Shown: positions 1-64,000 of the stretch, piece after piece
How the letters are laid out: each line of letters opens with the position of its first letter
Numbering within the stretch: the stretch's first letter is position 1
Origin: Lysobacterales bacterium
GTDB taxonomy: Bacteria > Pseudomonadota > Gammaproteobacteria > Xanthomonadales > Marinicellaceae
DNA: 64,000 nt
Assembly (NCBI GenBank): GCA_026988115.1
Contig: JALSLV010000026.1
Span: 1 to 64,000, forward strand
Direction of reading: 5' to 3'
Program-made: the position numbers and the translations under genes
Notes under the pieces: model-generated
What the model was told of the DNA's origin: nothing
The model's database searches: none
Seen by the model: the letters and a program-made list of their open reading frames with translations, nothing else

Positions 1-260
1 ATTACCTAAGCTTAGTGGAAACCACAGGCAGAGCCATAATAAACGAACACAAAGGCTATATACCCGATGAATTGCCCGATATATTGCAGAGATTGGGTCT
101 CAACAACGACACCTGGCTGAATCAAATCAAATACTTCGATAAATGGTATTACAAAGCTGTAGGAACAGTGGATAATCTAAAAAAATACTGCAAAAGCCTA
201 AAACAGAAGTATATAAAGGGTTTGCCTAAGACTTCAAGCGTAAAAAGTGCTTTAAACTAG
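1..260 (+). CDS. C-terminal part of a Y1 (IS200/REP-associated type) transposase, cut by the window edge
   Basis: The reading frame is open from the left edge and ends at a TAG at 258-260, so the gene begins outside the window. The visible residues (YLSLVETTGRAI..., GYIPDELPDILQRLGL, later NLKKYCKSLKQKYIKGLPK) resemble the C-terminal extension of HUH/Y1 transposases of the REP-associated group, whose members carry a similar TGRAI...IP..LP.ILQRLG stretch. The catalytic HUH and Tyr region is not visible. A decayed second copy lies at 14241-14524 and a 3'-tail remnant at 36539-36606. The family call rests on motif memory. Whether the upstream part is intact cannot be seen. Confidence 0.6.
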   Translation, partial: YLSLVETTGRAIINEHKGYIPDELPDILQRLGLNNDTWLNQIKYFDKWYYKAVGTVDNLKKYCKSLKQKYIKGLPKTSSVKSALN

Positions 261-290
261 GCTTAGAGTGGGATAAATCCCTTTTTCCAA
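224..290 (+). repeat. Transposase 3'-tail repeat with REP-like sequence (copy A)
   Basis: The end of the transposase frame plus about 30 bases downstream recur with mismatches at 36539-36606. Shared landmarks are CGTAAAAAGTGCTT, the CTTAGAGTGGGATAAAT block and TTTCCAA. The half-palindrome AGTGGGATAAATCCC (267-281) matches the full palindrome at 14021-14038, as expected if it is the REP sequence recognised by this transposase. Confidence 0.55.
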
Positions 291-343
291 TGTGATTATG
301 TTTAGGTTTGAACTTTGAGAAGTTGTTTAATCAAATCAAAAAA

Positions 344-428
344 TGGTACCGAGGGCGGGAATCGAACCCGCACTTCCGAAGAAACCGGATTTTGAATCCG
401 GCGCGTCTACCAGTTCCGCCACCCCGGC
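344..428 (-). tRNA. tRNA-Leu(CAA)
   Basis: Read on the minus strand, the sequence starts GCCGGGGTGGCGGAACTGG and folds as a class II tRNA: D arm with GGTAGACGC, anticodon stem CCGGA/TCCGG around loop TTCAAAA (anticodon CAA), a long variable arm, T arm GCGGGTTCGATTCCCGC, and an encoded CCA at 346-344. The acceptor stem pairs fully but uses G-U at the first pair. It is read away from the SUMF1-protein gene. Confidence 0.95.
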
Positions 429-441
429 ACATTTCTTTTTT

Positions 442-465
442 GGTTTTGATGAGAACATCAAAACC
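442..465. other. Stem-loop between tRNA-Leu and the SUMF1-protein gene
   Basis: GGTTTTGAT (442-450) pairs perfectly with ATCAAAACC (457-465) over a 6-base loop. No T-run follows it on the strand leaving the SUMF1 gene; a T-run (434-441) precedes it on the plus strand. It may end transcription of the 2430-528 gene pair or act as a leader structure for the tRNA. Confidence 0.4.
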
Positions 466-527
466 TAGGGTTGAGTAGTATAATGCCTAAATTTATTTGT
501 TCAAGAAATTCGTGTTATTTGTTGTGA

Positions 528-2426
528 TTATTTTAAATCCATTGCCACTCTGAAGCCTAAGCGAGCATCGGTAAATTCGGCTTTGGCTGTAAAGCGGTGG
601 CTAGATCGGAATTCATCTTTGGAGCTACTCCAAGAACCTCCACGAATAACGTGGTTTTCACAGCCTTGATTTATCCATGCACTGCCATCAAGTGGTGCAC
701 GCGTATAGGAGTCGTGCCAGCAATCGGCTGTCCATTCCATAACATTTCCTGCGGTATCGTAAAGGTTAAATTGATTGGGAGTAAAGCTGCCAACAGGAGC
801 AGGACCCCAATACTTGTCGTTGTAGTTGTCAAAACCCTTTTTCCAACGCATGCGAGTGTTGCCTTTTATTCGATCTAATTTACCTGTGAGGTTTTCTGTA
901 ACCTGTAGCGGAGTGCCATTACCCCATGGGTATTTTGTTCGTGAACCCGCTCTTAGAAAATATTCGAATTCCGCTTCGCTAGGTAAACGGTAGTTCTTTT
1001 GGGTTTGGTTGCTTAACCATTGCACGTAGTTGTTGACATCATTCCATGAAACATGAATAACAGGGTGGTTTGGCTTGGCTTTTTTGCCTTGATAGTCCTT
1101 TTTCCATGTAATTCGGTTTTTGTTTTTTAGTCGACCTGTTCGTGTGTCATAGATAATGGATGAGTGCTTTTTTTCGGCATCGGTTTTATATGCTGTAGCT
1201 TGAATGAAAAGAGCAAAATCTGCTACCGAAATTTCTTTTTGGCTGACGGCAAATCCATAATTGATGGCAACAGTGTGCACTGGTTTTTCGTGTTTAGGAC
1301 CTTGAAGGTATCCCATTTCAAATTGACCAATGGGCATAACAGTCATTTGTGGCAGTTTGTCTCCATCTTTGCTGACGTCAGTGAATGTATCTAATGGCCT
1401 GTAGAGTCCATACAATTGCATTCGATTGATTTCATTCTGGTAGTCTGTTATTACCGCTTGTGGTAAGTTTAAATCAATGAGTTGACTGAGCATTTTTTTA
1501 GCTCGTTTAATATTTGTGGTGGTGATGGCTTGATTGATTTGTTGTTCGAGCCACATGTAACGTTGTGTTTTGAGGTCTTCAATGGTTGATTGGGCATTTT
1601 GTACGTTTAAGGATTCAGGGGCAAGAAGTTTAGCTTGATTGATTTGTTGTTGAGCGAGCTGAAAATCAATTTCTTCTGCGGCTCTTAGGGCGCTATTGAT
1701 GAGTATGCCATTGACTTGCGCAACCAGATTATTGGCTTTAATGTTGGTTGGGTCAATCTCTATGGCTTGTTTAGCGCTGTGCCAGGCATCTTGCGAGTTG
1801 GCTGTTATCACTAAGTTGTTTTGCAATTGTTTTGTGCCTTTAGCATAGAGTTTGTTAATGGTTTTGATGGTGCTTAGTTTTTGTCTTAGTTCTTTAATTT
1901 GAGGGTTGTTTTCATCTAATGTTTTGAATTGGGCAATGATTTGGGTCAGTGATTTTTCATCATTTTGCGCAATGGCACGATTGGTTTGTGTGGTCAGTTG
2001 TTGTATTAATGCTTGTGCGATTCGTGGTATATTTTCGTTGTCACTATCCAATTGTTTGAGGTTAACAAGGTAAAAGAGAGCACTTTGGTTTTCTGGTTCA
2101 AAATAGTGCTCTTCATCCATGGCTTTTTCAATAGTATTTGTTAATTCTTCGCTGGTGAGTTTTCCCAAATCGTCAATGTTGAATTTCCAAGCAGGGATAT
2201 CCAGTATGTCTTCGATAACGGTTGTTTTGGTACTTGGGTCAAAAAAAGTTTTATTTTCCTCTGTTTTTTCGATGCCAATTAATGGCTTGCTCTCTTGAGT
2301 GATGCTAAAGTGTGAGTTGTTTTTGGAGCTCGGATTTTTCATGAGATACAAAAATACCACTAAACCGAGACCAATAAGGAGAACCATGATTTCTTTAGCG
2401 TTTAATTGTTGATCCTGTACTCGCAT
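528..2426 (-). CDS. Membrane-anchored SUMF1/FGE-sulfatase-fold protein
   Basis: This 632-residue protein has one N-terminal membrane segment (about 13-29), then about 300 mostly helical residues with TPR-like character (EIDPTNIKANNLVAQVN), then a formylglycine-generating-enzyme-like domain from about 360 to the end. Landmarks are QFEMGYLQGPKHEKPVH, HPVIHVSWNDV, YRLPSEAEFEY, LYDTAGNVMEWTADCWHD and HVIRGGSWSSS. The cysteine pair of true FGE enzymes is absent after RGGSW, so I infer a binding or structural role. It starts 3 bp after the nucleotidase gene and is probably cotranscribed. Its ADCWH..Y..AP.DGS stretch is shared with the C-terminus of the kinase at 58576-61017. Confidence 0.85.
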   Translation of the reverse strand: MRVQDQQLNAKEIMVLLIGLGLVVFLYLMKNPSSKNNSHFSITQESKPLIGIEKTEENKTFFDPSTKTTVIEDILDIPAWKFNIDDLGKLTSEELTNTIEKAMDEEHYFEPENQSALFYLVNLKQLDSDNENIPRIAQALIQQLTTQTNRAIAQNDEKSLTQIIAQFKTLDENNPQIKELRQKLSTIKTINKLYAKGTKQLQNNLVITANSQDAWHSAKQAIEIDPTNIKANNLVAQVNGILINSALRAAEEIDFQLAQQQINQAKLLAPESLNVQNAQSTIEDLKTQRYMWLEQQINQAITTTNIKRAKKMLSQLIDLNLPQAVITDYQNEINRMQLYGLYRPLDTFTDVSKDGDKLPQMTVMPIGQFEMGYLQGPKHEKPVHTVAINYGFAVSQKEISVADFALFIQATAYKTDAEKKHSSIIYDTRTGRLKNKNRITWKKDYQGKKAKPNHPVIHVSWNDVNNYVQWLSNQTQKNYRLPSEAEFEYFLRAGSRTKYPWGNGTPLQVTENLTGKLDRIKGNTRMRWKKGFDNYNDKYWGPAPVGSFTPNQFNLYDTAGNVMEWTADCWHDSYTRAPLDGSAWINQGCENHVIRGGSWSSSKDEFRSSHRFTAKAEFTDARLGFRVAMDLK

Positions 2427-2429
2427 AAT

Positions 2430-4046
2430 TTATTTTGTGCAATTATCTCTAAGTGTGTTGCAAATTCTGCCATCTTTTTGTGGGTTGATGCCTGTGGCTG
2501 TATTTTTTATGCGGTTGATAACCAATTGCTTTAGATTGGAGCCATTTTTATTGCATTTTACAGTCATGGATTCATCAATCATTGCATAACCGTCGTGGTC
2601 AGTTTTTGCGCTGATTAAATACTTGGGTACAACCACATTTATTAGGTCGTTGTCTTGAGTTGGCAAACCACTTTTGCTGTAAGTTAGCTGGCTGAATTGT
2701 TGCTTTTCAGGGTTATGAATAAACCGAATGCCAGAGACCATCAACCAATGACCGTTAGCGGTCCACATATCAATGGAATGGTTTATCATGGCTTTGAGTG
2801 TTTTGCCGTCGATTTGGATTTGTGTTAAATCTGAAGGGTAGGGAAACATGCCTTCTATGTGTTTTCGGGTAATGGTACTGTTGGCAGCGATGTTGTGGTT
2901 GAGACGAATGGAGCCAGAATTGATGAGGGCAACATCGGCATGGCATAATTTAAATTCTTGCAAAGCAGTGTCGGCTATAAAGTCAGCCATATTAGTTTCA
3001 AATCGTCTAATTTCACTTTCTTCAGCAATTAAATTTACTTTAGTTGCTCCGTAAGCTAAATCTAAACAACTCTCGTCTTCTTTGATTTTATGGCAATATT
3101 TTACTTTGGTTTTTTGCGCCCAGTTTGCGATGGTTTGTTCCATATGTGGGTCTTTTTCGATGTGATTGTCTAAATCAATAAAGGTGGGAAAAAAGCTCGC
3201 GTTTCCTTGGTTTAAGCTGACATCAATAACTGCAGCGGATAAGGCATCGGCATCGGCTTTGATTATCCATGCGCCATTGACTTGTTCATTTTGGCGGTAG
3301 TGCTCATGACCACCAATAATTATATCTGGTCGGTATAATGGTTTAAGGTTAAGAATTTTTTTATCGTCACTTAAGCGTTGATGGGTTAGGGCAATAACTA
3401 GGTCGGCGCCTTTTTTTCTTAAAAATGGCACGTAGTGTTTGCTCACTTCAATAGGGTCATCGAAGCTTGCTATGTATTGTGGATGAGTCATATTGGTCGT
3501 GAGGCTAAAAAGACCTACTTTGATACCGTCGTATTCTTTAATCATCCATTTATGGATCTTGTTGGAATGGATTTTGCCCAGCTTTTCATCTTCGTACCAG
3601 TTTATATTAGAGTCTAACCAATTAAATTGAGATTCATCAATGCGTTCTTGCACCATCGGTAAGTATTTGAGTTTTGATTTGTCAAATTCGTGGTTGCCAA
3701 AGGTTATAATCATGTTGTCATCAAAGTTATGATTCACACCATCTAATTGATTCATGGCATCAATCATGGCAGCGCCTTTGTTGACTCGGCTACTAAAAGA
3801 CGGTTGTAAAAAATCTCCTGCATGCAATAACAATACTTTTTTACCTTCAGCGATTAATTGATCTCGCAATGTCTTTACACGCGCTAAGCCGCCAAGATTG
3901 CCCTTATCTAAACCTTCTGCTCGGTAAACATCATTGATGGCAAGTATAACAAAGGATTTTTGTACCGGTTTTTTTTGGCAAGAGCCAAGAATGACAAGCA
4001 GAATTATAAAAAAAATAGAGTGTTTTAAGTTTATTGGTGATTTCAT
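2430..4046 (-). CDS. 5'-nucleotidase family lipoprotein (metallophosphoesterase)
   Basis: The protein is 538 residues long and starts with a lipoprotein signal (hydrophobic stretch ending LGSC, about residue 23). It has the two-domain layout of UshA-like enzymes. The N-terminal metallophosphoesterase carries NDVYRAEG, HAGDFLQPS, FGNHEFD, ALTHQRL and GGHEHYRQ. The C-terminal 5'-nucleotidase domain carries ADVALINSGSIR and MFPYPSDL. The exact substrate, such as nucleotides or cyclic nucleotides, cannot be told. It is divergent from rnd and leads a two-gene unit with the SUMF1 protein. No clear Shine-Dalgarno is seen; a TATTTT lies just upstream, so its mRNA may have almost no leader. Confidence 0.88.
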   Translation of the reverse strand: MKSPINLKHSIFFIILLVILGSCQKKPVQKSFVILAINDVYRAEGLDKGNLGGLARVKTLRDQLIAEGKKVLLLHAGDFLQPSFSSRVNKGAAMIDAMNQLDGVNHNFDDNMIITFGNHEFDKSKLKYLPMVQERIDESQFNWLDSNINWYEDEKLGKIHSNKIHKWMIKEYDGIKVGLFSLTTNMTHPQYIASFDDPIEVSKHYVPFLRKKGADLVIALTHQRLSDDKKILNLKPLYRPDIIIGGHEHYRQNEQVNGAWIIKADADALSAAVIDVSLNQGNASFFPTFIDLDNHIEKDPHMEQTIANWAQKTKVKYCHKIKEDESCLDLAYGATKVNLIAEESEIRRFETNMADFIADTALQEFKLCHADVALINSGSIRLNHNIAANSTITRKHIEGMFPYPSDLTQIQIDGKTLKAMINHSIDMWTANGHWLMVSGIRFIHNPEKQQFSQLTYSKSGLPTQDNDLINVVVPKYLISAKTDHDGYAMIDESMTVKCNKNGSNLKQLVINRIKNTATGINPQKDGRICNTLRDNCTK

Positions 4047-4060
4047 TTTCGAAAATATGT

Positions 4061-4066
4061 TTTAAT
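4061..4066 (+). promoter_or_regulatory. Candidate -10 box giving a leaderless rnd mRNA
   Basis: TTTAAT (5 of 6 to TATAAT) ends exactly 6 bases before the ATG at 4073, so +1 would be the A of the start codon. No Shine-Dalgarno is present, and no good -35 is seen. Confidence 0.4.
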
Positions 4067-4072
4067 ACGCAA

Positions 4073-5128
4073 ATGATAACAGATTACATGTGGATTGACG
4101 ATAATTCCCAATTAGAAGATTTAATTTTATCCCTAAAACGCGATGAAGCTTTGGCATTTGACAGTGAGTTTGAGCGGGTTAATACTTTTTACCCAAAACC
4201 GGCACTTTTTCAACTCCAGATTGATGCAGAATATTATTTAATAGATATGACCAAAATATCCAATTATGCACCATTAAAAATATTATTAAATAATATAATT
4301 TTACATTCGGGTTCAGAAGATTTGGAAATTCTTTACAACTTAAATGGGCAATTGCCAGAGCGTATATTTGATACGCAAATTGCCGCATCATTGTGTGGTT
4401 ATGGTTTGCATTTTTCCTACCAAAATATTGTTAAGGAGTTATTTGATGTGGAGCTTTCTAAGGCTCATAGTCGTTCTGATTGGATGAAACGTCCTTTAAG
4501 TGATGAACAAATTGAGTACGCCATTGATGATGTGGTTTATTTGAGCGAAATGAAGCAAATTTTACAAGATAAATTAACTCAACAAGGGCGAATGAGCTGG
4601 TATGATTTGCTTATCAATCAAAGGAAAAATGCCATAGTGGCCTCCAATCATATCACCAAGACATTTATTAATATCTGTAAATCTAAACGGTTTAAGCCTT
4701 CGCAACAAAAACTAGTCTTGGCACTGTTAAAGTGGCGAGAAAAAGTGGCAATCGCTCGCGATAAGCCACGAACATGGATATTAAAAAATACCGATATTAT
4801 TGATATAGTGATTAAAAAACCGCAGTCCGAAGGGGCTTTCATTAAAGATATTGGTTTGTATGCAAGATTTGTTAAGCATAATATCAAGGACTTATTAGGT
4901 TTATACCAACTAGCTGAAAAGTATGATGAAGCACAATTGCCTCGATTTGACAAACTGTCTCCAGAACAGGGCAACGCATTTAATGCAATGAAACAAGAAT
5001 TAGCCGAAAAATGTGAAGCTTTAAATATACCAGCCTCATTGGTTATCAATGTTTCTGACCTAAAATCTCTTGCCGCAGCAGGCAAAACATTGGAAGAAAT
5101 AGAATTATGGCGACTCATCAACAGTTAA
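4073..5128 (+). CDS. rnd: Ribonuclease D
   Basis: 3'-5' exoribonuclease for tRNA 3'-end maturation. The DEDD exonuclease motifs are visible: FDSEFERVNTFYP (Asp-Glu), LHSGSEDLEIL (Asp) and YAIDDVVYLSEM (the YxxxD site). The HRDC-like C-terminal half follows (SPEQGNAFNAMKQELAEK). I start at ATG 4073 (MITDYMWIDD); an upstream frame opening at 4034 adds a non-conserved extension overlapping the divergent gene. The last 22 bases overlap the next gene. Confidence 0.92.
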   Translation: MITDYMWIDDNSQLEDLILSLKRDEALAFDSEFERVNTFYPKPALFQLQIDAEYYLIDMTKISNYAPLKILLNNIILHSGSEDLEILYNLNGQLPERIFDTQIAASLCGYGLHFSYQNIVKELFDVELSKAHSRSDWMKRPLSDEQIEYAIDDVVYLSEMKQILQDKLTQQGRMSWYDLLINQRKNAIVASNHITKTFINICKSKRFKPSQQKLVLALLKWREKVAIARDKPRTWILKNTDIIDIVIKKPQSEGAFIKDIGLYARFVKHNIKDLLGLYQLAEKYDEAQLPRFDKLSPEQGNAFNAMKQELAEKCEALNIPASLVINVSDLKSLAAAGKTLEEIELWRLINS

Positions 5129-5457
5129 TATTGTCAGGTTATATCTTTGCTTATTTCGAACAAGGATGGGAGGGGCGAATAGATTATGCTTTTGCGGCGG
5201 ATAATTCCAAAACATTTTTACTTCTGAATACGGGAGATAAGTTAACTGTCTATAATCGCGATGATTCACTCCTTTTTAAAGGTGAAATTAAATTCCGTAA
5301 GCGTCGCTTTTGGCATAATCATAATTTAGATGTTGATATCTGGTCTTATGTTAAGCAAAAAAGCGTTTCTTATGAAAAGTGGATGAGCTGGTTTTGGCAT
5401 AAACCTCATTTACGAGCAAAATTAATAAAAATAATCCATGTCAACAACTTAAAATAG
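5107..5457 (+). CDS. Conserved hypothetical small protein downstream of rnd
   Basis: I do not recognise a domain in these 116 residues. The protein is soluble, aromatic-rich and basic near its end (FRKRRFWHNHNLD, WMSWFWHKPHLRAKLIK). It has no signal peptide or membrane segment. The ATG at 5107 lies inside the 3' end of rnd, so translation is probably coupled. Codon use looks like that of its neighbours, and it fills the space up to the tRNA promoter, which supports a real gene. Confidence 0.65.
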   Translation: MATHQQLILSGYIFAYFEQGWEGRIDYAFAADNSKTFLLLNTGDKLTVYNRDDSLLFKGEIKFRKRRFWHNHNLDVDIWSYVKQKSVSYEKWMSWFWHKPHLRAKLIKIIHVNNLK

Positions 5458-5458
5458 C

Positions 5459-5486
5459 TTGCACAATTTCAGATAAAAACTAAAAT
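5459..5486 (+). promoter_or_regulatory. Promoter of tRNA-Pro
   Basis: -35 TTGCAC (5459-5464), 16-base spacer, -10 TAAAAT (5481-5486). Transcription would begin about 10 bases before the tRNA. The -35 overlaps the last codon of the preceding gene. Confidence 0.6.
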
Positions 5487-5502
5487 GGCTGGATTAGAAT
5501 TT

Positions 5503-5579
5503 CGGGATGTAGCGCAGCCTGGTAGCGCACCACAATGGGGTTGTGGGGGTCGGAAGTTCGAATCTTCTCATCCCGACCA
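5503..5579 (+). tRNA. tRNA-Pro(GGG)
   Basis: The sequence starts CGGGATGTAGCGCAGCCTGG. The anticodon stem CCACA/TGTGG encloses loop ATGGGGT, giving anticodon GGG. The T arm GAAGTTCGAATCTTC and an encoded CCA (5577-5579) are present, and the acceptor CGGGATG pairs with CATCCCG. The total of 77 nt is normal. Confidence 0.96.
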
Positions 5580-5649
5580 TATATTAAGGTTTAAACAACC
5601 TTATCAAATCGGCATTAAACCAGGAATTGCCACTACTTTGAGGTAAATT

Positions 5650-6630
5650 ATGAAAGATCCAGTAAGAGTTGCCATTACAGGCGCAGCCGGTCAAATCGGA
5701 TACCAATTATTATTTAGAATTGCAGCAGGTGATATGCTTGGTGCAGATCAGCCCATTATTTTACAGTTACTTGAAATTCCACCAGCCATGGGTGCGGTTC
5801 AAGGGGTTGTGATGGAATTAGAAGATTGCGCTTTTCCTTTATTACACAGTGTTATTGCCTCAGATGATCCCAATGTTGCTTTTAAAGATGCCGATTATGC
5901 GTTATTAGTTGGAGCAAGACCACGTGGGCCAGGCATGGAACGCAGTGATTTGTTAGAAGCTAATGGTGCAATATTTACCGTACAAGGTAAGGCGATTAAT
6001 GATAACGCTTCTAAAGATATTAAGGTTTTGGTGGTAGGAAATCCTGCCAATACGAATGCCATGATTGCAATGGAATCAGCACCCGATATTGATAACAAAC
6101 AATTTACTGCTATGACGCGTTTGGATCACAACCGTGCCATGGGACAGTTGGCTGCCAAAACAGGCAAACAAACCAATGACGTCACTAAAATGACCATTTG
6201 GGGAAATCATTCTTCAACACAATACCCTGATATTTCCAATGTGATGATTGATGGAAAAGCAGCAACTGATTTGATTGATAGGGATTATTACGAAAATGAG
6301 TTTATTCCAACGGTGCAAAAACGAGGTGCGGCAATTATTAAAGCTCGCGGTGCATCAAGTGCGGCATCTGCTGCCTCTTCAGCTATTGATCACATGCGAA
6401 CTTGGGCATTAGGTACAAACGATGGTGACTGGGTTTCTATGGCGATTCCTGCTGACGGATCTTACGGTGTAGAGCCTGGTATTATCTTTTCTTACCCCGT
6501 GACCTGTAAAGATGGTCAGTATTCTATTGTTCAAGGATTAGAAATTGATACATTTTCACAAGAACGCTTGGATGCAACAGAAAAAGAATTGCGTGAAGAA
6601 CGTGAAGCGGTTGAGCATTTATTGAAATAA
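5650..6630 (+). CDS. mdh: Malate dehydrogenase
   Basis: Interconverts malate and oxaloacetate in the TCA cycle. The N-terminal Rossmann motif [18 protein letters not shown], the substrate-arginine segment [22 protein letters not shown] and the catalytic-His motif [11 protein letters not shown] identify the cytosolic-type MDH common in Xanthomonas- and Burkholderia-like bacteria rather than the enteric type. Length (326) is typical. A GAGGT Shine-Dalgarno precedes the ATG. A MITE has inserted 17 bp after the stop, between the gene and its apparent terminator. Confidence 0.95.
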
Positions 6631-6642
6631 TTTTATAAATAT

Positions 6643-6811
6643 TTCATGAGACCTTTACATAACTATATGGCGAAAGAAAAAATAGAGAAAATTTGCCAGA
6701 TTGAGTTAAAAATTGAAGGTAATAACCAGTTATTGGCGAGATTTTTAGCGAAAAGCTGGTGAATTTAATCATTTTTTACTCGTCACTATAATTATGCAAA
6801 GGTCTCTTCAT
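6643..6811. mobile_element. 159-bp MITE with 20-bp inverted ends and 5-bp target duplication
   Basis: GAGACCTTTACATAACTATA (6648-6667) and its complement at 6787-6806 match at 18 of 20 positions. TTCAT flanks both sides (6643-6647 and 6807-6811), a 5-bp target duplication. Inside is one 31-codon frame (MAKEKIEKICQIELK...), too short for a transposase. The right-hand 39 bases (6769-6807) recur identically at 58460-58498, and a shorter end lies at 55447-55462. It looks like an internally deleted IS moved in trans; I cannot assign the parent family. Confidence 0.75.
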
Positions 6812-6816
6812 AAAAG

Positions 6817-6842
6817 TGGCGCTTTAATAGCGCCATTTTTTT
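6817..6842 (+). terminator. Rho-independent terminator for mdh
   Basis: TGGCGCT (6817-6823) pairs with AGCGCCA (6829-6835) over a TTAAT loop, followed by a run of seven T. It sits just beyond the MITE, which separates it from mdh by about 190 bp. Confidence 0.85.
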
Positions 6843-6887
6843 GTTTGTGATTCTTGTTGATTGCTTCAATCATAGTCAATAAAACGG

Positions 6888-6893
6888 TATAAT
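6888..6893 (+). promoter_or_regulatory. -10 box upstream of ETF-QO
   Basis: A perfect TATAAT with a weak TTCAAT 17 bases upstream (6865-6870). The predicted start is around 6900, leaving a very short leader to the ATG at 6908. Confidence 0.5.
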
Positions 6894-6907
6894 AACTGTT
6901 TTAGATA

Positions 6908-8572
6908 ATGATGAAGAGTAAGGTTATGACAAGAGAATCTATGGAATTTGATGTGGTCATTGTCGGTGGTGGTCCATCGGGTTTGTCCGCAGCGATAAAG
7001 TTAGCACAAATTTCAAAAGAGCAAGGTAAGGATTGGCAGATTGCTTTGGTTGAAAAAGGTTCTGAAATTGGCGCACACATTATGTCAGGTGCTGTTTTGG
7101 AGCCAACTGCATTAGATGAGTTGTTTCCTAACTGGAAAGAAATGGGAGCTCCCGTGACAACGGCAGTCTCAGGTGATGATTTTTATTATTTGCGTTCTCA
7201 GGAAAAAAGCATAAAAACACCCAATTTATTGATTCCTTCGCCCATGAAAAATCACGGCAATTACATTATTTCTCTTGGAAATTTGTGCCGTTGGTTAGGC
7301 GAACAAGCCGAAAATCTGGGCATCAATATATTCCCTGGGTTTCCAGCCTCAGAAATAATCTACGATGATAACAATTACATCAAAGGAATAATCACCCAAG
7401 ACATGGGCATTGATGCTCAAGGTAAGGAAAAACCCTCTTTTGAACCAGGCTATGAATTATTGGCAAAACACACCATATTTTCGGAAGGTTGTCGAGGTCA
7501 CTTGGGTAAGCAACTTATTGAGAAATTTGACTTGGATGCACAATCTGATCCGCAACATTATGGCATTGGCATTAAAGAAATTTGGCAAGTCGACGATGAA
7601 AAGTCAAAACTTGGGAAAGTGGTGCATACCTTTGGTTGGCCATTAAATAATCGCACCGAAGGCGGTGGATTTTTATACCATTTTGAGAAAGGCAAAGTGG
7701 CTTTAGGCTTTATTGTTGCCTTAAATTATGACAACCCTTACTTGAGCCCTTTTGAAGAATTTCAACGTTGGAAGCACCACCCTGTAATTAAAAAAACAAT
7801 AGAAGGCGGCAAGCGTATTGCTTATGGCGCGCGTGCCATGAATAAAGGCGGATTTAACTCATTGCCAGAAATTGAATTACCAGGGGCTTGTTTAACGGGT
7901 TGCGAGGCAGGATTTTTAAACCCTGCCAAAATAAAAGGCATTCACACGGCAATGAAAACCGGCATGATTTCTGCTCAAAGTATTGCAGATAACCTGCTTA
8001 AGGCTGATGCACAAGACGTCAAAACCACTTATTCACAAGATGTTAAAAACTCATGGGTTTTTACGGAATTACAAAGGACGCGAAATTTTGAGCCAGGATT
8101 GCATAAATTCGGTACCTTTTTAGGATCTGCATTTACTTTTATTGATCAAAATATATTCCGTGGTAAGCTGCCTTTAACCTTGCACAATAAAGAACCTGAT
8201 TATGCATCACTCAAACCAGCAGACTCCTGCCAGCCCATTTCTTATGAAAAACCTGATAATAAAATTAGTTTTGATCGTTTGTCATCGGTGTTCTTATCCA
8301 GTACCAATCATGAGGAAGATCAACCCTGTCATTTGCAATTAAAAGACGACTCGATTCCTGTTTCCGTAAATTTACCGAAATGGGCAGAACCCGCACAAAG
8401 ATATTGTCCTGCAGCAGTTTATGAAATTATTGATGAGGGAGAAGAGAAAAAATTCAGAATTAATGCGCAAAATTGTGTACACTGTAAAACTTGTGACATC
8501 AAAGACCCAAGTCAAAACATCAATTGGGTCACGCCAGAAGGTGGTGGTGGACCCAATTATTCAAACATGTAA
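6908..8572 (+). CDS. Electron transfer flavoprotein-ubiquinone oxidoreductase
   Basis: Inner-membrane FAD and 4Fe-4S enzyme that passes electrons from ETF, reduced by acyl-CoA dehydrogenases, to ubiquinone. The FAD motif VVIVGGGPSGLSAAIKLAQ is near the N-terminus, with GCEAGFLNPAKIKGIHTAMKTG in the middle. The C-terminal cluster has Cys in RYCPAAVYE and three in NCVHCKTCDIKDPSQNINW, ending WVTPEGGGGPNYSNM. Length (554) is typical. In-frame ATGs also occur at 6911 and 6926, so the start is uncertain by up to six codons. It fits the leucine-catabolism genes at 14590-17485. Confidence 0.95.
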   Translation: MMKSKVMTRESMEFDVVIVGGGPSGLSAAIKLAQISKEQGKDWQIALVEKGSEIGAHIMSGAVLEPTALDELFPNWKEMGAPVTTAVSGDDFYYLRSQEKSIKTPNLLIPSPMKNHGNYIISLGNLCRWLGEQAENLGINIFPGFPASEIIYDDNNYIKGIITQDMGIDAQGKEKPSFEPGYELLAKHTIFSEGCRGHLGKQLIEKFDLDAQSDPQHYGIGIKEIWQVDDEKSKLGKVVHTFGWPLNNRTEGGGFLYHFEKGKVALGFIVALNYDNPYLSPFEEFQRWKHHPVIKKTIEGGKRIAYGARAMNKGGFNSLPEIELPGACLTGCEAGFLNPAKIKGIHTAMKTGMISAQSIADNLLKADAQDVKTTYSQDVKNSWVFTELQRTRNFEPGLHKFGTFLGSAFTFIDQNIFRGKLPLTLHNKEPDYASLKPADSCQPISYEKPDNKISFDRLSSVFLSSTNHEEDQPCHLQLKDDSIPVSVNLPKWAEPAQRYCPAAVYEIIDEGEEKKFRINAQNCVHCKTCDIKDPSQNINWVTPEGGGGPNYSNM

Positions 8573-8581
8573 TGGTAAAAA

Positions 8582-9118
8582 ATGTTTAACAAGATAAAAA
8601 AAACAGTTCTGTTGTCTCTTATAATTTTGAGTCTAAGTGCTTATGGGCAATCCAAGCCTAAATGGGTGAAAATTGGTGAGGGAACCTATAAATCAGGTTT
8701 TACTTACCCCTATAAGGTGCAATTGTCTGTTCCTTATGGGGTAAGAAATATAGCGGAGTTAAAACAAGGGCTATTGCCGATGCGATTTGAATTGATTTGG
8801 TTGCCAAATACAACCACTAAAAAAGAAATTAAAAAATTATTCAGCAATCAACTGGAAGAAAAATTTGCTTCGGTTGAGAGTTTCAAATTGTCAAAGAATT
8901 TGATTCACTTGTTCTTAAGGAAACTTCCCGAAACTAAACGGCACGAGCATTGGGTGTTTGAATACTATCCTGATGTCGGCACAAAATTATTTATAAAGGA
9001 TGAAAAAGTATACCACTTAGTCGGAGCACAAATTAATCGTGCCCTTATTGATTCCTGGATAAATAAAAGCCCCGTTTTGACTGCAAATCTCTTTAATCGT
9101 TTATTAAAACTACAATAA
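8582..9118 (+). CDS. Periplasmic chalcone isomerase-like protein
   Basis: A 178-residue protein with a Sec signal peptide (to about SAYGQS) and the small chalcone-isomerase-like fold seen in many proteobacterial periplasmic proteins (KWVKIGEGTYKSG, FPYKVQLSVPYG-like strand, LPMRFELIWLPNTTTKKEI). Function is not established for these bacterial proteins; catalytic residues of plant chalcone isomerases cannot be claimed. It begins 9 bp after ETF-QO and is followed 20 bp later by the amidohydrolase, suggesting one transcript. Confidence 0.65.
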   Translation: MFNKIKKTVLLSLIILSLSAYGQSKPKWVKIGEGTYKSGFTYPYKVQLSVPYGVRNIAELKQGLLPMRFELIWLPNTTTKKEIKKLFSNQLEEKFASVESFKLSKNLIHLFLRKLPETKRHEHWVFEYYPDVGTKLFIKDEKVYHLVGAQINRALIDSWINKSPVLTANLFNRLLKLQ

Positions 9119-9138
9119 CCTCATTGGAAACCTCATTT

Positions 9139-12096
9139 ATGAAAATTATAATATGCCTAGTTTTGAGTTTTGAACTCATGGCAAACCCTAATCCAACAGC
9201 CATGCTCAATGGACCAAAGGATGAAAGGCATCCGATTGTCGCTTTTACCAATGCCCATCTATTTATTGATGAAAACACAGAGTTAAGCAATGCTTCACTC
9301 ATAATTCAAGACGACAAAATAATTGCAGTTGGTCAAAACATTGATGTACCAAAAAAAGCGCAAGTTCGGGATTTGCATGGTGCAAATATTTATCCGGGCT
9401 TTGTGTTGCTTGATAGCGGTTATGGATTGCCAGAGCCTGGAAAACACGCGCCATTCACTTTTTTTGGTGCTGAAATCATGGACACCACCACAAAAGGCGC
9501 AGTCAATACCAACGAAGCAATAAAAGCTTCTTATCAGGGCATTACAGAATTTCATCACGATATAAAGAAGGCTAAAGAATTGCGTAAACTGGGTTTTTCG
9601 AGCGTTTTATCTTCACGGCATGATGGTATTATGCGCGGTTCTTCTGTGTTGGTTAATTTAAATGATGATAGCGATAACCAAAGTATTATTCAACCAAAGG
9701 TTGCTATGCACTTGTCATTTGATAAGGGTAGCTCAAAACAATTGTATCCAATTTCTTTAATGGGAGCATCGGCTTTGATTCGCCAAACGTGGTTGGATGC
9801 TGCCTGGTACTCAGAAGGGCAACCAAGTTATATCGATGTTGATTTGACGGCTATCAACAAAAACAATCACTTACTCCAAATTTTTGAAACAAAGAACTGG
9901 CAACAAACGCTTCTAGCCGACAAATTAAGCAAAGAGTTTAATAAAAATTTAATCATTAAAACCTCAGGTGATGAATACAAGCATATTGATGCAATAAAGA
10001 AGTTAAATAGAAAGTTAATTGTGCCCCTAGTTATGCCAAAAGCACCAGATGTTGGCGATGAATTGGATGCATGGAAGGTGTCATTAACCGACATGATGAA
10101 ATGGCAGATGTCACCCTATAATGCCTATTATTTAAACAAATACAAGGTTGATTTTGCTCTCATACCATCCAATAATAAGTCTTTCTTAAAAGATTTAGCT
10201 CAAGCGGTTGAAAAAGGCTTGCCACGAAATCAAGCACTAGCAGCGTTAACATCGACACCAGCTCGCTATTTAAATAATTCTAAAATTGGCAATTTAAATA
10301 AAGGTTCTTTTGCGAACTTTATTATTGCTGAAAAAGATTTGTTCAAAAAAGGCGGCAAAATCAATGAAAATTGGGTGGCAGGAAAACGTTATGAAATCAA
10401 TGAAATAATTCCATTGCAATCGGGTATTTATCAGCTCACTATTGCTGGAAAGGCTCAAGAAATTGAGTTGCAAAATAAAGCAGGAAAGCTTGAGATAAAA
10501 AGCACTGCCAAAGAAAGTAAGTTAAAATTTAAGGCGCAATTTAGCGAAGAGTTTGTTCGTTTAAAAATTTCCCAAGCTCAAAATGAACAAAACTTACTGG
10601 GATTAGTTAACTACAACTCCATTACCAGTATTTCAGGAAGTGATCCCGTTTGGCAAGCAAAACGCATAAAAGACATCGATAAAAAAGAGGATAAAGACAA
10701 AAAAGCCAATAAAAAATTAGACATACCCGTTGTTCCACAGCCTTTTTCGGCTTATGGTTTAACAGCTAAGGAAAAAGCTTCGAGTTACCTTATCACTAAT
10801 GCAACGGTTTGGACGGGTGAAACTGCTGGCGTTTTAGAAAACACCGATGTTTTTGTTAAAAATGGAAAAGTTGCAAAAGTCGGGAAAAATCTATCTGTTA
10901 AAGCCGATAAAATAATTGATGGGACAGGGCATTATTTAACGGCAGGGATAATTGACGAACATTCTCACATAGCTCTGTTATCAGTCAATGACATTATGGC
11001 AAACTCATCCATGGTGCGCATGGAAGACGCACTAAACTCCGATGACATCAATATCTATCGCAACCTATCAGGTGGGGTGACTGCCGCACAATTATTGCAT
11101 GGCTCTGCCAATCCATTAGGTGGGCAATCAGCACTCATCAAGATGCGATGGGGAGCTACCAGTGATGAACTGTTGATAAAAGGGGCGGATAAATTTATTA
11201 AATTTGCCTTGGGAGAAAACGTTAAACGGTCACGTTCTCAAAGCTCAATTCGCTACCCTTTGACACGTATGGGTGTTGAGCAAGTTTACCGGGATGCATT
11301 TACCAATGCTTTGGCTTATGAAAAACAATGGAATGATTACAATAAACTCAGTCGTTCTGCAAAGAAAAAAGTCATGCCACCTCGTCGTGATTTAATGATG
11401 GAAGCCACTTTAGAAGTGGTCAATAAAAATCGATATATCACGTGTCACTCCTATGTGCAGTCTGAAATTAATATGTTGATGAAAGTGGCGGATGATTTTA
11501 ATTTTAAGGTCAATACTTTTACTCATATATTAGAAGGATATAAAGTGGCTGATAAGATGTTAGCTCATGGTGTTGGAGCATCGACCTTCGCAGATTGGTG
11601 GGCATATAAGTGGGAAGTCAATTACGCTATTCCTTACAATGCTGCTATTATGACCAAGATGGGTATTACCACAGCAATCAACTCAGATGATGCAGAAATG
11701 GCACGCCGATTGAATCAAGAAGCGGCAAAATCCATCAAATACGGTGGATTAACGGAACAAGAAGCCTGGAAAATGGTAACACTTAATCCAGCGAAACTCC
11801 TGCATTTGGATGATAAAATGGGTAGTATTAAAGTTGGAAAAGATGCCGATATTGTCTTATGGAACGCCAATCCATTAAGTATTTATGCCACCGCTCAAAA
11901 AACATTTGTGGATGGCAAGTTGCTGTTTGATAGGGATAAACAAATGCAAATTGAAAGACAAATATCCAATAAAAGGATGGAGTTAATTAAACAAATTAAC
12001 CAATCCGATGAACCCAAAATGCCCGCACAAATGAAACCCGAAAAGCACATGCAATGCGACAGTTTAACAGGCTATGAATACCTAGGAGCAGGATAA
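9139..12096 (+). CDS. Secreted tandem amidohydrolase, N-terminal module degenerate
   Basis: Start chosen at ATG 9139, which gives signal peptide MKIIICLVLSFELMA; the frame opens at a TTG at 9124. Two amidohydrolase (imidazolonepropionase-like) modules are fused. The first (about 20-430) keeps the beta-sandwich strands but has YPGFVLLDSGYG where the metal-binding HxH should be. The second (about 550-985) has AGIIDEHSHIA (HxH), ITCHSY and NTFTHILEG histidines and INSDDAE aspartate, so it should bind metal. A lysine-rich linker (KEDKDKKANKKLD) lies between. The substrate is unknown; family members hydrolyse cyclic amides, peptides or isoaspartyl dipeptides. The next gene starts immediately after the stop. 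Confidence 0.85.
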   Translation: MKIIICLVLSFELMANPNPTAMLNGPKDERHPIVAFTNAHLFIDENTELSNASLIIQDDKIIAVGQNIDVPKKAQVRDLHGANIYPGFVLLDSGYGLPEPGKHAPFTFFGAEIMDTTTKGAVNTNEAIKASYQGITEFHHDIKKAKELRKLGFSSVLSSRHDGIMRGSSVLVNLNDDSDNQSIIQPKVAMHLSFDKGSSKQLYPISLMGASALIRQTWLDAAWYSEGQPSYIDVDLTAINKNNHLLQIFETKNWQQTLLADKLSKEFNKNLIIKTSGDEYKHIDAIKKLNRKLIVPLVMPKAPDVGDELDAWKVSLTDMMKWQMSPYNAYYLNKYKVDFALIPSNNKSFLKDLAQAVEKGLPRNQALAALTSTPARYLNNSKIGNLNKGSFANFIIAEKDLFKKGGKINENWVAGKRYEINEIIPLQSGIYQLTIAGKAQEIELQNKAGKLEIKSTAKESKLKFKAQFSEEFVRLKISQAQNEQNLLGLVNYNSITSISGSDPVWQAKRIKDIDKKEDKDKKANKKLDIPVVPQPFSAYGLTAKEKASSYLITNATVWTGETAGVLENTDVFVKNGKVAKVGKNLSVKADKIIDGTGHYLTAGIIDEHSHIALLSVNDIMANSSMVRMEDALNSDDINIYRNLSGGVTAAQLLHGSANPLGGQSALIKMRWGATSDELLIKGADKFIKFALGENVKRSRSQSSIRYPLTRMGVEQVYRDAFTNALAYEKQWNDYNKLSRSAKKKVMPPRRDLMMEATLEVVNKNRYITCHSYVQSEINMLMKVADDFNFKVNTFTHILEGYKVADKMLAHGVGASTFADWWAYKWEVNYAIPYNAAIMTKMGITTAINSDDAEMARRLNQEAAKSIKYGGLTEQEAWKMVTLNPAKLLHLDDKMGSIKVGKDADIVLWNANPLSIYATAQKTFVDGKLLFDRDKQMQIERQISNKRMELIKQINQSDEPKMPAQMKPEKHMQCDSLTGYEYLGAG

Positions 12097-13368
12097 ATGA
12101 AAAAGTTATTTCTCAGTACGTTATTAATAAGTTCAGTCGTATTAGCTCTAGCTCCAGTGCCAGCACCCAAACAACAAAAAGAAGTGGTCTACCACAATGC
12201 CACTGTGCATATTGGCAATGGAAAAGTTATGAAAGGAGCAACACTTGCTTTTAGTGAAGGTAAAATCACTCGATTGGGTTATTTTAAGATGAAGTGGCAG
12301 CCAACGGACATAGATTTAAAAGGCAAACACATATACCCAGGCTTTATTTTACCCGTGACTCGAATTGGTTTAACCGAAGTGGATGCCGTTAAGGCAACGA
12401 TAGATGATGTTGAAGTGGGGCAGATGAACCCGAATGTCCGCAGTATAGTTGCCTATAACACGGATTCGGAAATTATTCCAACGCTAAAATTTAACGGAGT
12501 ATTGTTGGCACAACCCACACCACGAGGAGGGTTGGTTAGTGGCTTATCATCAATAGTGCAACTCGATGCATGGAACTGGCAAGATGCAGCCATTGTCTCA
12601 GATGATGCCGTACATGTGAACTGGCCAAGTGCTATGCGACCCAAATTTGATATGGCTACGTTTACTTTAAAAACAGTAAAAAATAAAAAATACCACCATC
12701 AGTTAGAGCAAATAAAATCATTGTTCATTGATGCAAAATTAAATGCAACTCAGGCAAAAAATATTAAACTTGATGCCATAAAACCCGTTTATACAGGTAA
12801 ACGCAAAGTCTATATTCACGCCAATAAACCCAAAGCCATTATTGAAGCGGTTAATTACTTTAATAAAATTGGTGTTCCATCACTTGTGTTAGTCACGGGT
12901 CAAGGTGTTTTACCTGTTTTAGATTTTGTCAAACAATCAGGCATTGCTGTGATTGTTGCTAATGCTCACCAACTACCTCAACGTGAAGATTCTTCAGTAG
13001 ATGCGGGATACACAACCGCATTAAAATTGCAAAAAGCAGGAATATTAACGGCATTGGCTTACCAAGGTGGCATGACAATGGGATCGCGGAACCTCGCCTT
13101 TACGGCAGGAACACTCGCCAGTTATGGTATGGACAAAGAGCAAGCGCTGCAACTAATCACCAGTAATACAGCAAAAATACTCGGTATAGATAAAAACTAT
13201 GGAACCCTAGAAGTTGGAAAGAGTGCGACCTTGTTTGTATCCCAAGGAGATGCACTGGACATGAAAGGCAATCGCCTAATTGATGCCTATGTTGATGGAC
13301 GAAAGCTCAATTTAGCAGGCAGACAACAAGAACTTAATCAAAGGTATTTAAAAAAATACGGTAAATAA
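12097..13368 (+). CDS. Secreted amidohydrolase-family protein, probably lacking the metal site
   Basis: The 423-residue protein has a signal peptide (MKKLFLSTLLISSVVLALA). The amidohydrolase fold is visible at both ends: VVYHNATVHIGNGKVMKGA, HIYPGFILPVTRIGL, and C-terminal ITSNTAKILGIDKNYGTLEVGKS. HxH is absent after YPGF, and the usual downstream metal histidines are not evident, so it resembles the degenerate first module of its upstream partner. It starts on the base after that gene's stop, so the two are probably translated together. I infer a scaffold, chaperone or binding role, not proven. Confidence 0.75.
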   Translation: MKKLFLSTLLISSVVLALAPVPAPKQQKEVVYHNATVHIGNGKVMKGATLAFSEGKITRLGYFKMKWQPTDIDLKGKHIYPGFILPVTRIGLTEVDAVKATIDDVEVGQMNPNVRSIVAYNTDSEIIPTLKFNGVLLAQPTPRGGLVSGLSSIVQLDAWNWQDAAIVSDDAVHVNWPSAMRPKFDMATFTLKTVKNKKYHHQLEQIKSLFIDAKLNATQAKNIKLDAIKPVYTGKRKVYIHANKPKAIIEAVNYFNKIGVPSLVLVTGQGVLPVLDFVKQSGIAVIVANAHQLPQREDSSVDAGYTTALKLQKAGILTALAYQGGMTMGSRNLAFTAGTLASYGMDKEQALQLITSNTAKILGIDKNYGTLEVGKSATLFVSQGDALDMKGNRLIDAYVDGRKLNLAGRQQELNQRYLKKYGK

Positions 13369-13503
13369 AACACAGGGTTGAAAACAACAAATAATGTATT
13401 TAAATTTTGGATATATTTTGCTGAAATTTATTTGATGTCTTTTAACAATTAGATTGTTTGAAATCAAATGCTCTTGTATCACGCAAATGTGTGTAATGAA
13501 GAA

Positions 13504-13917
13504 ATGAAAACTAAATTAAATAAATTATTAGAACAAGTATCATACGGATTAATAGACATAGACATACAGAATATTAATGAGCTTTTGGATTATGGTTAAT
13601 TTGGTATTGCATTAGAATTAATTTGTGATCAACTATACGAACATAATAGCCATATTACAGATATTGTTTTGAAAGATATAATAGAACTAGCAGAGTCTAT
13701 GAAGATGAAGGTATCTACTTGGGATTTTCTTGAGGTTTCTGAAAATGGTTTAGTTATTAATAATGAATCATCTAATAAGATTTGCACCGTAGATTTTGTA
13801 AAAAAACAATTAACTAACGGTGTTTCTGATTTTTTAATTATTGCATTATTGAGATCTGATTATAATTTTACTTATGATGACGCACTTAAATATTTAGAGT
13901 CAATCAAGAATAGTTAA
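13504..13917 (+). pseudogene. MafI-like immunity gene with an in-frame nonsense codon
   Basis: From ATG 13504 the frame reads MKTKLNKLLEQVSYGLIDID..NELLDYG, meets TAA at 13597-13599 (codon 32), then continues in the same frame FGIALELICDQLYEHN...ITDI to a stop at 13917. Removing the stop gives about 137 residues. The centre (LLDYG-x-FGIALELICDQLYEH) resembles the MafI immunity family, which has Glu at the interrupted position, so a GAA-to-TAA change is likely. The C-terminal 70 residues are unrecognised. A TGTAAT lies 12 to 7 bases before the ATG. No toxin gene is adjacent. The downstream half has an in-frame TTG at 13669. Confidence 0.55.
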
Positions 13918-14240
13918 ATATAGTTGGACACCCTGTGTGTTTTTGCATACTAAGAGCTATGATGCTTCTGGAAAGCCACGAAACCGCTATAGTGGTGGGC
14001 ATCTAAAGTGTTTTATTGGTAAGTGGGATTTATCCCACTCAATGCTAAGCTAAAGCTAGAAAAATAATGGTAAAATTTGACAATTAAACAAAATCAAATC
14101 CTTCGATCCCTGTTGATTACGATTTAAAATTATAGCCATGTTTTTTTATTTTTCTACAGATTACACGGATTACACAGGTTTTTTTCAGGCTAAATAGTAT
14201 TGTTAGTCAAGCAACTTGACTCCCTTCATTGCCCCATTAA
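13918..14240. other. Non-coding debris between pseudogene and transposase remnant
   Basis: No credible gene. Besides the palindrome at 14021-14038 it holds a 9-bp direct repeat at 14156-14178 (ACAGATTAC, ACGGATTAC, ACAGG), a motif I recall beside mobile small-ORF units in other bacteria, followed by T-runs. The rest is AT-rich with stops in all frames. Confidence 0.4.
14021..14038. repeat. REP-like palindrome AGTGGGATTTATCCCACT
   Basis: A 7-bp perfect stem with a 4-base centre. The same core appears after transposase copy A (267-281) and, degraded, after copy C (36581-36600). The adjoining bases (CAATGCTAAGC) read as an inverted copy of the GCTTAG-AGTGGGATAAATCCC block, so this is a REP or element end in opposite orientation to copy B. 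Confidence 0.5.
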
Positions 14241-14524
14241 GGCAGAGTCATAATAAACGTACACAAAGGCTATATTCCAGAAGAATTGCCCGATATATTG
14301 CAAAGATTGGGTCTAATCAACGACACCTAGCTGAATCAGATTAAATACTTCGATAAATGGAATTACAAAGCCATTATGATTTACGTCCCTGTAAATCCCA
14401 CTGCGTCCCGCCTTCGGCGTTAAAGTTTGATCCAGTCAAATTTAGTGGAACGGTGGAAAATCTCAAAAAATACTGCAAGAACCTAAAACAGAAGTATATT
14501 AAAGGTTTGCCTAAGACTAAAACA
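14241..14524 (+). pseudogene. Decayed Y1 transposase C-terminal fragment (copy B)
   Basis: The sequence is closely similar to 33-233. It keeps GR.IIN.HKGYIP.ELPDILQRLGL but has TGG changed to TAG at 14328-14330. About 72 bp (14373-14444) are inserted after the codons for YKA, and at least one base is lost afterwards. Homology ends near 14524, and the mccB promoter and gene begin directly beyond. This is a dead copy of the element at the window's left edge. Confidence 0.75.
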
Positions 14525-14554
14525 TATGGTTTAATTTGTTGGTGCCATGGATGG

Positions 14555-14583
14555 TTACATTTGAATTTAACGCATGATATAAT
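14555..14583 (+). promoter_or_regulatory. Promoter of the mccB operon (leaderless)
   Basis: -10 TATAAT (14578-14583) with a 17-base spacer to TTACAT (14555-14560). Counting seven bases from the -10 puts +1 at 14590, the A of the ATG. The promoter lies 30 bp beyond the transposase remnant. Confidence 0.55.
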
Positions 14584-14589
14584 TGCCAA

Positions 14590-16197
14590 ATGACAATTAT
14601 TAAAAATACAATCAATACTGAATCTGCGGAATTTCATGATAATTACCAGTTTATGCATGGATTAGTGGAGGATTTACGCGATATAACCCATAGCATTTCA
14701 CTTGGTGGTTCGCAAAAGTCCAGAGAACGGCATGAATCACGTGGCAAACTTCTTGTACGTGATCGTATTCACGCGCTTATCGACAAAGGCAGTCCTTTTT
14801 TAGAACTTTCTGCTTTAGCTGCCAATGGTATGTATAAAGATGCAGCACCAGCAGCAGGTGTTGTCACTGGAATTGGAGTGATACACGGGCAAAATGTGGT
14901 TATTGTTGCCAATGATGCCACGGTCAAAGGCGGGACTTACTTTCCATTAACGGTGAAAAAACACCTTCGCGCTCAAGAAATCGCCTTAGAAAATCATTTG
15001 CCCTGCATTTATCTTGTGGACTCAGGCGGAGCCTTTTTGCCTTTGCAAGATGAAGTTTTCCCCGATAAAGAACATTTTGGACGGATTTTTTACAACCAAG
15101 CACAACTATCATCCAAAAATATTCCACAAATTGCCATAGTGATGGGGTCTTGTACCGCAGGTGGTGCCTATGTGCCAGCCATGTGCGATGAAGCGGTGAT
15201 TGTCAAAGAACAAGGCACGATTTTTCTTGGTGGACCACCATTGGTCAAGGCTGCAACGGGTGAAATAGTTGATGCCGAAACATTAGGTGGAGCGGAAGTG
15301 CATTCATCTATTTCGGGCGTGACCGACCACTTTGCTGAAAATGACGAACATGCTTTAGAAATAACGCGTGATATTGTGCGATATTTCAATCGCAAACCAC
15401 TGGGTTGGTTGCAAAAACAAGCAAACAGAGAACCGTTGTACAGTGAAAAAGAACTGTACGGAATCGTTCCGCAAAGCACACGCACGCCTTATGATATTCG
15501 CCAGATAATTGCGCGTATTGTTGATGCTTCAGAATTTCAAGAGTTTAAAGCCAAATACGGAACAACACTAATTACAGGTTTTGCACACATACATGGAAAC
15601 CCAGTGGGAATTATTGCCAATAATGGTATCTTATTTTCCGAATCAGCGCTCAAAGGTGCGCATTTTGTTGAGTTGTGTTGTCAGCGTAATATTCCTTTAG
15701 TTTTTTTGCAAAACATCACTGGCTTTATGGTCGGTAAAGAATACGAACACAATGGCATTGCCAAAAATGGCGCAAAAATGGTGACAGCCGTTGCCTGTGC
15801 ATCCGTTCCCAAATACACTGTTGTTATCGGTGGCTCATTTGGTGCAGGAAACTATGCCATGAATGGTCGCGCTTATGGTGGACGCTTTTTATGGATGTGG
15901 CCCAATGCCCGAATCTCCGTTATGGGTGGTGAACAAGCCGCTAGTGTTTTAACCACCATCAAACAAGATGGTATGGATAAACGTGGCATCGATTGGGATG
16001 ATAAAGAAAAACAAGCCGAATACGATAAAATTAAACAGTTGTATGAAGACCAAGGTTCACCCTATTATTCCACCGCACGATTATGGGATGATGGCATTAT
16101 TAACCCAATAGACACTCGTAAAGTCTTAGGTTTAGCCATAGAAGCCGGTTTAAATGCACCCATGCAGGACACCAAGTACGGTGTTTTTAGGATGTAA
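14590..16197 (+). CDS. liuB: Methylcrotonyl-CoA carboxylase carboxyltransferase (beta) subunit
   Basis: This subunit transfers CO2 from carboxybiotin to 3-methylcrotonyl-CoA in leucine breakdown. The 535 residues align in character with MCC beta from the first residues ([43 protein letters not shown]). Carboxyltransferase landmarks include [70 protein letters not shown] and [38 protein letters not shown]. The biotin-carrying alpha subunit and isovaleryl-CoA dehydrogenase, usual neighbours, are not in the window. The start fits the conserved N-terminus although no Shine-Dalgarno precedes it. Confidence 0.93.
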
Positions 16198-16604
16198 TGA
16201 AAGATTTAATCAACAATCCAGAAAAACTACTGCTCATCGGTGCATTGTTTCACCTGGCTTTTGTCGCCTTTCATTTGTTGTTTTGGAAGCTATTTGATTG
16301 GGTGCAAGATTTAAAGAAGCTCTCGCACATTAATAAATCCGTTATGCAAATACTCAACTTGCGTTTGATTTTTGTTTTTCTGATTTTTGCTTACATCTCT
16401 TATTTTAATGCAAGTGAAATGCTCAACAGCAAATTAGGGTTGACCATGATTGCTGCCATCGCCTTATTTTGGGGGTTTCGCAGTGTTGAACAAGTTATTT
16501 ATTTTGGCATTAAAAACTTTGCATCAAATCTTTTGTTGCTTCTGTTTTTGTTTGGCACAGTCTTATATGCTTGGGTGTTTTATTTGAGTTATAAATTACA
16601 ATGA
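16197..16604 (+). CDS. Small integral membrane protein between mccB and hydratase
   Basis: 135 residues with about four hydrophobic helices (LLLIGALFHLAFVAFHLLFW, ILNLRLIFVFLIFAYISYF, LTMIAAIALFWGFRSVEQVIYF, LLLLLFLFGTVLYAWVFYL). The ATG shares its first base with the mccB stop (TAATG), so translation is coupled. I do not recognise an assigned function; similar small membrane proteins accompany liu-type genes in related bacteria as far as I recall. Confidence 0.7.
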   Translation: MKDLINNPEKLLLIGALFHLAFVAFHLLFWKLFDWVQDLKKLSHINKSVMQILNLRLIFVFLIFAYISYFNASEMLNSKLGLTMIAAIALFWGFRSVEQVIYFGIKNFASNLLLLLFLFGTVLYAWVFYLSYKLQ

Positions 16605-16672
16605 ACTTTAATTTTTGATTTATCAAAACAAAAATCTTAAAAAAATAACTCCCAAATTCTACCGTTATCCAA

Positions 16673-16678
16673 TATAAT
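16673..16678 (+). promoter_or_regulatory. -10 box giving a leaderless hydratase mRNA
   Basis: A perfect TATAAT that ends 6 bases before ATG 16685, so +1 would be the start codon itself. No convincing -35 is visible. Confidence 0.4.
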
Positions 16679-16684
16679 AATTTC

Positions 16685-17485
16685 ATGAATAATTTTTCAA
16701 TGTATAAAACCATCATGGTTGATACCGACAAACAAGGTGTTAGCTACGTGACGATGAATCGCCCTGATGTACATAATGCTTTTAATGCACAGATGATAAA
16801 TGAATTAACCTCAGCCTTTGATGCGTTAGCTAAAAATCCAGAGACCAAAGTGATTGTGCTGCAATCAAGTGGAGAATCTTTTTCAGCTGGAGCGGATATT
16901 AATTGGATGAAGGGCATGGTCAAAGCGACCCAAGCTGAAAACCAAGAAGATTCTTTAAAATTAGCGGCACTTATGCGTGCCATTAATTTTTGCGATAAAT
17001 CGGTTATTGCTAAAGTACAAGGTTTAGCATTGGGTGGTGGAGTTGGACTTATTGCCTGCTGTGATATTGTTATTGCTAATGAACAGGCAAAATTTGGATT
17101 AACAGAAGCTAAACTTGGTTTGGTTCCTGCGGTTATATCACCTTATGTAGTTGATGCTATTTCGGCGCGTCATTCTCGCCGTTATTTTCAAACTGCAGAG
17201 GTGTTTAGTGCACAAAAAGCTTATGAAATGGGTTTGTTGTCTGAAATTTGCCCAATTGAACAATTGGATGAATTAGTTGCTAGGCAAATAAAGTTTTTGC
17301 TCTCAACTGGGCCAAGTGCCAAACTGATTAGCAAAAAATTGGTGCATTCGGTTGTTTCACGCACCATCCCGCAACAGAAAAAACTCGACAACTACACCAC
17401 GCAAGTTATTGCTTCAGTGCGGGTATCGCCAGAAGGGCAGCATGGTTTAAAATCATTTTTGGATAAGAAAAACCCGAAGTGGTAA
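16685..17485 (+). CDS. liuC: Enoyl-CoA hydratase family, probable methylglutaconyl-CoA hydratase
   Basis: A crotonase-fold protein of 266 residues. The oxyanion-hole segments SAGADINWMKGM and ALGGGVGLIACCDIVIA are present, as is FGLTEAKLGLVPAVISPYVV. The ADINWMKGM signature and the mccB neighbourhood favour hydration of 3-methylglutaconyl-CoA, the step after the carboxylase. An internal ATG at 16700 (MYKTIMVDTD) is an alternative start; 16685 is preferred because a perfect -10 places +1 there. It is followed by the heptad-array element rather than the missing biotin subunit gene. Confidence 0.85.
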   Translation: MNNFSMYKTIMVDTDKQGVSYVTMNRPDVHNAFNAQMINELTSAFDALAKNPETKVIVLQSSGESFSAGADINWMKGMVKATQAENQEDSLKLAALMRAINFCDKSVIAKVQGLALGGGVGLIACCDIVIANEQAKFGLTEAKLGLVPAVISPYVVDAISARHSRRYFQTAEVFSAQKAYEMGLLSEICPIEQLDELVARQIKFLLSTGPSAKLISKKLVHSVVSRTIPQQKKLDNYTTQVIASVRVSPEGQHGLKSFLDKKNPKW

Positions 17486-17492
17486 ATTTAAC

Positions 17493-17527
17493 AGGTTTCA
17501 GGTGATAGGTATTAGGTTTCAGGGCAG
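17493..17527. repeat. Upstream heptad array (5 units, inverted relative to the downstream one)
   Basis: Five consecutive 7-base units: AGGTTTC, AGGTGAT, AGGTATT, AGGTTTC, AGGGCAG. The complement of AGGTTTC is GAAACCT, the unit of the array at 17881-17943. The last unit runs into the AGGAGG ribosome binding site of the enclosed gene. Confidence 0.7.
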
Positions 17528-17536
17528 GAGGAATTG

Positions 17537-17885
17537 ATGAACTATAGAGAGCTGGACGTTTGGAAAAGATCAATGAATTTAAGTATTGCTATTTATCAAA
17601 ATTTATCAGGTTTAAGAAATTTTGGGTTTAAAGATCAAATTACTCGATCTAGCCTTTCTGTGCCATCAAATATTGCAGAGGGATATGGAAGAGGTACAAA
17701 TAAAGAGTTAATGAGATTTTTGTATATTGCTAAAGGCTCTTGTAATGAGTTAGAGACCCAAATAATAATAGGTACAGAGGATTGGCTACATAATTAAAGA
17801 AGACTCAAAGGATTGGTTAAAAGAGTCTGAAGAAATATCAGCTATGCTCGGTGGATTAATTTTAGCTAGAAATAAATTCTCCTAA
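17537..17885 (+). pseudogene. Frameshifted four-helix-bundle protein (S23/Avd-like)
   Basis: ATG 17537 follows a strong AGGAGG (17526-17531). The frame reads MNYRELDVWKRSMNLSIAIY, ITRSSLSVPSNIAEGYGRG, FLYIAKGSCNELETQ, the hallmarks of the 23S intervening-sequence/four-helix-bundle family. One extra G at about 17780 shifts the frame and gives an early stop at 17797. Skipping it restores GTEIGYIIKEDSKDWLKESEEISAMLGGLILARNKFS to a stop at 17885, about 116 residues, the normal length. The stop overlaps the first downstream heptad. It is either a recent frameshift or a sequencing error. The cellular role of chromosomal members is unknown; Avd relatives assist diversity-generating retroelements. 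Confidence 0.8.
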
Positions 17886-17943
17886 AACCTAAAACCTAAA
17901 ACCTAAAACCTGAAACCTGAAACCTGAAACCTGAAGCCTAAAT
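17881..17943. repeat. Downstream heptad array (9 units)
   Basis: Nine consecutive 7-base units: CCTAAAA four times, CCTGAAA three times, CCTGAAG, CCTAAAT. It begins inside the stop codon of the four-helix-bundle gene and mirrors the array upstream of it. Confidence 0.85.
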
Positions 17944-18024
17944 TTATTTTAAACTTTCCATTGATTTTAATGCCATTAAGCCCTATATGATTTAAACTAA
18001 AAACTTATTTACTTGAGATTTATT

Positions 18025-18630
18025 ATGAAAAAAATATTAGCCCTTTTATTGCTTTGCACTGGTTATTCGGTATTTGCTGCACCAGTTTTAGTCAAAATGG
18101 AAACCAACCGTGGCGACATTATTTTAGAATTGGATGCTGAAAAAGCACCGTTATCAGTTGCTAACTTTTTGCAATACGTCAAAGATGGATACTATGATGG
18201 TACGATTTTTCACCGTGTTATTAGTACATTTATGATTCAAGGGGGTGGTTTTGACGAGGATTTGGTGCGCAAATCAACACGCGACCCAATTAAAAATGAA
18301 GCATCAAATGGATTGAAGAATGTTCGCGGTACGATCGCAATGGCGCGTTTGCCTTCGCCCCATTCGGCGACGGCTCAGTTTTTTATTAATGTTCAAGACA
18401 ACCCTTCTTTAGATTTTACCAGTGAAGACAATGGCAGAACGTGGGGTTATGCGGTTTTTGGTAAAGTGGTTGAAGGCATGGATGTTGTGGATGAGATTCG
18501 TTTTACCCAAACTGGTCCAAACCCTCCATTTCCCAGTGATGTGCCAATTAAAACGATGTTGATAAAGCATGTTTCTGTAATCGATAAAATGCCAGAAGCT
18601 AAAAAAATTGAAGATAAGCCTGTAAAGTAA
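18025..18630 (+). CDS. Periplasmic peptidyl-prolyl isomerase (cyclophilin)
   Basis: The signal peptide MKKILALLLLCTGYSVFA is followed by a single cyclophilin domain with NRGDIILELDAEKAPLSVANFL, GTIFHRVISTFMIQGGGF, RGTIAMARLPSPHSATAQFFIN and WGYAVFGKVVEGMDVVDEI. It is close to PpiA-type enzymes, which help fold exported proteins. I start at ATG 18025; the frame opens at a TTG four codons earlier. A short acidic and basic tail ends the protein. lpxH follows after one base, so the pair is cotranscribed. Confidence 0.92.
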   Translation: MKKILALLLLCTGYSVFAAPVLVKMETNRGDIILELDAEKAPLSVANFLQYVKDGYYDGTIFHRVISTFMIQGGGFDEDLVRKSTRDPIKNEASNGLKNVRGTIAMARLPSPHSATAQFFINVQDNPSLDFTSEDNGRTWGYAVFGKVVEGMDVVDEIRFTQTGPNPPFPSDVPIKTMLIKHVSVIDKMPEAKKIEDKPVK

Positions 18631-18631
18631 G

Positions 18632-19345
18632 TTGAAAGATTTATTTATAGCTGACTTACATTTAAATGAAAATCAGCCAGAGATTTACCACAGGTTTAAA
18701 ACGTTTTTAGATAACAAAGCCCGATATGCTCGGGCTTTGTATATTTTAGGAGATTTGTTTGAATACTATTTGGGTGATGATGCCAAAATTGGTGTCATTC
18801 AGCAAGTGGCGAATGATTTGGACGAGTTGTCGGAGAAATACCAAACAAAATGCTATTTTATGGCGGGTAATCGAGATTTTCTTTTGGGTCAACGTTTCAA
18901 TAATAGTCTTATCTTACTCGAAGATTCAACAGTGGTTGAGTTGGATAAAAAGAGACTCATTTTAACCCATGCCGATGCCTTATGCACTGATGATGTTGAG
19001 TACCAGAAAATTAGGCGGCAGTTGCGAGATTCGCAATGGCAGCAGTGGTTTTTAAGTCAAACCATCTCCGAACGAATTGCTTTTGCACAAAAAGCGCGAA
19101 TGCAATCGCAACAACACACGCAATCTGCCGAAAGCCAAATTATGGATGTTAATCAACAAGCCGTTGATGATTTGTTTGATTGTCACCATGCCTCATTGAT
19201 GCTGCACGGACACACCCACCGCCCTGGATTTCATCAAACGCAAACAGAAAATGGTCCCAGATTCCGAATGGTGTTAGGCGACTGGCACTTTCAAAGCTCA
19301 TGCATCGAACACTTCAAAGGCAATTTCCAACTCATTACCCATTAA
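18632..19345 (+). CDS. lpxH: UDP-2,3-diacylglucosamine diphosphatase
   Basis: Metallophosphoesterase that makes lipid X in lipid A synthesis at the inner membrane. Metal motifs are DLHL, GDLFEYYLGDD, GNRDFLLG, LTHADALCTDD and HGHTHRPGFH. The length of 237 is usual. The start is TTG at 18632, one base after the cyclophilin stop; no ATG is available before the catalytic DLHL, so this unusual start seems firm. LpxK for the same pathway is at 53678. Confidence 0.93.
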   Translation: MKDLFIADLHLNENQPEIYHRFKTFLDNKARYARALYILGDLFEYYLGDDAKIGVIQQVANDLDELSEKYQTKCYFMAGNRDFLLGQRFNNSLILLEDSTVVELDKKRLILTHADALCTDDVEYQKIRRQLRDSQWQQWFLSQTISERIAFAQKARMQSQQHTQSAESQIMDVNQQAVDDLFDCHHASLMLHGHTHRPGFHQTQTENGPRFRMVLGDWHFQSSCIEHFKGNFQLITH

Positions 19346-19454
19346 TATTTCTCCTTAGGGGTGATATTTAGTATCGGTTGTATGGTAAAATGTTGCGCTA
19401 TTAAATTCATTGAGGGTTGCGTGACTCTCTTACATAAATATCTAGAGGAAAAAT

Positions 19455-20933
19455 ATGTCAGTATTAGACAAATTGAGTGCTATTCGGTCTGCTAAAGGCA
19501 GTGTGTTAACTAAGGGTTTAAGCGATGAGGTTATCGCTGATTTTTTAAAAAGAGATTCGGCTTTATCGATAGCAATTGAAAACGCTTATGATAGTTATCT
19601 CACCATAAAAGATGAATTTCCTGAGTTAATTGATATGGATGAATCAACGCAAATGAAGAGAGTCCAAGAAGATTATATTAATTTTTATTCCGACGATGCC
19701 ATCAACCCTTATGTTGCGCTGGGTGGAAAAGGGGCATGGTTGATAACACTTAAGGGAGCTGTACTACACGATAATGGTGGTTATGGTATGTTGGGTGCTG
19801 GTCATGCACCAGATTTTGTTTTGGAAGCCATGAGTCGTCCTCATGTGATGGCGAATATTATGACCCCTTCGTATTTACAAATGAAACTCAGTAAAGCCAT
19901 TAAACGAGAAGTGGGGCATTCGCAAGGTTCTTGTCCTTATGATAAGTTTTTATGCATGAATTCGGGCTCAGAAGCGGTTACAGTGGCGGCGCGTATTTCG
20001 GATATTAATGCTAAAAACATGACGGCACCTGGTGCTCGTCACGAAGGTAAAGAAATTAAAATAATGGCACTTAAAGGGGCATTTCATGGACGGACAGACA
20101 GACCTGCTCAGTATTCTGATTCTTCGCTGCCTAGTTACCGCAAAAATTGCGCGTCATTTGCTGCCCGTGATAATTTAATCACTATACCCATTAACGATAT
20201 TGCTGCTCTTGAAGCGGCGTTTGCGCAAGTTGATGCAGATAATATTTTTGTAGAATCATTTTTTATGGAACCTGTTATGGGTGAAGGCAACCCTGGAATG
20301 GGCATCTCACGTGAGTTTTATGAAACAGCCAGAAAGCTAACCAAAGAACGCGGAACTTTATTCCTTATTGATTCAATCCAAGCAGGGCTTCGCGCGCAAG
20401 GGTGTTTATCCATTGTTGATTATCAAGGTTTTGATGGGATTGAAGCACCAGATATGGAAACTTATTCTAAAGCACTCAATGCTGGACATTATCCATTATC
20501 AGTCTTAGCTATGTCACCTACTACGTCAAAAATGTATGTCAAAGGAGTTTACGGTAATACCATGACAACTAATCCAAAAGCGATGGATGTCGCCTGTGAG
20601 GTGTTGGCACGAGTTGATGATGACTTCAGGACAAATATTTTAGAGCGTGGTCAAGAGTTTGTTGAAAAGCTAAACGGTCTACAAGAAAAGTTGAATGGTA
20701 AAGTGACTAATGTACAAGGAACAGGACTGTTGTTTTCGTGTGAGCTTTCCAAAGAATTTAAAGCCTATGGCACTGACTCAATTGAAGAGTTTTTACGTTA
20801 CAACGGTATCGGCGTTATTCACGGTGGTGAAAACTCATTGCGTTTCACACCACACTTTGCCATAACTTCAGCTGAAGTGGATTTAATCATTGATGCTGTT
20901 GAATATGCCATTTTAAATGGTCCAAGCCGATAA
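19455..20933 (+). CDS. Class III PLP-dependent aminotransferase, substrate unknown
   Basis: 492 residues with the fold-type I class III layout: GYGMLGAGHAPDF, FLCMNSGSEAVTVAARISD, GAFHGRTDRPAQ, MEPVMGEGNPGM, LFLIDSIQAGLRAQG and the PLP-lysine region METYSKALNAGHYPLS. DSIQ replaces the usual DE(V/I)Q. The long N-terminal part (ENAYDSYLTIKDEFPELIDMDE) is a feature of an uncharacterised marine gammaproteobacterial group related to lysine- and ornithine-type aminotransferases. It has its own AGAGGA Shine-Dalgarno and a 109-bp upstream gap. The small RRK protein follows 13 bp later. Confidence 0.85.
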   Translation: MSVLDKLSAIRSAKGSVLTKGLSDEVIADFLKRDSALSIAIENAYDSYLTIKDEFPELIDMDESTQMKRVQEDYINFYSDDAINPYVALGGKGAWLITLKGAVLHDNGGYGMLGAGHAPDFVLEAMSRPHVMANIMTPSYLQMKLSKAIKREVGHSQGSCPYDKFLCMNSGSEAVTVAARISDINAKNMTAPGARHEGKEIKIMALKGAFHGRTDRPAQYSDSSLPSYRKNCASFAARDNLITIPINDIAALEAAFAQVDADNIFVESFFMEPVMGEGNPGMGISREFYETARKLTKERGTLFLIDSIQAGLRAQGCLSIVDYQGFDGIEAPDMETYSKALNAGHYPLSVLAMSPTTSKMYVKGVYGNTMTTNPKAMDVACEVLARVDDDFRTNILERGQEFVEKLNGLQEKLNGKVTNVQGTGLLFSCELSKEFKAYGTDSIEEFLRYNGIGVIHGGENSLRFTPHFAITSAEVDLIIDAVEYAILNGPSR

Positions 20934-20946
20934 ATAGAGAAAGACG

Positions 20947-21183
20947 ATGACTGATAAAGATAAGAATCAAACTGAAACAGAAAATGCTGAACGACGTAAA
21001 ACCGAGCGTCGTTCACAAGACTTACCTGATGCCGTTGTCAATAGAAGAAAAAATAAAGACAGAAGAGTCAAGGATGAAGAGATAGACTTTGATAATCGAC
21101 GTAAAGAGCAAAGGCGCAAACCTATTGTTGGTGTTGATATTGAAGAGAGAAGAAAAACTGATAGAAGAAAAGATAAAGAATAA
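20947..21183 (+). CDS. Small disordered RRK-repeat protein
   Basis: A 78-residue, extremely charged protein made of repeated RRKxxRR units: RRKTERRSQD, RRKNKDRRVKD, RRKEQRRKP, RRKTDRRKDKE, separated by acidic spacers. There is no hydrophobic core, so it is probably disordered and nucleic-acid or anion binding. It lies between the aminotransferase and asnS (12 bp before its ATG), and a GAGAAAGACG stretch precedes its ATG. I do not know a function. Confidence 0.65.
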   Translation: MTDKDKNQTETENAERRKTERRSQDLPDAVVNRRKNKDRRVKDEEIDFDNRRKEQRRKPIVGVDIEERRKTDRRKDKE

Positions 21184-21195
21184 CTGGAAAATAAT

Positions 21196-22602
21196 ATGAC
21201 TAAATGTGTTGATATAACAATCAAACAAGCACTAACGGGCGATATTGCCTTTGAAACCGACGTTACCATCAAGGGATGGGTGCGTAATCGCCGTGATTCT
21301 AAAGCGGGTTTTTCATTCATCGTCATGCATGATGGCACGTGTTTTGATGGCATTCAGGTAATTGCCGATAGTACATTGGCTAATTACGCAGATGAAATTA
21401 AACATTTGACAACGGGATGTTCAGCCATAATTACGGGCAAACTCGTCAAGTCAGGTGGACAACAATCGTGTGAAATCCAAGCCTATAGCGTTGAGGTAAC
21501 AGGCATGGTCGAGGATCCTGAGACCTATCCCGTTCAACCCAAAAGACACACAATGGAATTTTTACGAACGGTTGCCCATTTACGTCCGCGTACCAATACT
21601 TTTAGCGCTATGACCCGAGTGCGAAATACTTTGGCTCAAGCCGTGCATCGTTTTTTTCATGAAAGAGGTTATTGTTGGATAAGTACGCCCATCATTACAG
21701 CCAGTGATTGTGAAGGAGCTGGGGATATGTTTCGCGTGACGCAGTTGGATTTAGCCAATGTGCCGATGAATGATAAAGGAGAGGTTGATTTTTCCAAAGA
21801 TTTTTTTGGTCAGGAAACTTACCTTACCGTTTCGGGACAGTTAAATGTTGAAACTCATGCTTTGGCTTTGTCAAAAGTGTATACCTTTGGACCAACTTTT
21901 AGAGCCGAAAATTCCAATACCACTCGTCATTTGGCTGAGTTTTGGATGATTGAACCAGAAGTGGCATTTAATGATTTGAATGATAATGCCGATTTGGCTG
22001 AAGACTTTTTGAAATATGTATTCAAAGCGGTTTTGGATGAAAATCTTGATGACATGCAGTTTTTTGATAAGTTTGTGCAAAAAGGGGTGATTGAGCGGCT
22101 TGAATCTTTTCAAAGCGATGCTTTTGCTCGCGTTAATTATACCGATGCCATCGAAATACTTGAAAATTGTGGAAAGAAGTTTGAATTTCCAGTTGAGTGG
22201 GGCATAGATTTACAAACCGAACACGAGCGTTATTTGACCGAAGAACATTTTAAAAAACCAACGGTTATCATGAATTACCCAAAATCCATTAAACCATTCT
22301 ACATGCATTGTAATGAGGACGGTAAAACGGTTGCTGCAATGGATGTTTTGGTTCCTGGAATTGGCGAATTAATTGGCGGTTCTCAACGTGAAGCGCGTCT
22401 TGATGTTTTGATAGAACGCATGAAAGAACACGATTTGGATTTAGAAACGTATAAATGGTATATTGATTTGCGCCGCTATGGCTCTGTTCCTCATGCAGGT
22501 TTTGGCTTAGGATTTGAGCGATTGGTTAGTTATGTCACTGGTATACAGAATATTCGCGATGTTATAGCCTTCCCAAGAACACCTGGAAACGCTAAGTTTT
22601 AA
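21196..22602 (+). CDS. asnS: Asparaginyl-tRNA synthetase
   Basis: Class IIb synthetase. The N-terminal OB fold ([27 protein letters not shown]) binds the anticodon. Class II motifs follow: motif 2 region [26 protein letters not shown] and motif 3 [27 protein letters not shown], with the AsnS-type HGER-free C-terminus ending RTPGNAKF. Length 468 is typical. Two small enzymes follow, the first after only one base. Confidence 0.96.
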
Positions 22603-22603
22603 C

Positions 22604-22909
22604 ATGATTGCAAGGATATGGCATGGCACAACTAAATTATCTGATAAAGATGAATACACGCAGTTTATGCTAGAAAAAGCTGTGCCAGATTATAAAAGCA
22701 CAAAAGGATTTGTGAAATTATCTTTTCTGAGTCATGTTGTTGGTCAGATCGCCCATTTTACTCTTATTACTTATTGGGAAAATCTAGAAGTCATCAAAAA
22801 CTTTGCAGGAGAGGATTATGAGACACCTAAATACTACCAAAAAGATAAACAGTTCTTGCTTGAGTTTGAAGATAAAGTCATTCATTACGAAGTTTTTGCG
22901 GACGAATGA
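22604..22909 (+). CDS. Antibiotic-biosynthesis-monooxygenase-like small protein
   Basis: 101 residues with the ferredoxin-like ABM pattern: MIARIWHGTT, YTQFMLEKAVPDYKSTKGFVKLSFLSH, TLITYWENLEVIKNFAGEDYETPKYY. Such proteins are often dimeric haem- or aromatic-binding oxygenase-like domains; many have no known activity. It starts one base after the asnS stop. Confidence 0.7.
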   Translation: MIARIWHGTTKLSDKDEYTQFMLEKAVPDYKSTKGFVKLSFLSHVVGQIAHFTLITYWENLEVIKNFAGEDYETPKYYQKDKQFLLEFEDKVIHYEVFADE

Positions 22910-22958
22910 AATAATTATTACTAGTTTGGGTCTTTATCAATCAACCATGAGATAAAGT

Positions 22959-23333
22959 ATGAAAATACAGTTCAATCGACTTAACCATATTCAGATTTGC
23001 ATTGCTATTGGTGAGGAGCCTAAAGCTCGTGAGTTTTATTGTGGTATTTTAGGTTTGAAAGAAATCGAAAAGCCAGAAAGAATGAAGGCGAATGGAGGTT
23101 TTTGGGTGGAAATTGCAAATATCCAAATTCACATTGGAACAGAACAAGGTCCTGCCATTTCTAAACGTCATCCTGCCTTCGAAGTAGAGGATTTAGACAA
23201 GGTGAAAGAATACCTTTTTCAACAAGGTATTAGACTTGTTGAACAGCAAAATATTAATGGCTTCAAACGCTTCTCTTTTTTTGACTTTTGGGATAATCGC
23301 ATAGAATTAATGCAAAAAATACAACAACCATGA
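22959..23333 (+). CDS. VOC-superfamily (glyoxalase/dioxygenase-like) protein
   Basis: A 124-residue protein with the paired beta-alpha-beta pattern of the vicinal oxygen chelate fold: LNHIQICIAIGEEPKAREFYCGILGLKEIEKPE, GGFWVEIANIQIHIGTEQ, HPAFEVEDLDKVKEYLFQQGIRLVE, FSFFDFWDNRIELMQ. Candidate metal ligands are the N-terminal His, the central His and the final Glu. The substrate is unknown. Its end overlaps the next gene by 4 bp. Confidence 0.78.
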   Translation: MKIQFNRLNHIQICIAIGEEPKAREFYCGILGLKEIEKPERMKANGGFWVEIANIQIHIGTEQGPAISKRHPAFEVEDLDKVKEYLFQQGIRLVEQQNINGFKRFSFFDFWDNRIELMQKIQQP

Positions 23334-24271
23334 AAAACTTAGCCATCACATTTTTGTTTATATCTCTTAGTGTTTACGCACAAGAGTCATCTGTACAAAA
23401 TGCCTTAAATCTTTGTCGAGAAATTACAATTCAACAAGAGCGTTTGGAGTGTTACGACGCAATAAACACGCCTGTTGAGAAGAAAGAAAACAAAGAGCTT
23501 GCCAATAAGATTGGAGAATTTAGGATGTCAGCCTTGCTGGCTGATTTAGAAGAGCCGCGTATATTTTCTACTTTTGGGCGTATGGAATTTTTAGGTAAAG
23601 ACATTAATGCCATTTTATTGGGAGTAGGGACGCGATTAAAGCTCAAAACATTTGATATTTTAGAGTACCAAAAATCAATCGATTTTAACTTGATTGGTTT
23701 GGTTAAATCACAATTTGATGTCAGTGAAATAGACACGCGCAACAATCGTGGCGGTGCGTTGATTAATACCGACTTTATGATTGGTGCAGAACTGGTGAAA
23801 AACACAAAAAAAGGGAATATCCGCTTAAAATATTCACACAGAAGTACGCATTTAGGCGATGAATTTTTAATTGATAACCCTTTTTATCTTGATAACCGAC
23901 TTAACCTCTCTTATGAAACCATTGATGTACTGGCTTATCGAAACATGAACCAATGGGGAACCTATCTAGGTGGTAGTTTTATTGTTCGCTCAGAGCCTGG
24001 TTCGCTGGAAAAATTTCAGTTTCAAGCAGGTGTACAATTTAGAGGCAATCAATACCGTTGGTTTAATCCAATATTTGGCTTAGACATAAAGTCTTGGCAG
24101 GCATCTGACTGGTATCCTAATGTCAGCTTCAAAGCGGGTGTTGAATACACGGGATTTTTTGATCGTCCTTTGCAACTGTTGTTCGAATATTATGATGGAA
24201 AATCACCTTATGGGCAGTTTTATAAAGAAGATTTTTCATTTTATGGTCTTTCTGTCAATCACTATTGGTAG
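23330..24271 (+). CDS. DUF1207-family outer-membrane-associated protein
   Basis: The signal peptide MKNLAITFLFISLSVYAQ leads to a short helical segment (ALNLCREITIQQERLECYDAIN). A roughly 220-residue beta-rich domain follows with the DUF1207 pattern: DLEEPRIFSTFGR, FDVSEIDTRNNRGGALINTDFMIGAEL, YSHRSTHLGDEFLIDN, NLSYETIDVLAYRN, FGLDIKSWQASDW. The alternating strands suggest a small beta-barrel or outer-membrane-linked protein. Function is unknown. It converges on trmL with an 8-bp gap. Confidence 0.72.
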   Translation: MKNLAITFLFISLSVYAQESSVQNALNLCREITIQQERLECYDAINTPVEKKENKELANKIGEFRMSALLADLEEPRIFSTFGRMEFLGKDINAILLGVGTRLKLKTFDILEYQKSIDFNLIGLVKSQFDVSEIDTRNNRGGALINTDFMIGAELVKNTKKGNIRLKYSHRSTHLGDEFLIDNPFYLDNRLNLSYETIDVLAYRNMNQWGTYLGGSFIVRSEPGSLEKFQFQAGVQFRGNQYRWFNPIFGLDIKSWQASDWYPNVSFKAGVEYTGFFDRPLQLLFEYYDGKSPYGQFYKEDFSFYGLSVNHYW

Positions 24272-24279
24272 TGAAGGTT

Positions 24280-24741
24280 TCACATGCCTTGAAATTCAAC
24301 TTGCCTGAGTGCTTCGTAAAGCATTATTGCTACCGTATTTGAAAGGTTCAAACTTCGCGATTCTTTTTTCATCGGTAATAGCACTTTGTTTGTTATGCAA
24401 TTCAATTCAAGTATATCAAGGGGAATGCCTCGAGTTTCGGGACCAAAAATAAAATAATCTTCCTGTTGATAGGAAACATCGCAGTAGTTAGTGTTGCCTT
24501 TGGTTGTTAGTGCATACAAATTTTGCGGTTGAGTCTGATTGATAAAATCGGCAAAATTATGATACTCTTTGACTTGGGTGAATTCGTGGTAATCAAGCCC
24601 TGCACGGCGTAAAGCTTTTTCATTCATGTCAAATCCTAATGGATGGATTAAATGCAATTGAGCACCGGTATTGGCGCATAACCGAATGATATTACCCGTA
24701 TTGGGTGGTATTTCAGGCTCAAATAAGACGATATTAAACAT
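24280..24741 (-). CDS. trmL: tRNA (cytidine/uridine-34-2'-O)-methyltransferase
   Basis: A SPOUT methyltransferase of 153 residues that modifies the wobble base of the two tRNA-Leu species, presumably including the tRNA-Leu(CAA) in this window. Landmarks are FEPEIPPNTGNIIRLCANTGAQLHLI, FGPETRGIP, and the trefoil-knot SAM segment LLPMKKESRSLNLSNTVAIMLYEALRQ. The start at 24741 is the only good one; no Shine-Dalgarno is obvious. Confidence 0.94.
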   Translation of the reverse strand: MFNIVLFEPEIPPNTGNIIRLCANTGAQLHLIHPLGFDMNEKALRRAGLDYHEFTQVKEYHNFADFINQTQPQNLYALTTKGNTNYCDVSYQQEDYFIFGPETRGIPLDILELNCITNKVLLPMKKESRSLNLSNTVAIMLYEALRQVEFQGM

Positions 24742-24814
24742 AATTTGTTTTTAGTTTAGAGTAAGCTAATGGTAGAATAAAAATCCAAAAATTAATACCA
24801 ATTTATCTTTTTAA

Positions 24815-25684
24815 ATGTCAGTTACAAACATTAGTAAAACCCTAAGCCCTTATTTGCAACTTATTCGATTTGATCGACCGATTGGAACATTGCTTTTACT
24901 GTGGCCAACTTTATGGGGGCTGTGGATTGCTGCAGAGGGTGTCCCTCCCATCAAATATTTATTCATTTTTGGTTTAGGTGTTTTCCTCATGCGTTCCGCA
25001 GGATGTGTTGTTAATGACATCGCAGATAAAGATTTTGATGGAAAAGTGACTCGGACCAAAGAAAGACCCTTAGCTGTTAATGATTTGCCAGTAAAAAATG
25101 CTTTGGTGTTTTTTTTGATTTTATTGCTATTGGCAGCATCTTTACTGTTATTCTTAAATAAATTAGCCGTAATTATAGCGTTTATTGCCGCATTCTTTGC
25201 TATTACGTATCCATTTATGAAACGCCATACCTATTTACCACAATTGTATTTAGGTGTTTCGTTTGCTTTGTCCATACCGATGGCATTTGCCCAGTTGAGG
25301 GGTGCTATTCCAGTAGAGGCGTGGTTACTGTTTATTGCTAATGTGTTTTGGACAACAGCCTATGACACGATGTATGCCATGGTGGATAGAAAAGATGACC
25401 TTAAAGCAGGCATTAAATCCACTGCAATATTGTTTGGAGATTTGGATTATATAATCATTGTGATTATTCAAGCGATGATGCTATTGGTTTTGCTCTTATT
25501 GGGTTTAAAAATTGAAATGAACAGCCCTTATTATGTGGCTTTAGGCTTAGTGGTTGTATTATTTAGTTACCAAAATAAACTATTAAAAACACGAAAACTA
25601 ACTAACTATTTTAAGGCATTTCTTAATAATAATTGGGTTGGGTTGCTATTATTTTGTGGTATATTGTTATCTTATCGTTTTTAG
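24815..25684 (+). CDS. ubiA: 4-hydroxybenzoate polyprenyltransferase
   Basis: Polytopic inner-membrane prenyltransferase for ubiquinone synthesis. Both Asp-rich motifs are present: NDIADKDFDGKVTRTKERPLA and YDTMYAMVDRKDDLKAGIKSTAILFGD. Length 289 is typical, with about eight membrane helices. It is divergent from trmL. A large palindromic element begins at the base after its stop codon. It probably shares the quinone pool used by the ETF-QO at 6908. Confidence 0.94.
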   Translation: MSVTNISKTLSPYLQLIRFDRPIGTLLLLWPTLWGLWIAAEGVPPIKYLFIFGLGVFLMRSAGCVVNDIADKDFDGKVTRTKERPLAVNDLPVKNALVFFLILLLLAASLLLFLNKLAVIIAFIAAFFAITYPFMKRHTYLPQLYLGVSFALSIPMAFAQLRGAIPVEAWLLFIANVFWTTAYDTMYAMVDRKDDLKAGIKSTAILFGDLDYIIIVIIQAMMLLVLLLLGLKIEMNSPYYVALGLVVVLFSYQNKLLKTRKLTNYFKAFLNNNWVGLLLFCGILLSYRF

Positions 25685-25857
25685 TTAATCCCAAATCCCG
25701 ATAATCAAACGCGAATTATAGTGCAATCAGTTAGTGCGTATAGTAAATCTAAAAAATACGTCGTCACCTGATTGGTGATAAGTTATTTTTTAGATTTACT
25801 AGACGTGCTAAGGGGTTGTGCTAGAATCGTGTTTTCTAATATCGGGATTTGGGTTAA
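25685..25857. mobile_element. 173-bp palindromic MITE-like element
   Basis: The outer arms TTAATCCCAAATCCCGAT (25685-25702) and ATCGGGATTTGGGTTAA (25841-25857) are complementary with one base missing. The inner arms TAGTAAATCTAAAAAATA (25741-25758) and its exact complement (25784-25801) are perfect over 18 bp. The centre holds a small hairpin, TCACC-TGATT-GGTGA (25764-25778). Segments between the arms are only loosely complementary. The whole can fold into one cruciform. It carries no ORF and overlaps the 3' end of the lipoprotein gene. Confidence 0.7.
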
Positions 25858-26203
25858 TTGTTAACGTTTTATTGAAAGAACTAACGTTTTCAATTTTGTA
25901 AATTTTAGAATTAGGCTGAAAAATTCTAATTTTACCATCTGGGTTATATTGCCACCGTGTTGATTTGTCGCCACTACTAATGTCCATCAAGTATTCAAAA
26001 GTTGGGTCTCCTTGTGGGTACTCCTTTTTATTATAAAAATCCTTTTCAAATGCATCTAAGAGGTTTCTATCGCGGGTATCTAAAATTATGCCTTTTAAAT
26101 CATTCTTTATAACTACGTGAGTGATAGTTGGATCATTATTGGATTGGCAACCCGAACCTATTACAGCAAAGAAAAGTAACAAACTCAATTTTAATATTTT
26201 CAT
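25808..26203 (-). CDS. Small lipoprotein with C-terminus supplied by the palindromic element
   Basis: 131 residues with a lipoprotein signal (LLFFAVIGSGC, Cys about 19). The body has short beta strands (THVVIKNDLKGIILDTRDRNLLDAFEKDF, RWQYNPDGKIRIFQPN) but no family I recognise. The last 16 or so codons (NPDIRKHDSSTTP and stop) lie within the palindrome at 25685-25857, so the insertion has replaced or extended the original end. It is probably a lone gene. Confidence 0.6.
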   Translation of the reverse strand: MKILKLSLLLFFAVIGSGCQSNNDPTITHVVIKNDLKGIILDTRDRNLLDAFEKDFYNKKEYPQGDPTFEYLMDISSGDKSTRWQYNPDGKIRIFQPNSKIYKIENVSSFNKTLTINPNPDIRKHDSSTTP

Positions 26204-26265
26204 TGTATGATTATGCCACTTCTATAAAATATTTACAATAAAAATTAATAACCCTAATGCCCTGT

Positions 26266-26724
26266 TTAGGGGCTAAGATAGGAATAACCTTGCTGTTGCA
26301 AGTCCATCATGCGCGGCACTCCGTTTTTTACAACCACAACATCATCAATCAAATCCAAATCAATGCCTTTTGTTCTTTTGATGGTTTTTATGGTATCGCC
26401 ACAGGCAGAAAAGATAACATCTTGCATCATTAAACTTTCTATGCGTTTGCGAAATTCGCTTTGCTTGGTGACAAAATAGATGCCTGGTCCGTAAGCGACC
26501 AATTCAATTTCAACATTGTCAACACCATAATATTTAGAGACATTAACAATATTTGAAATGACTTCGGACTGCACCTCTGGGTCTCGAGTATTCATTTGAA
26601 TAACCAATTTATGAATTTCAAAATCATCATTTTTACTGCTGTTATCATTGGCAATGACAGGCGTTTGAATGGCGCAGGCATTAACTAAAATAAGGCTGAA
26701 AATAAAGGCTATTTTTTTTATCAT
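26266..26724 (-). CDS. Exported DsrE-family-like protein
   Basis: I start at ATG 26724 (MIKKIAFIFSLILVNACA); the frame extends four codons to a GTG. The signal contains VNAC, so it may be lipidated. The mature part has the DsrE/DsrF Rossmann-like pattern: HKLVIQMNTRDPEVQSEVISNIVNVSKYYG, VEIELVAYGPGIYFV, LMMQDVIFSACGDTIK (a single Cys at the usual position) and a conserved end GVPRMMDLQQQGYSYLSP. Family members often relay sulfur or act in redox stress; here that is only possible. Confidence 0.72.
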   Translation of the reverse strand: MIKKIAFIFSLILVNACAIQTPVIANDNSSKNDDFEIHKLVIQMNTRDPEVQSEVISNIVNVSKYYGVDNVEIELVAYGPGIYFVTKQSEFRKRIESLMMQDVIFSACGDTIKTIKRTKGIDLDLIDDVVVVKNGVPRMMDLQQQGYSYLSP

Positions 26725-26802
26725 GATATTTCTCACTTGAAATCAATATTATTGAACCATATTATAAGCCAACTGTCATAACATGGTCAAAAATATAAGC
26801 AG

Positions 26803-27807
26803 ATGAATATGGATAATAATAATTCAGAGAATAATTTAATAGAAACGGCACAAATTTTTCAAAAAGTGAGTGCTTCCTTATCACAAGAAATCTTTGGGCA
26901 AGCCAAATTAGTGGATAGATTACTAATGGCTTTACTGTCCCACGGGCATTTACTCGTAGAGGGCGCTCCAGGTTTGGCAAAAACAACAGCAATTAAAGCC
27001 TTAGCGGATAGACTTGAAGGGGACTTTAAACGCATTCAGTTTACTCCTGATTTGTTGCCTTCAGATTTAACGGGTACAGAAATATACCGAGCACAAACGG
27101 GTGAATTTGAATTTCAAAAAGGTCCACTATTCCATAACTTAATTTTAGCTGACGAAGTCAATAGAGCACCTGCCAAAGTGCAATCCGCTTTACTCGAGGC
27201 TATGGGAGAACAACAAATTACCATAGGCAGTACAACTTATCCATTGCCTAAATTGTTTTTAGTTATGGCAACGCAAAATCCAATTGAACAAGAAGGCACG
27301 TATCCATTGCCAGAAGCGCAGTTGGATAGATTTCAAATGCATGTTGCCATTGGTTATCCTGATGCAGAAACAGAAAAAGATATTTTAAAACTTGCTCAAA
27401 ATAGAGACAAAGAGGGTTATGAAAAACCAGCAAAAGATTCTGTGTTTTTAACCCAAGAAGTGGTGTTTGCTGCTCAACAACACGTGTTGAATCTCTATGT
27501 GGCTGAAAATCTTGAAAGTTATATGGTTGAGCTTATTCTCGCCACCAGGAACCCCGAAAAATACGATAAGCAGTTAGCTGAAATGATTAATTATGGAGGT
27601 TCACCTCGCGCCACTATTGCCTTAGATAGGTGTGCAAGAGCTCATGCATTCTTAAGAGGTCGTGACCATTTATTGCCTGAAGATATTCATGCTGTTATTC
27701 ATGATGTTTTGCGTCATCGCCTGATTTTGAGTTTTGAGGCAGAAGTTGAAGGGGTGACACCCGATGATATTATTGATCGTTTGTTGCGTGTAGTACCGAT
27801 TGTATAA
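26803..27807 (+). CDS. MoxR-family AAA+ ATPase
   Basis: First gene of a six-gene MoxR/Bat operon. Walker A VEGAPGLAKTTAIKAL, Walker B LILADEVNRAPAKVQSALLEAMGE, sensor 1 ATQNPIEQEGTYPLPEAQLDRF and the C-terminal lid (GGSPRATIALDRCARAHAFLRGRDHLLPEDI) are all present. Length 334 is usual. Such ATPases act as chaperones that load metals or assemble complexes with VWA proteins. A second ATG lies two codons downstream. DUF58 follows after 3 bp. Confidence 0.92.
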   Translation: MNMDNNNSENNLIETAQIFQKVSASLSQEIFGQAKLVDRLLMALLSHGHLLVEGAPGLAKTTAIKALADRLEGDFKRIQFTPDLLPSDLTGTEIYRAQTGEFEFQKGPLFHNLILADEVNRAPAKVQSALLEAMGEQQITIGSTTYPLPKLFLVMATQNPIEQEGTYPLPEAQLDRFQMHVAIGYPDAETEKDILKLAQNRDKEGYEKPAKDSVFLTQEVVFAAQQHVLNLYVAENLESYMVELILATRNPEKYDKQLAEMINYGGSPRATIALDRCARAHAFLRGRDHLLPEDIHAVIHDVLRHRLILSFEAEVEGVTPDDIIDRLLRVVPIV

Positions 27808-27810
27808 ATC

Positions 27811-28740
27811 ATGAACTCAGCTACTCAAGTCACCACAAAAGCTTTGGTTGCACAGCAATCTTATGCAAAGACATTGTCACTGTCCAGTCGCAAGAAAGCA
27901 ACTTCTGCGATTTCGGGTTTGCATGACTCACGTTTTCGTGGACGAGGTATGGACTACCAAGAGTCGCGGGTTTACCAAGCGGGCGACGATATTCGTAACA
28001 TGGATTGGTTGGTGACTGCCCGAACTGGAACGGCTCATACAAAATTATTTCAGGAAGAAAGAGAGCGACCTATACATATTATTATGGATACTAATGTATC
28101 GATGGATTTTGGTACCCGCAAAGAGTTCAAGTCGGTTACGGCTGCAAAAGTCGCTTCTTTATTAGCATGGGCTGCGGTTAAAAATGGCGATAGAGTGGGT
28201 GTTATGAGTTATGGGAAAAATGGAATCCATCATGAAAAGCCAGTGGGTGGCAAACGTGGGATGATGCGATTGATTGCGCATTTGGTTCAATCATCTAATA
28301 ATGAATCAGAAAAAAATACGCCTTTAGAAGAGGCATTGCAGCGTTTACGAACAATTATTCGTCCTGGTTCTTTAGTTATTGTTGTCAGTGATTTTTATCA
28401 TTTAGGAAAAGACGTTAAAAGGCATTTAATTCAACTGAGCAAGCATAATGATGTTTTGTCCTTTTTCATTAGCGATAAATTTGAAGTTAGCACACCCCTA
28501 CCAGCAGTTTATGGAATCCAAAATCAAGACAAAACAGTTGTGTTTAATAGTGCAAAAGAGTCCCAGAAAAAATCAATGCAACAAAAACAGAACCAGCATT
28601 TAGAAAATATTTACCAAAACATACAAAAATCAGGTGTGCCTGTTATCCCTGTGATGACCGATGATAAGGTTGAAGAAAAAGTAAAGCAAGGACTTAAATC
28701 ACCGGCTGCTGCGTGGTCCTCATGGAGGAAAATAGTCTGA
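27811..28740 (+). CDS. DUF58 (VWA-like) protein of the Bat operon
   Basis: 309 residues with the DUF58 signature GRGMDYQESRVYQAGDDIRNMDWLVTARTG, HTKLFQEERERPIHIIMDTNVSMDFGT (MIDAS-like DxNxS) and LVIVVSDFYHL. These proteins always accompany MoxR ATPases and are thought to be its partner or substrate adaptor. The stop overlaps the start of the next gene by one base. Confidence 0.88.
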   Translation: MNSATQVTTKALVAQQSYAKTLSLSSRKKATSAISGLHDSRFRGRGMDYQESRVYQAGDDIRNMDWLVTARTGTAHTKLFQEERERPIHIIMDTNVSMDFGTRKEFKSVTAAKVASLLAWAAVKNGDRVGVMSYGKNGIHHEKPVGGKRGMMRLIAHLVQSSNNESEKNTPLEEALQRLRTIIRPGSLVIVVSDFYHLGKDVKRHLIQLSKHNDVLSFFISDKFEVSTPLPAVYGIQNQDKTVVFNSAKESQKKSMQQKQNQHLENIYQNIQKSGVPVIPVMTDDKVEEKVKQGLKSPAAAWSSWRKIV

Positions 28741-29228
28741 TGGTTAAAACCGCACAACAATTGCAATTAAGAGATATTCATATGCCTGATGCGCCAAGTT
28801 TTTGGCCGCTTGCCCCAGGTTGGTGGGTTTTAATTGTTATCGCCTTAGTGGTTATTTATTTCTTTTACAGCTATTGGAAAAAACAGCACAAGAAAAAACA
28901 ACTTATTGCTTTAATGCAAAGGCAATTAATGACTATTCATGATGAATTCCGGACAGATAAAGATAAACACAAGTTAGCGGTTGCTGTTTCTGATTTGCTT
29001 AAACGGTTTGTTCGCTATGTGCTCAAAGATTCTGCTGCTGCCTCGTTAACAGGTCAGCAATGGTTAGACTACTTAAATAGCAAAAGCCCTAACGCTATTT
29101 TTAATGAATTCACTGTGCCGTTAACTCAAGCACAATATATTGCCGCACCAGAATTTGATGTACCTAGTCTTATTGCGGCAGTGAAAAATTATTTTCCAGT
29201 TGCCATTAAGCATCAGGAGAAAGGTTAA
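28740..29228 (+). CDS. DUF4381 membrane protein of the Bat operon
   Basis: The first residues are MVKTAQQLQLRDIHMPDAPSFWPLAPGWW, then one membrane helix (VLIVIALVVIYFFYSYW), then a cytosolic helical domain with VSDLLKRFVRYVL and SLTGQQWLDYLNS. I choose ATG 28740, overlapping the DUF58 stop as TGATG, with GGAGG 11 bases upstream; the open frame extends to 28713. It is a standard linker gene between DUF58 and the VWA proteins. Confidence 0.82.
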   Translation: MVKTAQQLQLRDIHMPDAPSFWPLAPGWWVLIVIALVVIYFFYSYWKKQHKKKQLIALMQRQLMTIHDEFRTDKDKHKLAVAVSDLLKRFVRYVLKDSAAASLTGQQWLDYLNSKSPNAIFNEFTVPLTQAQYIAAPEFDVPSLIAAVKNYFPVAIKHQEKG

Positions 29229-30196
29229 TGTTAGAGTTTTTATGGATTTGGGTGTTTTTACTGTTGCCATTGCCGCTTTTGGTCTGGTTATTGCCTGCGG
29301 TTAAACAAGCCAGCATAACTACGGTTAAAGTGCCGTTTTTCAATCATTTTTGGCAATCATTATCTGGTGTTAATCAACAAACAAAATGGTGGTTGAAGTT
29401 ATTGGCAATTCTTGCTTGGATACTGTTGTTGGTAGCCGCAGCAAAACCCGTGTGGATAGGTGATGCCATTGCTTTGCCCGTTGAGGGGCGAGACTTGATG
29501 ATGGCAGTTGATGTTTCAGGTTCCATGCAAGAAAAAGACATGAAAATTAATGGGCGAGAGGTTGATAGATTAACCATGATTAAATACGTTGCAGGTGACT
29601 TTATCCAGCGCCGCAAAGGTGATCGCATTGGTCTTATTTTATTTGGGCAACAAGCTTACTTGCAAACGCCACTAAGTTTTGACCGTAAAACCGTAAAAAC
29701 CTTATTAGATGAATCCATTATTGGTATTGCAGGTAAAGCAACGGCCATTGGTGATGCCATTGGATTGGCAGTTAAACGGGTTCGCAGAACTAATGACAAT
29801 AACCGAATTCTAATTCTATTAACCGATGGGCAAAATACCGCAGGTGAAATTCAGCCGTTAAAAGCAGCAGAACTTGCACAAAAAGAAGGCTTAAAGATAT
29901 ACACCATTGGTATTGGTGCAGATGAAGTTTATCGCCGTACTATTTTTGGCAATAGGCGAGTAAATCCTTCATTAGATTTAGATGAAGCGACTTTAAGAAA
30001 AATTGCTAAAATGACTGGTGGACAATATTTTCGTGCCAGAAACACCAAAGATTTAAACAAGATTTATGCCATGTTGGATAAATTAGAACCGTTGGCAAAA
30101 GAAGATCAGTTTTATCGTCCAACAAAGGATTTATTTTATTATCCATTGGCTTTATCGATGCTTTTATTATTAACTTTATTTAGGATTAGGAGTTAA
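29228..30196 (+). CDS. batA: BatA-like VWA-domain membrane protein
   Basis: 322 residues with two N-terminal membrane helices, a VWA domain with an intact MIDAS (MMAVDVSGSMQEKDM, then the Thr segment GKATAIGDAIGLAVKR and the Asp segment ILLTDGQNTAG), and a C-terminal helix (YPLALSMLLLLTLFRI). The VWA domain should face the periplasm and bind a divalent cation and protein partners. The start overlaps the preceding stop by one base; the next gene follows after one base. Confidence 0.9.
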   Translation: MLEFLWIWVFLLLPLPLLVWLLPAVKQASITTVKVPFFNHFWQSLSGVNQQTKWWLKLLAILAWILLLVAAAKPVWIGDAIALPVEGRDLMMAVDVSGSMQEKDMKINGREVDRLTMIKYVAGDFIQRRKGDRIGLILFGQQAYLQTPLSFDRKTVKTLLDESIIGIAGKATAIGDAIGLAVKRVRRTNDNNRILILLTDGQNTAGEIQPLKAAELAQKEGLKIYTIGIGADEVYRRTIFGNRRVNPSLDLDEATLRKIAKMTGGQYFRARNTKDLNKIYAMLDKLEPLAKEDQFYRPTKDLFYYPLALSMLLLLTLFRIRS

Positions 30197-30197
30197 T

Positions 30198-32111
30198 ATG
30201 GAATACTTATCGCAATTGCACTTTATACGTCCCTTGGTTTTATGGGCATTTCCGCTTGTTGCTATAATTTTGTGGTATTTGCAACAAAAAAACGGCAAAG
30301 AAGATGGCTGGTCAAAAATATGTGACCCTCAATTGTTGAGTGCCATAAAAGTTAAATCAGCTTCTCAAGGCAGTCGTTTGACTTGGTTGTTATGGCCCAT
30401 TAGCTTTGTTGCTATCTTAGCATTAGCAGGTCCAGCTTTTCAAAAGCTTCCAACCCCTGTGATAAAAAATCAATCGGCTTTGGTTATAGCCTTAGATGTT
30501 TCTAAGAGTATGTTAGCAGATGATATAAAACCTAACCGACTTGAGCGTGCAAAATACAAGATTAATGATATTTTAGAAAAACGCAAAGATGGACAGACGG
30601 CATTGTTGGTTTACTCAGGTGATGCATTTGTTGTGACGCCTTTAACCGATGATACCCAAACCATTGCCTTGATGTTAAAGGCAATTAGCCCTGAAATTAT
30701 GCCAGTGCAAGGTTCGCGAGTGGATATCGCTTTGAGAAAAGCCAAAGATTTACTTAAACAAGCGGGATATCCAGCAGGAGATGTGCTTTTGATTGCTGAT
30801 GGAGTCAATGCTTCAAGAGCGAATAAAGTGGCAAAGGATTTGGCTAATGAAAGAATTAAAGTATCTGTGTTAGGTGTAGGCACCAAAGAAGGAGCACCAA
30901 TTCCTTTGCAATCGGGTTTTGTTAAAGACCGTCAGGGCAATATTGTTATTCCAAAATTAGAACTTTCACAATTGAAAGATTTGGCATCAAAAGCAAAGGG
31001 GCGATTTGCCCAAATTACTGGTGATTCCTCGGATATTGATTATCTTTTACCCGAAGTGGTCAATGATGAGAAGCAAGCCCAAAATTTTGAAGAGCAAGAA
31101 GATGGTTTTGACTCACAAAAATACATCGATGAAGGACCATGGTTAGTGCTGTTATTAATCCCTTTGGTGGCATTGTTATTTAGAAAAGGACTGTTGTTGG
31201 GGTTGTTTTTGGTTGTGGGTTTGCATTCTCCACAATCATCTTATGCTTTTGATTTTGATGATTTATGGCTTAATGCCGATCAACAAGCCGCAAGACTATT
31301 GCAACAAGGCGATGCTAAAAAGGCTTTGGAGTTAGCAAAATCAAACCAATGGAAAGCCACTGCTGCATTTAAAAATAAAGACTATAAACAAGCACAAAAT
31401 TTATTTAATGATGGCAGCGCAGATGGATTTTACAATCAAGGCAATGCCTTAGCAGCTGCAGGAAAATTGGAACAAGCACTCAAATCTTACCAACAAGCAT
31501 TGAAGCTTCGTCCTCAAGATGAGGACACCTTGTTTAATAAGAAACAAGTGGAAGAAGCACTTGAAAAACAACAAGAGCAACAACAAAAAGACCAAGAAAA
31601 TCAAAATAAAAAGGATAAAGATAAAGATAAAGATAAGCAAGATCAAGACAAGAAAAATCAAGACCAACAAGAACAAGATAAAAAGAACCAAGAAAATCAA
31701 GACTCTGAAGATAAGCAGAGTCAACAAGATCAAGAGAAAAAAGAAGGCGAGGGTGAAAATAAAGATTCTCAGCAGAATCAAGAAGATAACCCCGAACAAA
31801 AACAAGATGAAGAAAAATCTTCACAAATGAGTGAAGAAGATAAAAAGAAACAAGAAGAAGAACAAAAAAAGCTGGAACAAGCCGATAAAAAAGCCAAAGA
31901 AAAGCAGCAAAAAGAACAACAACAAAAAGAACAAGAAGCGAAACAGAAAAAGCTAACGCCGCAAGAAATGGCAGAAGAAGCAGAAAACAAAGAAGCGATT
32001 GAACAATGGTTGCGACGCATTCCTGATGATCCAGGTGGATTATTGCGACGTAAATTTTATTACCAGTACAATCAACAAAATAATAAACCCGATGAAACCG
32101 AAGATTGGTAG
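30198..32111 (+). CDS. batB: BatB-BatC fusion: VWA plus TPR with long charged low-complexity tail
   Basis: A 637-residue membrane protein. It has two N-terminal helices, a VWA domain (VIALDVSKSMLADDIKPNRLERAKY, QGSRVDIALRKA, LIADGVNAS), two more helices near 320-350, and TPR repeats (GFYNQGNALAAAGKLEQALKSYQQALKLRP). About 130 residues of almost only K, Q, E, D and N follow. The conserved end is EAIEQWLRRIPDDPGGLLRRKFYYQY. In other species BatB and BatC are separate genes. The low-complexity part is read cleanly in this frame although long antisense frames run opposite it. Confidence 0.88.
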   Translation: MEYLSQLHFIRPLVLWAFPLVAIILWYLQQKNGKEDGWSKICDPQLLSAIKVKSASQGSRLTWLLWPISFVAILALAGPAFQKLPTPVIKNQSALVIALDVSKSMLADDIKPNRLERAKYKINDILEKRKDGQTALLVYSGDAFVVTPLTDDTQTIALMLKAISPEIMPVQGSRVDIALRKAKDLLKQAGYPAGDVLLIADGVNASRANKVAKDLANERIKVSVLGVGTKEGAPIPLQSGFVKDRQGNIVIPKLELSQLKDLASKAKGRFAQITGDSSDIDYLLPEVVNDEKQAQNFEEQEDGFDSQKYIDEGPWLVLLLIPLVALLFRKGLLLGLFLVVGLHSPQSSYAFDFDDLWLNADQQAARLLQQGDAKKALELAKSNQWKATAAFKNKDYKQAQNLFNDGSADGFYNQGNALAAAGKLEQALKSYQQALKLRPQDEDTLFNKKQVEEALEKQQEQQQKDQENQNKKDKDKDKDKQDQDKKNQDQQEQDKKNQENQDSEDKQSQQDQEKKEGEGENKDSQQNQEDNPEQKQDEEKSSQMSEEDKKKQEEEQKKLEQADKKAKEKQQKEQQQKEQEAKQKKLTPQEMAEEAENKEAIEQWLRRIPDDPGGLLRRKFYYQYNQQNNKPDETEDW

Positions 32112-32115
32112 AAAT

Positions 32116-33783
32116 ATGAAAAAAATAACAATCATACTCTCATTAATAATAATGACTTTTGTGAGTCAGGCAAAAGTGACTGCCACCGTTGACCGCACAA
32201 AAATTATTATTGGTGAAACTTTTAATTTAACAATTTCTGTTGATTCCAATACCAATGAACAACCCGATTTGAGTGAACTGCAAGAGGTGTTTCAAGTCCT
32301 TGGAACAAGTCAATCATCTTCGACACAAATAATAAATGGCAGTTACTCGGTGAATAAATCCTGGCAGATTTCCCTTATGCCATCAGCAGTGGGTAAAAAC
32401 ACCATTCCACCTATTAAACTGGGTAATGAGATGACGCGAGCCATCCAAGTGGAAGTGGTTAAATCAGATCCAAATGCAAAGGCAAATGGTGATTTGTTTA
32501 TTGAAGTTGAAACCGATAAAACCTCTGCGTTTGTCAAAGAACAAATAGTCATTACGGTCAAGCTGTTTTATTCCATGTCTTTAAGCGAAGGCAGTTTGTC
32601 AGAACCAATCGCAAGCAATGCAATTGTGACTCAATTAGATAAAGGAACAACCTACAGTACAAACAGAAACGGTAGAAATTATACCGTGCTTGAGAGACAC
32701 TATGCACTGTTTGCCGAAAAAAGTGGTACCTTAGAAGTGAACCCCATCATTTTTAGTGGCAGAGATAACAGCTCCAGAAGAAGTTTTAGTATGTTTTCTA
32801 CAGGCAAGCCAGTGCGAGCGGTTGCAAAGCCATTAACTTTTGAAATCAAGCCTATTCCACAAAGTGCCATTGGCAAAGATTGGATTCCTGCACAAAATGT
32901 GCAATTGTCACAACAATGGAGCGAAGGTGAATACAAAGTGGGCGAACCCATAACACGAACAATAACAGTTTACGTAGAAGGTTTGGGAGAAACTCAAGTG
33001 CCTGATATTAAATTGGGTGATATTCCTGATGTCAGAATTTACCCAGAGCAACCGCAAACCCAAGAAGAAAAAACACCACAAACGATTAAAACTTATAAAC
33101 AAGTTAAAATTGCATTGATTCCGACCCACGCCGGAGCGATACGCATACCTGAGTATAAGTTAGAATGGTTTAATACCCAAACGGGTAAGACTCAATACGC
33201 TAAATTGCCTCCGGTAACTCTGCAAGTTGCTGCAGGTGATTATGCAATGGAAAAGCCTGCAATACAAAACATTTTCAAAAATAAAGAAAAGCCAAGTCAG
33301 TTAAGTGCTAAAGCCGAAGACACCGCGACTACTGAGGTTAAAATAGTTAAACAAGAAGATTCATTGTGGAAAATTGCAACGGCATTTTTTGCCTTGCTTT
33401 GGGTGTTAACGGTGTTATATTGGATGAATACTAAAAAGCAAAAAACGCCAAGTAAAGTAACCCAAAAGCCTGCTAAGATAAGCAAGAATCAAATATTATA
33501 CGCCATTGAAAATCGCAACCCTAAAGAGCTGCAAACGGTGTTAATTGATTGGTGGAATCAACAGTACAAAGAGGCTAAAGTAACCAATCTAGCGCAACTT
33601 AAATCGCATGTTAATCCGACCATGCAAAAATTAATTGATGACCTGCAATCACAATTGTACACAAATGCAAAAGATTTAAAATTTGATAAAGCCTTGTGGA
33701 ATAAACAAGTTAAGGGAAGTGGTTTGAAAAAAATAACCCAAAAGCAATCATCGGATTCAAATGAATTGCCAACACTTTATTAA
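32116..33783 (+). CDS. batD: BatD-like oxygen-tolerance protein
   Basis: The signal peptide MKKITIILSLIIMTFVSQA begins at ATG 32116, 4 bp after BatB; the open frame reaches back to 31999 inside batB and should be ignored. The periplasmic part is built from Ig-like strands (VTATVDRTKIIIGETFNLTISVD, QVLGTSQSSSTQIINGSYS, FVKEQIVITVKLFYSM), with a membrane helix near WKIATAFFALLWVLTVLYWM and a short cytosolic tail. It closes the MoxR operon. In Bacteroides the bat genes are linked to aerotolerance; in this organism the target is unknown. Confidence 0.87.
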   Translation: MKKITIILSLIIMTFVSQAKVTATVDRTKIIIGETFNLTISVDSNTNEQPDLSELQEVFQVLGTSQSSSTQIINGSYSVNKSWQISLMPSAVGKNTIPPIKLGNEMTRAIQVEVVKSDPNAKANGDLFIEVETDKTSAFVKEQIVITVKLFYSMSLSEGSLSEPIASNAIVTQLDKGTTYSTNRNGRNYTVLERHYALFAEKSGTLEVNPIIFSGRDNSSRRSFSMFSTGKPVRAVAKPLTFEIKPIPQSAIGKDWIPAQNVQLSQQWSEGEYKVGEPITRTITVYVEGLGETQVPDIKLGDIPDVRIYPEQPQTQEEKTPQTIKTYKQVKIALIPTHAGAIRIPEYKLEWFNTQTGKTQYAKLPPVTLQVAAGDYAMEKPAIQNIFKNKEKPSQLSAKAEDTATTEVKIVKQEDSLWKIATAFFALLWVLTVLYWMNTKKQKTPSKVTQKPAKISKNQILYAIENRNPKELQTVLIDWWNQQYKEAKVTNLAQLKSHVNPTMQKLIDDLQSQLYTNAKDLKFDKALWNKQVKGSGLKKITQKQSSDSNELPTLY

Positions 33784-33863
33784 CCCCAAATGCCAATTGC
33801 GTGAAATAATAATTTAAAACCAGTGGGCTGTGGCATATAATAAATTCTTTTAAAAAGAGAGTC

Positions 33864-33869
33864 TAAAAT
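33864..33869 (+). promoter_or_regulatory. -10 box giving a leaderless surE mRNA
   Basis: TAAAAT ends 6 bases before ATG 33876, so +1 would coincide with the start codon. No Shine-Dalgarno or strong -35 is seen. Confidence 0.4.
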
Positions 33870-33875
33870 ATCCGC

Positions 33876-34634
33876 ATGCACTTTTTAGTTAGTAATGATG
33901 ATGGTATCAATGCCACAGGTATCAAAGCCTTAACTCAAGCGTTAGAGAAGCTTGGTAATATTACCGTTTACGCACCCAGTGGTGATCGTTCTGGAGCGAG
34001 TAATTCCCTAACATTGGATAGACCTGTGCGTATTCATAAAGTGGCAAATAACAAGTTTTCTGTTGATGGAACACCAACAGATTGTGTGCATATGGCACTA
34101 ACTGGATTAATGGATAATGTGCCAGATATGGTGGTATCAGGAATTAATAATGCGGCGAACCTTGGTGATGATGTTTTGTATTCTGGAACAGTGGCAGCTG
34201 CAATTGAAGGGCGTTATTTGGGTTTATCCGCAATTGCCTTTTCCTTAGCAACCTCTCATAAAAGTGATCAAGTAAGGCATTTTGAAACGGCACAGTATTT
34301 TGTTAAAAAAATTATTCAAAACCTTCAGAAAAATCCTTTAGAAAAAGAATCTATACTCAATATTAATATTCCGAATTTACCGATTGATGAGGTAAAAGGC
34401 ATCAAAGTGACGCGTTTTGGTAATCGCCATAAGGCAGAAAATACCGTTCAAGAACTCGATCCGCGCGGCAGGAAAATATATTGGATAGGTCCAGCAGGCC
34501 CTGAGGCGGATGCCGGAGAAGGAACTGATTTTCATGCCATTAAAAATGGCTATGTTTCTATCACTCCCATGCAAGTTGATATGACCAAGCACAGTGTATT
34601 AGAAAGCATCAAAAGTTGGAGTCAAACAATCTAA
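33876..34634 (+). CDS. surE: 5'/3'-nucleotidase and exopolyphosphatase SurE
   Basis: Metal-dependent phosphatase of 252 residues, active on nucleoside monophosphates and linked to stationary-phase survival. The N-terminus LVSNDDGINATGI gives the metal-binding NDD; APSGDRSGASNSLTLDRP, VSGINNAANLGDDVLYSGTVAAAIEGR and the C-terminal TPMQVDMTKH are also family features. The stop overlaps the pcm start. It heads surE-pcm-nlpD, the usual gammaproteobacterial order. Confidence 0.95.
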   Translation: MHFLVSNDDGINATGIKALTQALEKLGNITVYAPSGDRSGASNSLTLDRPVRIHKVANNKFSVDGTPTDCVHMALTGLMDNVPDMVVSGINNAANLGDDVLYSGTVAAAIEGRYLGLSAIAFSLATSHKSDQVRHFETAQYFVKKIIQNLQKNPLEKESILNINIPNLPIDEVKGIKVTRFGNRHKAENTVQELDPRGRKIYWIGPAGPEADAGEGTDFHAIKNGYVSITPMQVDMTKHSVLESIKSWSQTI

Positions 34635-35290
34635 TGAAATCAGCAGTTGGTATTGGCATGACTTCTCAACGCACGAGAAATCGCATGATTGAGCGCTTAC
34701 AAAATCAAGGCATAAAAGATCAACGTGTGTTAGCAGCGATGTCCCGTGTTCCACGGCATTTATTTATGGACGAAGCCATGGCACACCGAGCTTATGAAGA
34801 TACGGCGTTACCAATAAAACATGGTCAATACATCTCTCAGCCTTGGGTCGTTGCTCGAATGACCGAAGTTGTATTGGAGTGTGAACCCCAAAAAGTATTA
34901 GAAATCGGTACAGGGTCGGGCTATCAAGCTGCCATTTTAGGGCAATTAGTTGAGCAGGTTTTTAGTGTTGAACGCATAGATGATTTGACCCGTATCGCAC
35001 GACGACGCTTTATTAAATTAGGTTACATGAATGTTCGCACCAAAACAGGCGATGGATTTCAAGGGTGGAACAATGAGGCTCCTTATGATTTAATTATTGC
35101 AACAGCAGCACCTGAGAATGTTCCCGAGGAACTGCTTAAACAGTTGAAAGTAGATGGCGTGATGTTATTGCCACTGGGTGATAATCAGTCTCAAAGTTTG
35201 GTGAAAATTACCAAAACAAACAAAGGTTATCTGGAAGAAAAACTAGAAGCTGTATTTTTTGTTCCTTTTTTACAAGGAGTAGTCAGGTAA
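34634..35290 (+). CDS. pcm: Protein-L-isoaspartate O-methyltransferase
   Basis: Repairs isoaspartyl residues using SAM. The family signature is clear: MTSQRTRNRMIERL, VPRHLFMDEAMAHRAYEDTALPI, GQYISQPWVVARMTE, and the SAM site VLEIGTGSGYQAAIL. The DGFQGWNNEAPYDLIIATAAPENVPEELL stretch also fits. The chosen start is the ATG sharing a base with the surE stop (TAATG); the frame extends six codons upstream. Length 218 from this start is normal. Confidence 0.95.
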   Translation: MKSAVGIGMTSQRTRNRMIERLQNQGIKDQRVLAAMSRVPRHLFMDEAMAHRAYEDTALPIKHGQYISQPWVVARMTEVVLECEPQKVLEIGTGSGYQAAILGQLVEQVFSVERIDDLTRIARRRFIKLGYMNVRTKTGDGFQGWNNEAPYDLIIATAAPENVPEELLKQLKVDGVMLLPLGDNQSQSLVKITKTNKGYLEEKLEAVFFVPFLQGVVR

Positions 35291-35295
35291 GTGCT

Positions 35296-36192
35296 ATGCA
35301 ATTCTTAAAAGTTATAAATCTGATCGTTGTCATGGTGCTTTTAAGTTCTTGTGCAAAACATTATCCAGCCCCTGTAAAAGACGTGAACCAGATGAGAGTC
35401 ATAAATTCTTCCCAACCAATGTCAAAACAGAAGAAATTCAAACCGAAATACACGACGGTTAAAAAAGGGGACACCTTATACTCAATTGGATTTAGCCGAA
35501 GTATTGACTATAAATATTTGGCAAAAATAAATGGAATTAAGCCACCATACAACATTTACCCAGGTCAGAAACTTCGATTACAAGCCAATAAATCACTTGT
35601 CAATAACGCAGCTAGTGTTGTTTCTAATGCATCCAAAGCATCGACTCATGCAGTAAAGCCTCAGCAGCCAAGTTTCAAGCCCATTACAGTTACAAAACCT
35701 TTACCCAATTCGACTGTTGTTAAAAAGATACCAACAAAACCATTGATTAAGGCAAAGAATAAACCTCCAACTCCCGTTAAGAAAAGCAATAAAATTACGG
35801 TAATTCAACCAGTAGCGAAATCCAATAGTCATTGGCAATGGCCGCTAAAAGGTCGGATATTAAGCACTTTCTTGGCATCCGATATTGCTCGTAAGGGCAT
35901 AGACATTGCGGCACAACCCAATACTCCGGTTTTAGCTAGCCAAAATGGAACCGTGGTTTACAGTGGCGATGGTTTACGTGGTTATGGAGAGTTAATTATA
36001 ATTAAACACAGCAATAATTTATTAAGTGCCTATGCGCACAATTCCAGTCGCTTAGTTAAAGAAGGAGTGGCTGTAAAACAAGGACAAATCATAGCAAAAT
36101 CAGGCAAAGGAACGGACGGTCAAAGCTTGCTTCATTTTGAAATCAGAAAAAATGGACAGCCAGTCAATCCATTGAAGTATTTACCAAAATAA
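35296..36192 (+). CDS. nlpD: NlpD-type lipoprotein with LysM and inactive LytM (M23) domains
   Basis: The lipoprotein signal ends LSSC. A LysM domain (YTTVKKGDTLYSIGFSRSIDYKYLAKINGI...YPGQKL) is followed by a Lys/Pro/Thr-rich linker and a LytM domain. The LytM metal ligands are lost: RKGIDIAA has no His at the usual site, and the HxH motif survives only as LLHFEIR. This matches NlpD, an amidase activator at division septa, not an enzyme. Usually rpoS follows nlpD; here it does not. Confidence 0.92.
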   Translation: MQFLKVINLIVVMVLLSSCAKHYPAPVKDVNQMRVINSSQPMSKQKKFKPKYTTVKKGDTLYSIGFSRSIDYKYLAKINGIKPPYNIYPGQKLRLQANKSLVNNAASVVSNASKASTHAVKPQQPSFKPITVTKPLPNSTVVKKIPTKPLIKAKNKPPTPVKKSNKITVIQPVAKSNSHWQWPLKGRILSTFLASDIARKGIDIAAQPNTPVLASQNGTVVYSGDGLRGYGELIIIKHSNNLLSAYAHNSSRLVKEGVAVKQGQIIAKSGKGTDGQSLLHFEIRKNGQPVNPLKYLPK

Positions 36193-36648
36193 GCTTTGAA
36201 AATTTCAAGGATATTAAAATAAATGAACCAAACACTTTGATTCTTTATCCATTAAGTATTTGCTAGTCTCATTTTTTTTAATTTGAACCACATTGGTTAA
36301 GTAAGTTAAAATAGTAGCAAAATTAGACAAAAAAAAGATGACAGGGAATTTGCGAGCACATTTGGATGAAAAAAATATTCGAAAATACATACCGTCCATA
36401 AAAGTGTGTCTCAAGGTGTAAGCACCTAAAGTTGAGTTACAATGTTTTTGCCGAACATAAAACTTAAAAAAGGTACTTACAATGAATGAATTTAAATAAT
36501 AAGGGTACTGATATACCCTTATAACTGCTTAGGCTGTACCTAAGATTGAAAACGTAAAAAGTGCTTGAAACTAGACTTAGAGTGGGATAAATTTCACTTT
36601 CCAACAGCATGTAGTCTTTTTGGATTGTCGGTTTCAATCAAGCTAAGT
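36193..36648. other. 456-bp non-coding gap after nlpD, with element remnants
   Basis: No convincing gene in any frame; a 66-codon minus-strand frame at 36214-36414 has no family features. It contains a perfect 9-bp stem, ATAAGGGTA (36499-36507) with TACCCTTAT (36514-36522), not followed by a T-run, and the transposase 3'-tail copy at 36539-36606. It sits where rpoS would be expected. Confidence 0.5.
36539..36606 (+). repeat. Transposase 3'-tail remnant (copy C)
   Basis: Closely similar to 224-290: CCTAAGA, CGTAAAAAGTGCTT, AAACTAG-CTTAG, AGTGGGATAAAT, TTTCCAA. Only this tail is left, with no transposase sequence upstream. The REP-like palindrome is damaged here (AGTGGGATAAATTTCACT). Confidence 0.6.
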
Positions 36649-39600
36649 TTATTCTTGCTGCGAGCTTAGTTTTAATGCTGGGTCTCCTAGTAAATTCCAA
36701 CCAATAATAACGTCTCGATAATCGCCTTGTTTTGCCAACTCTTTTTTTGCCTTGAGCATGGCTTGTCCAATGGTTTGTTTTGACTTTGCAAGTTCGGGTA
36801 AAATTAGTGCCGCAAGTGCCTTCTCAGAGCGTACGGATGTTAATGCTGATGCGCCAAAGACCGCAACAGCTCCTTTTTCATTGTTAAATAAGAAGCGGTG
36901 TGCCATGGTATTAGCCTCAGGTTCAACATAGTAACTATTCCAACAACCCCATTGCATTACGACTGAAGCAGAGAGGCTGTTGTCTATATCAATAATATCA
37001 TTGAAAGTAAAGGCAGAGGGAAATGAAAACCAATTTCTAGGTCCTGAATGCCCTAAGTAGGTTGTTAAGCGAGGATTCTGGCTGAAATTTTCTAAGATTC
37101 TTTGTTTTGTATCGGCATCACTAGTAAAGTCATCACGATTGGCGGTAACAATATTCCATTGTGGGACTAGTTCATGCAACTCATTGCTGATTTGTTTGTA
37201 GGAGTATTTGTCATCGTGTTTATCGGTAATAAATTGACTTGTTAATGAGGATGTTTTTTGGTTGATAAAGGTTAGTTCTTTGTTTATTAACAACTGTAAC
37301 TCGCCAACTGTTCTCACAGGTAAGCGACCTATGGCAATATCTGGAATATTATCTCCATTTAAATCTGTGTATAAACTGTCTGCTGGTGCATACCTAACAA
37401 TGTCATCTATTGCGTGGTAAATGGATGGAATGTGGCTGAAATGAGTTTCAGATAAATAGCCTTTATAATCGTAATTATCTGCGCCAACCAATAAAACAAA
37501 TGTGAGTGCTTTGTTTTTATTGATATGCTTAATAAAATCCTTAATGGCATTTGGGTCAATAATTGATTCTGAAAATTGTTGGTAAATATCATTGATGTCG
37601 ACAATTTCAACTGACAAACCGTTGTTAATGTGTAGTTCTTTTAATTGTTGGGCGGTTTCAATAAAATCGGGGTGTGAAATTATGATGTAATCAACCGCGA
37701 GTTGTTTGATTTTTTTGGCATCATGCCATGCAGTAAGTTTGGGTTTATTTAATGCTGCTTCAGTTGAAAGCCAATAGCGATCAGTTAAGGCAATGGCAGG
37801 TATGCTAACGCTGTAACCCAGTGCTGTAGTTTGTGTCTTTAGGTTTGCAATACGCTGATTATTTCCTGAATCAAGGCTGTAGGCGATAATTTTGTCGTTG
37901 CTAAACCCATCAACTTTTATCGCAGGCAAATTGCGATTAAGTCTATCTGGATTGTCTACAATAGCTTGTTGCTCAAATCCGAATTGATTAATTAACTCAT
38001 TGTTTATTTGAGTCGAGTTTGCCAGTTGGAATTCAAGTTTGTCGTCTATTGTTGTAAGCCTTCTTGGGTATGTTATTGCAACGTCTTCAATATGTACAAG
38101 ATCATGGGTGTAGCCAGTTTCTCCTGGTGTTTTGAGATTAATGGCTAATGCGCCACTGGCGGCAAAGCTAGGGTCTAATTGGAAAGAAGTTGCGTAATTG
38201 CTTAGCCCATCAAAAACCAACTCCGAATAATTTGCGCCATTGAGTGATAATTCAACGCAATGATCATTTGGAATTCCAGGGATTGTATCCATATGATTTG
38301 CTCCGCATCTGTTAGGGTTAGTTGGGTAAGTCTCTGGTGGGTTTTGGTAATCAATTCCACCAGTTATTTCAATGTCAAGCTCAATATTGCTGGTGGATAA
38401 AGGAGAAAGTTCATCCAGAGGGAATAAAATGGTTTTGCTGTTGCTTGCAAAGGTGGCAATTTTATCCGCTCTCCATGGATCATTTGTTGGTGAGCTAAAA
38501 TCATAGATTAAATTTGGATTATAATGTTCAGTTTGCCAATACCACGATTCCATAACGCTTGATTGTGTTTGTCGATTGAGTTTAATGCGTTTAAGCTTGT
38601 CTTGAGTAAAGCTTAATTTATACACTCTTGAATCGGTATATAGGGTATTAATATTTTGCGCATAAAAATCAAAGCTAGTTGTGCTATCAAAGGCTAATGA
38701 ATTGCCATTTATGTACAAAGCGATGCTTTTGCCATTCAATGAAATATTTAACTCATTGGGTTGGTGATTTGTTAAATCTAAACCTACTTGGACTAAATCT
38801 TCTTGACTGATTCTTTGCATTCCTGATTTATTGACACGAACCTGTAAAGTATCACTTAATGCATCAGAATTTGAAGTGTTCTCTGCTGGTGTTTTAACAG
38901 AGTTCCAGTTGATTTTAGAGTCAACGACTTGAGTGCCGAGTGAGGAATTAATTGCGAATGGGCCGTGCCATTTTTTATTTCCTTTGTTGTCAATATCAGC
39001 TAACCACACAGACTTGTTATTACTGGAATTGAACTGGTAAGAATAGTTTTTAACTGCATTAGCTAAGTTTGATTTTTGTTGGTGAATAAAGCTGGATTGT
39101 AATTGTTTAACGCCATTGTTGTTTTCTTGGTATATTTCAAATCCAAGGTGTCCAAATTCAATATCGGTTTGCCATTCAACCGTAATGGAGTCTTGTTGTT
39201 TAGAAACAGAAACATGATTCAAGCTTACTGGCAGTAAACTTGTATCTAAGGTACTTGGAGTTGCTTCATCGGGATTGTTATCTCCATCTGCACCATCAGG
39301 ATCTGTACCATCGGTTGAATTATCGCTGGTTGTAGCCGATTGTGGAGTGGTGCCATCCACCGTAACTGTATTGACATAAGAACCGTAATTATTGACATCA
39401 AGTGTGACTCGAATGGATGCTGTTTCTAAAGGCAGTAAGGATGAACCTGCTCCAATGAGCTCTTGGGAAGCACTGCCATCAAAACTAGCATTAGCAGTAA
39501 AGGTTGCAGGCCCGGATGTTTTAGTAATAGATGTCACCGCATAAGTGCCAGCCCCAAAAGTGGCATCTAAATCTTCAAGTGAAGTTAGATTGGTTAAATT

Positions 39601-40332
39601 AACATGCCCGAAGTTTTCAAAATTAAAATCAATATCAACAATATAGGGAGACACACCTGCAGCTTGTCCCGCACGCCGTGTCATGACTTTTGAGACTCCT
39701 ACTATGGCGCAACTCCAAATAACAGTATCCAACCAAATATACTGAGTTGTTGATAGTGGAATTGTGTGGTTTAAATAAAGAATTTCAAATGAATCAATTG
39801 GACCAGGAATGTTGACCACAAGTTGACCATCTGCATTGGGATAAGTGCTAGGTGTTGTTGTTGCATCTGCTTGATTTCCAGATATTGTATAAGTACAAGC
39901 GCCTACACCTAATGGGCACGATAAGTTTGCAGCGGTAGGAATACCTCCAAGGGTTGGGTTGATAATGATTTGGTCTTGCCATGAACCCGTAGCACCATCA
40001 ACATCGAATATTGTAAAGTTCACACTTTCAACTGGGTAAGTGTAAGTCATCAAAAATCGAGTTCCAGAACCATTAGGCACACCTGTCATGCCTTCTCTTA
40101 GTTGATTTGATCCAAGGCCAACAGGCTCTGTCCCTGCCAAAAAATAAGAGCCAGGGTCAAAGGCTTGCACTTGTACTGTTCCACGGTTATGGCACAGAAA
40201 ATTTCCTGAAAATGGACCCAAAGCACCAGCAGGCCAAAAACTCCAACCAACACCTTCTTGTGCAAATAAAGGATTGAATACGAAAAAAAGATTTATTACA
40301 GCGAATAATTTGAGGAGTTTTCGTTGTGACAT
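36649..40332 (-). CDS. Secreted gingipain-like cysteine protease (peptidase family C25)
   Basis: I start at ATG 40332, giving signal peptide MSQRKLLKLFAVINLFFVFN..FA; the frame extends 16 codons further. The protein is about 1,227 residues. An N-terminal beta domain is followed by a DUF11-like Ig module (FNFENFGHVNLTNLTSLEDLDATFG) and an acidic DGTDPDGADGDNNPDE linker. Further beta modules lead to a C-terminal C25 domain (DYIIISHPDFIETAQQLKELH, FVLLVGADNYD, IAIGRLPVRT). The catalytic pair is visible: His in TYLGHSGPRNW and Cys in VMQWGCWNSYY. It ends GWNLLGDPALKL. No sorting signal is obvious. A CRP-type palindrome lies upstream. Confidence 0.85.
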   Translation of the reverse strand: MSQRKLLKLFAVINLFFVFNPLFAQEGVGWSFWPAGALGPFSGNFLCHNRGTVQVQAFDPGSYFLAGTEPVGLGSNQLREGMTGVPNGSGTRFLMTYTYPVESVNFTIFDVDGATGSWQDQIIINPTLGGIPTAANLSCPLGVGACTYTISGNQADATTTPSTYPNADGQLVVNIPGPIDSFEILYLNHTIPLSTTQYIWLDTVIWSCAIVGVSKVMTRRAGQAAGVSPYIVDIDFNFENFGHVNLTNLTSLEDLDATFGAGTYAVTSITKTSGPATFTANASFDGSASQELIGAGSSLLPLETASIRVTLDVNNYGSYVNTVTVDGTTPQSATTSDNSTDGTDPDGADGDNNPDEATPSTLDTSLLPVSLNHVSVSKQQDSITVEWQTDIEFGHLGFEIYQENNNGVKQLQSSFIHQQKSNLANAVKNYSYQFNSSNNKSVWLADIDNKGNKKWHGPFAINSSLGTQVVDSKINWNSVKTPAENTSNSDALSDTLQVRVNKSGMQRISQEDLVQVGLDLTNHQPNELNISLNGKSIALYINGNSLAFDSTTSFDFYAQNINTLYTDSRVYKLSFTQDKLKRIKLNRQTQSSVMESWYWQTEHYNPNLIYDFSSPTNDPWRADKIATFASNSKTILFPLDELSPLSTSNIELDIEITGGIDYQNPPETYPTNPNRCGANHMDTIPGIPNDHCVELSLNGANYSELVFDGLSNYATSFQLDPSFAASGALAINLKTPGETGYTHDLVHIEDVAITYPRRLTTIDDKLEFQLANSTQINNELINQFGFEQQAIVDNPDRLNRNLPAIKVDGFSNDKIIAYSLDSGNNQRIANLKTQTTALGYSVSIPAIALTDRYWLSTEAALNKPKLTAWHDAKKIKQLAVDYIIISHPDFIETAQQLKELHINNGLSVEIVDINDIYQQFSESIIDPNAIKDFIKHINKNKALTFVLLVGADNYDYKGYLSETHFSHIPSIYHAIDDIVRYAPADSLYTDLNGDNIPDIAIGRLPVRTVGELQLLINKELTFINQKTSSLTSQFITDKHDDKYSYKQISNELHELVPQWNIVTANRDDFTSDADTKQRILENFSQNPRLTTYLGHSGPRNWFSFPSAFTFNDIIDIDNSLSASVVMQWGCWNSYYVEPEANTMAHRFLFNNEKGAVAVFGASALTSVRSEKALAALILPELAKSKQTIGQAMLKAKKELAKQGDYRDVIIGWNLLGDPALKLSSQQE

Positions 40333-40422
40333 GTGATTTGCCCTGTGCATACTTATTTTAGTAGTACTACAAATTAGCAATTATTTTATTAAAAGTCAAA
40401 TGAATCAATCGCCACATTTAAA

Positions 40423-40442
40423 AATGTGATGATTATCACATT
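40423..40442. promoter_or_regulatory. CRP/Clp-type binding site upstream of the C25 protease
   Basis: AATGTGATGATTATCACATT is a perfect 20-bp palindrome containing TGTGA-N6-TCACA, the CRP consensus. Its centre lies about 100 bp upstream of ATG 40332. The only gene it can regulate is the protease, since the other side is the 3' end of the TPR gene. No perfectly spaced -10 was found. Confidence 0.7.
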
Positions 40443-40517
40443 AAATTCCGATTAATAATGATAGCCCCCTTGTTTGACCTTTATGAAATTGGGTAAATTA
40501 TGGCAGCAATCAGTCTT

Positions 40518-41951
40518 TTAATCTGTTATTTTGGTTAATTTATTGTTGTCTGGAAATAATACTTTTGCTTTATTAATAAGCTCTTTGGCTTTTTCTTTTT
40601 TACCTAGTTTGATGAGTGTTTTATAAAAATGTATGTACAGCTCAGGATCATTTATATCCAAATCAAGGGCTTTTTGAAAGCTTTTTTCAGCTTCTTGGTA
40701 ATGACCCAATTTGTATTGCACCCAACCCAAAGAATCTATAATGGCAGGATTTTCAGGAGACATTTTTATGGCTGTTTGTATGTACTCATAAGCGTTGTCA
40801 AGTTCTAAATCATGGTCGGCTAGTGAATAACCTAAGGCATTATAAGCTTCGTAGTTTTTTGGATCGTCTTTGATAATTTGTTTTAAATCTTTTTTCAGTG
40901 AATTCATTTTACCTTGGGATTCAAATAACATCGCTCGATCGTACAAAAGAATAGGGTTGTTTGGAATAATTTGCAACGCACGGGTTAAAACCGTGATTGC
41001 TTCATCAATATCATTTTGTTCTTTGTAAATTTGGCTTTCTAAACGGTAGGCTTTAATGGCGTATTTTTCTTCAGCATTTTCTAATTGATGCAAAATTTCA
41101 ATGGCTTCATCGTATCGTTTATCATCAAATAAAATAAGGGCTAACATGTCTTGGGCATCTAAATAGTGTTCACCACCACTGACTTTTTTATAGTATTTTT
41201 CACTCTCAGGATAATTTTCTAGCCAGTAAGCAGCCTCTGCCGATAAAAAAATCTGATGGTTAATTTCTTCATTATTGGTTTTGAGATTTTTTAATTGTTG
41301 GTAAATTTCTTGAGCTAAAGACTTGTTTTCATTTTGTAATGCAAAGACAATGCGTTTGAATAAATTATCTGGAGTTGGTTTTTGCTTGGCAAGAACTTTT
41401 TGTGCTTCATCAAAACGTTTTGTTTCTTGTAAAAAACTAGCGTATTGAGTGCTGTAATTCTCGTTATCGGGTGCTTTTTTTGTAATGTATTTAAAATCTG
41501 TTTCGGCTTTATCGTAATTCTTTAAAACCGTTTGTAAGCGCGCGCGCCAATAACGAGCTTCAAGGTTATTTTTATCTAATTTTATGGATTGGTTGATGAG
41601 TGATAAGGCTTGTTTCGTTTTTTTATAGGAAATAAAGACTTTTGATAAGGCAAATAATTTATCTGAAGATTGGGAAACTGATTTTATTGATAACGCTTTT
41701 TCAATGCTTTGCATCGCCAGTGCTGGGGGCAGTGAAATTATTGCTGATTGAATAAAGTCCCATTTTTTTGGGTTGTTAATAATCAATGCATCTAGGCTGC
41801 GTTTGGCTTGTTCATAATCTTTTTCTTTAATTGCGTCAATGGTAATGGTGCGCAATAAGGCATTAACTTCTGTGGTGTCACTGGTGGTTTTTGGTGTTTG
41901 TGAACATCCCATTTGTATTAATATAAGCAGAACAAGAATTGTAGTTTTCAT
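40518..41951 (-). CDS. TPR-repeat lipoprotein
   Basis: 477 residues: lipoprotein signal ending QMGC, then TPR repeats throughout (KTKQALSLINQSIKLDKNNLEARYWRARL, EAITVLTRALQIIPNNPILLYDRAMLFE, YEAYNALGYSLADHDLELDNAYEYIQTA, YQEAEKSFQKALDLDINDPELYIHF). It probably scaffolds envelope complexes. It starts 3 bp after prfA and is the last gene of the hemA-prfA transcript. TPR lipoproteins occupy this position near hemA in several gammaproteobacteria. Confidence 0.85.
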   Translation of the reverse strand: MKTTILVLLILIQMGCSQTPKTTSDTTEVNALLRTITIDAIKEKDYEQAKRSLDALIINNPKKWDFIQSAIISLPPALAMQSIEKALSIKSVSQSSDKLFALSKVFISYKKTKQALSLINQSIKLDKNNLEARYWRARLQTVLKNYDKAETDFKYITKKAPDNENYSTQYASFLQETKRFDEAQKVLAKQKPTPDNLFKRIVFALQNENKSLAQEIYQQLKNLKTNNEEINHQIFLSAEAAYWLENYPESEKYYKKVSGGEHYLDAQDMLALILFDDKRYDEAIEILHQLENAEEKYAIKAYRLESQIYKEQNDIDEAITVLTRALQIIPNNPILLYDRAMLFESQGKMNSLKKDLKQIIKDDPKNYEAYNALGYSLADHDLELDNAYEYIQTAIKMSPENPAIIDSLGWVQYKLGHYQEAEKSFQKALDLDINDPELYIHFYKTLIKLGKKEKAKELINKAKVLFPDNNKLTKITD

Positions 41952-41954
41952 TTT

Positions 41955-43025
41955 TTACTCACCCCCAAGCAAGTCGGCTTGGTTTTGTTGAATTAAAGGT
42001 TCAATAATTTGATCGACATCGCCATCCATGATTTCAGGCAGTTTATATAAGGTTAAATTGATGCGGTGATCGGTTATTCGACCTTGTGGGTAGTTATAAG
42101 TTCGAATTCTTTGCGAGCGATCTCCAGAACCGACTTGTAGTTTACGTGCCTCACTTTGTTCAGAGGCAAGTTTATCTTTTTCGATGTCATTTATTTTGGA
42201 TTGCAACAAGGTCATGGCACGGGCTTTGTTTTTATGCTGTGAACGCTGATCTTGGCACTCAACGACTAAGCCTGAGGGAAGGTGGGTTAATCGTATTGCG
42301 GAATCGGTTTTATTAACGTGTTGCCCTCCTGAACCAGAAGCCCGAAATGTGTCAACCCGCAAATCCGCTGGGTTTATGGTAATTTCTTCGCGTTCATCGG
42401 GCACTGCTAAGATTGCGACAGTACAGGCAGATGTGTGTACGCGTCCCTGAGATTCTGTTGCTGGAACTCGTTGAACACGGTGCGTGCCTGACTCAAATTT
42501 AAACCGTGAATAAACACCATCGCCATCAATCTGGGCAATGACTTCCTTAAATCCACCATGGTCTCCTTCGTTGACACTAACAATGCTAATACTCCATTTT
42601 TTATTTTCGGCATACCGAGAATACATGCGAAATAAATCTCCCGCAAATAAAGAGGCTTCATCGCCGCCGGTTCCTGCGCGAACTTCTAAAAAGATATTTT
42701 TGTCGTCATCTGGGTCTTTGGGTATTAACAATATTTGCAACTCTTTTTCGTATGTTTTTAAGTTGACTTTTGCTTCTTGTAAGGATTCCTGTGCCATTTC
42801 TTTCATTTCAGGATCGTCCATCATTTCTTGTGCGTCGGCTATTTCTTGTTCTGCATCTTTGTAGTTGGCAAAAGTTTTGACTAAATCTTCTAAACTGGCG
42901 TATTCTTTTGAAAGGTCTCTGAATTTGTTTTGGTCAGACATGACTTCTGGATCTGACATTAAATGACCAATTTCTTCGTGTCGTTCGCTGGCAGTTTGTA
43001 ATTTCGTCTTAATTTCAGGTGTCAT
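41955..43025 (-). CDS. prfA: Peptide chain release factor 1
   Basis: Terminates translation at UAA and UAG. The GGQ catalytic loop ([19 protein letters not shown]) and the PAT tripeptide for codon recognition ([15 protein letters not shown]) are visible, as is the C-terminal [18 protein letters not shown]. Length 356 is typical. It lies 19 bp after hemA. The methyltransferase gene prmC, often next, is not here. Confidence 0.97.
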
Positions 43026-43044
43026 GTTTTTAATTTTCCAGCAG

Positions 43045-44289
43045 TTAATCTAATTTTAATAATGTTGTAATGGTGTTAATTGTATTTTCATCGCCTGAGT
43101 TTATCGCATCTCGTATGGCTTTGACTGGTGTGTGATTCAATTTTTTAGTTAAATTGTTAGCCAATTGAAATAACACTTCTTCAACATCTTCGCCTTTGTT
43201 TAATAATTTCAATGCTTTATTCAGGCTGTGGTTTCTAATTTTAGCAGTTTCTTGTTGAAATTTGGAAATCAATTGCGTGTGTTGTTGACTTTTTAGCCAG
43301 TAACAAAAGGATTCGGCTTCGGCTTGAATGATTTCTCTTGCAACCAGTGCGGCTTGTTCGCGATTTTTTAAATTAGAACTGATAACCTTTTGTAAATCAT
43401 CAACCGCATAATAAAAAACATCATTGAATTTTTTAACGCAAACATCCACATCGCGTGGAATAGCAAGGTCAATAATTACAATCGGTCGGTGTTTTCTTTG
43501 CGACAAGGCTGATCTAATTATTTCACAATCAATAATTGGTTTTTTACTTGCTGTTGCCGAAAAAATCAAATCATAAGCAGAGATTCTATTTGGCAATTGG
43601 CTTAACTCAAAGCCAGTGCAATTAAATTGTTTAGCTAATTTATTGGCATTTGATAAGGTTCTATTGCAGATAGCTAAAGAATGGTAACTGTGTTTGCTTA
43701 AATAACGCAATAACAGTTCTGAGGTCGAGCCAGCACCAATAACCAATATGTTTTGATTGTTTAATTCGCCAAATATTTGTTTCGAAAGCTGGACTGAGCT
43801 ATTGGCAATAGAGACAGGATTTTTCCCAATATTGGTATTGCTTCTAACCGATTTTGCTATTCTAAAGGCTGTTTGAAAAAACCGATCAGTTGTTTTATTT
43901 AAAAATCCACTTTGTTTTGAAATGTCGTAAGCTGATTTCACCTGCCCTAAAATTTGAGCTTCACCCAAGACTAGAGAATCTAAGCCAGAGGCCACAGCAA
44001 ACAAATGTTTGATGCAGTCCAAATTAGTGTGCGTGTACAAATGTTGACCAATTTGATCAAAAGTATAACCAAACCACTGACAAAATTGTGTTTGGGCTGT
44101 TTCACAACTGTCGCAATCAAAGTAAAATTCTGTGCGGTTACACGTAGAAGTAATAACGCAGGCATCAATACTTTCATGCTGACACAACTGTTGAACTGCG
44201 TGGGAAACCAAGTCTTGGGCAACTGACATCTTTTCACGAATATCTATACTTGCTGTTGTGTGATTAAGTCCTACGACGACTAATGGCAT
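43045..44289 (-). CDS. hemA: Glutamyl-tRNA reductase
   Basis: First step of C5 tetrapyrrole synthesis. The catalytic Cys is in [12 protein letters not shown], with [14 protein letters not shown], the NADPH-binding [18 protein letters not shown] and the [12 protein letters not shown] segment. Length 414 is typical. The leader is very short: TACAAT at 44305-44300 puts +1 about 4 bases before the ATG. It is divergent from the V4R gene. Confidence 0.96.
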
Positions 44290-44388
44290 GGAGAGTATTA
44301 TTGTAAAGTAAACAAGGGGGCTGATTTTATCATGATTGGAAATTAATTATAACCGTGATGAATTAAATGATAAAAAAAGGATGCTGAT

Positions 44389-44430
44389 TTGATGCATGTC
44401 AATACATGATGCTACTAAAGCGGCTAAAAT
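44389..44430 (+). promoter_or_regulatory. FNR/DNR-type class II promoter of the V4R gene
   Basis: TTGATGCATGTCAA (44389-44402) matches TTGAT-N4-GTCAA, the DNR/FixK form of the FNR box. The -10 TAAAAT (44425-44430) places +1 at 44437, so the box is centred at exactly -41.5, the class II activator position. Confidence 0.6.
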
Positions 44431-44463
44431 AATTACCAATCAAGATAATTAGAGAGAGAAATC

Positions 44464-44937
44464 ATGAATAACCCTATTTCAATTGCAAATGCATTAAAAA
44501 TAAATCGTCCCCAGTTAGGTGATCAAGTGGGTTTGGGTCTTTATAGGCTGTTGCGATTAGTCGCATTAGAAGATATTATGGGAGCAGGAGCTTCTTCAAT
44601 TTCTTACTATGCGGGCAAGAAATTGGGTAAGGAGTTGAGTTTTGGGTCAATAGAACAACTACTGGAATTTTGCAAGGACATCAATATTGGTCAAATTAGT
44701 TTATCTGAAATTGTTGATAATAAAGTTCATGTGGATGTGCATGAATGTGCCACTTGTGCAGGAATGGAGCCAGTAGGACGACCTATTTGTCATTTTGAGG
44801 GTGGAATTATCGCAGGAGCTTTAGAAGGCATAACAAAAACGAAAGTGCAAGCAAAAGAAGTGACCTGTATTGGCGGGTTAGGTGATGAAACCTGTGGGTT
44901 TGATATAGTTATGACTCCAATTGAAAATAAAGCTTAA
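44464..44937 (+). CDS. V4R-domain protein
   Basis: 157 residues. The C-terminal half has the 4-vinyl-reductase (V4R) cysteine pattern: VHECATCAGMEPVGRPICHFEGGIIAGALEGIT, then EVTCIGGLGDETCGFDIVM. V4R domains bind small hydrophobic molecules or metal in diverse regulators. No DNA-binding or enzymatic domain is attached. AGAGAGAG precedes the ATG. An FNR-type promoter drives it, as for the Roadblock gene at 49990-50358; V4R and Roadblock proteins are recurrent partners in bacteria and archaea, so the two may work together. Confidence 0.8.
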   Translation: MNNPISIANALKINRPQLGDQVGLGLYRLLRLVALEDIMGAGASSISYYAGKKLGKELSFGSIEQLLEFCKDINIGQISLSEIVDNKVHVDVHECATCAGMEPVGRPICHFEGGIIAGALEGITKTKVQAKEVTCIGGLGDETCGFDIVMTPIENKA

Positions 44938-45064
44938 AATGTTAAGTCCATCACAATATAGTATGTTATATTATAATTGGGGATGGTGTTGTTGATACAA
45001 ATTTGCATTAAAAGCAATCTCAATATCACTTGATTAATCGTTATTTTAGTTGATGGAGAGAATA

Positions 45065-47644
45065 ATGTATCAGTTAATTATTAAAAAAACTTTACTCTTG
45101 CTTGTTTCTGTATTTTTCTGTTTGTTCACACAAAATGCTTACTCTTTGATTGAGTTTGACCAAGACGTGACATCGAATGTCATCTTTGGAATGGGCAATG
45201 TCAATGGCAACTTCACCACCGATAGACGCAATGGTGTTGAGTTAGGTTTACGTGCAAAAATACCTTTTTCAGGTTTGATTCGCAGCAATGCAAATGGCAC
45301 TTACAGTTACACCTTGGCTGAAACGGATCATGACAATAATGCCGCAACAGACCGCAGGTGGAACTTTGAATATTCAGTTAATACAAATTACGATGGCAGT
45401 AGTGGGAATAACCTTGATCAATACACTTATGAGATGGGTTTAGATGCTGACCCGACAGAGGCAACAGATTTTTTGGTTTTTGATCCAATCACTGCAAACA
45501 CGCCGCCATTGAATCAAGCTTTTTTTGATCACAGTATAGGAACAAATGTGACAGCTAATAGTGCAGGAGATGAAGCAACTGATGCTGCCAGTTATGCTTC
45601 TTTACTGGCAAATAATAACTTATTACAACAATCGTGGCGCTATGCATTTTTCCCTATTGCGCCACTAGATACCTATAACCCTGATGCACCAGGTTTATAT
45701 GATATTTATTTGAAAGTGATGTTAAATGGAGTGGAGGTGGCAAAGACAAGCATTAGAATTATTATTTCTGATCCAAGTGCTCATTTTGTTACGCCTGATG
45801 TTATTTTTGGTTCAGGAAACCCCAATGGTAATTTTACCATTACAACAAACAATACCGTTGAAGTGGCTTTGCGTGCAAAGATTCCTTTTTCTGTGTTAAC
45901 TCATTACGATGGCGATCACACCTACAGCTATTCTCTGCTTGAAACTGACTTTGATAATGATCCTGCTACTGCTAATCAATGGAATTTTGAGTTTTCGGTT
46001 AATACGGATTATTTGGATCCAACAAGTTCGGGATTAAATGCCAGTGATTTCACTTATGAAATGGGATTGGATGCAGACCCTGGTATTGGTACTAATTATT
46101 TAATTGCAGATCCAATAACACCGATAGGTACAAATGGAAACACCCAATCACCAGATCATAGTTTTGGAAATAATTCAACCGCAAATGGTGCAGGGGTTGA
46201 ACCACTTTTTCCAATCAATTTGTTTTATATACCTTTGTACGAAGGAGACAATAATGTAGTACAAACATCTTCAAGTCTGTCTTTTCTTTCTGCAATCCCC
46301 CCACTAGATACATATGACCCTTCAATTCCAGGAACATATGACATTTATTTATTGGTTAAATCTGCGGGAGTTGAAGTGGCTCGAGTGGATATTCGTGTGC
46401 TAATCGAAGGAGGTGCGCCAAATTCAGCTCCAACCGTGGTGGCAGATGCCTACAGTGTTGATGAAGATGCGGCTTTAAATGTTGTTAATCCAAATGGTGT
46501 TCTTGCAAACGATACTGATGTTGATGGTGATAGTTTGCAAGTTGTTGATGTTGGGACTATCAATGCGGTTGGGGGGATTGGTGGAAGCATAACGATGGCT
46601 GCTGATGGAACATTTGCCTATGCACCACCATTGGATTTTAATGGCGTGGCGGCATTTAACTATGGTGTTTTTGATGGTTCATTAACAACGCCTTCATCAT
46701 TAACAATAACAGTCAATGCAGTTAACGATATTCCATCTTTTACTAAAGGAGCCAATCAAATGATTATGGAAGATGCGGGATTGCAGACGGTTAATGCATG
46801 GGCAACAAACTTATCACCAGGACCATCCAATGAATCAATGCAGAGTTTATCTTTTAATCTAAGCAATGATAATAACTCTCTATTTAGTGTGCAACCAACG
46901 GTTAATGCAAACGGTGATTTGAGTTATACATCTGCTGCAAATGCTCATGGAGTTGCTACAGTAACTTTAAGTGTTTCAGATGATGGAGGTATTGCCAACG
47001 GAGGAATCGACACATCTGCCACACAAACATTCAGTATTAATATAACAGCAGTCAATGATGCGCCTGAGTTCGCTATATTAGGCGATCAAATTTTCTATTC
47101 ACTAACCAATAATGCGGTTCAAATACCTGGATTTGCTCACTCGGTTATTTTGGAGCCCTTGGGAGAAATGGGGCAGTCTATTATTGGCTATACAGTAAGC
47201 ATTGATGTTGATAGTCAAAACATTTTAACGAATGCAACAATTGATAATAATGGAATGCTTGAGTTGAATTTTGATACTTCAAAATTCGGCACAGCAATTC
47301 TTTCAGTAACACTTCAAGACAATGGTGGTACCGCAAACATGGGTGATGATACGTCTATTACACATAATTTTAATGTATCCCATTTGCTAGATGATTTATT
47401 CAAAGATAGTTTTGAGGATATAGTGCTGGCAAAGATGAGCCAATTTATGGTCTCACAAAATGAGAGTGTAATTTTAAATAATAATAAAACAAATGTGCTA
47501 CCCATTTATCAAGTTAAAGAAGACAGGGTGTTATTTTTAAATTATAGTCTGGACTTGAGCAAGGTTAAAACAAATATGGATAGAATTAAATTGCTAAAAC
47601 AATGGCTTGATGCTGTTTTACTGTTAGAAAATATTGATGATTAA
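45065..47644 (+). CDS. Large secreted protein with duplicated beta module and cadherin-like domain
   Basis: ATG 45065 follows GGAGAG; signal peptide to about NAYS. Two homologous modules of about 200 residues follow. Each begins VIFG.GN.NGNFT and contains LRAKIPFS, TYSY.L.ETD.DN, W.FE.SVNT, TYEMGLDADP and PLDTY.P..PG.YDIYL. Next come a tandem cadherin-like domain (VLANDTDVDGDSLQVVDVG...DGTFAYAP) and an Ig-like stretch. The C-terminus contains DDLFKDSFED, which recalls the short IFADGFE-like endings of secreted proteins in related bacteria, followed by about 70 extra residues. Probably a surface or matrix protein. Confidence 0.75.
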   Translation: MYQLIIKKTLLLLVSVFFCLFTQNAYSLIEFDQDVTSNVIFGMGNVNGNFTTDRRNGVELGLRAKIPFSGLIRSNANGTYSYTLAETDHDNNAATDRRWNFEYSVNTNYDGSSGNNLDQYTYEMGLDADPTEATDFLVFDPITANTPPLNQAFFDHSIGTNVTANSAGDEATDAASYASLLANNNLLQQSWRYAFFPIAPLDTYNPDAPGLYDIYLKVMLNGVEVAKTSIRIIISDPSAHFVTPDVIFGSGNPNGNFTITTNNTVEVALRAKIPFSVLTHYDGDHTYSYSLLETDFDNDPATANQWNFEFSVNTDYLDPTSSGLNASDFTYEMGLDADPGIGTNYLIADPITPIGTNGNTQSPDHSFGNNSTANGAGVEPLFPINLFYIPLYEGDNNVVQTSSSLSFLSAIPPLDTYDPSIPGTYDIYLLVKSAGVEVARVDIRVLIEGGAPNSAPTVVADAYSVDEDAALNVVNPNGVLANDTDVDGDSLQVVDVGTINAVGGIGGSITMAADGTFAYAPPLDFNGVAAFNYGVFDGSLTTPSSLTITVNAVNDIPSFTKGANQMIMEDAGLQTVNAWATNLSPGPSNESMQSLSFNLSNDNNSLFSVQPTVNANGDLSYTSAANAHGVATVTLSVSDDGGIANGGIDTSATQTFSINITAVNDAPEFAILGDQIFYSLTNNAVQIPGFAHSVILEPLGEMGQSIIGYTVSIDVDSQNILTNATIDNNGMLELNFDTSKFGTAILSVTLQDNGGTANMGDDTSITHNFNVSHLLDDLFKDSFEDIVLAKMSQFMVSQNESVILNNNKTNVLPIYQVKEDRVLFLNYSLDLSKVKTNMDRIKLLKQWLDAVLLLENIDD

Positions 47645-47766
47645 TATTATTTAGAGGGTTGAAATGACAGCTATTGAAAATAAAACTTATAGACTGCCTG
47701 TTTTTATGTATTTTATTAGGTTAAAATGCATAATCGTCAAATTGTTGGCTTTTTAACCCTATTAAA

Positions 47767-48123
47767 ATGTTTATGAAAAATTTAGCGCGCTATTTAAAGC
47801 TTTTTTCAGACGAAACTCGGTTACGTTGTCTTCACCTTATTATGGAAAATAAATCCTTGTGCGTTTGTGAAATAACTTATGCTTTGAAACTTTCACAGCC
47901 CAAAATATCACGCCATTTAACATTGTTGAGAAACTATGAGCTTATTTCTGATGAGCGTAAGGGTAAATGGGTATATTATACTATTAATTCACAACTTGAA
48001 ACTCATCAAAAGAAGTTACTCGACTCGATTATTTCTGTACAAAAAAGCACACCACAAGCCCAGTCAGACCAAAAACGGTTAAAAACAATGAAAGGTAGAC
48101 CAGATGTCTTGAATTGCGATTAG
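47767..48123 (+). CDS. arsR: ArsR-family arsenic-responsive repressor
   Basis: A winged-helix repressor of 118 residues. The metal-binding CVCE (KSLCVCEITYALKLSQPKISRHLTLLR) and the wing (DERKGKWVYYTIN) are typical of ArsR. It should release DNA on binding arsenite. An inverted repeat GGTTAAAA (47719-47726) and TTTTAACC (47751-47758) lies just upstream and could be its operator. A second in-frame ATG is at 47773. The ars genes it should control follow after an intervening repeat element. Confidence 0.9.
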   Translation: MFMKNLARYLKLFSDETRLRCLHLIMENKSLCVCEITYALKLSQPKISRHLTLLRNYELISDERKGKWVYYTINSQLETHQKKLLDSIISVQKSTPQAQSDQKRLKTMKGRPDVLNCD

Positions 48124-48157
48124 TTACATATTAATATACGCATAAACATATGTAATG

Positions 48158-48359
48158 CCTGACCGAGAAAGAAGTAATCTACTGCGGAAAAGCTGAATTT
48201 GACCAAAATATTCCATTATTCTCCTTAAATAATGAATTATTTTGCTTCAAATCAGACTTTTACGCGTATCGTCCTGATACTTGCCCACTTCCATGTGAGT
48301 TTACATGAAAATCCTTTCCTGAAGGATTTTTCCTCGCTACGATTCCTTTCTCGGTCAGG
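48158..48359. mobile_element. 202-bp inverted-repeat element inside the ars operon
   Basis: CCTGACCGAGAAAG (48158-48171) and CTTTCTCGGTCAGG (48346-48359) form a perfect 14-bp inverted repeat around non-coding sequence. Inside is a strong hairpin, AAAATCCTT (48308-48316) with AAGGATTTT (48322-48330) followed by T and CC, which could terminate transcription between arsR and arsC. No clear target duplication is seen. Confidence 0.55.
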
Positions 48360-48401
48360 AACTATATATAATTTTTGATGGTAACTATAGATCTGTAAAA
48401 T

Positions 48402-48860
48402 ATGATAAAAAACATTCTCTTTTTATGTACTGGTAACTCCTGCCGTTCAATTCTTGCTGAAGTGATACTTAATCATGTTGGCAAAGAGCGATTTAAAGCC
48501 TACAGTGCTGGCAGTTTTCCAACAGGGAAAGTCAATCCTGATAGTTTAAGCGTTCTTGAGAAACATGGCTTGCCAATTACAGGGTTGTCTTCTCAGTCAT
48601 GGCATGATTTTTCAAACATAAACTTTGACCTAGTCATCACGGTTTGTGACAATGCCGCAGGTGAAGTTTGTCCACTTTACTTAGGACAGGCGATTAAAGC
48701 CCACTGGGGCATTGCGGACCCAGATAAAGTTGTTGGGGAAAATAGGCAAAGTGCTTTTGAAAAGGCGTTCAAACAGATGGAATTACGAATTGATAAAATG
48801 TTGAAACTTGATGAGTTGACACAAGAAAACTTAAACAAAATAGGAAAAACGACTCCATGA
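48402..48860 (+). CDS. arsC: Arsenate reductase, low-molecular-weight phosphatase (thioredoxin) type
   Basis: Reduces arsenate to arsenite. The P-loop [15 protein letters not shown] begins the 152-residue protein. [30 protein letters not shown] and [10 protein letters not shown] follow, carrying the later cysteines and the Asp loop. The stop overlaps the transporter start by 4 bp. No Shine-Dalgarno is clear; the upstream 40 bases lie next to the inverted-repeat element. Confidence 0.92.
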
Positions 48861-49870
48861 ATTTATTTGAACGTTATTTAACCATCTGGGTTGGGCTTTG
48901 CATTGTGTTCGGTGTTTTACTCGGTCACTTCCTACCTGAAATCTTTAATTTGATTGCCCAATTTGAATGGGCTCATGTTAATATTGTTGTCGCTGTTTTG
49001 ATTTGGTTGATGATATATCCGATGATGGTTAAAGTGGACTTTTCATCTATTAAGGACGTGGCTAAAAATCCCAGAGGGTTAATTTTAACGTTAATTGTCA
49101 ATTGGTTAATAAAGCCATTTTCTATGGCATTAATTGGTGCCTTATTTTTTAAAATCATTTTCGCCAATTGGCTAGATGCACAAACAGCGAATGAGTACTT
49201 AGCTGGTGTCATTTTGTTGGGCGTTGCGCCTTGTACCGCGATGGTTTTTGTTTGGTCGCAATTAACCAAGGGCGATGCTAATTACACTTTGGTGCAAGTT
49301 TCGGTCAATGATTTGATAATGGTTGTTGCCTTTGCTCCGATTGCGGGATTTTTATTGGGTGTAACCAACATAAGCGTGCCTTGGGATACCTTGTTATTAT
49401 CTGTTGTTCTGTATGTGGTGATTCCACTGGTCGCTGGATTTATTACCCGTAAAATGTTATTGAAATCGGGTGAGTTAAGTTTAAATCGTTTTTTAACGAA
49501 AATTTCACCCGTTTCTATTACAGGTCTTTTGGCAACGATTGTAATTTTGTTTGGGCTTCAAGCCCCTGCAATCATCAAACAACCATTGGATATTGTTTTG
49601 ATTGCCATTCCGTTACTTATCCAAACCTACGGAATTTTCTTCTTATCGTATTACGTCGCTTATAAGTGGAAAATCCCACATAAAATTGCCGCTCCTAGTT
49701 GCTTGATTGGTACATCGAACTTTTTTGAACTGGCTGTTGCCGTTGCCATTAGTTTGTTTGGGTTGCACTCAGGTGCTGCCTTAGCGACCGTAGTAGGCGT
49801 TCTTGTCGAGGTGCCTGTTATGTTATCTTTGGTCGCCTTTGTTAATCGTACTCGCTTAAAATTTGATTAA
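48857..49870 (+). CDS. acr3: ACR3-family arsenite efflux transporter
   Basis: A 337-residue inner-membrane protein with about ten helices. Family signatures are [48 protein letters not shown] (the critical Cys) and [43 protein letters not shown]. It exports arsenite and completes a minimal arsR-arsC-acr3 set. No clear terminator follows. Confidence 0.94.
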
Positions 49871-49989
49871 ACCGAAATCCCGACAGAGAAAAAACGATTA
49901 GAGCGCAACGCCTTAACACGACTAGCAAATCAAGAAAACTCCTTATCACAATGAGGTGACTAAAAATTTCATTGTTTTGGATTAAACTT

Positions 49990-50358
49990 TTATGATTCTA
50001 CTAACTGAGCAAGTGTATCACTAGCAACAAGGCATTTTTTTAAAATAGTATCAAGGTTTGGAGTGTCCTTAAAGTCTACAAATAACTCGGCATTTTTCCC
50101 CGCCTTGAACATGGCAATGTAGTTTCTTTTGCATTTAATTAAGACGTATTGCACTTCATCTTTTTCAAATTCCTTGGCAGCAGTATTGGCTAATCCAAAC
50201 AGCGCGGCACTAACGGTGCCAATCCTTTCTTCATCAATGTTATGCACTATTTGAGAAGCAACAACAAATCCATCAGCGAGAATAACCGCTGAATCTTCAA
50301 TTTCGGTTAATGAATTATTTAAATGAGTTAATTGTGTTCTAATTTGTTCTGTTTTCAT
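49990..50358 (-). CDS. Roadblock/LC7-domain protein
   Basis: 122 residues with one Roadblock/LC7 fold: SLTEIEDSAVILADGFVVASQI, RIGTVSAALFGLANTAAKEFEKDEVQYVLIKCKRNYIAMFKAG, then a helical end. In bacteria these domains partner small GTPases or regulate motility and signalling; no GTPase gene is nearby. GAAGAA precedes the ATG. Its promoter has the same FNR-type architecture as that of the V4R gene. Confidence 0.78.
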   Translation of the reverse strand: MKTEQIRTQLTHLNNSLTEIEDSAVILADGFVVASQIVHNIDEERIGTVSAALFGLANTAAKEFEKDEVQYVLIKCKRNYIAMFKAGKNAELFVDFKDTPNLDTILKKCLVASDTLAQLVES

Positions 50359-50384
50359 AATAAATTCTTCGTAATAAAAAATTT

Positions 50385-50426
50385 ATTATGATGGTTTAAT
50401 TCAATTAATGCTTTGACCTGAGTCAA
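50385..50426 (-). promoter_or_regulatory. FNR/DNR-type class II promoter of the Roadblock gene
   Basis: TTGACCTGAGTCAA (50413-50426) is a perfectly symmetric TTGAC-N4-GTCAA palindrome. Read on the minus strand, the -10 CATAAT occupies 50390-50385, placing +1 at 50378, so the box is centred at exactly -41.5, as for the V4R gene. Confidence 0.6.
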
Positions 50427-50889
50427 ATAGTTCAAATAGGACTAAATTTATTTCGCAAGGTTAATATTTTTCAATTTACGCTTTATCCTACAACTTATTT
50501 ATACAGCTCAAAGAAGTTGTGCCAAAGCCATTTAGCAAAAACTGAGCCAAAGTCATGGGCTTAAAGACCTACGCAAAGGCAGTCAAACTCATTACACATT
50601 CATGTCAATATAAACTAAAGCTCCTAGGATTAAGGTGATTTTGATATTTACACAATAATTTCACCAAATAACTGAATTATTTTCAAACACCCATACACAG
50701 TTTGGTTTTAAGTACTGAATTTTGTTTTAAAAAGATGTTTTGGTTAGGAAGCCATGACCTTTATAGGTATGTTTTGTTCTATATTTGGATTTGGATATTA
50801 ACATTTGCACAAATAACCGAACTATTTAACACAATCCCAACAATTGTTATTATAATATCTCATTGTTTTTAATTTTGGAGCAGATTTAT
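50427..50889. other. Non-coding gap upstream of exbB with an 18-bp direct repeat
   Basis: No gene is seen. CAAATAACTGAATTATTT (50665-50682) recurs with two changes as CAAATAACCGAACTATTT (50810-50827); each copy is preceded within about 30 bases by GATATT and a short CACAA. The second copy is about 60 bp before exbB. They could be regulator sites or decayed repeats. Confidence 0.4.
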
Positions 50890-51498
50890 ATGCTTGAAAT
50901 AGTTTCTTCTGGTGGTTTGGTGATGATTTTCATCCTTATTCTTATGGTGCTTGCCATGATGATTGTGGGTGAGAGGTTTTGGTCTTTGCGAGATAAGGAT
51001 GTGATTCCTGGTGATTTAAAAGCACAGGTTATTAAATGGTCAAAGTCCAAACATTTGGATAGCAAGCATTTACAAAAATTAGAACAAAACTCGCCTTTGG
51101 GTTATGTCATGAGTGCCGCCTTAAAAAATAGAGAGTTGCCACGCGATGAAATCGTTGAAACGGTGGAAGATGCGGGTCGCCATGCAATCCACAACATGGA
51201 AAAGCCGTTGAATTGGTTGTCAGTAATTGCCGAGGTTTCTCCTTTATTGGGTTTGCTTGGTACTGTCATAGGTATGATTAAAGTGTTTGCTGCGATTAAT
51301 GCCAATGGTGTGGGTGATGCAGCGCATTTGGCTTCGGGAATTTCACAAGCTTTAATAACCACAGCAGCAGGTTTGGTTGTGGCAATTCCGGCAATGTTAT
51401 TTCACCGCCATTTTAAAACTAAGATTATTGATCAAAGTATTGTCATTGAAAAACAAGTGATGGATTTGATTGATGTTATTGGCGAAAACAAAAAGTAG
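50890..51498 (+). CDS. exbB: ExbB/TolQ-family proton channel protein
   Basis: Start chosen at ATG 50890 with GGAG nine bases upstream; the frame opens at a TTG at 50863. It has an N-terminal helix (LVMIFILILMVLAMMIVGERFW), a cytosolic segment, and the conserved paired helices PLNWLSVIAEVSPLLGLLGTVIGMIKVFAAI and LASGISQALITTAAGLVVAIPAMLFHRHF. It is a 203-residue ExbB of the short type. It sits 5 bp from exbD and heads the exbBD-msbA-lpxK-kdsB cluster, an arrangement found in many gammaproteobacteria. Confidence 0.92.
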   Translation: MLEIVSSGGLVMIFILILMVLAMMIVGERFWSLRDKDVIPGDLKAQVIKWSKSKHLDSKHLQKLEQNSPLGYVMSAALKNRELPRDEIVETVEDAGRHAIHNMEKPLNWLSVIAEVSPLLGLLGTVIGMIKVFAAINANGVGDAAHLASGISQALITTAAGLVVAIPAMLFHRHFKTKIIDQSIVIEKQVMDLIDVIGENKK

Positions 51499-51503
51499 TT
51501 ATT

Positions 51504-51917
51504 ATGAAATTTCATAACGACAGCAATCCAGGTCCAAAGTTAAACATGACATCATTAATTGATGTGGTATTTTTGTTGCTTATTTTTTTCATGGTTACTA
51601 CAACTTTTGAGAAACAAGCCAAATTAAAAATTCAATTGCCTGAAGCCACGCAGAAGGTTAATCCACAATCGCAACAACAAGTTGTTATCTCCATTAGCCA
51701 AAAGGGGAGTATTTATATTAATAATAATGAATTGCTAAATGCTAAATACGACAGCATAGCCAGTAGCTTAAAACAAATAATAAAAGGGGATGAAAAACCC
51801 CCAATTGTTATTCGTGCCGATGCCGATGCTGCCCATAAGCACGTGGTAACTGTTATGGATGTATTGGCAGATATGGGTTTTACCAGTGTTTCGATTGCTA
51901 CCACTCCGAGTCAATAA
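51504..51917 (+). CDS. exbD: ExbD/TolR-family protein
   Basis: 137 residues: a short cytosolic start, one helix with the essential Asp (MTSLIDVVFLLLIFFMVTTTFE), then the periplasmic domain (KLKIQLPEATQKV, VVISISQKGSIYINN, IVIRADADAAHKHVVTVMDVLADMGFTSVSIAT). With ExbB it should use the proton gradient to energise an envelope partner; no TonB gene is in the window. Confidence 0.92.
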   Translation: MKFHNDSNPGPKLNMTSLIDVVFLLLIFFMVTTTFEKQAKLKIQLPEATQKVNPQSQQQVVISISQKGSIYINNNELLNAKYDSIASSLKQIIKGDEKPPIVIRADADAAHKHVVTVMDVLADMGFTSVSIATTPSQ

Positions 51918-51928
51918 CGGATTTATCT

Positions 51929-53668
51929 ATGTCAGCTGAGCAACAAAAAACCTCCTTTTCACGGGTTTGGAAATTCACCACGCCCTACAAGTTTGTGCTA
52001 TTCATTGCCATTATTGGGGCGTTAATGGATGCTGGCGTGCAAGCCTCATTTATGTTGATGTTTGAATACATGATTGATGATGCTTTTGGTCAACACGACA
52101 AAAAAGTCATTGCTTTACTGCCTTGGGTCATCATTGCTATGTTTGTTGTGCGCAGCCTCGGCAATTATATTGCAACTTATGGGCTGAACTGGGTAGGTCG
52201 TAAAGTTATTGCGGACTTAAGGCAGCTGGTTTTTAAAAAATATTTACAGCTTCCTACTTCGTTCTTTGATAAGGAGTCATCAGCGGGACTTATTTCACGG
52301 ATGACTTTTGATATTGAGATGATGGCAATGGGTGTTTCCACTACCGTGATTTCGATATTTCGAGATGTATTAACCATAATCGTGCTTATTGGCGTAATGT
52401 TATACCAAAGTGTCGAGTTAACTGCCGTCGTATTTGTTTTAGTGCCATTGGTGGCTTTAATTATATCGGTTGTTAATAAGCGTTTTCGTAAAATTTCACA
52501 CCGAATACAAAACTCCATGAGTGGTGTTAGTGAAGTGGTGGAAGAAGTGGTTAAAGGGCAAAAAGTCGTGCGTGTTTTTGCAGGACAAGAAGAGGAAGCC
52601 AAACGATTTTTTAACATTAATAACAAAAACCGATACTTGAATATGAAAGTGACATCCATTCGTGCACTTTCTTCTTCAACCGTGCAGATTCTTACCGCTT
52701 GTGCTTTAGCCATTATTGTTTATTTCGCTACCGTTCCAGAGGCTATTGATGCATGGACAGGTGGCAAATTTATGTCTTTTATTTTGTCGATGATGGCGAT
52801 GTTGCCACCGCTTAAGCGCATGGCGGATTCCAGTGCTATGATACAAAGAACATTGGCAGCCGCTGACAGTGTCTTTTATATATTGGATTATGCAGCAGAA
52901 GCAGATGAAGGAACGCTCGACTTAAATGCCAAAGAAGTGTCGCTAAAGTTTGATGATTTATCTTTTGAATACGAAGATGGTACCAGCGCATTAAGTCACA
53001 TTAACTTAGATATAAAGCAAGGACAAACAGTGGCATTTGTAGGGCAATCAGGAGGAGGAAAGAGTACTTTAGTCAATCTTGTTCCACGATTTTACCCTTA
53101 TACATCTGGAAAGTTATTGATTAACGGTATTGATATTAATAATTACAGTTTATCAAGTTTACGCAATCACATTGCTTTTGTGGATCAAAATGTGGTGTTG
53201 TTTAATGATACAGTAGCCAAGAATATTGCTTATGGAAGCAACAATAACGCAGATAAGGATGCCATTAAAAATGCTGCTATTCAAGCCAATGCTTTGGAAT
53301 TTATTGAAGAATTACCCGATGGTTTTAATACCATGTTAGGTGAGAATGGCACGCGTTTGTCAGGAGGACAACGCCAACGCATTGCTATTGCTCGTGCCAT
53401 TTTAAAAGATGCGCCTTTGTTAATATTGGATGAAGCTACGTCTGCACTTGACTCAGAATCTGAGAAAAAAATACAGTCTGCTTTAGAAAAAGTGATGATT
53501 GGTCGCACTACTCTTGTTATTGCCCATCGTTTATCGACTATTGAGAAAGCAGATTTGTTGGTGGTTATGAACCAAGGAAAAATTGCAGAAATGGGAAGCC
53601 ATTCACAATTATTGGCATCTGATGGCATATACTCAAAGTTGCATCAAATACAACTCTCTTCAAACTAA
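51929..53668 (+). CDS. msbA: Lipid A export ABC transporter MsbA
   Basis: A 579-residue fused ABC exporter that flips lipid A-core across the inner membrane. Six helices lie in the first 310 residues. The ATPase has Walker A VAFVGQSGGGKSTLVNL, Q-loop IAFVDQNVVLFNDT, signature RLSGGQRQRIAIARAI, Walker B LLILDEATSALDSES and the switch His VIAHRLST. Position between exbD and lpxK supports MsbA over other exporters. Confidence 0.93.
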   Translation: MSAEQQKTSFSRVWKFTTPYKFVLFIAIIGALMDAGVQASFMLMFEYMIDDAFGQHDKKVIALLPWVIIAMFVVRSLGNYIATYGLNWVGRKVIADLRQLVFKKYLQLPTSFFDKESSAGLISRMTFDIEMMAMGVSTTVISIFRDVLTIIVLIGVMLYQSVELTAVVFVLVPLVALIISVVNKRFRKISHRIQNSMSGVSEVVEEVVKGQKVVRVFAGQEEEAKRFFNINNKNRYLNMKVTSIRALSSSTVQILTACALAIIVYFATVPEAIDAWTGGKFMSFILSMMAMLPPLKRMADSSAMIQRTLAAADSVFYILDYAAEADEGTLDLNAKEVSLKFDDLSFEYEDGTSALSHINLDIKQGQTVAFVGQSGGGKSTLVNLVPRFYPYTSGKLLINGIDINNYSLSSLRNHIAFVDQNVVLFNDTVAKNIAYGSNNNADKDAIKNAAIQANALEFIEELPDGFNTMLGENGTRLSGGQRQRIAIARAILKDAPLLILDEATSALDSESEKKIQSALEKVMIGRTTLVIAHRLSTIEKADLLVVMNQGKIAEMGSHSQLLASDGIYSKLHQIQLSSN

Positions 53669-53677
53669 AGGATAAGA

Positions 53678-54670
53678 ATGTCGAATTCAAAACAACAAAA
53701 ACTCAATGCAATTTGGTATAAGGGAAAAGCGATTCCTTGGCGTTATAAATTACTGTCAAAGCTTTTTTCCTTTGTTGGTAAAACTCGGAAGAAACTTTAC
53801 ACCATGGGTTTGTTAAAATCACACAAAATTAAATGCCCTGTGGTCATTGTTGGCAATATCTCGGTTGGCGGTGTTGGCAAAACGCCCTTTGTAATTTGGT
53901 TGGTTAATCAACTTAAGTCGCAAGGCTTAAAAGTCGGTGTGGTTTCTCGTGGTTATGGCGGTAAAAGAGAACATGAACCTTTACTGGTTATTCCACAAAC
54001 TTCTCCAAAAGCCAGTGGTGATGAAGCTTTGTTGATTGCAAAACACACCGATGCGCCAGTTTTTGTGGGTAAAAATCGCGTCAAGGCTGCGCAAAAATTA
54101 ATGCTTGATTACCGTGTGGATATTATTATTGCTGACGATGGTTTGCAACATTATGCGTTAAAACGTGACTTAGAATTTGTTTTGATTGATGCAAAATACG
54201 GTCTGGGTAATAAACAATTGCTTCCTGCAGGACCATTGCGAGAAGAACCCTCTCGCCTAGAGACGGTTGATATGGTTGTTTATAAAGGTCAGAAACAAGG
54301 AGAATCATATTTCACCTACTCGCCATTGATGGTTTATGAATTAGGAAAAATTAGAAACCAGCGTTCACTTGAGTCTTTTCGCAATCAACACATCAATGCA
54401 TTGGCTGGTATTGCCCATCCCGATAGCTTTTTTAATATGCTTTCTGCTCAAGGCTTGGCAGTGGTAAAAAATCCATTAGTTGATCATGAGGAATTAACAG
54501 AAAAACATTTTGACTTTGCTAATGATGACCCTGTTTTTATTACCGAAAAAGATGCCGTAAAGTGCGAAGGATTCAAACTGAAAAATGTTTGGGTGGTGGT
54601 GTTGAAATTGAATATGGAAGCACGCACAAAGGATGAAATTCTTAAACGACTTAATGGAGTTCTCAAATGA
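53678..54670 (+). CDS. lpxK: Tetraacyldisaccharide 4'-kinase
   Basis: Phosphorylates the lipid A disaccharide. The unusual P-loop GNISVGGVGKTPFVIWLV, VVSRGYGGK, GDEALLIA, DIIIADDGLQHYALKRDLEFVLID and LPAGPLREEPSRL are characteristic. Length 330 is typical. AAAGGA precedes the start, and the stop overlaps kdsB by 4 bp. Confidence 0.95.
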   Translation: MSNSKQQKLNAIWYKGKAIPWRYKLLSKLFSFVGKTRKKLYTMGLLKSHKIKCPVVIVGNISVGGVGKTPFVIWLVNQLKSQGLKVGVVSRGYGGKREHEPLLVIPQTSPKASGDEALLIAKHTDAPVFVGKNRVKAAQKLMLDYRVDIIIADDGLQHYALKRDLEFVLIDAKYGLGNKQLLPAGPLREEPSRLETVDMVVYKGQKQGESYFTYSPLMVYELGKIRNQRSLESFRNQHINALAGIAHPDSFFNMLSAQGLAVVKNPLVDHEELTEKHFDFANDDPVFITEKDAVKCEGFKLKNVWVVVLKLNMEARTKDEILKRLNGVLK

Positions 54671-55434
54671 AATCTGATGTTGTTGTTTGTTTACCCGCGC
54701 GTTATCAATCCAGTCGATTACCAGGCAAACCGTTACTTGAAATAGCTGGTAAAGCATTAATTATTTGGGCATTAGAGTCTGCATCAAAGCTCAATGCCAA
54801 ACAAATGGTGGTGGCAACAGATGATAAACGCATAGCAGAACTGGTAGAAAAACACGGTTATCAAGCCTTGATGACATCTGTTAAACATCAAACTGGAACC
54901 GATAGACTTGCCGAAGTGGCGGCAATAATGAGCTGGTCGGATGACACCATCGTGGTTAACTACCAAGGCGATGAGCCCTTAACGCCAAAGGTGAATATTG
55001 AACAATTGGTTGATGCCTTAATCGATAATCCACAGGCAGCGATTGCTACCTTATACCAAGAAATAAGTGATTTTCAAGAGGTGCAAAACCCAAACAATGT
55101 AAAACTTGTGACTGATAATAAAGATTATGCCCTGTATTTTTCACGAGCGGCTATTCCTTTTGCTCGCGATGGATTTAATGAAGGTTGTCTTGATTCAAGT
55201 ATAACTTATAAACACCATATTGGATTGTATGCTTACCGTGCCAAATTTTTAAAGGAATTTTCGCAACTCAAACCCACCTCCCTTGAGAAAACCGAATCCT
55301 TAGAACAACTAAGGGCTTTATCTTATGGCTATAAAATTATAGCTAAAAAAGCCAAACAAACTATGCCTCATGGAATTGACACCCTTGATGATGTCAAAAG
55401 GTTTGAAAAAAAGTTGAGTTCATTTGATTTTTAA
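54667..55434 (+). CDS. kdsB: CMP-KDO synthetase (3-deoxy-manno-octulosonate cytidylyltransferase)
   Basis: Activates KDO for LPS. The nucleotide-binding start VVCLPARYQSSRLPGKPLLEIAGKALI is followed by VVATDDKRIAELVEKHG, HQTGTDRLAEV, VVNYQGDEPL, YFSRAAIPFARDG, HHIGLYAYRAKFL and LEKTESLEQLRALSYGYKI. Length 255 is typical. A solo MITE end follows 12 bp after the stop. Confidence 0.96.
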   Translation: MKSDVVVCLPARYQSSRLPGKPLLEIAGKALIIWALESASKLNAKQMVVATDDKRIAELVEKHGYQALMTSVKHQTGTDRLAEVAAIMSWSDDTIVVNYQGDEPLTPKVNIEQLVDALIDNPQAAIATLYQEISDFQEVQNPNNVKLVTDNKDYALYFSRAAIPFARDGFNEGCLDSSITYKHHIGLYAYRAKFLKEFSQLKPTSLEKTESLEQLRALSYGYKIIAKKAKQTMPHGIDTLDDVKRFEKKLSSFDF

Positions 55435-55446
55435 CCCGTGCCATGA

Positions 55447-55462
55447 GTTATGCAAAGGTCTC
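55447..55462. repeat. Solo MITE end after kdsB
   Basis: GTTATGCAAAGGTCTC matches the terminal repeat of the MITE at 6648-6806 and lies in the same orientation as the end at 58460-58498. No partner end is nearby on the left, so it is a remnant. It ends one base before the stop codon of the cyclase gene. Confidence 0.55.
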
Positions 55463-55463
55463 T

Positions 55464-58463
55464 TTAAGTCATTTTTATTCGTTCTATTACGTTATTTTTA
55501 ACCGCTCCATCTATGTCATTTAGGAGAGTGCTAAATTTCCATTGGTCATTTGGATGAATCTTCCAGAGATAGCCAACAGCGCAATCTCTGCCTTTGTTTT
55601 TGGCTTCGTACAATGCCAAATCAGCTAATTGAATGGTTTTTTCAAAACACGAATGTTTAGCCTTTTCGGGCGTGAGTGCAAATCCCAATGAACAGCGTAA
55701 AAGTAAGTGTTTCTCGGCTGAGGTTTCTATTTTAATTTGACGACAATTTTCCAATATGTCATTAATCAACTCTACTAATTCGGTTTTATTGGTTGATGGG
55801 CAGACCACTAAAAACTCTTCACCTCCCCAGCGTGAAGCAATTTGATGGGGTTTGACTTGTTTTTTTAGCATGTCAGCAAATGCCTTTAAGGCGTTATCTC
55901 CAATTTCATGACCGTATTTGTCATTGACGGATTTAAAATGATCCAAATCAATAAGGATAAACCCAGTGGGTTTAGAATCTCCTTGTGCTTTAATTGCTTC
56001 TAAGGTGTTGTGAACATGGTTTCGGTTAGCCAGTTGAGTGAGGTTGTCGTGGTTGGCAAGCCACTCAAGTCCTTTATTAACCTCGTTTAGTTCTTTGGTC
56101 CTTTCTTGTACAATTTTTTCTAGCTTGAGGGCATACATTTTACTTCGGTAGTTTCGGATAAAGAAGGCTGCCAAAATAACTAAACCAACAAGAGCTAAAA
56201 AAATCTTTGTTTGCCAAAAGGGTGGTTTTACCGTAAATTTATACTGCGCAGGGTGTTTATTCCAGTGCCCATTGCCAATGCGAGCAGAGACTTCAAAAGT
56301 ATAATCCCCCGCAGCTAAGGAATCTATTTGCAACTCCCTTACGCGCGTTTCACGCCAAGGATTGTCGATTTGATTATTAAAGCGATAGCGGTAGGTTATG
56401 TCTGATGCTCGCTGAAAACTAATGGCGGCAAATTTTATAAGTAAACTGCTGTCTTGTTGTTTGATTTGTGCAGCAATATTTAAATCTAATGGTTTTTGAT
56501 TGTTGTTAATTGAAAGAATGTGGACAGGAGGTTCATCGCTGCTGCCTACTTTAAATTCTTTTGCAAAACGACTGATGCCTTCCCCTGTACCAAACCATAA
56601 GTTTCCATCAGCATCCTTATAGCCAGCCCCTCGGTTAATTAAATCAAACACCAAACCTTCACGTGATGAAATAATGGTGAAATTTTTGCCGTCAAAAATA
56701 GCAACCCCTCGACTGGTGCCAATCCAAATATTATCGCCTTGTCCAGGTAAAATTACTGTGCTGTTGTTGTGTGGCAGACCTTCCTTTTTAGTCCAGTTCT
56801 TAAAGTGGTTGTCTTTAAAATAACTTAGGCCATTATTGGTTGCAATCCATAGCCCGCCATTTTTGTCTTCATAAAAGTCGTTAATGAAATTAGCAGGTAA
56901 ACCATCACTTGTTGACCAGTTAGTAAATTTCCCATCAGAGAAATAAGTAAGCCCAAAGGAGGATGCCAGCCACAGCCCTCCCTTTTTACTCTCAAGTATG
57001 CGGTTTATTCGGTTATGAGGTAAACCATCTTTTGTGGTGTAAGTTTTGAAGATTTGACCATCGTAGTGGTTTAAGCCATTATTTGTTCCTATCCACAAGG
57101 TCTTATCGTGTGCTTGGATGATATGATAAACCACGAAGCCAGCCAGTCCTTCATTTTGACCATAATAAGAAAATTCACCTTTAGAAAGTTTGCTCATGCC
57201 TTGCAAAGTTCCAAACCACGTGTTTTGTTTATCATCAACCATAATTGAAAGGACTTTATTATGGGGTAGACCTGATTTTCGCGTGAAATGCGTTATTTTG
57301 CTGTCGCATATATGGCTGGCGCCATTCCCATTCGTACCAATCCACAGGCAGTTGTTATGGTCATTTGTAATGGTGTATACATTTGGGTTAGGCAGTCCCC
57401 TTTGGGCTTTCCAATTCAAAACACTTGTGGTGCTTAATCGGGTGAGGCCACCTCCGTATGTTCCGAACCAGAGGTTGTTTTCTTGGTCTAAAAATACATC
57501 ATTTACACTGTTATCTGGTAAGCCATTGTGCATTTCAAAATGCTGCACTATTTCTTGCTTTTGGTTAATTTTATAAACACCAAAATCGCGTGAACCTAGC
57601 CAAATAAAACCCTTTTTATCAAGCATAATCTTGTTGATAGTTTGGTTGCTAAGATCTACATTAAATTCTAAGGGCTCAAAGGCTTTGCCATTGTATTTTG
57701 CAATACCAAAACGGGTTCCTATCCAAATGCTGTCGTCTTGGTTTTGAAAAATTGTCCTTATCTCTGATTTTTTAGCATTCCATTGAACTTGTTCTACTTT
57801 ACCGCCCTTAATTTTAAAAACATGTTTTGTAGTGCCAGCCCAAATATTGCCTTGTTTGTCCGCCAAAATACTTCTAACTCGGTCTGTTTTAATGCCATTA
57901 TCCTTCTTTATTTGCCTAATTAATTTAGGCTGATTTTTTACATCAACTTGCAGTACGCCAGCACCATAAGTTGCCACCCATAAGCTTCCATCGGGTGCTT
58001 GGCTTAACTCACGAGCAGAATAACTTCCTAGTGTTGTGTTTTTGGGATTAAAAACATGAAATTCTTTACCATCATACCACGCCAGTCCTTTTTCTGTGGC
58101 TATCCACAGTGTCCCATCCTTGGTCTTCAGTAAATCACGAGCTAAGTTATGTGGCAAACCATCATCGCGTCCATAAGTCCAAAACTGTTTGCCATCATAG
58201 CGATTGATGCCTGTTCTTGAGGCAACCCATAAAAAGCCTAAATCATCTTGTTCTATAGAAAAAATAACCGTATCTTCGAGTCCGTCGGCGATACTTAGTG
58301 AAGCAAAAGGCATTTGCTGTGTGAATGCGTGGCAGCTAATAAGGAGAAGGAAAGGCAATAACAAGTTACCAATAAAAGAAAAATTAATCCAGTTTCTTTT
58401 TGTGTGCACGTGAACATCAAGGTCTTTTGTTTGAATTTTCAAAACGGTTGATGTTTTCGTCAT
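55464..58463 (-). CDS. Propeller-sensor diguanylate cyclase
   Basis: 999 residues. A membrane or signal segment (about 28-48) precedes roughly 14 two-component-regulator propeller repeats (GFLWVASRTGINRYDGKQFWTYGRDDGLPHN and many alike), then a Y_Y_Y domain (about 670-745), a second helix (IFLALVGLVILAAFFIRNY), a short coiled linker and a GGDEF domain. The active site is SRWGGEEFLVV, so c-di-GMP synthesis is likely. The inhibitory RxxD is replaced by KPHQ, so product inhibition through that site is unlikely. The start codon lies inside the 39-bp MITE-end repeat. Confidence 0.9.
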   Translation of the reverse strand: MTKTSTVLKIQTKDLDVHVHTKRNWINFSFIGNLLLPFLLLISCHAFTQQMPFASLSIADGLEDTVIFSIEQDDLGFLWVASRTGINRYDGKQFWTYGRDDGLPHNLARDLLKTKDGTLWIATEKGLAWYDGKEFHVFNPKNTTLGSYSARELSQAPDGSLWVATYGAGVLQVDVKNQPKLIRQIKKDNGIKTDRVRSILADKQGNIWAGTTKHVFKIKGGKVEQVQWNAKKSEIRTIFQNQDDSIWIGTRFGIAKYNGKAFEPLEFNVDLSNQTINKIMLDKKGFIWLGSRDFGVYKINQKQEIVQHFEMHNGLPDNSVNDVFLDQENNLWFGTYGGGLTRLSTTSVLNWKAQRGLPNPNVYTITNDHNNCLWIGTNGNGASHICDSKITHFTRKSGLPHNKVLSIMVDDKQNTWFGTLQGMSKLSKGEFSYYGQNEGLAGFVVYHIIQAHDKTLWIGTNNGLNHYDGQIFKTYTTKDGLPHNRINRILESKKGGLWLASSFGLTYFSDGKFTNWSTSDGLPANFINDFYEDKNGGLWIATNNGLSYFKDNHFKNWTKKEGLPHNNSTVILPGQGDNIWIGTSRGVAIFDGKNFTIISSREGLVFDLINRGAGYKDADGNLWFGTGEGISRFAKEFKVGSSDEPPVHILSINNNQKPLDLNIAAQIKQQDSSLLIKFAAISFQRASDITYRYRFNNQIDNPWRETRVRELQIDSLAAGDYTFEVSARIGNGHWNKHPAQYKFTVKPPFWQTKIFLALVGLVILAAFFIRNYRSKMYALKLEKIVQERTKELNEVNKGLEWLANHDNLTQLANRNHVHNTLEAIKAQGDSKPTGFILIDLDHFKSVNDKYGHEIGDNALKAFADMLKKQVKPHQIASRWGGEEFLVVCPSTNKTELVELINDILENCRQIKIETSAEKHLLLRCSLGFALTPEKAKHSCFEKTIQLADLALYEAKNKGRDCAVGYLWKIHPNDQWKFSTLLNDIDGAVKNNVIERIKMT

Positions 58464-58498
58464 TTTTTACTCGTCACTATAATTATGCAAAGGTCTCT
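58460..58498. repeat. 39-bp MITE end identical to 6769-6807, overlapping the cyclase start
   Basis: All 39 bases, from TCATTTTTTACTCGTC to GCAAAGGTCTCT, are identical to the right end of the MITE near mdh. The CAT at 58461-58463 is the complement of the cyclase ATG. No second inverted end lies to the right, so this is a truncated copy or a recombination scar. Confidence 0.75.
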
Positions 58499-58505
58499 GT
58501 GTAAA
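58476..58505 (-). promoter_or_regulatory. Hybrid promoter of the cyclase gene
   Basis: On the minus strand, -10 TATAGT (58481-58476) lies within the MITE end and -35 TTTACA (58505-58500) starts just outside it, with an 18-base spacer. Predicted +1 is near 58469, six bases before the ATG. Confidence 0.5.
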
Positions 58506-58575
58506 ACTCTTGTTATATTTTACTCCTATTTGCTCTCAAAATGCCAGTTATTCTCAATTAATGTCGCAAACGTCG

Positions 58576-61017
58576 CTAATCATGAATAACGGCGACTCTA
58601 AATCCCAGGGTGTTATTGCGCTCTGTTTTATTTATTTTTGCGCGCTTATAGACCGATAAGTCGTCTTCAGTTACTAAGGTTGTTCGCGTTACTGTTTCTT
58701 CACAAAGCCCCATAACTCTTGGGCTTCCATCTGTTGGAGCATCCAAATAGTTCGGGTGCCAGCAATCGGCAATTAATTCCGTCAATGAATTTTTTGGATT
58801 CATTAATCGATAGGGATTTCCTTTTCTTGTTGATTGTGCAGCATATTCCCATTGAGCTTCACTGGGTAATTGATAATTCTGACCTGACAAAGATTTTAAC
58901 CAGTTTATAAACTCAAGACTATCTTGGTAGCTAATATTAGTCACTGGATTATGTTCTCTTTTATCGTCTTTATCATTTGGTTGGTAAGTGCAAAAACCAT
59001 CAGCATAACACGCATCCCATTGTTGGTAATTTACGGGTAATTGACTCAGACTAAATTCTTTAATATAGACACTGTGAGCTGGTTTTTGTGTGCTTAATCC
59101 GGTTGCATTACCCATGGTGAAATTAGCCGCTTTAATAACGACCATTTGAGGGCAATTTTTACACGCTTTAAAGGTTTCTCCGATGTTTTTTCCTGGCCAT
59201 TTAGTCTCAGACTTGAGTTTGAATAACAAGGTATTCGTTGGTAAACCATTAACGGGTAAATTTTTTAGTTTTTGGTAAGTTTTAATTAGACTTTTGGTTT
59301 GCAAATCTAAATTGCCTGTTTGGTTTAAATCTTTATACTTTAGGCGTATCAATTGTGCTTGAATGGACTTTATCAGTTTTTTCTTCTCTTGGGTAACGCT
59401 GATTAGTCGCTGTTTTTGTTTAATTTTGCTTTGAAGGATGGTTTCTTGTTGTTGTTTTTCTAATGCATTGGCCTTTTGTTTGGTTATTTGCATTAGCTTG
59501 ATTTCGATTTCTTTTTGATGGGTATTGTTTGGGTATTGATTGGTGTAATTTTGGTACCCTTCTTGGGTATTGGACAAAAGCGCTTGCCTCCAGTTTTCTT
59601 GTTCAATGGATTCGTATTTGCGTGTTAGTTCGTCGATTAGAATTTCATCAACCACGCCAGTAACCACCAGTTGATTGTCGTGTTCAAACTTTTTAATGCT
59701 TTGTTGAGTTCTGACATCTAAAATTCCATTTTGAGCAACTTTATATCCTAATAGCTTAAGCTTTTGTTGCGCTATTAAAATGCCTTCATTCTTAACCTGT
59801 TTCTGTGTTTCTTTTGATTGTGTTTGAATTATTGTGTTGTCGGTTTTTGCCCGAAAGAATAAGTTCCATTTATTTATAACGGCATCAACTGTAAACAACT
59901 GGTCAAATTCTTTGTTGTTGACGGTGTGTTCATAAGTGATGTAAGACGCGATTGCTATCAACATTAAAAGTAAAAGCCAGCTAAAAAAACTCAATCCATT
60001 TTTCTTTGCAAGTTGATCAATTGTGTGTGTATTTAGTGTCGTTTGATCACGCGTGGATATATTTGGACGAGCCGAAATGACCTGTGGCTTAAAAAAATGA
60101 GTTTCAGAACTAATTTCTTTTTTCGCCACAATGGGCTCTGTTTGCAATGTGGTGTTGAAGTTGTTGGTTTTACTCCACAAAGAAGACCAGTCGGATAAGT
60201 TTTTTGGACGCTCACTGACTTCCAACATTAGGCCGCAATCAATGGCTTTTAGAAAAGACGATGAATTAATGCGTTCGGATAATTTTTCTATGTTGTCATC
60301 ATGCAATCTATTCATTATGTCAGGTGGTTTTTTGCCAGTAACACCCAAATAGGCGACTGCGGCTAAGGAGTAAATGTCTGACCATGGGCCAATTTCCCCT
60401 TTTGAACTGTACTGTTCTAAAGGTGCATAACCAGGAGTGATAATCGTAGTTACTTTGCGAGACTTATCGCCAATGGCTTGTCGAGCTGCACCAAAATCGA
60501 TTAAAACTGCTGTGCCATCTTTGCGAAACATGATGTTGTCGGGCTTTATATCTCGGTGCAAAATACCTTGTTTGTGCACGAGTTGTAAACCATCAACAAT
60601 TGAAGTGATTATTTCTTTGAGCTGATTCTCATCCATGGGTTTATCGTTAGAAATAATGTCAATTAAACAACCGCCCTCACAGTATTCCATAACAATGTAG
60701 GCAGTACCATTTTCTTCAAAAAATCGATAAATTCTTACAATGCTGGGGTGTTCAAATTTGGCTAAGGTTTTGGCTTCATTGATAAAAGCATTCAGTCCCC
60801 AATTGTAGGTTTTTTGTGAAGCGCTGCTTCGTGGCGCGATTTTTGAGTCGGCTTCTCGAACAGCGTGTTCGGCAGGCATGTATTCTTTTATAGCGACGTA
60901 TTTTTCGAGGTGTGTATCAAAAGCAAGGTAAGTCAACCCAAAACCGCCTTCACCAAGCAATTTAATGAGGCGATATTCACGCAACATGGTATCAGGTTGT
61001 AGAGTGTGCAATGCCAT
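58576..61017 (-). CDS. Membrane Ser/Thr kinase with peptidoglycan-binding-like and SUMF1-fold domains
   Basis: 813 residues. The cytosolic Hanks kinase (about 12-270) has LLGEGGFGLTYLA, the catalytic Lys in YVAIKEYMP, ILHRDIKPDNIMF, LIDFGAAR and the GYAPLEQYSSKGEIGPWSDIYSL segment, so it should be active. One helix (about 345-362) follows. Outside are a peptidoglycan-binding-1-like repeat (LKLLGYKVAQNGILDVRTQQSIKKF), a coiled Gln/Lys-rich stretch, a second such repeat, and a SUMF1-fold domain (MVVIKAANFTMGNATG, NYQLPSEAQWEYAAQ, ELIADCWHPNYLDAPTDGS). RGGSW is lost in the SUMF1 domain, so that domain is probably not catalytic. The gene stands alone, next to the cyclase. Confidence 0.9.
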   Translation of the reverse strand: MALHTLQPDTMLREYRLIKLLGEGGFGLTYLAFDTHLEKYVAIKEYMPAEHAVREADSKIAPRSSASQKTYNWGLNAFINEAKTLAKFEHPSIVRIYRFFEENGTAYIVMEYCEGGCLIDIISNDKPMDENQLKEIITSIVDGLQLVHKQGILHRDIKPDNIMFRKDGTAVLIDFGAARQAIGDKSRKVTTIITPGYAPLEQYSSKGEIGPWSDIYSLAAVAYLGVTGKKPPDIMNRLHDDNIEKLSERINSSSFLKAIDCGLMLEVSERPKNLSDWSSLWSKTNNFNTTLQTEPIVAKKEISSETHFFKPQVISARPNISTRDQTTLNTHTIDQLAKKNGLSFFSWLLLLMLIAIASYITYEHTVNNKEFDQLFTVDAVINKWNLFFRAKTDNTIIQTQSKETQKQVKNEGILIAQQKLKLLGYKVAQNGILDVRTQQSIKKFEHDNQLVVTGVVDEILIDELTRKYESIEQENWRQALLSNTQEGYQNYTNQYPNNTHQKEIEIKLMQITKQKANALEKQQQETILQSKIKQKQRLISVTQEKKKLIKSIQAQLIRLKYKDLNQTGNLDLQTKSLIKTYQKLKNLPVNGLPTNTLLFKLKSETKWPGKNIGETFKACKNCPQMVVIKAANFTMGNATGLSTQKPAHSVYIKEFSLSQLPVNYQQWDACYADGFCTYQPNDKDDKREHNPVTNISYQDSLEFINWLKSLSGQNYQLPSEAQWEYAAQSTRKGNPYRLMNPKNSLTELIADCWHPNYLDAPTDGSPRVMGLCEETVTRTTLVTEDDLSVYKRAKINKTERNNTLGFRVAVIHD

Positions 61018-61057
61018 TGAGGGTTAAGTTGATTGAATAGTGCTATCTTAACACTAA

Positions 61058-61090
61058 AATGCCAACATGAAAACAGTTCATATTGGCATT
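61058..61090 (-). terminator. Terminator after glyS
   Basis: AATGCCAACATGAA (61058-61071) pairs with TTCATATTGGCATT (61077-61090) with one mismatch over a 5-base loop. Leaving glyS on the minus strand, the hairpin is followed by TTAG after a TT. Confidence 0.65.
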
Positions 61091-61111
61091 AGATTTTCTT
61101 CTTGTTGGGAT

Positions 61112-63184
61112 TTATATCTCCAATTTTGAAATATCAGCAATGGCATTAAATAATTGATGCAATTGCTTTAAGATGGCTAAGCGGTTTAACCTAATTGCAT
61201 CGTCATCGCTATTAACCATGACATTTTCAAAGAAATTATCCACTGGTTCCCCAAGCGATGCCAAATGCCCAAAAGCCCGTTGGTATTGCCGTTGTTCGAC
61301 TTCTTGATTAAATCTTCTCTTCATTGCTTCAATAGCACCGAATAGATTTTTTTCTTGTTCTTCATGCAACAGAGTCATTGTGACGGAATCAGGTAAGTGC
61401 TCTTGTGATTTCTTTAATATATTGCCAATGCGTTTATTGGCAGCGGCAAGAGCTGGAGCCGCGGTGTTTTCTTTAAAAGCGACGCACGCTAAGATTCGGC
61501 TGTGGCAATCATCTAAGTTTTTGGGTTTAAGAGCTAAAACCGAATCAACAATATCGTGGCTTATGCCTTTTTCGAGGTAGCTGTGTTTGAGTCGTTGATT
61601 GATAAAGCTTTCAATATCCTTTTGAACGGTTTGCTTATCCAAGTCTTTAATTGTTATTTGATTTAAGCTGGTTTGGATTAATTCATAAAGGTTAATCGGT
61701 AATTGAGCCTCTTGTAAAATACGAATAATACCCAATGCGCTACGACGTAGAGCAAATGGGTCTTTATTTCCAGTTGGTTTTTTGCCAACAGCAAAAATTC
61801 CGCAAAGAGTGTCCATTTTATCCGACAAAGATAAAGCTTGCCCTAAAGGAGTTTGTGGAATACTATCGCCTGAAAAAGTGGGTTTGTATTGTGAGGTTAT
61901 GGCAGCAGCGATATTTTCGTGTTCGCCTTGTGCAGCAGCATAATAACCTCCCATTATGCCTTGTAAATCAGGAAATTCATCAACCATGTCCGTGACTAAA
62001 TCACATTTTAATAAAGTGGATGCGCGTTCTATTTGATGAATGTCCAAATCGAGTTTGCTACCAAGAGATAACATTATCTTACCGATGCGCTTACATTTAT
62101 CGCCGATTGAACCCAACTGTTTTTCAAATGTCATTTTATCAAGCATAGCAAAGCGAGAATCAAGTGGTTTCTTTTGGTCTTGTTCCCAAAAAAATCGAGC
62201 ATCGGCAAGTCTTGGTCGAATGACTTTTTCAAAGCCTTTAATCACTTGTGCCACATCTTTGGATTCGATATTTGCCAGTGCCACAAAGTTTGGCATCAGT
62301 TTATTATCTTCATCAAAAACAGGAAAATATTTTTGGTGTTTTTGCATGGATGAAATCAGGGCCTCAGGTGGTACTTGTAAAAAGTCCTCATCAAAGCTGC
62401 CAACAGTTGCTACAGGATACTCAACAATCGCTGTGACTTCTTCCAACAAGCTGTCATCAGTACGAGCAGTACCATTAATGGTCTTGGCAATGTTAATGAC
62501 TTGTTGTTTTACCTTTTCTTTGCGCGTTATTTGATCCACTTCCACACGCACATCCATTAATTGTTGCACATAGGTATCAGCAGATTTAATGGTGATAAAG
62601 TCAGGGAAGTGAAAGCGGTGACCGCGTGATTGGTTACTTGTCGTCAATCCAAACATTTCAAATTCAATAACTTTAGAATCTTGCAATAAAATCATCCAAT
62701 GCACAGGACGAATAAAACTAAAAGTATTATCACCCCAACGCATGGGTTTTGGAATGGGTAACTTTTTGATGCTGCTTTGAATGAATTCTGGTAATAATTC
62801 GGCGGTTTTGCGTCCTTTTTTCTCAATGTCAAACACCAACCATTCGCCTTTATCGGTTTTAAGTCTTTGTAAATCAGCCACTTGCGCACCAACAGATTTA
62901 GCAAAGCCGATGGCAGCAGGTTTTGGGTTGCCATCTGCATCAAAAGCTGCCACCACGGCAGGTCCTTTGCGTTGCATCTTTTTATCGGCTTGTCCAGCGT
63001 CTATGTTTTTTAGAATAAAAGCTAAACGGCGTGGAGAAGCAAACCAACGAGAGTGGTCTTTATCAAATCCAATGCCAGCTTTATCTAATTCGGCAACCAC
63101 GCCATTGTATAGGCTTTTGGCTAAATTGTTTAACGCTTTTGGTGGTAATTCTTCAGTGCCTAATTCAAATAAAATAGTACTCAT
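61112..63184 (-). CDS. glyS: Glycyl-tRNA synthetase beta subunit
   Basis: 690 residues, normal for bacterial GlyS. It opens [17 protein letters not shown], contains [46 protein letters not shown] and [14 protein letters not shown]-like segments, the HD-type domain ([58 protein letters not shown]), and an anticodon-binding end. It overlaps glyQ by 4 bp (ATGA), so the two subunits are translated together. Confidence 0.96.
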
Positions 63185-64000
63185 GAGGCATCTCCTTCTT
63201 TCATTTGACTTGTTTTACATCCAGGAAAGCCAAGTGCTTCACGACTGTCGTAATACATTTCGGCAACCGCCTTACTCATGGTGCGAACACGTAAAATATA
63301 CGCTTGACGTTCGGTAACACTGATGGCTTTGCGAGCATCGAGCAGATTAAAGTAATGCGAAGCTTTTAAGGCTTTTTCATAGGCAGGTAAAGGCAGTTTT
63401 GCCTCGATGAGTTTCAAGCATTCGCTTTCGCAGTTGTTAAAGTCTTGCAATGAAATCTCCACATTAGCGTGTTCAAAATTGTAAGTGGATTGTTCCACTT
63501 CGTTTTGATGAAAGACATCTCCATAAGTGACAGTTCCATTGGGAGTCTGAGCCCAAATCAAATCATAAATGCTGTCTTTTTCTTGCAAATACATGGCAAG
63601 TCTTTCCAGTCCATAAGTGATTTCACCCATCACTGGACGGCATTCAATGCCACCAACTTGTTGAAAATAAGTGAACTGCGTGACTTCCATGCCATTAAGC
63701 CAGACTTCCCAGCCCAAGCCCCAAGCCCCAAGAGTAGGGGATTCCCAGTTGTCTTCTAAAAAGCGAATATCGTGTAAAAGTGTATCAATGCCTAGCTCTT
63801 TTAACGACTCAAGATAGAGTTCTTGAATATTATCAGGAGAGGGTTTTAATACCACTTGAAATTGGTAATAATGCTGTAAACGGTTAGGATTCTCGCCATA
63901 ACGCCCATCGGTAGGACGACGGCAAGGTTGCACATAAGCACTGTTCCAAGGCTCAGGACCAATAGAGCGCAAAAATGTAGCGGGATGAAAAGTTCCTGCA
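63181..64000 (-). CDS. glyQ: Glycyl-tRNA synthetase alpha subunit, 5' end outside the window
   Basis: The frame stays open to the right edge; an in-frame TTG at 63972 is not the start, since conserved residues ([37 protein letters not shown]) continue upstream of it. Other class II landmarks are [57 protein letters not shown] and [23 protein letters not shown]. About 30 residues are missing compared with the usual 300. Confidence 0.96.

Follow-up and report, generated by a model that had tools for sequence, protein, structure and literature searches.

Do a V4R gene and a Roadblock/LC7 gene that stand on opposite strands of one contig answer to the same low-oxygen or nitric oxide (NO) switch, and do their products act together? 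Many bacteria and archaea have V4R proteins, but little is understood of what these proteins do. The window, the whole 64,000-nt stretch of Lysobacterales DNA that we analysed, carries a V4R gene (44464..44937, + strand, 157 aa) whose product scored 55.4 bits against the V4R family (PF02830, Pfam cut-off 31) and 50.4 bits against DUF2507, and a Roadblock/LC7 gene (49990..50358, - strand, 122 aa) whose product scored 51 bits against Robl_LC7 (PF03259, Pfam cut-off 23). The initial annotation had given both genes an FNR/DNR-type class II promoter and had seen in them a two-part module built around unrelated ars genes and a surface protein.

The two promoters and the regulon of the host

Both palindromes described in that annotation are present: the box of the V4R promoter, TTGATGCATGTCAA, lies at 44389..44402 (+ strand) and that of the Roadblock promoter, TTGACTCAGGTCAA, at 50413..50426 (- strand, read 50426-50413), and both match TTGAY-N4-RTCAA. 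A -10 hexamer is located exactly 22 nt past each box, TAAAAT (44425..44430, + strand) for V4R and CATAAT (50385..50390, - strand) for Roadblock, which centres the boxes at -41.5 when the start is assumed to lie 7 nt after the hexamer. In the V4R promoter, a second hexamer, AATAAT, lies at 25 nt and is as close to TATAAT as TAAAAT is. A consensus scan of the two promoters showed no -35 hexamer that would make a sigma-70 promoter with either -10, as expected of an activator-dependent promoter. When gaps of 18 to 26 nt were measured in 14 box-bearing promoters (4 of V4R, 4 of Roadblock, five of genus paralogues and one from another family), the -10 at the 22-nt gap was best or tied-best in all 14. 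The 64-kb window contained 4 matches to TTGAYNNNNGTCAA, at 3 places, against an expectation of 0.47; two of 100 shuffled versions gave at least 4.

The results of the whole-genome scan showed 81 box sites versus 21 for the reversed pattern, and 38 matches of the box followed by a -10 at 21-23 nt versus 4 for the reversed control, on which we rejected a chance palindrome. By our count 32 distinct boxes make up the 38 matches, in 3.5 Mb; several boxes lacked a plausible gene shortly downstream. One identical spacer recurred in 8 of the first 50 box sites listed, and the two of these that were examined (L004 and L009) were inside a hairpin repeat, so that the regulon is smaller than raw site counts suggest. 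The genes behind the box and -10 included nirS, narK, nosR, ccoN and ompW, among others, which makes up a denitrification regulon. Family matches were obtained for 14 of 17 downstream proteins, including Cytochrom_D1 (nirS), NosR, NarK, ccoN, OmpW and PPK2, these 17 being a chosen subset in which several NCBIfam scores were below the curated cut-offs and some came from incomplete frames.

The genome also encodes regulators that could read the boxes, namely an FNR-like protein beside ccoN and a DNR-like protein beside a nirS-type gene, together with a NIT-Crp fusion. The FNR-like regulator scored 199.6 bits against the Fnr model (curated cut-off 228) and has the CxxCx5C motif, and the DNR-like gene is so named because it neighbours the nirS-type gene; the NCBIfam model that it matches best is FtrB (89.9 bits, below cut-off). 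An FNR homologue was found in 13 of 13 genomes tested. Strong matches to cytochrome cd1 (E <= 1e-90) were found in 9/9 genomes with V4R versus 16/27 others (p 0.022), a co-occurrence that is suggestive only.

The promoters were not lost in close relatives that hold the genes. In the genus, the box and its gap were found upstream of V4R in all four genomes with this gene and upstream of all four Roadblock orthologues (own genome included in both cases), and the 22-nt gap between box and hexamer of the V4R promoter was repeated in G003, G006, and G008. The half-sites and the -10 were conserved while the spacers drifted, and at Roadblock the flanks drifted too; in G008 and G009 the region upstream of Roadblock has diverged apart from the box. 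Because the genomes are related (G003 is nearly identical to G000 here, and the promoters of G001 and G005 are identical), the counts and Fisher values of this study overstate independence. Another Roadblock operon of the window's genome, on C102, has the same promoter design, and among the Roadblock paralogues of the genus the box was absent within 160 nt in 9 of 14 copies. Upstream of solo V4R homologues we found an exact box in G596 and a one-mismatch box in G580. The FNR/DNR-type class II design attributed to both genes was upheld by its conservation in relatives and by the regulators and the denitrification regulon in the genome. Both genes look to be behind the same low-oxygen or NO switch as the denitrification genes of their host; the trigger may be either signal, since the box alone fits both.

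Partners of V4R and Roadblock

In another family, V4R was the last gene of a string made of kinase-GTPase, cryptic MglB-like, Roadblock, PAS, and PhnD-like genes (G415 and G555) and also ended a shorter string (G541); a Ser/Thr kinase is fused to the GTPase in G415, and no exact box was present within the stretches examined of these three strings. A Roadblock homologue was found in 5/5 V4R-bearing versus 2/20 V4R-less genomes of that family (Fisher p 0.0004, for 25 of its 150 genomes), and this count and the common gene string bear out the V4R-Roadblock association. The Roadblock of those strings matched the C102 paralogue at 60% and the window's own Roadblock at 33%. Roadblock strings of G543, G554, and the second copy in G541 had no V4R in the stretch examined, and tblastn found no other part of the string around the distant V4R (32%) of G309 in stretch L108. 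Phylum-wide, V4R homologues were found in 3 of 398 genomes, the window's own and G309 among them, and a scan of genome contigs with alignment A1 returned only 3 loci, all close orthologues. The occurrence of V4R, Roadblock, and a Ras-like GTPase in one string of distant relatives points to a putative signalling module.

The statement that no GTPase accompanies the two genes did not stand, since there is one elsewhere in this genome and one near V4R in the other family. The GTPase scored 25.9 bits against the Ras model (cut-off 21.6), and its cluster is on another contig of the window's genome, which also has the further Roadblock, PAS, and PhnD-like parts elsewhere. Roadblock and Ras-like GTPase genes are not neighbours in the window; they are together on C108 of the same genome, on G009:C40, and in G415 and G555. 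A GTPase orthologue with 78% identity or more was present in 5/5 genus members with V4R or the window's Roadblock versus 1/6 with neither (p 0.013), a limit that was fixed after the list was seen, and with E <= 1e-10 as the limit 10 of the 11 genomes of the genus had the GTPase. The cryptic Roadblock protein ('LPTP', A5) has a Roadblock fold with MglB as top Foldseek match; its profile comparison with the Roadblock alignment (A2) was negative, at a probability of 1.6%, although the fold search was clear, and a sequence search of solved structures gave one match (E 0.32), taken as chance.

The V4R model, of moderate confidence only (mean pLDDT 69), resembled MJ1460, YslB, PoxR/MopR, and TRAPP subunits in the structure search (Z 14.7 and rmsd 3.0 over 124 residues with 2oso, Z 13.3 with 3njc). 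The protein has invariant cysteines, including a CxxC.

Within the genus, V4R and the window-type Roadblock were both present, V4R alone, Roadblock alone, or neither in 3, 1, 1, and 6 genomes, respectively (p 0.088). The pairing is supported by the common string but is not strict: G006 (98% complete) has V4R without the window-type Roadblock, G009 (99% complete) has this Roadblock without V4R, and in two distant genomes the string is without V4R. The two genes could thus be independent members of one large regulon with no joint action and be close to each other by chance. With 32 distinct boxes in 3.5 Mb, about one box in ten should have a neighbour within 6 kb, so the 6-kb spacing is weak evidence, and the separation of the genes in G006 and G009 also fits independence. 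However, V4R and Roadblock share one string in three genomes of the other family, a Roadblock homologue accompanies V4R in 5/5 genomes there but occurs in 2/20 without V4R, and the C102 operon repeats the promoter design in the same genome; we consider independent membership unlikely, though deserving of attention. A joint function of V4R and Roadblock gains support from these gene arrangements, apparently inside something larger than the proposed two-part module: the association stood, but the parts would include the GTPase, a further Roadblock, PAS, and PhnD-like proteins.

Genes next to the two promoters

Downstream of V4R the window carries, on the + strand and by family match, a cadherin-like/Big_9 surface-protein gene (45065..47644), an arsR-type regulator (47767..48123), an arsC-like LMWPc gene (48402..48860, 72.7 bits against the arsenate reductase model, below its cut-off of 174.3), and the arsenite efflux transporter gene acr3 (48857..49870, TIGR00832, 421 bits). 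The ars genes had been called unrelated, which is likely right as to function. In two relatives, however, the next gene after V4R on its strand is arsR (G008, about 127 nt) or arsC (G006, about 126 nt), and the surface-protein gene is not at this place in either. Together with the invariant cysteines, this would suit a thiol-rich V4R that is induced anaerobically to assist arsRC-acr3. We rejected this very improbable reading because the gene lists showed, by eye, no ars gene around five V4R homologues of the other family; moreover, G004 keeps arsC-acr3 beside hemA without V4R, and the surface-protein gene separates V4R from arsR in the window. The ars genes and the surface-protein gene look incidental.

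Heme synthesis is a possible FNR/Anr target, and the first box lies between V4R and the divergent hemA (glutamyl-tRNA reductase by family match, 43045..44289, - strand), which it could serve with V4R merely beside it. For hemA3, the excerpt of PMC5398030 reports an Fnr site that lies 41.5 bp ahead of the start site. The exact box was absent, however, from 5/5 hemA loci without V4R (a sixth, L129, was incomplete and left out, and G005 had no hemA match), for which we rejected this reading, and the nearest TATAAT toward hemA is 37 nt from the box, which is not a class II distance; a hemA box is highly improbable. That the boxes are functionless palindromes such as repeat elements, as the recurrent spacer and its hairpin sites might suggest, is hardly credible, since that spacer is in neither the V4R nor the Roadblock box and half-sites and -10 were kept while the spacers, and the flanks of the Roadblock box, drifted.

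Proposed mechanism and known systems

We think it probable that V4R and Roadblock are members of the FNR/DNR regulon of a denitrifying bacterium and that their products feed into a signalling module based on a small GTPase. A dimer of the FNR or DNR type would bind TTGAY-N4-RTCAA at about -41.5 and recruit RNA polymerase without a -35 element, and we infer that both genes are activated in this way, coming on together with nirS, nosR, narK, and ccoN when oxygen runs low or NO is present. In this scheme V4R would be a dimeric sensor of a ligand or of redox state, rich in cysteines and perhaps carrying a metal, and the Roadblock protein would serve as an adaptor or GAP partner in the manner of MglB. 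Both would act with the Ras-like GTPase, the second cryptic Roadblock, and PAS and PhnD-like ligand-binding proteins, encoded on other contigs here and in one string with V4R in the other family. Physical interaction of these proteins, a signal, and an output are what such a module would presumably have. V4R, Roadblock, and the Ras-like GTPase are linked by gene order and co-occurrence in the other family, and in the window's genus conserved promoters link V4R and Roadblock to the denitrification switch. The otherwise silent V4R family would gain a defined condition, anoxia or NO, together with a list of partners and a testable interaction.

The promoters are like the FNR/ANR/DNR class II promoters of E. 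coli narK and of D. shibae denitrification in their TTGAY-N4-RTCAA-type box, their -41.5 spacing, and the kinds of genes in the regulon. For E. coli, the extract of PMC3688515 gives 19 sites centred at -41.5 +/- 4 among 23 directly activated promoters with known start. The difference here is that V4R and Roadblock signalling genes are the targets; among the literature matches listed on either family in connection with FNR, denitrification, or GTPases, none had such a target.

Stand-alone V4R proteins (MJ1460, YslB) and the V4R domain of MsvR have a fold like that of the window's V4R (2oso, 3njc), and by our comparison with the excerpt of PMC3729527 the trio C206/C232/C240 of MsvR corresponds in spacing to C109/C135/C144. 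The window's V4R lacks the DNA-binding domain of MsvR and scored 48.3 bits against the NCBIfam MsvR model NF053755 (220 needed), with model positions 146-236 alone matched. It differs from all three in its ties to Roadblock and GTPase genes and its FNR-type box.

MglA/MglB and the actinobacterial conservons (AGPS) likewise have Roadblock, a Ras-like GTPase, and sensor-type proteins in one string, and the cryptic Roadblock resembles MglB most; different here are the V4R, PAS, and PhnD-like proteins, the kinase-GTPase fusion of G415, and, in the window's genus, the FNR-type promoters that some of the parts have.

The V4R/Bet3 fold, a roadblock-type fold, and a small GTPase also come together in the eukaryotic and Asgard TRAPP (Bet3/TRAPPC3, longin partners, Rab), whereas a complex, GEF activity, and a membrane role are conjectural for the bacterial proteins. 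The excerpt of Podar et al. 2008 (PMC2253512) leaves open whether prokaryotic V4R already has trafficking-type partners. It is conceivable, though improbable, that V4R, the Roadblock proteins (the cryptic MglB-like one included), and the Ras-like GTPase assemble in bacteria into a single complex with the folds of the TRAPP Rab activator (Bet3/V4R, longin/roadblock, small GTPase), partly switched by low oxygen or NO. If so, bacteria would have a TRAPP-like assembly as an anaerobic signalling device.

Promoters of the V4R and Roadblock genes

The V4R gene (44464 to 44937, plus strand) is preceded by the 14-nt palindrome TTGATGCATGTCAA at 44389 to 44402, and the Roadblock/LC7 gene (49990 to 50358, minus strand) by the 14-nt palindrome TTGACTCAGGTCAA at 50413 to 50426, on the minus strand. 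A -10-like hexamer lies exactly 22 nt past each box (TAAAAT for V4R, CATAAT for Roadblock), which places both boxes at the class II position of -41.5 when the start site is assumed to be 7 nt past the hexamer; the available portion of PMC3688515 puts the usual site at FNR-activated promoters near -41.5. A consensus scan found no sigma-70 promoter using either hexamer. The window holds a third exact TTGAY-N4-RTCAA palindrome at 9844 to 9857.

V4R orthologues were present in four of 151 genomes (G000, the window's own genome, and G003, G006 and G008 of the same genus) and close Roadblock orthologues in G000, G003, G008 and G009. The box and the 22-nt gap were kept upstream of all four V4R and all four Roadblock genes, own genome included; because G003 is nearly identical to G000, the weight of these counts rests on G006, G008 and G009. 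The region upstream of Roadblock has drifted in G009, where the half-sites, the -10 and the start codon are the main surviving blocks. The genus has 14 more copies of Roadblock paralogues: a box was found within 160 nt in five (G000, G001, G005, G009 and G010) and not in the other nine. A 22-nt gap was best or tied in the promoters of these five, those of G001 and G005 being identical, and in one promoter of another family (G119) whose hexamer, TCCAAT, is a poor match. The exact box was not found at any of five loci where hemA, the divergent neighbour of V4R, occurs without it (the incomplete locus L129 being left out). The boxes and hexamers described in the initial annotation are confirmed, and its FNR/DNR-type class II promoter reading of both genes is strongly supported.

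The regulon and its candidate regulators

The scan of the own genome (3.51 Mb, 121 contigs) gave 81 sites for TTGAYNNNNRTCAA versus 21 for the reversed pattern, and 38 matches to the box plus a -10 at 21 to 23 nt (32 distinct boxes by our own count) versus 4 for the reversed control. One spacer was common to 8 of the first 50 listed of the 81 sites, and the two of these that were read fall within a hairpin repeat (about 1498 to 1550 of the stretch L004 and about 1465 to 1517 of L009) that holds TTGACTTTAGTCAA or its complement and imitates FNR boxes in pattern scans. Sites of this kind thus inflate the plain tally of boxes; the tally that also asks for a -10 is more reliable, although one recurrent-spacer box (L058) is present among the 38 matches.

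The genes 3' of the boxes included those for cytochrome cd1 nitrite reductase, NosR, NarK, ccoN, a COX3-like protein, a TonB-dependent heme-type receptor, OmpW, PPK2, carbonic anhydrase, a DksA-like protein and a second Roadblock protein. Family matches were obtained for 14 of the 17 downstream proteins that we picked for scanning, and a gene that is norC-like by eye had none. The box set of this genome is an ordinary FNR/DNR denitrification regulon.

The FNR/CRP-family regulator that this reading calls for has candidates among five Crp-type HTH genes in the own genome. An FNR-like protein adjoins ccoN, carries a CxxCx5C motif and scores 199.6 bits with the Fnr model, below the curated 228. 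The protein adjoining the nirS-type gene has FtrB as its best NCBIfam match, below the cut-off; we take it to be DNR-like from its gene place and sequence features. A third gene (268 to 1773 of L019, contig C37), adjoining a moeA-like gene (by eye), fuses a nitrate/nitrite-sensing NIT domain to a Crp/Fnr-type regulator, and the remaining two are a CRP and a short one. An FNR homologue was present in 13 of 13 genomes tested. Either the FNR-like or the DNR-like protein may read the boxes.

Neighbouring genes and the V4R protein

The ars genes and the surface protein, around which the two genes were thought to be built, are inconstant companions. In G008, arsR lies about 127 nt past V4R, and arsC-acr3 with a convergent Roadblock gene is on another contig. 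In G006, arsC lies about 126 nt past V4R, and arsR (at that place), the surface protein and Roadblock were all not found. In G004, whose HemA is 98% identical, hemA adjoins arsC, and both V4R and this Roadblock are missing. These differing arrangements also show that V4R and Roadblock are each separately missing at times. In G003 the contigs stop short of the surface-protein position. At 48148 to 48369, between arsR and arsC of the window, two inverted arms of 24 nt, 174 nt apart and 88% complementary, form an element that resembles a small MITE.

Against the V4R model the V4R protein reaches 55.4 bits; the Roadblock protein reaches 51 bits against Robl_LC7. The AlphaFold model of V4R (pLDDT 69) matches MJ1460 (2oso; Z 14.7, rmsd 3.0 over 124 residues), YslB (3njc; Z 13.3), the PoxR/MopR phenol sensors and TRAPP subunits, and more weakly H-NOX. 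Six cysteines (C70, C95, C98, C109, C135 and C144) are invariant in the five sequences compared, and the spacings of C109, C135 and C144 (26 and 9) are near those of the conserved MsvR trio (26 and 8, by the residue numbers in the accessible part of PMC3729527). According to the excerpted text of PMC10933270, Thor-TRAPPC3 binds Zn by four cysteines, similarly to PoxR. Given these fold matches, cysteines and likenesses, V4R is most likely a ligand or redox sensor.

A proposed larger GTPase/Roadblock module

In G415, from another family, a V4R homologue (54% identity) is the last gene of a string that starts with a relative of the 401- and 384-aa proteins of own-genome contig C108 (no Pfam match) and a Ser/Thr kinase-GTPase fusion, followed in order by LPTP, Roadblock, PAS, two PhnD-like genes and V4R; genes resembling moaA and mobA (by eye) lie past it. 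The fusion is one ORF (L107, 12940 to 14436) with Pkinase at 117.5 bits, ATP_bind_1 at residues 348 to 411 and a GTPase by tblastn. G555 has the same string; in the V4R-bearing version of G541, PAS, LPTP and one of the PhnD-like genes went undetected, and a second copy there has these parts. In G580 and G596, V4R lies apart from the string, with a one-mismatch and an exact FNR-type box, respectively. A second such box of G596, TTGACCTGCGTCAA (L120, 11031 to 11044), is 5' of a NiFe-hydrogenase small subunit-like gene (by eye).

LPTP has no Pfam match; its predicted structure (mean pLDDT 87.8) matches Roadblock folds at residues 85 to 208, and Foldseek ranked MglB of M. xanthus highest (E 9e-5). 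A second comparison gave Z 8 to 9, by itself only moderate evidence according to the method's own note, but its top matches are dynein light chains, MglB, Asgard roadblocks and Ragulator subunits.

Apart from V4R and the kinase part, the members of the string have homologues on contigs C102 and C108 of the own genome. The claim that no GTPase accompanies the two genes is thus not supported as worded, since a GTPase gene lies elsewhere in this genome and in the V4R strings of G415 and G555. In G007, which lacks V4R, hemA adjoins a Ras-like GTPase gene (L125, 271 to 780) with about 30% identity to that of C108. In the other family, a Roadblock of the string type was present in 5 of 5 V4R-bearing genomes (that of G596 being divergent) versus 2 of 20 V4R-less ones (G543 and G554, each with a string; Fisher p 0.0004; 25 of 150 genomes taken in), and a GTPase orthologue of at least 78% identity, a limit picked after viewing the list, in 5 of 5 genus genomes with V4R or this Roadblock versus 1 of 6 without (p 0.013; 10 of 11 when distant GTPases are included); these p values are guides only, because related genomes are not independent. 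The joint function of V4R and Roadblock proposed in the initial annotation is supported independently by this co-occurrence and by the strings of G415, G555 and G541, but the unit is larger than two parts and the pairing is loose.

Under the proposed mechanism, anoxia or NO would activate FNR or DNR. The active regulator would then switch on V4R and the window's Roadblock, as well as a Roadblock-PAS-PhnD operon in G000 and some other members of the genus, and the proteins made would change what an otherwise present G-protein complex is composed of or what input it receives. By analogy with MglA/MglB and conservons (PMC13343842), the output may be control of protein localisation or gene expression.
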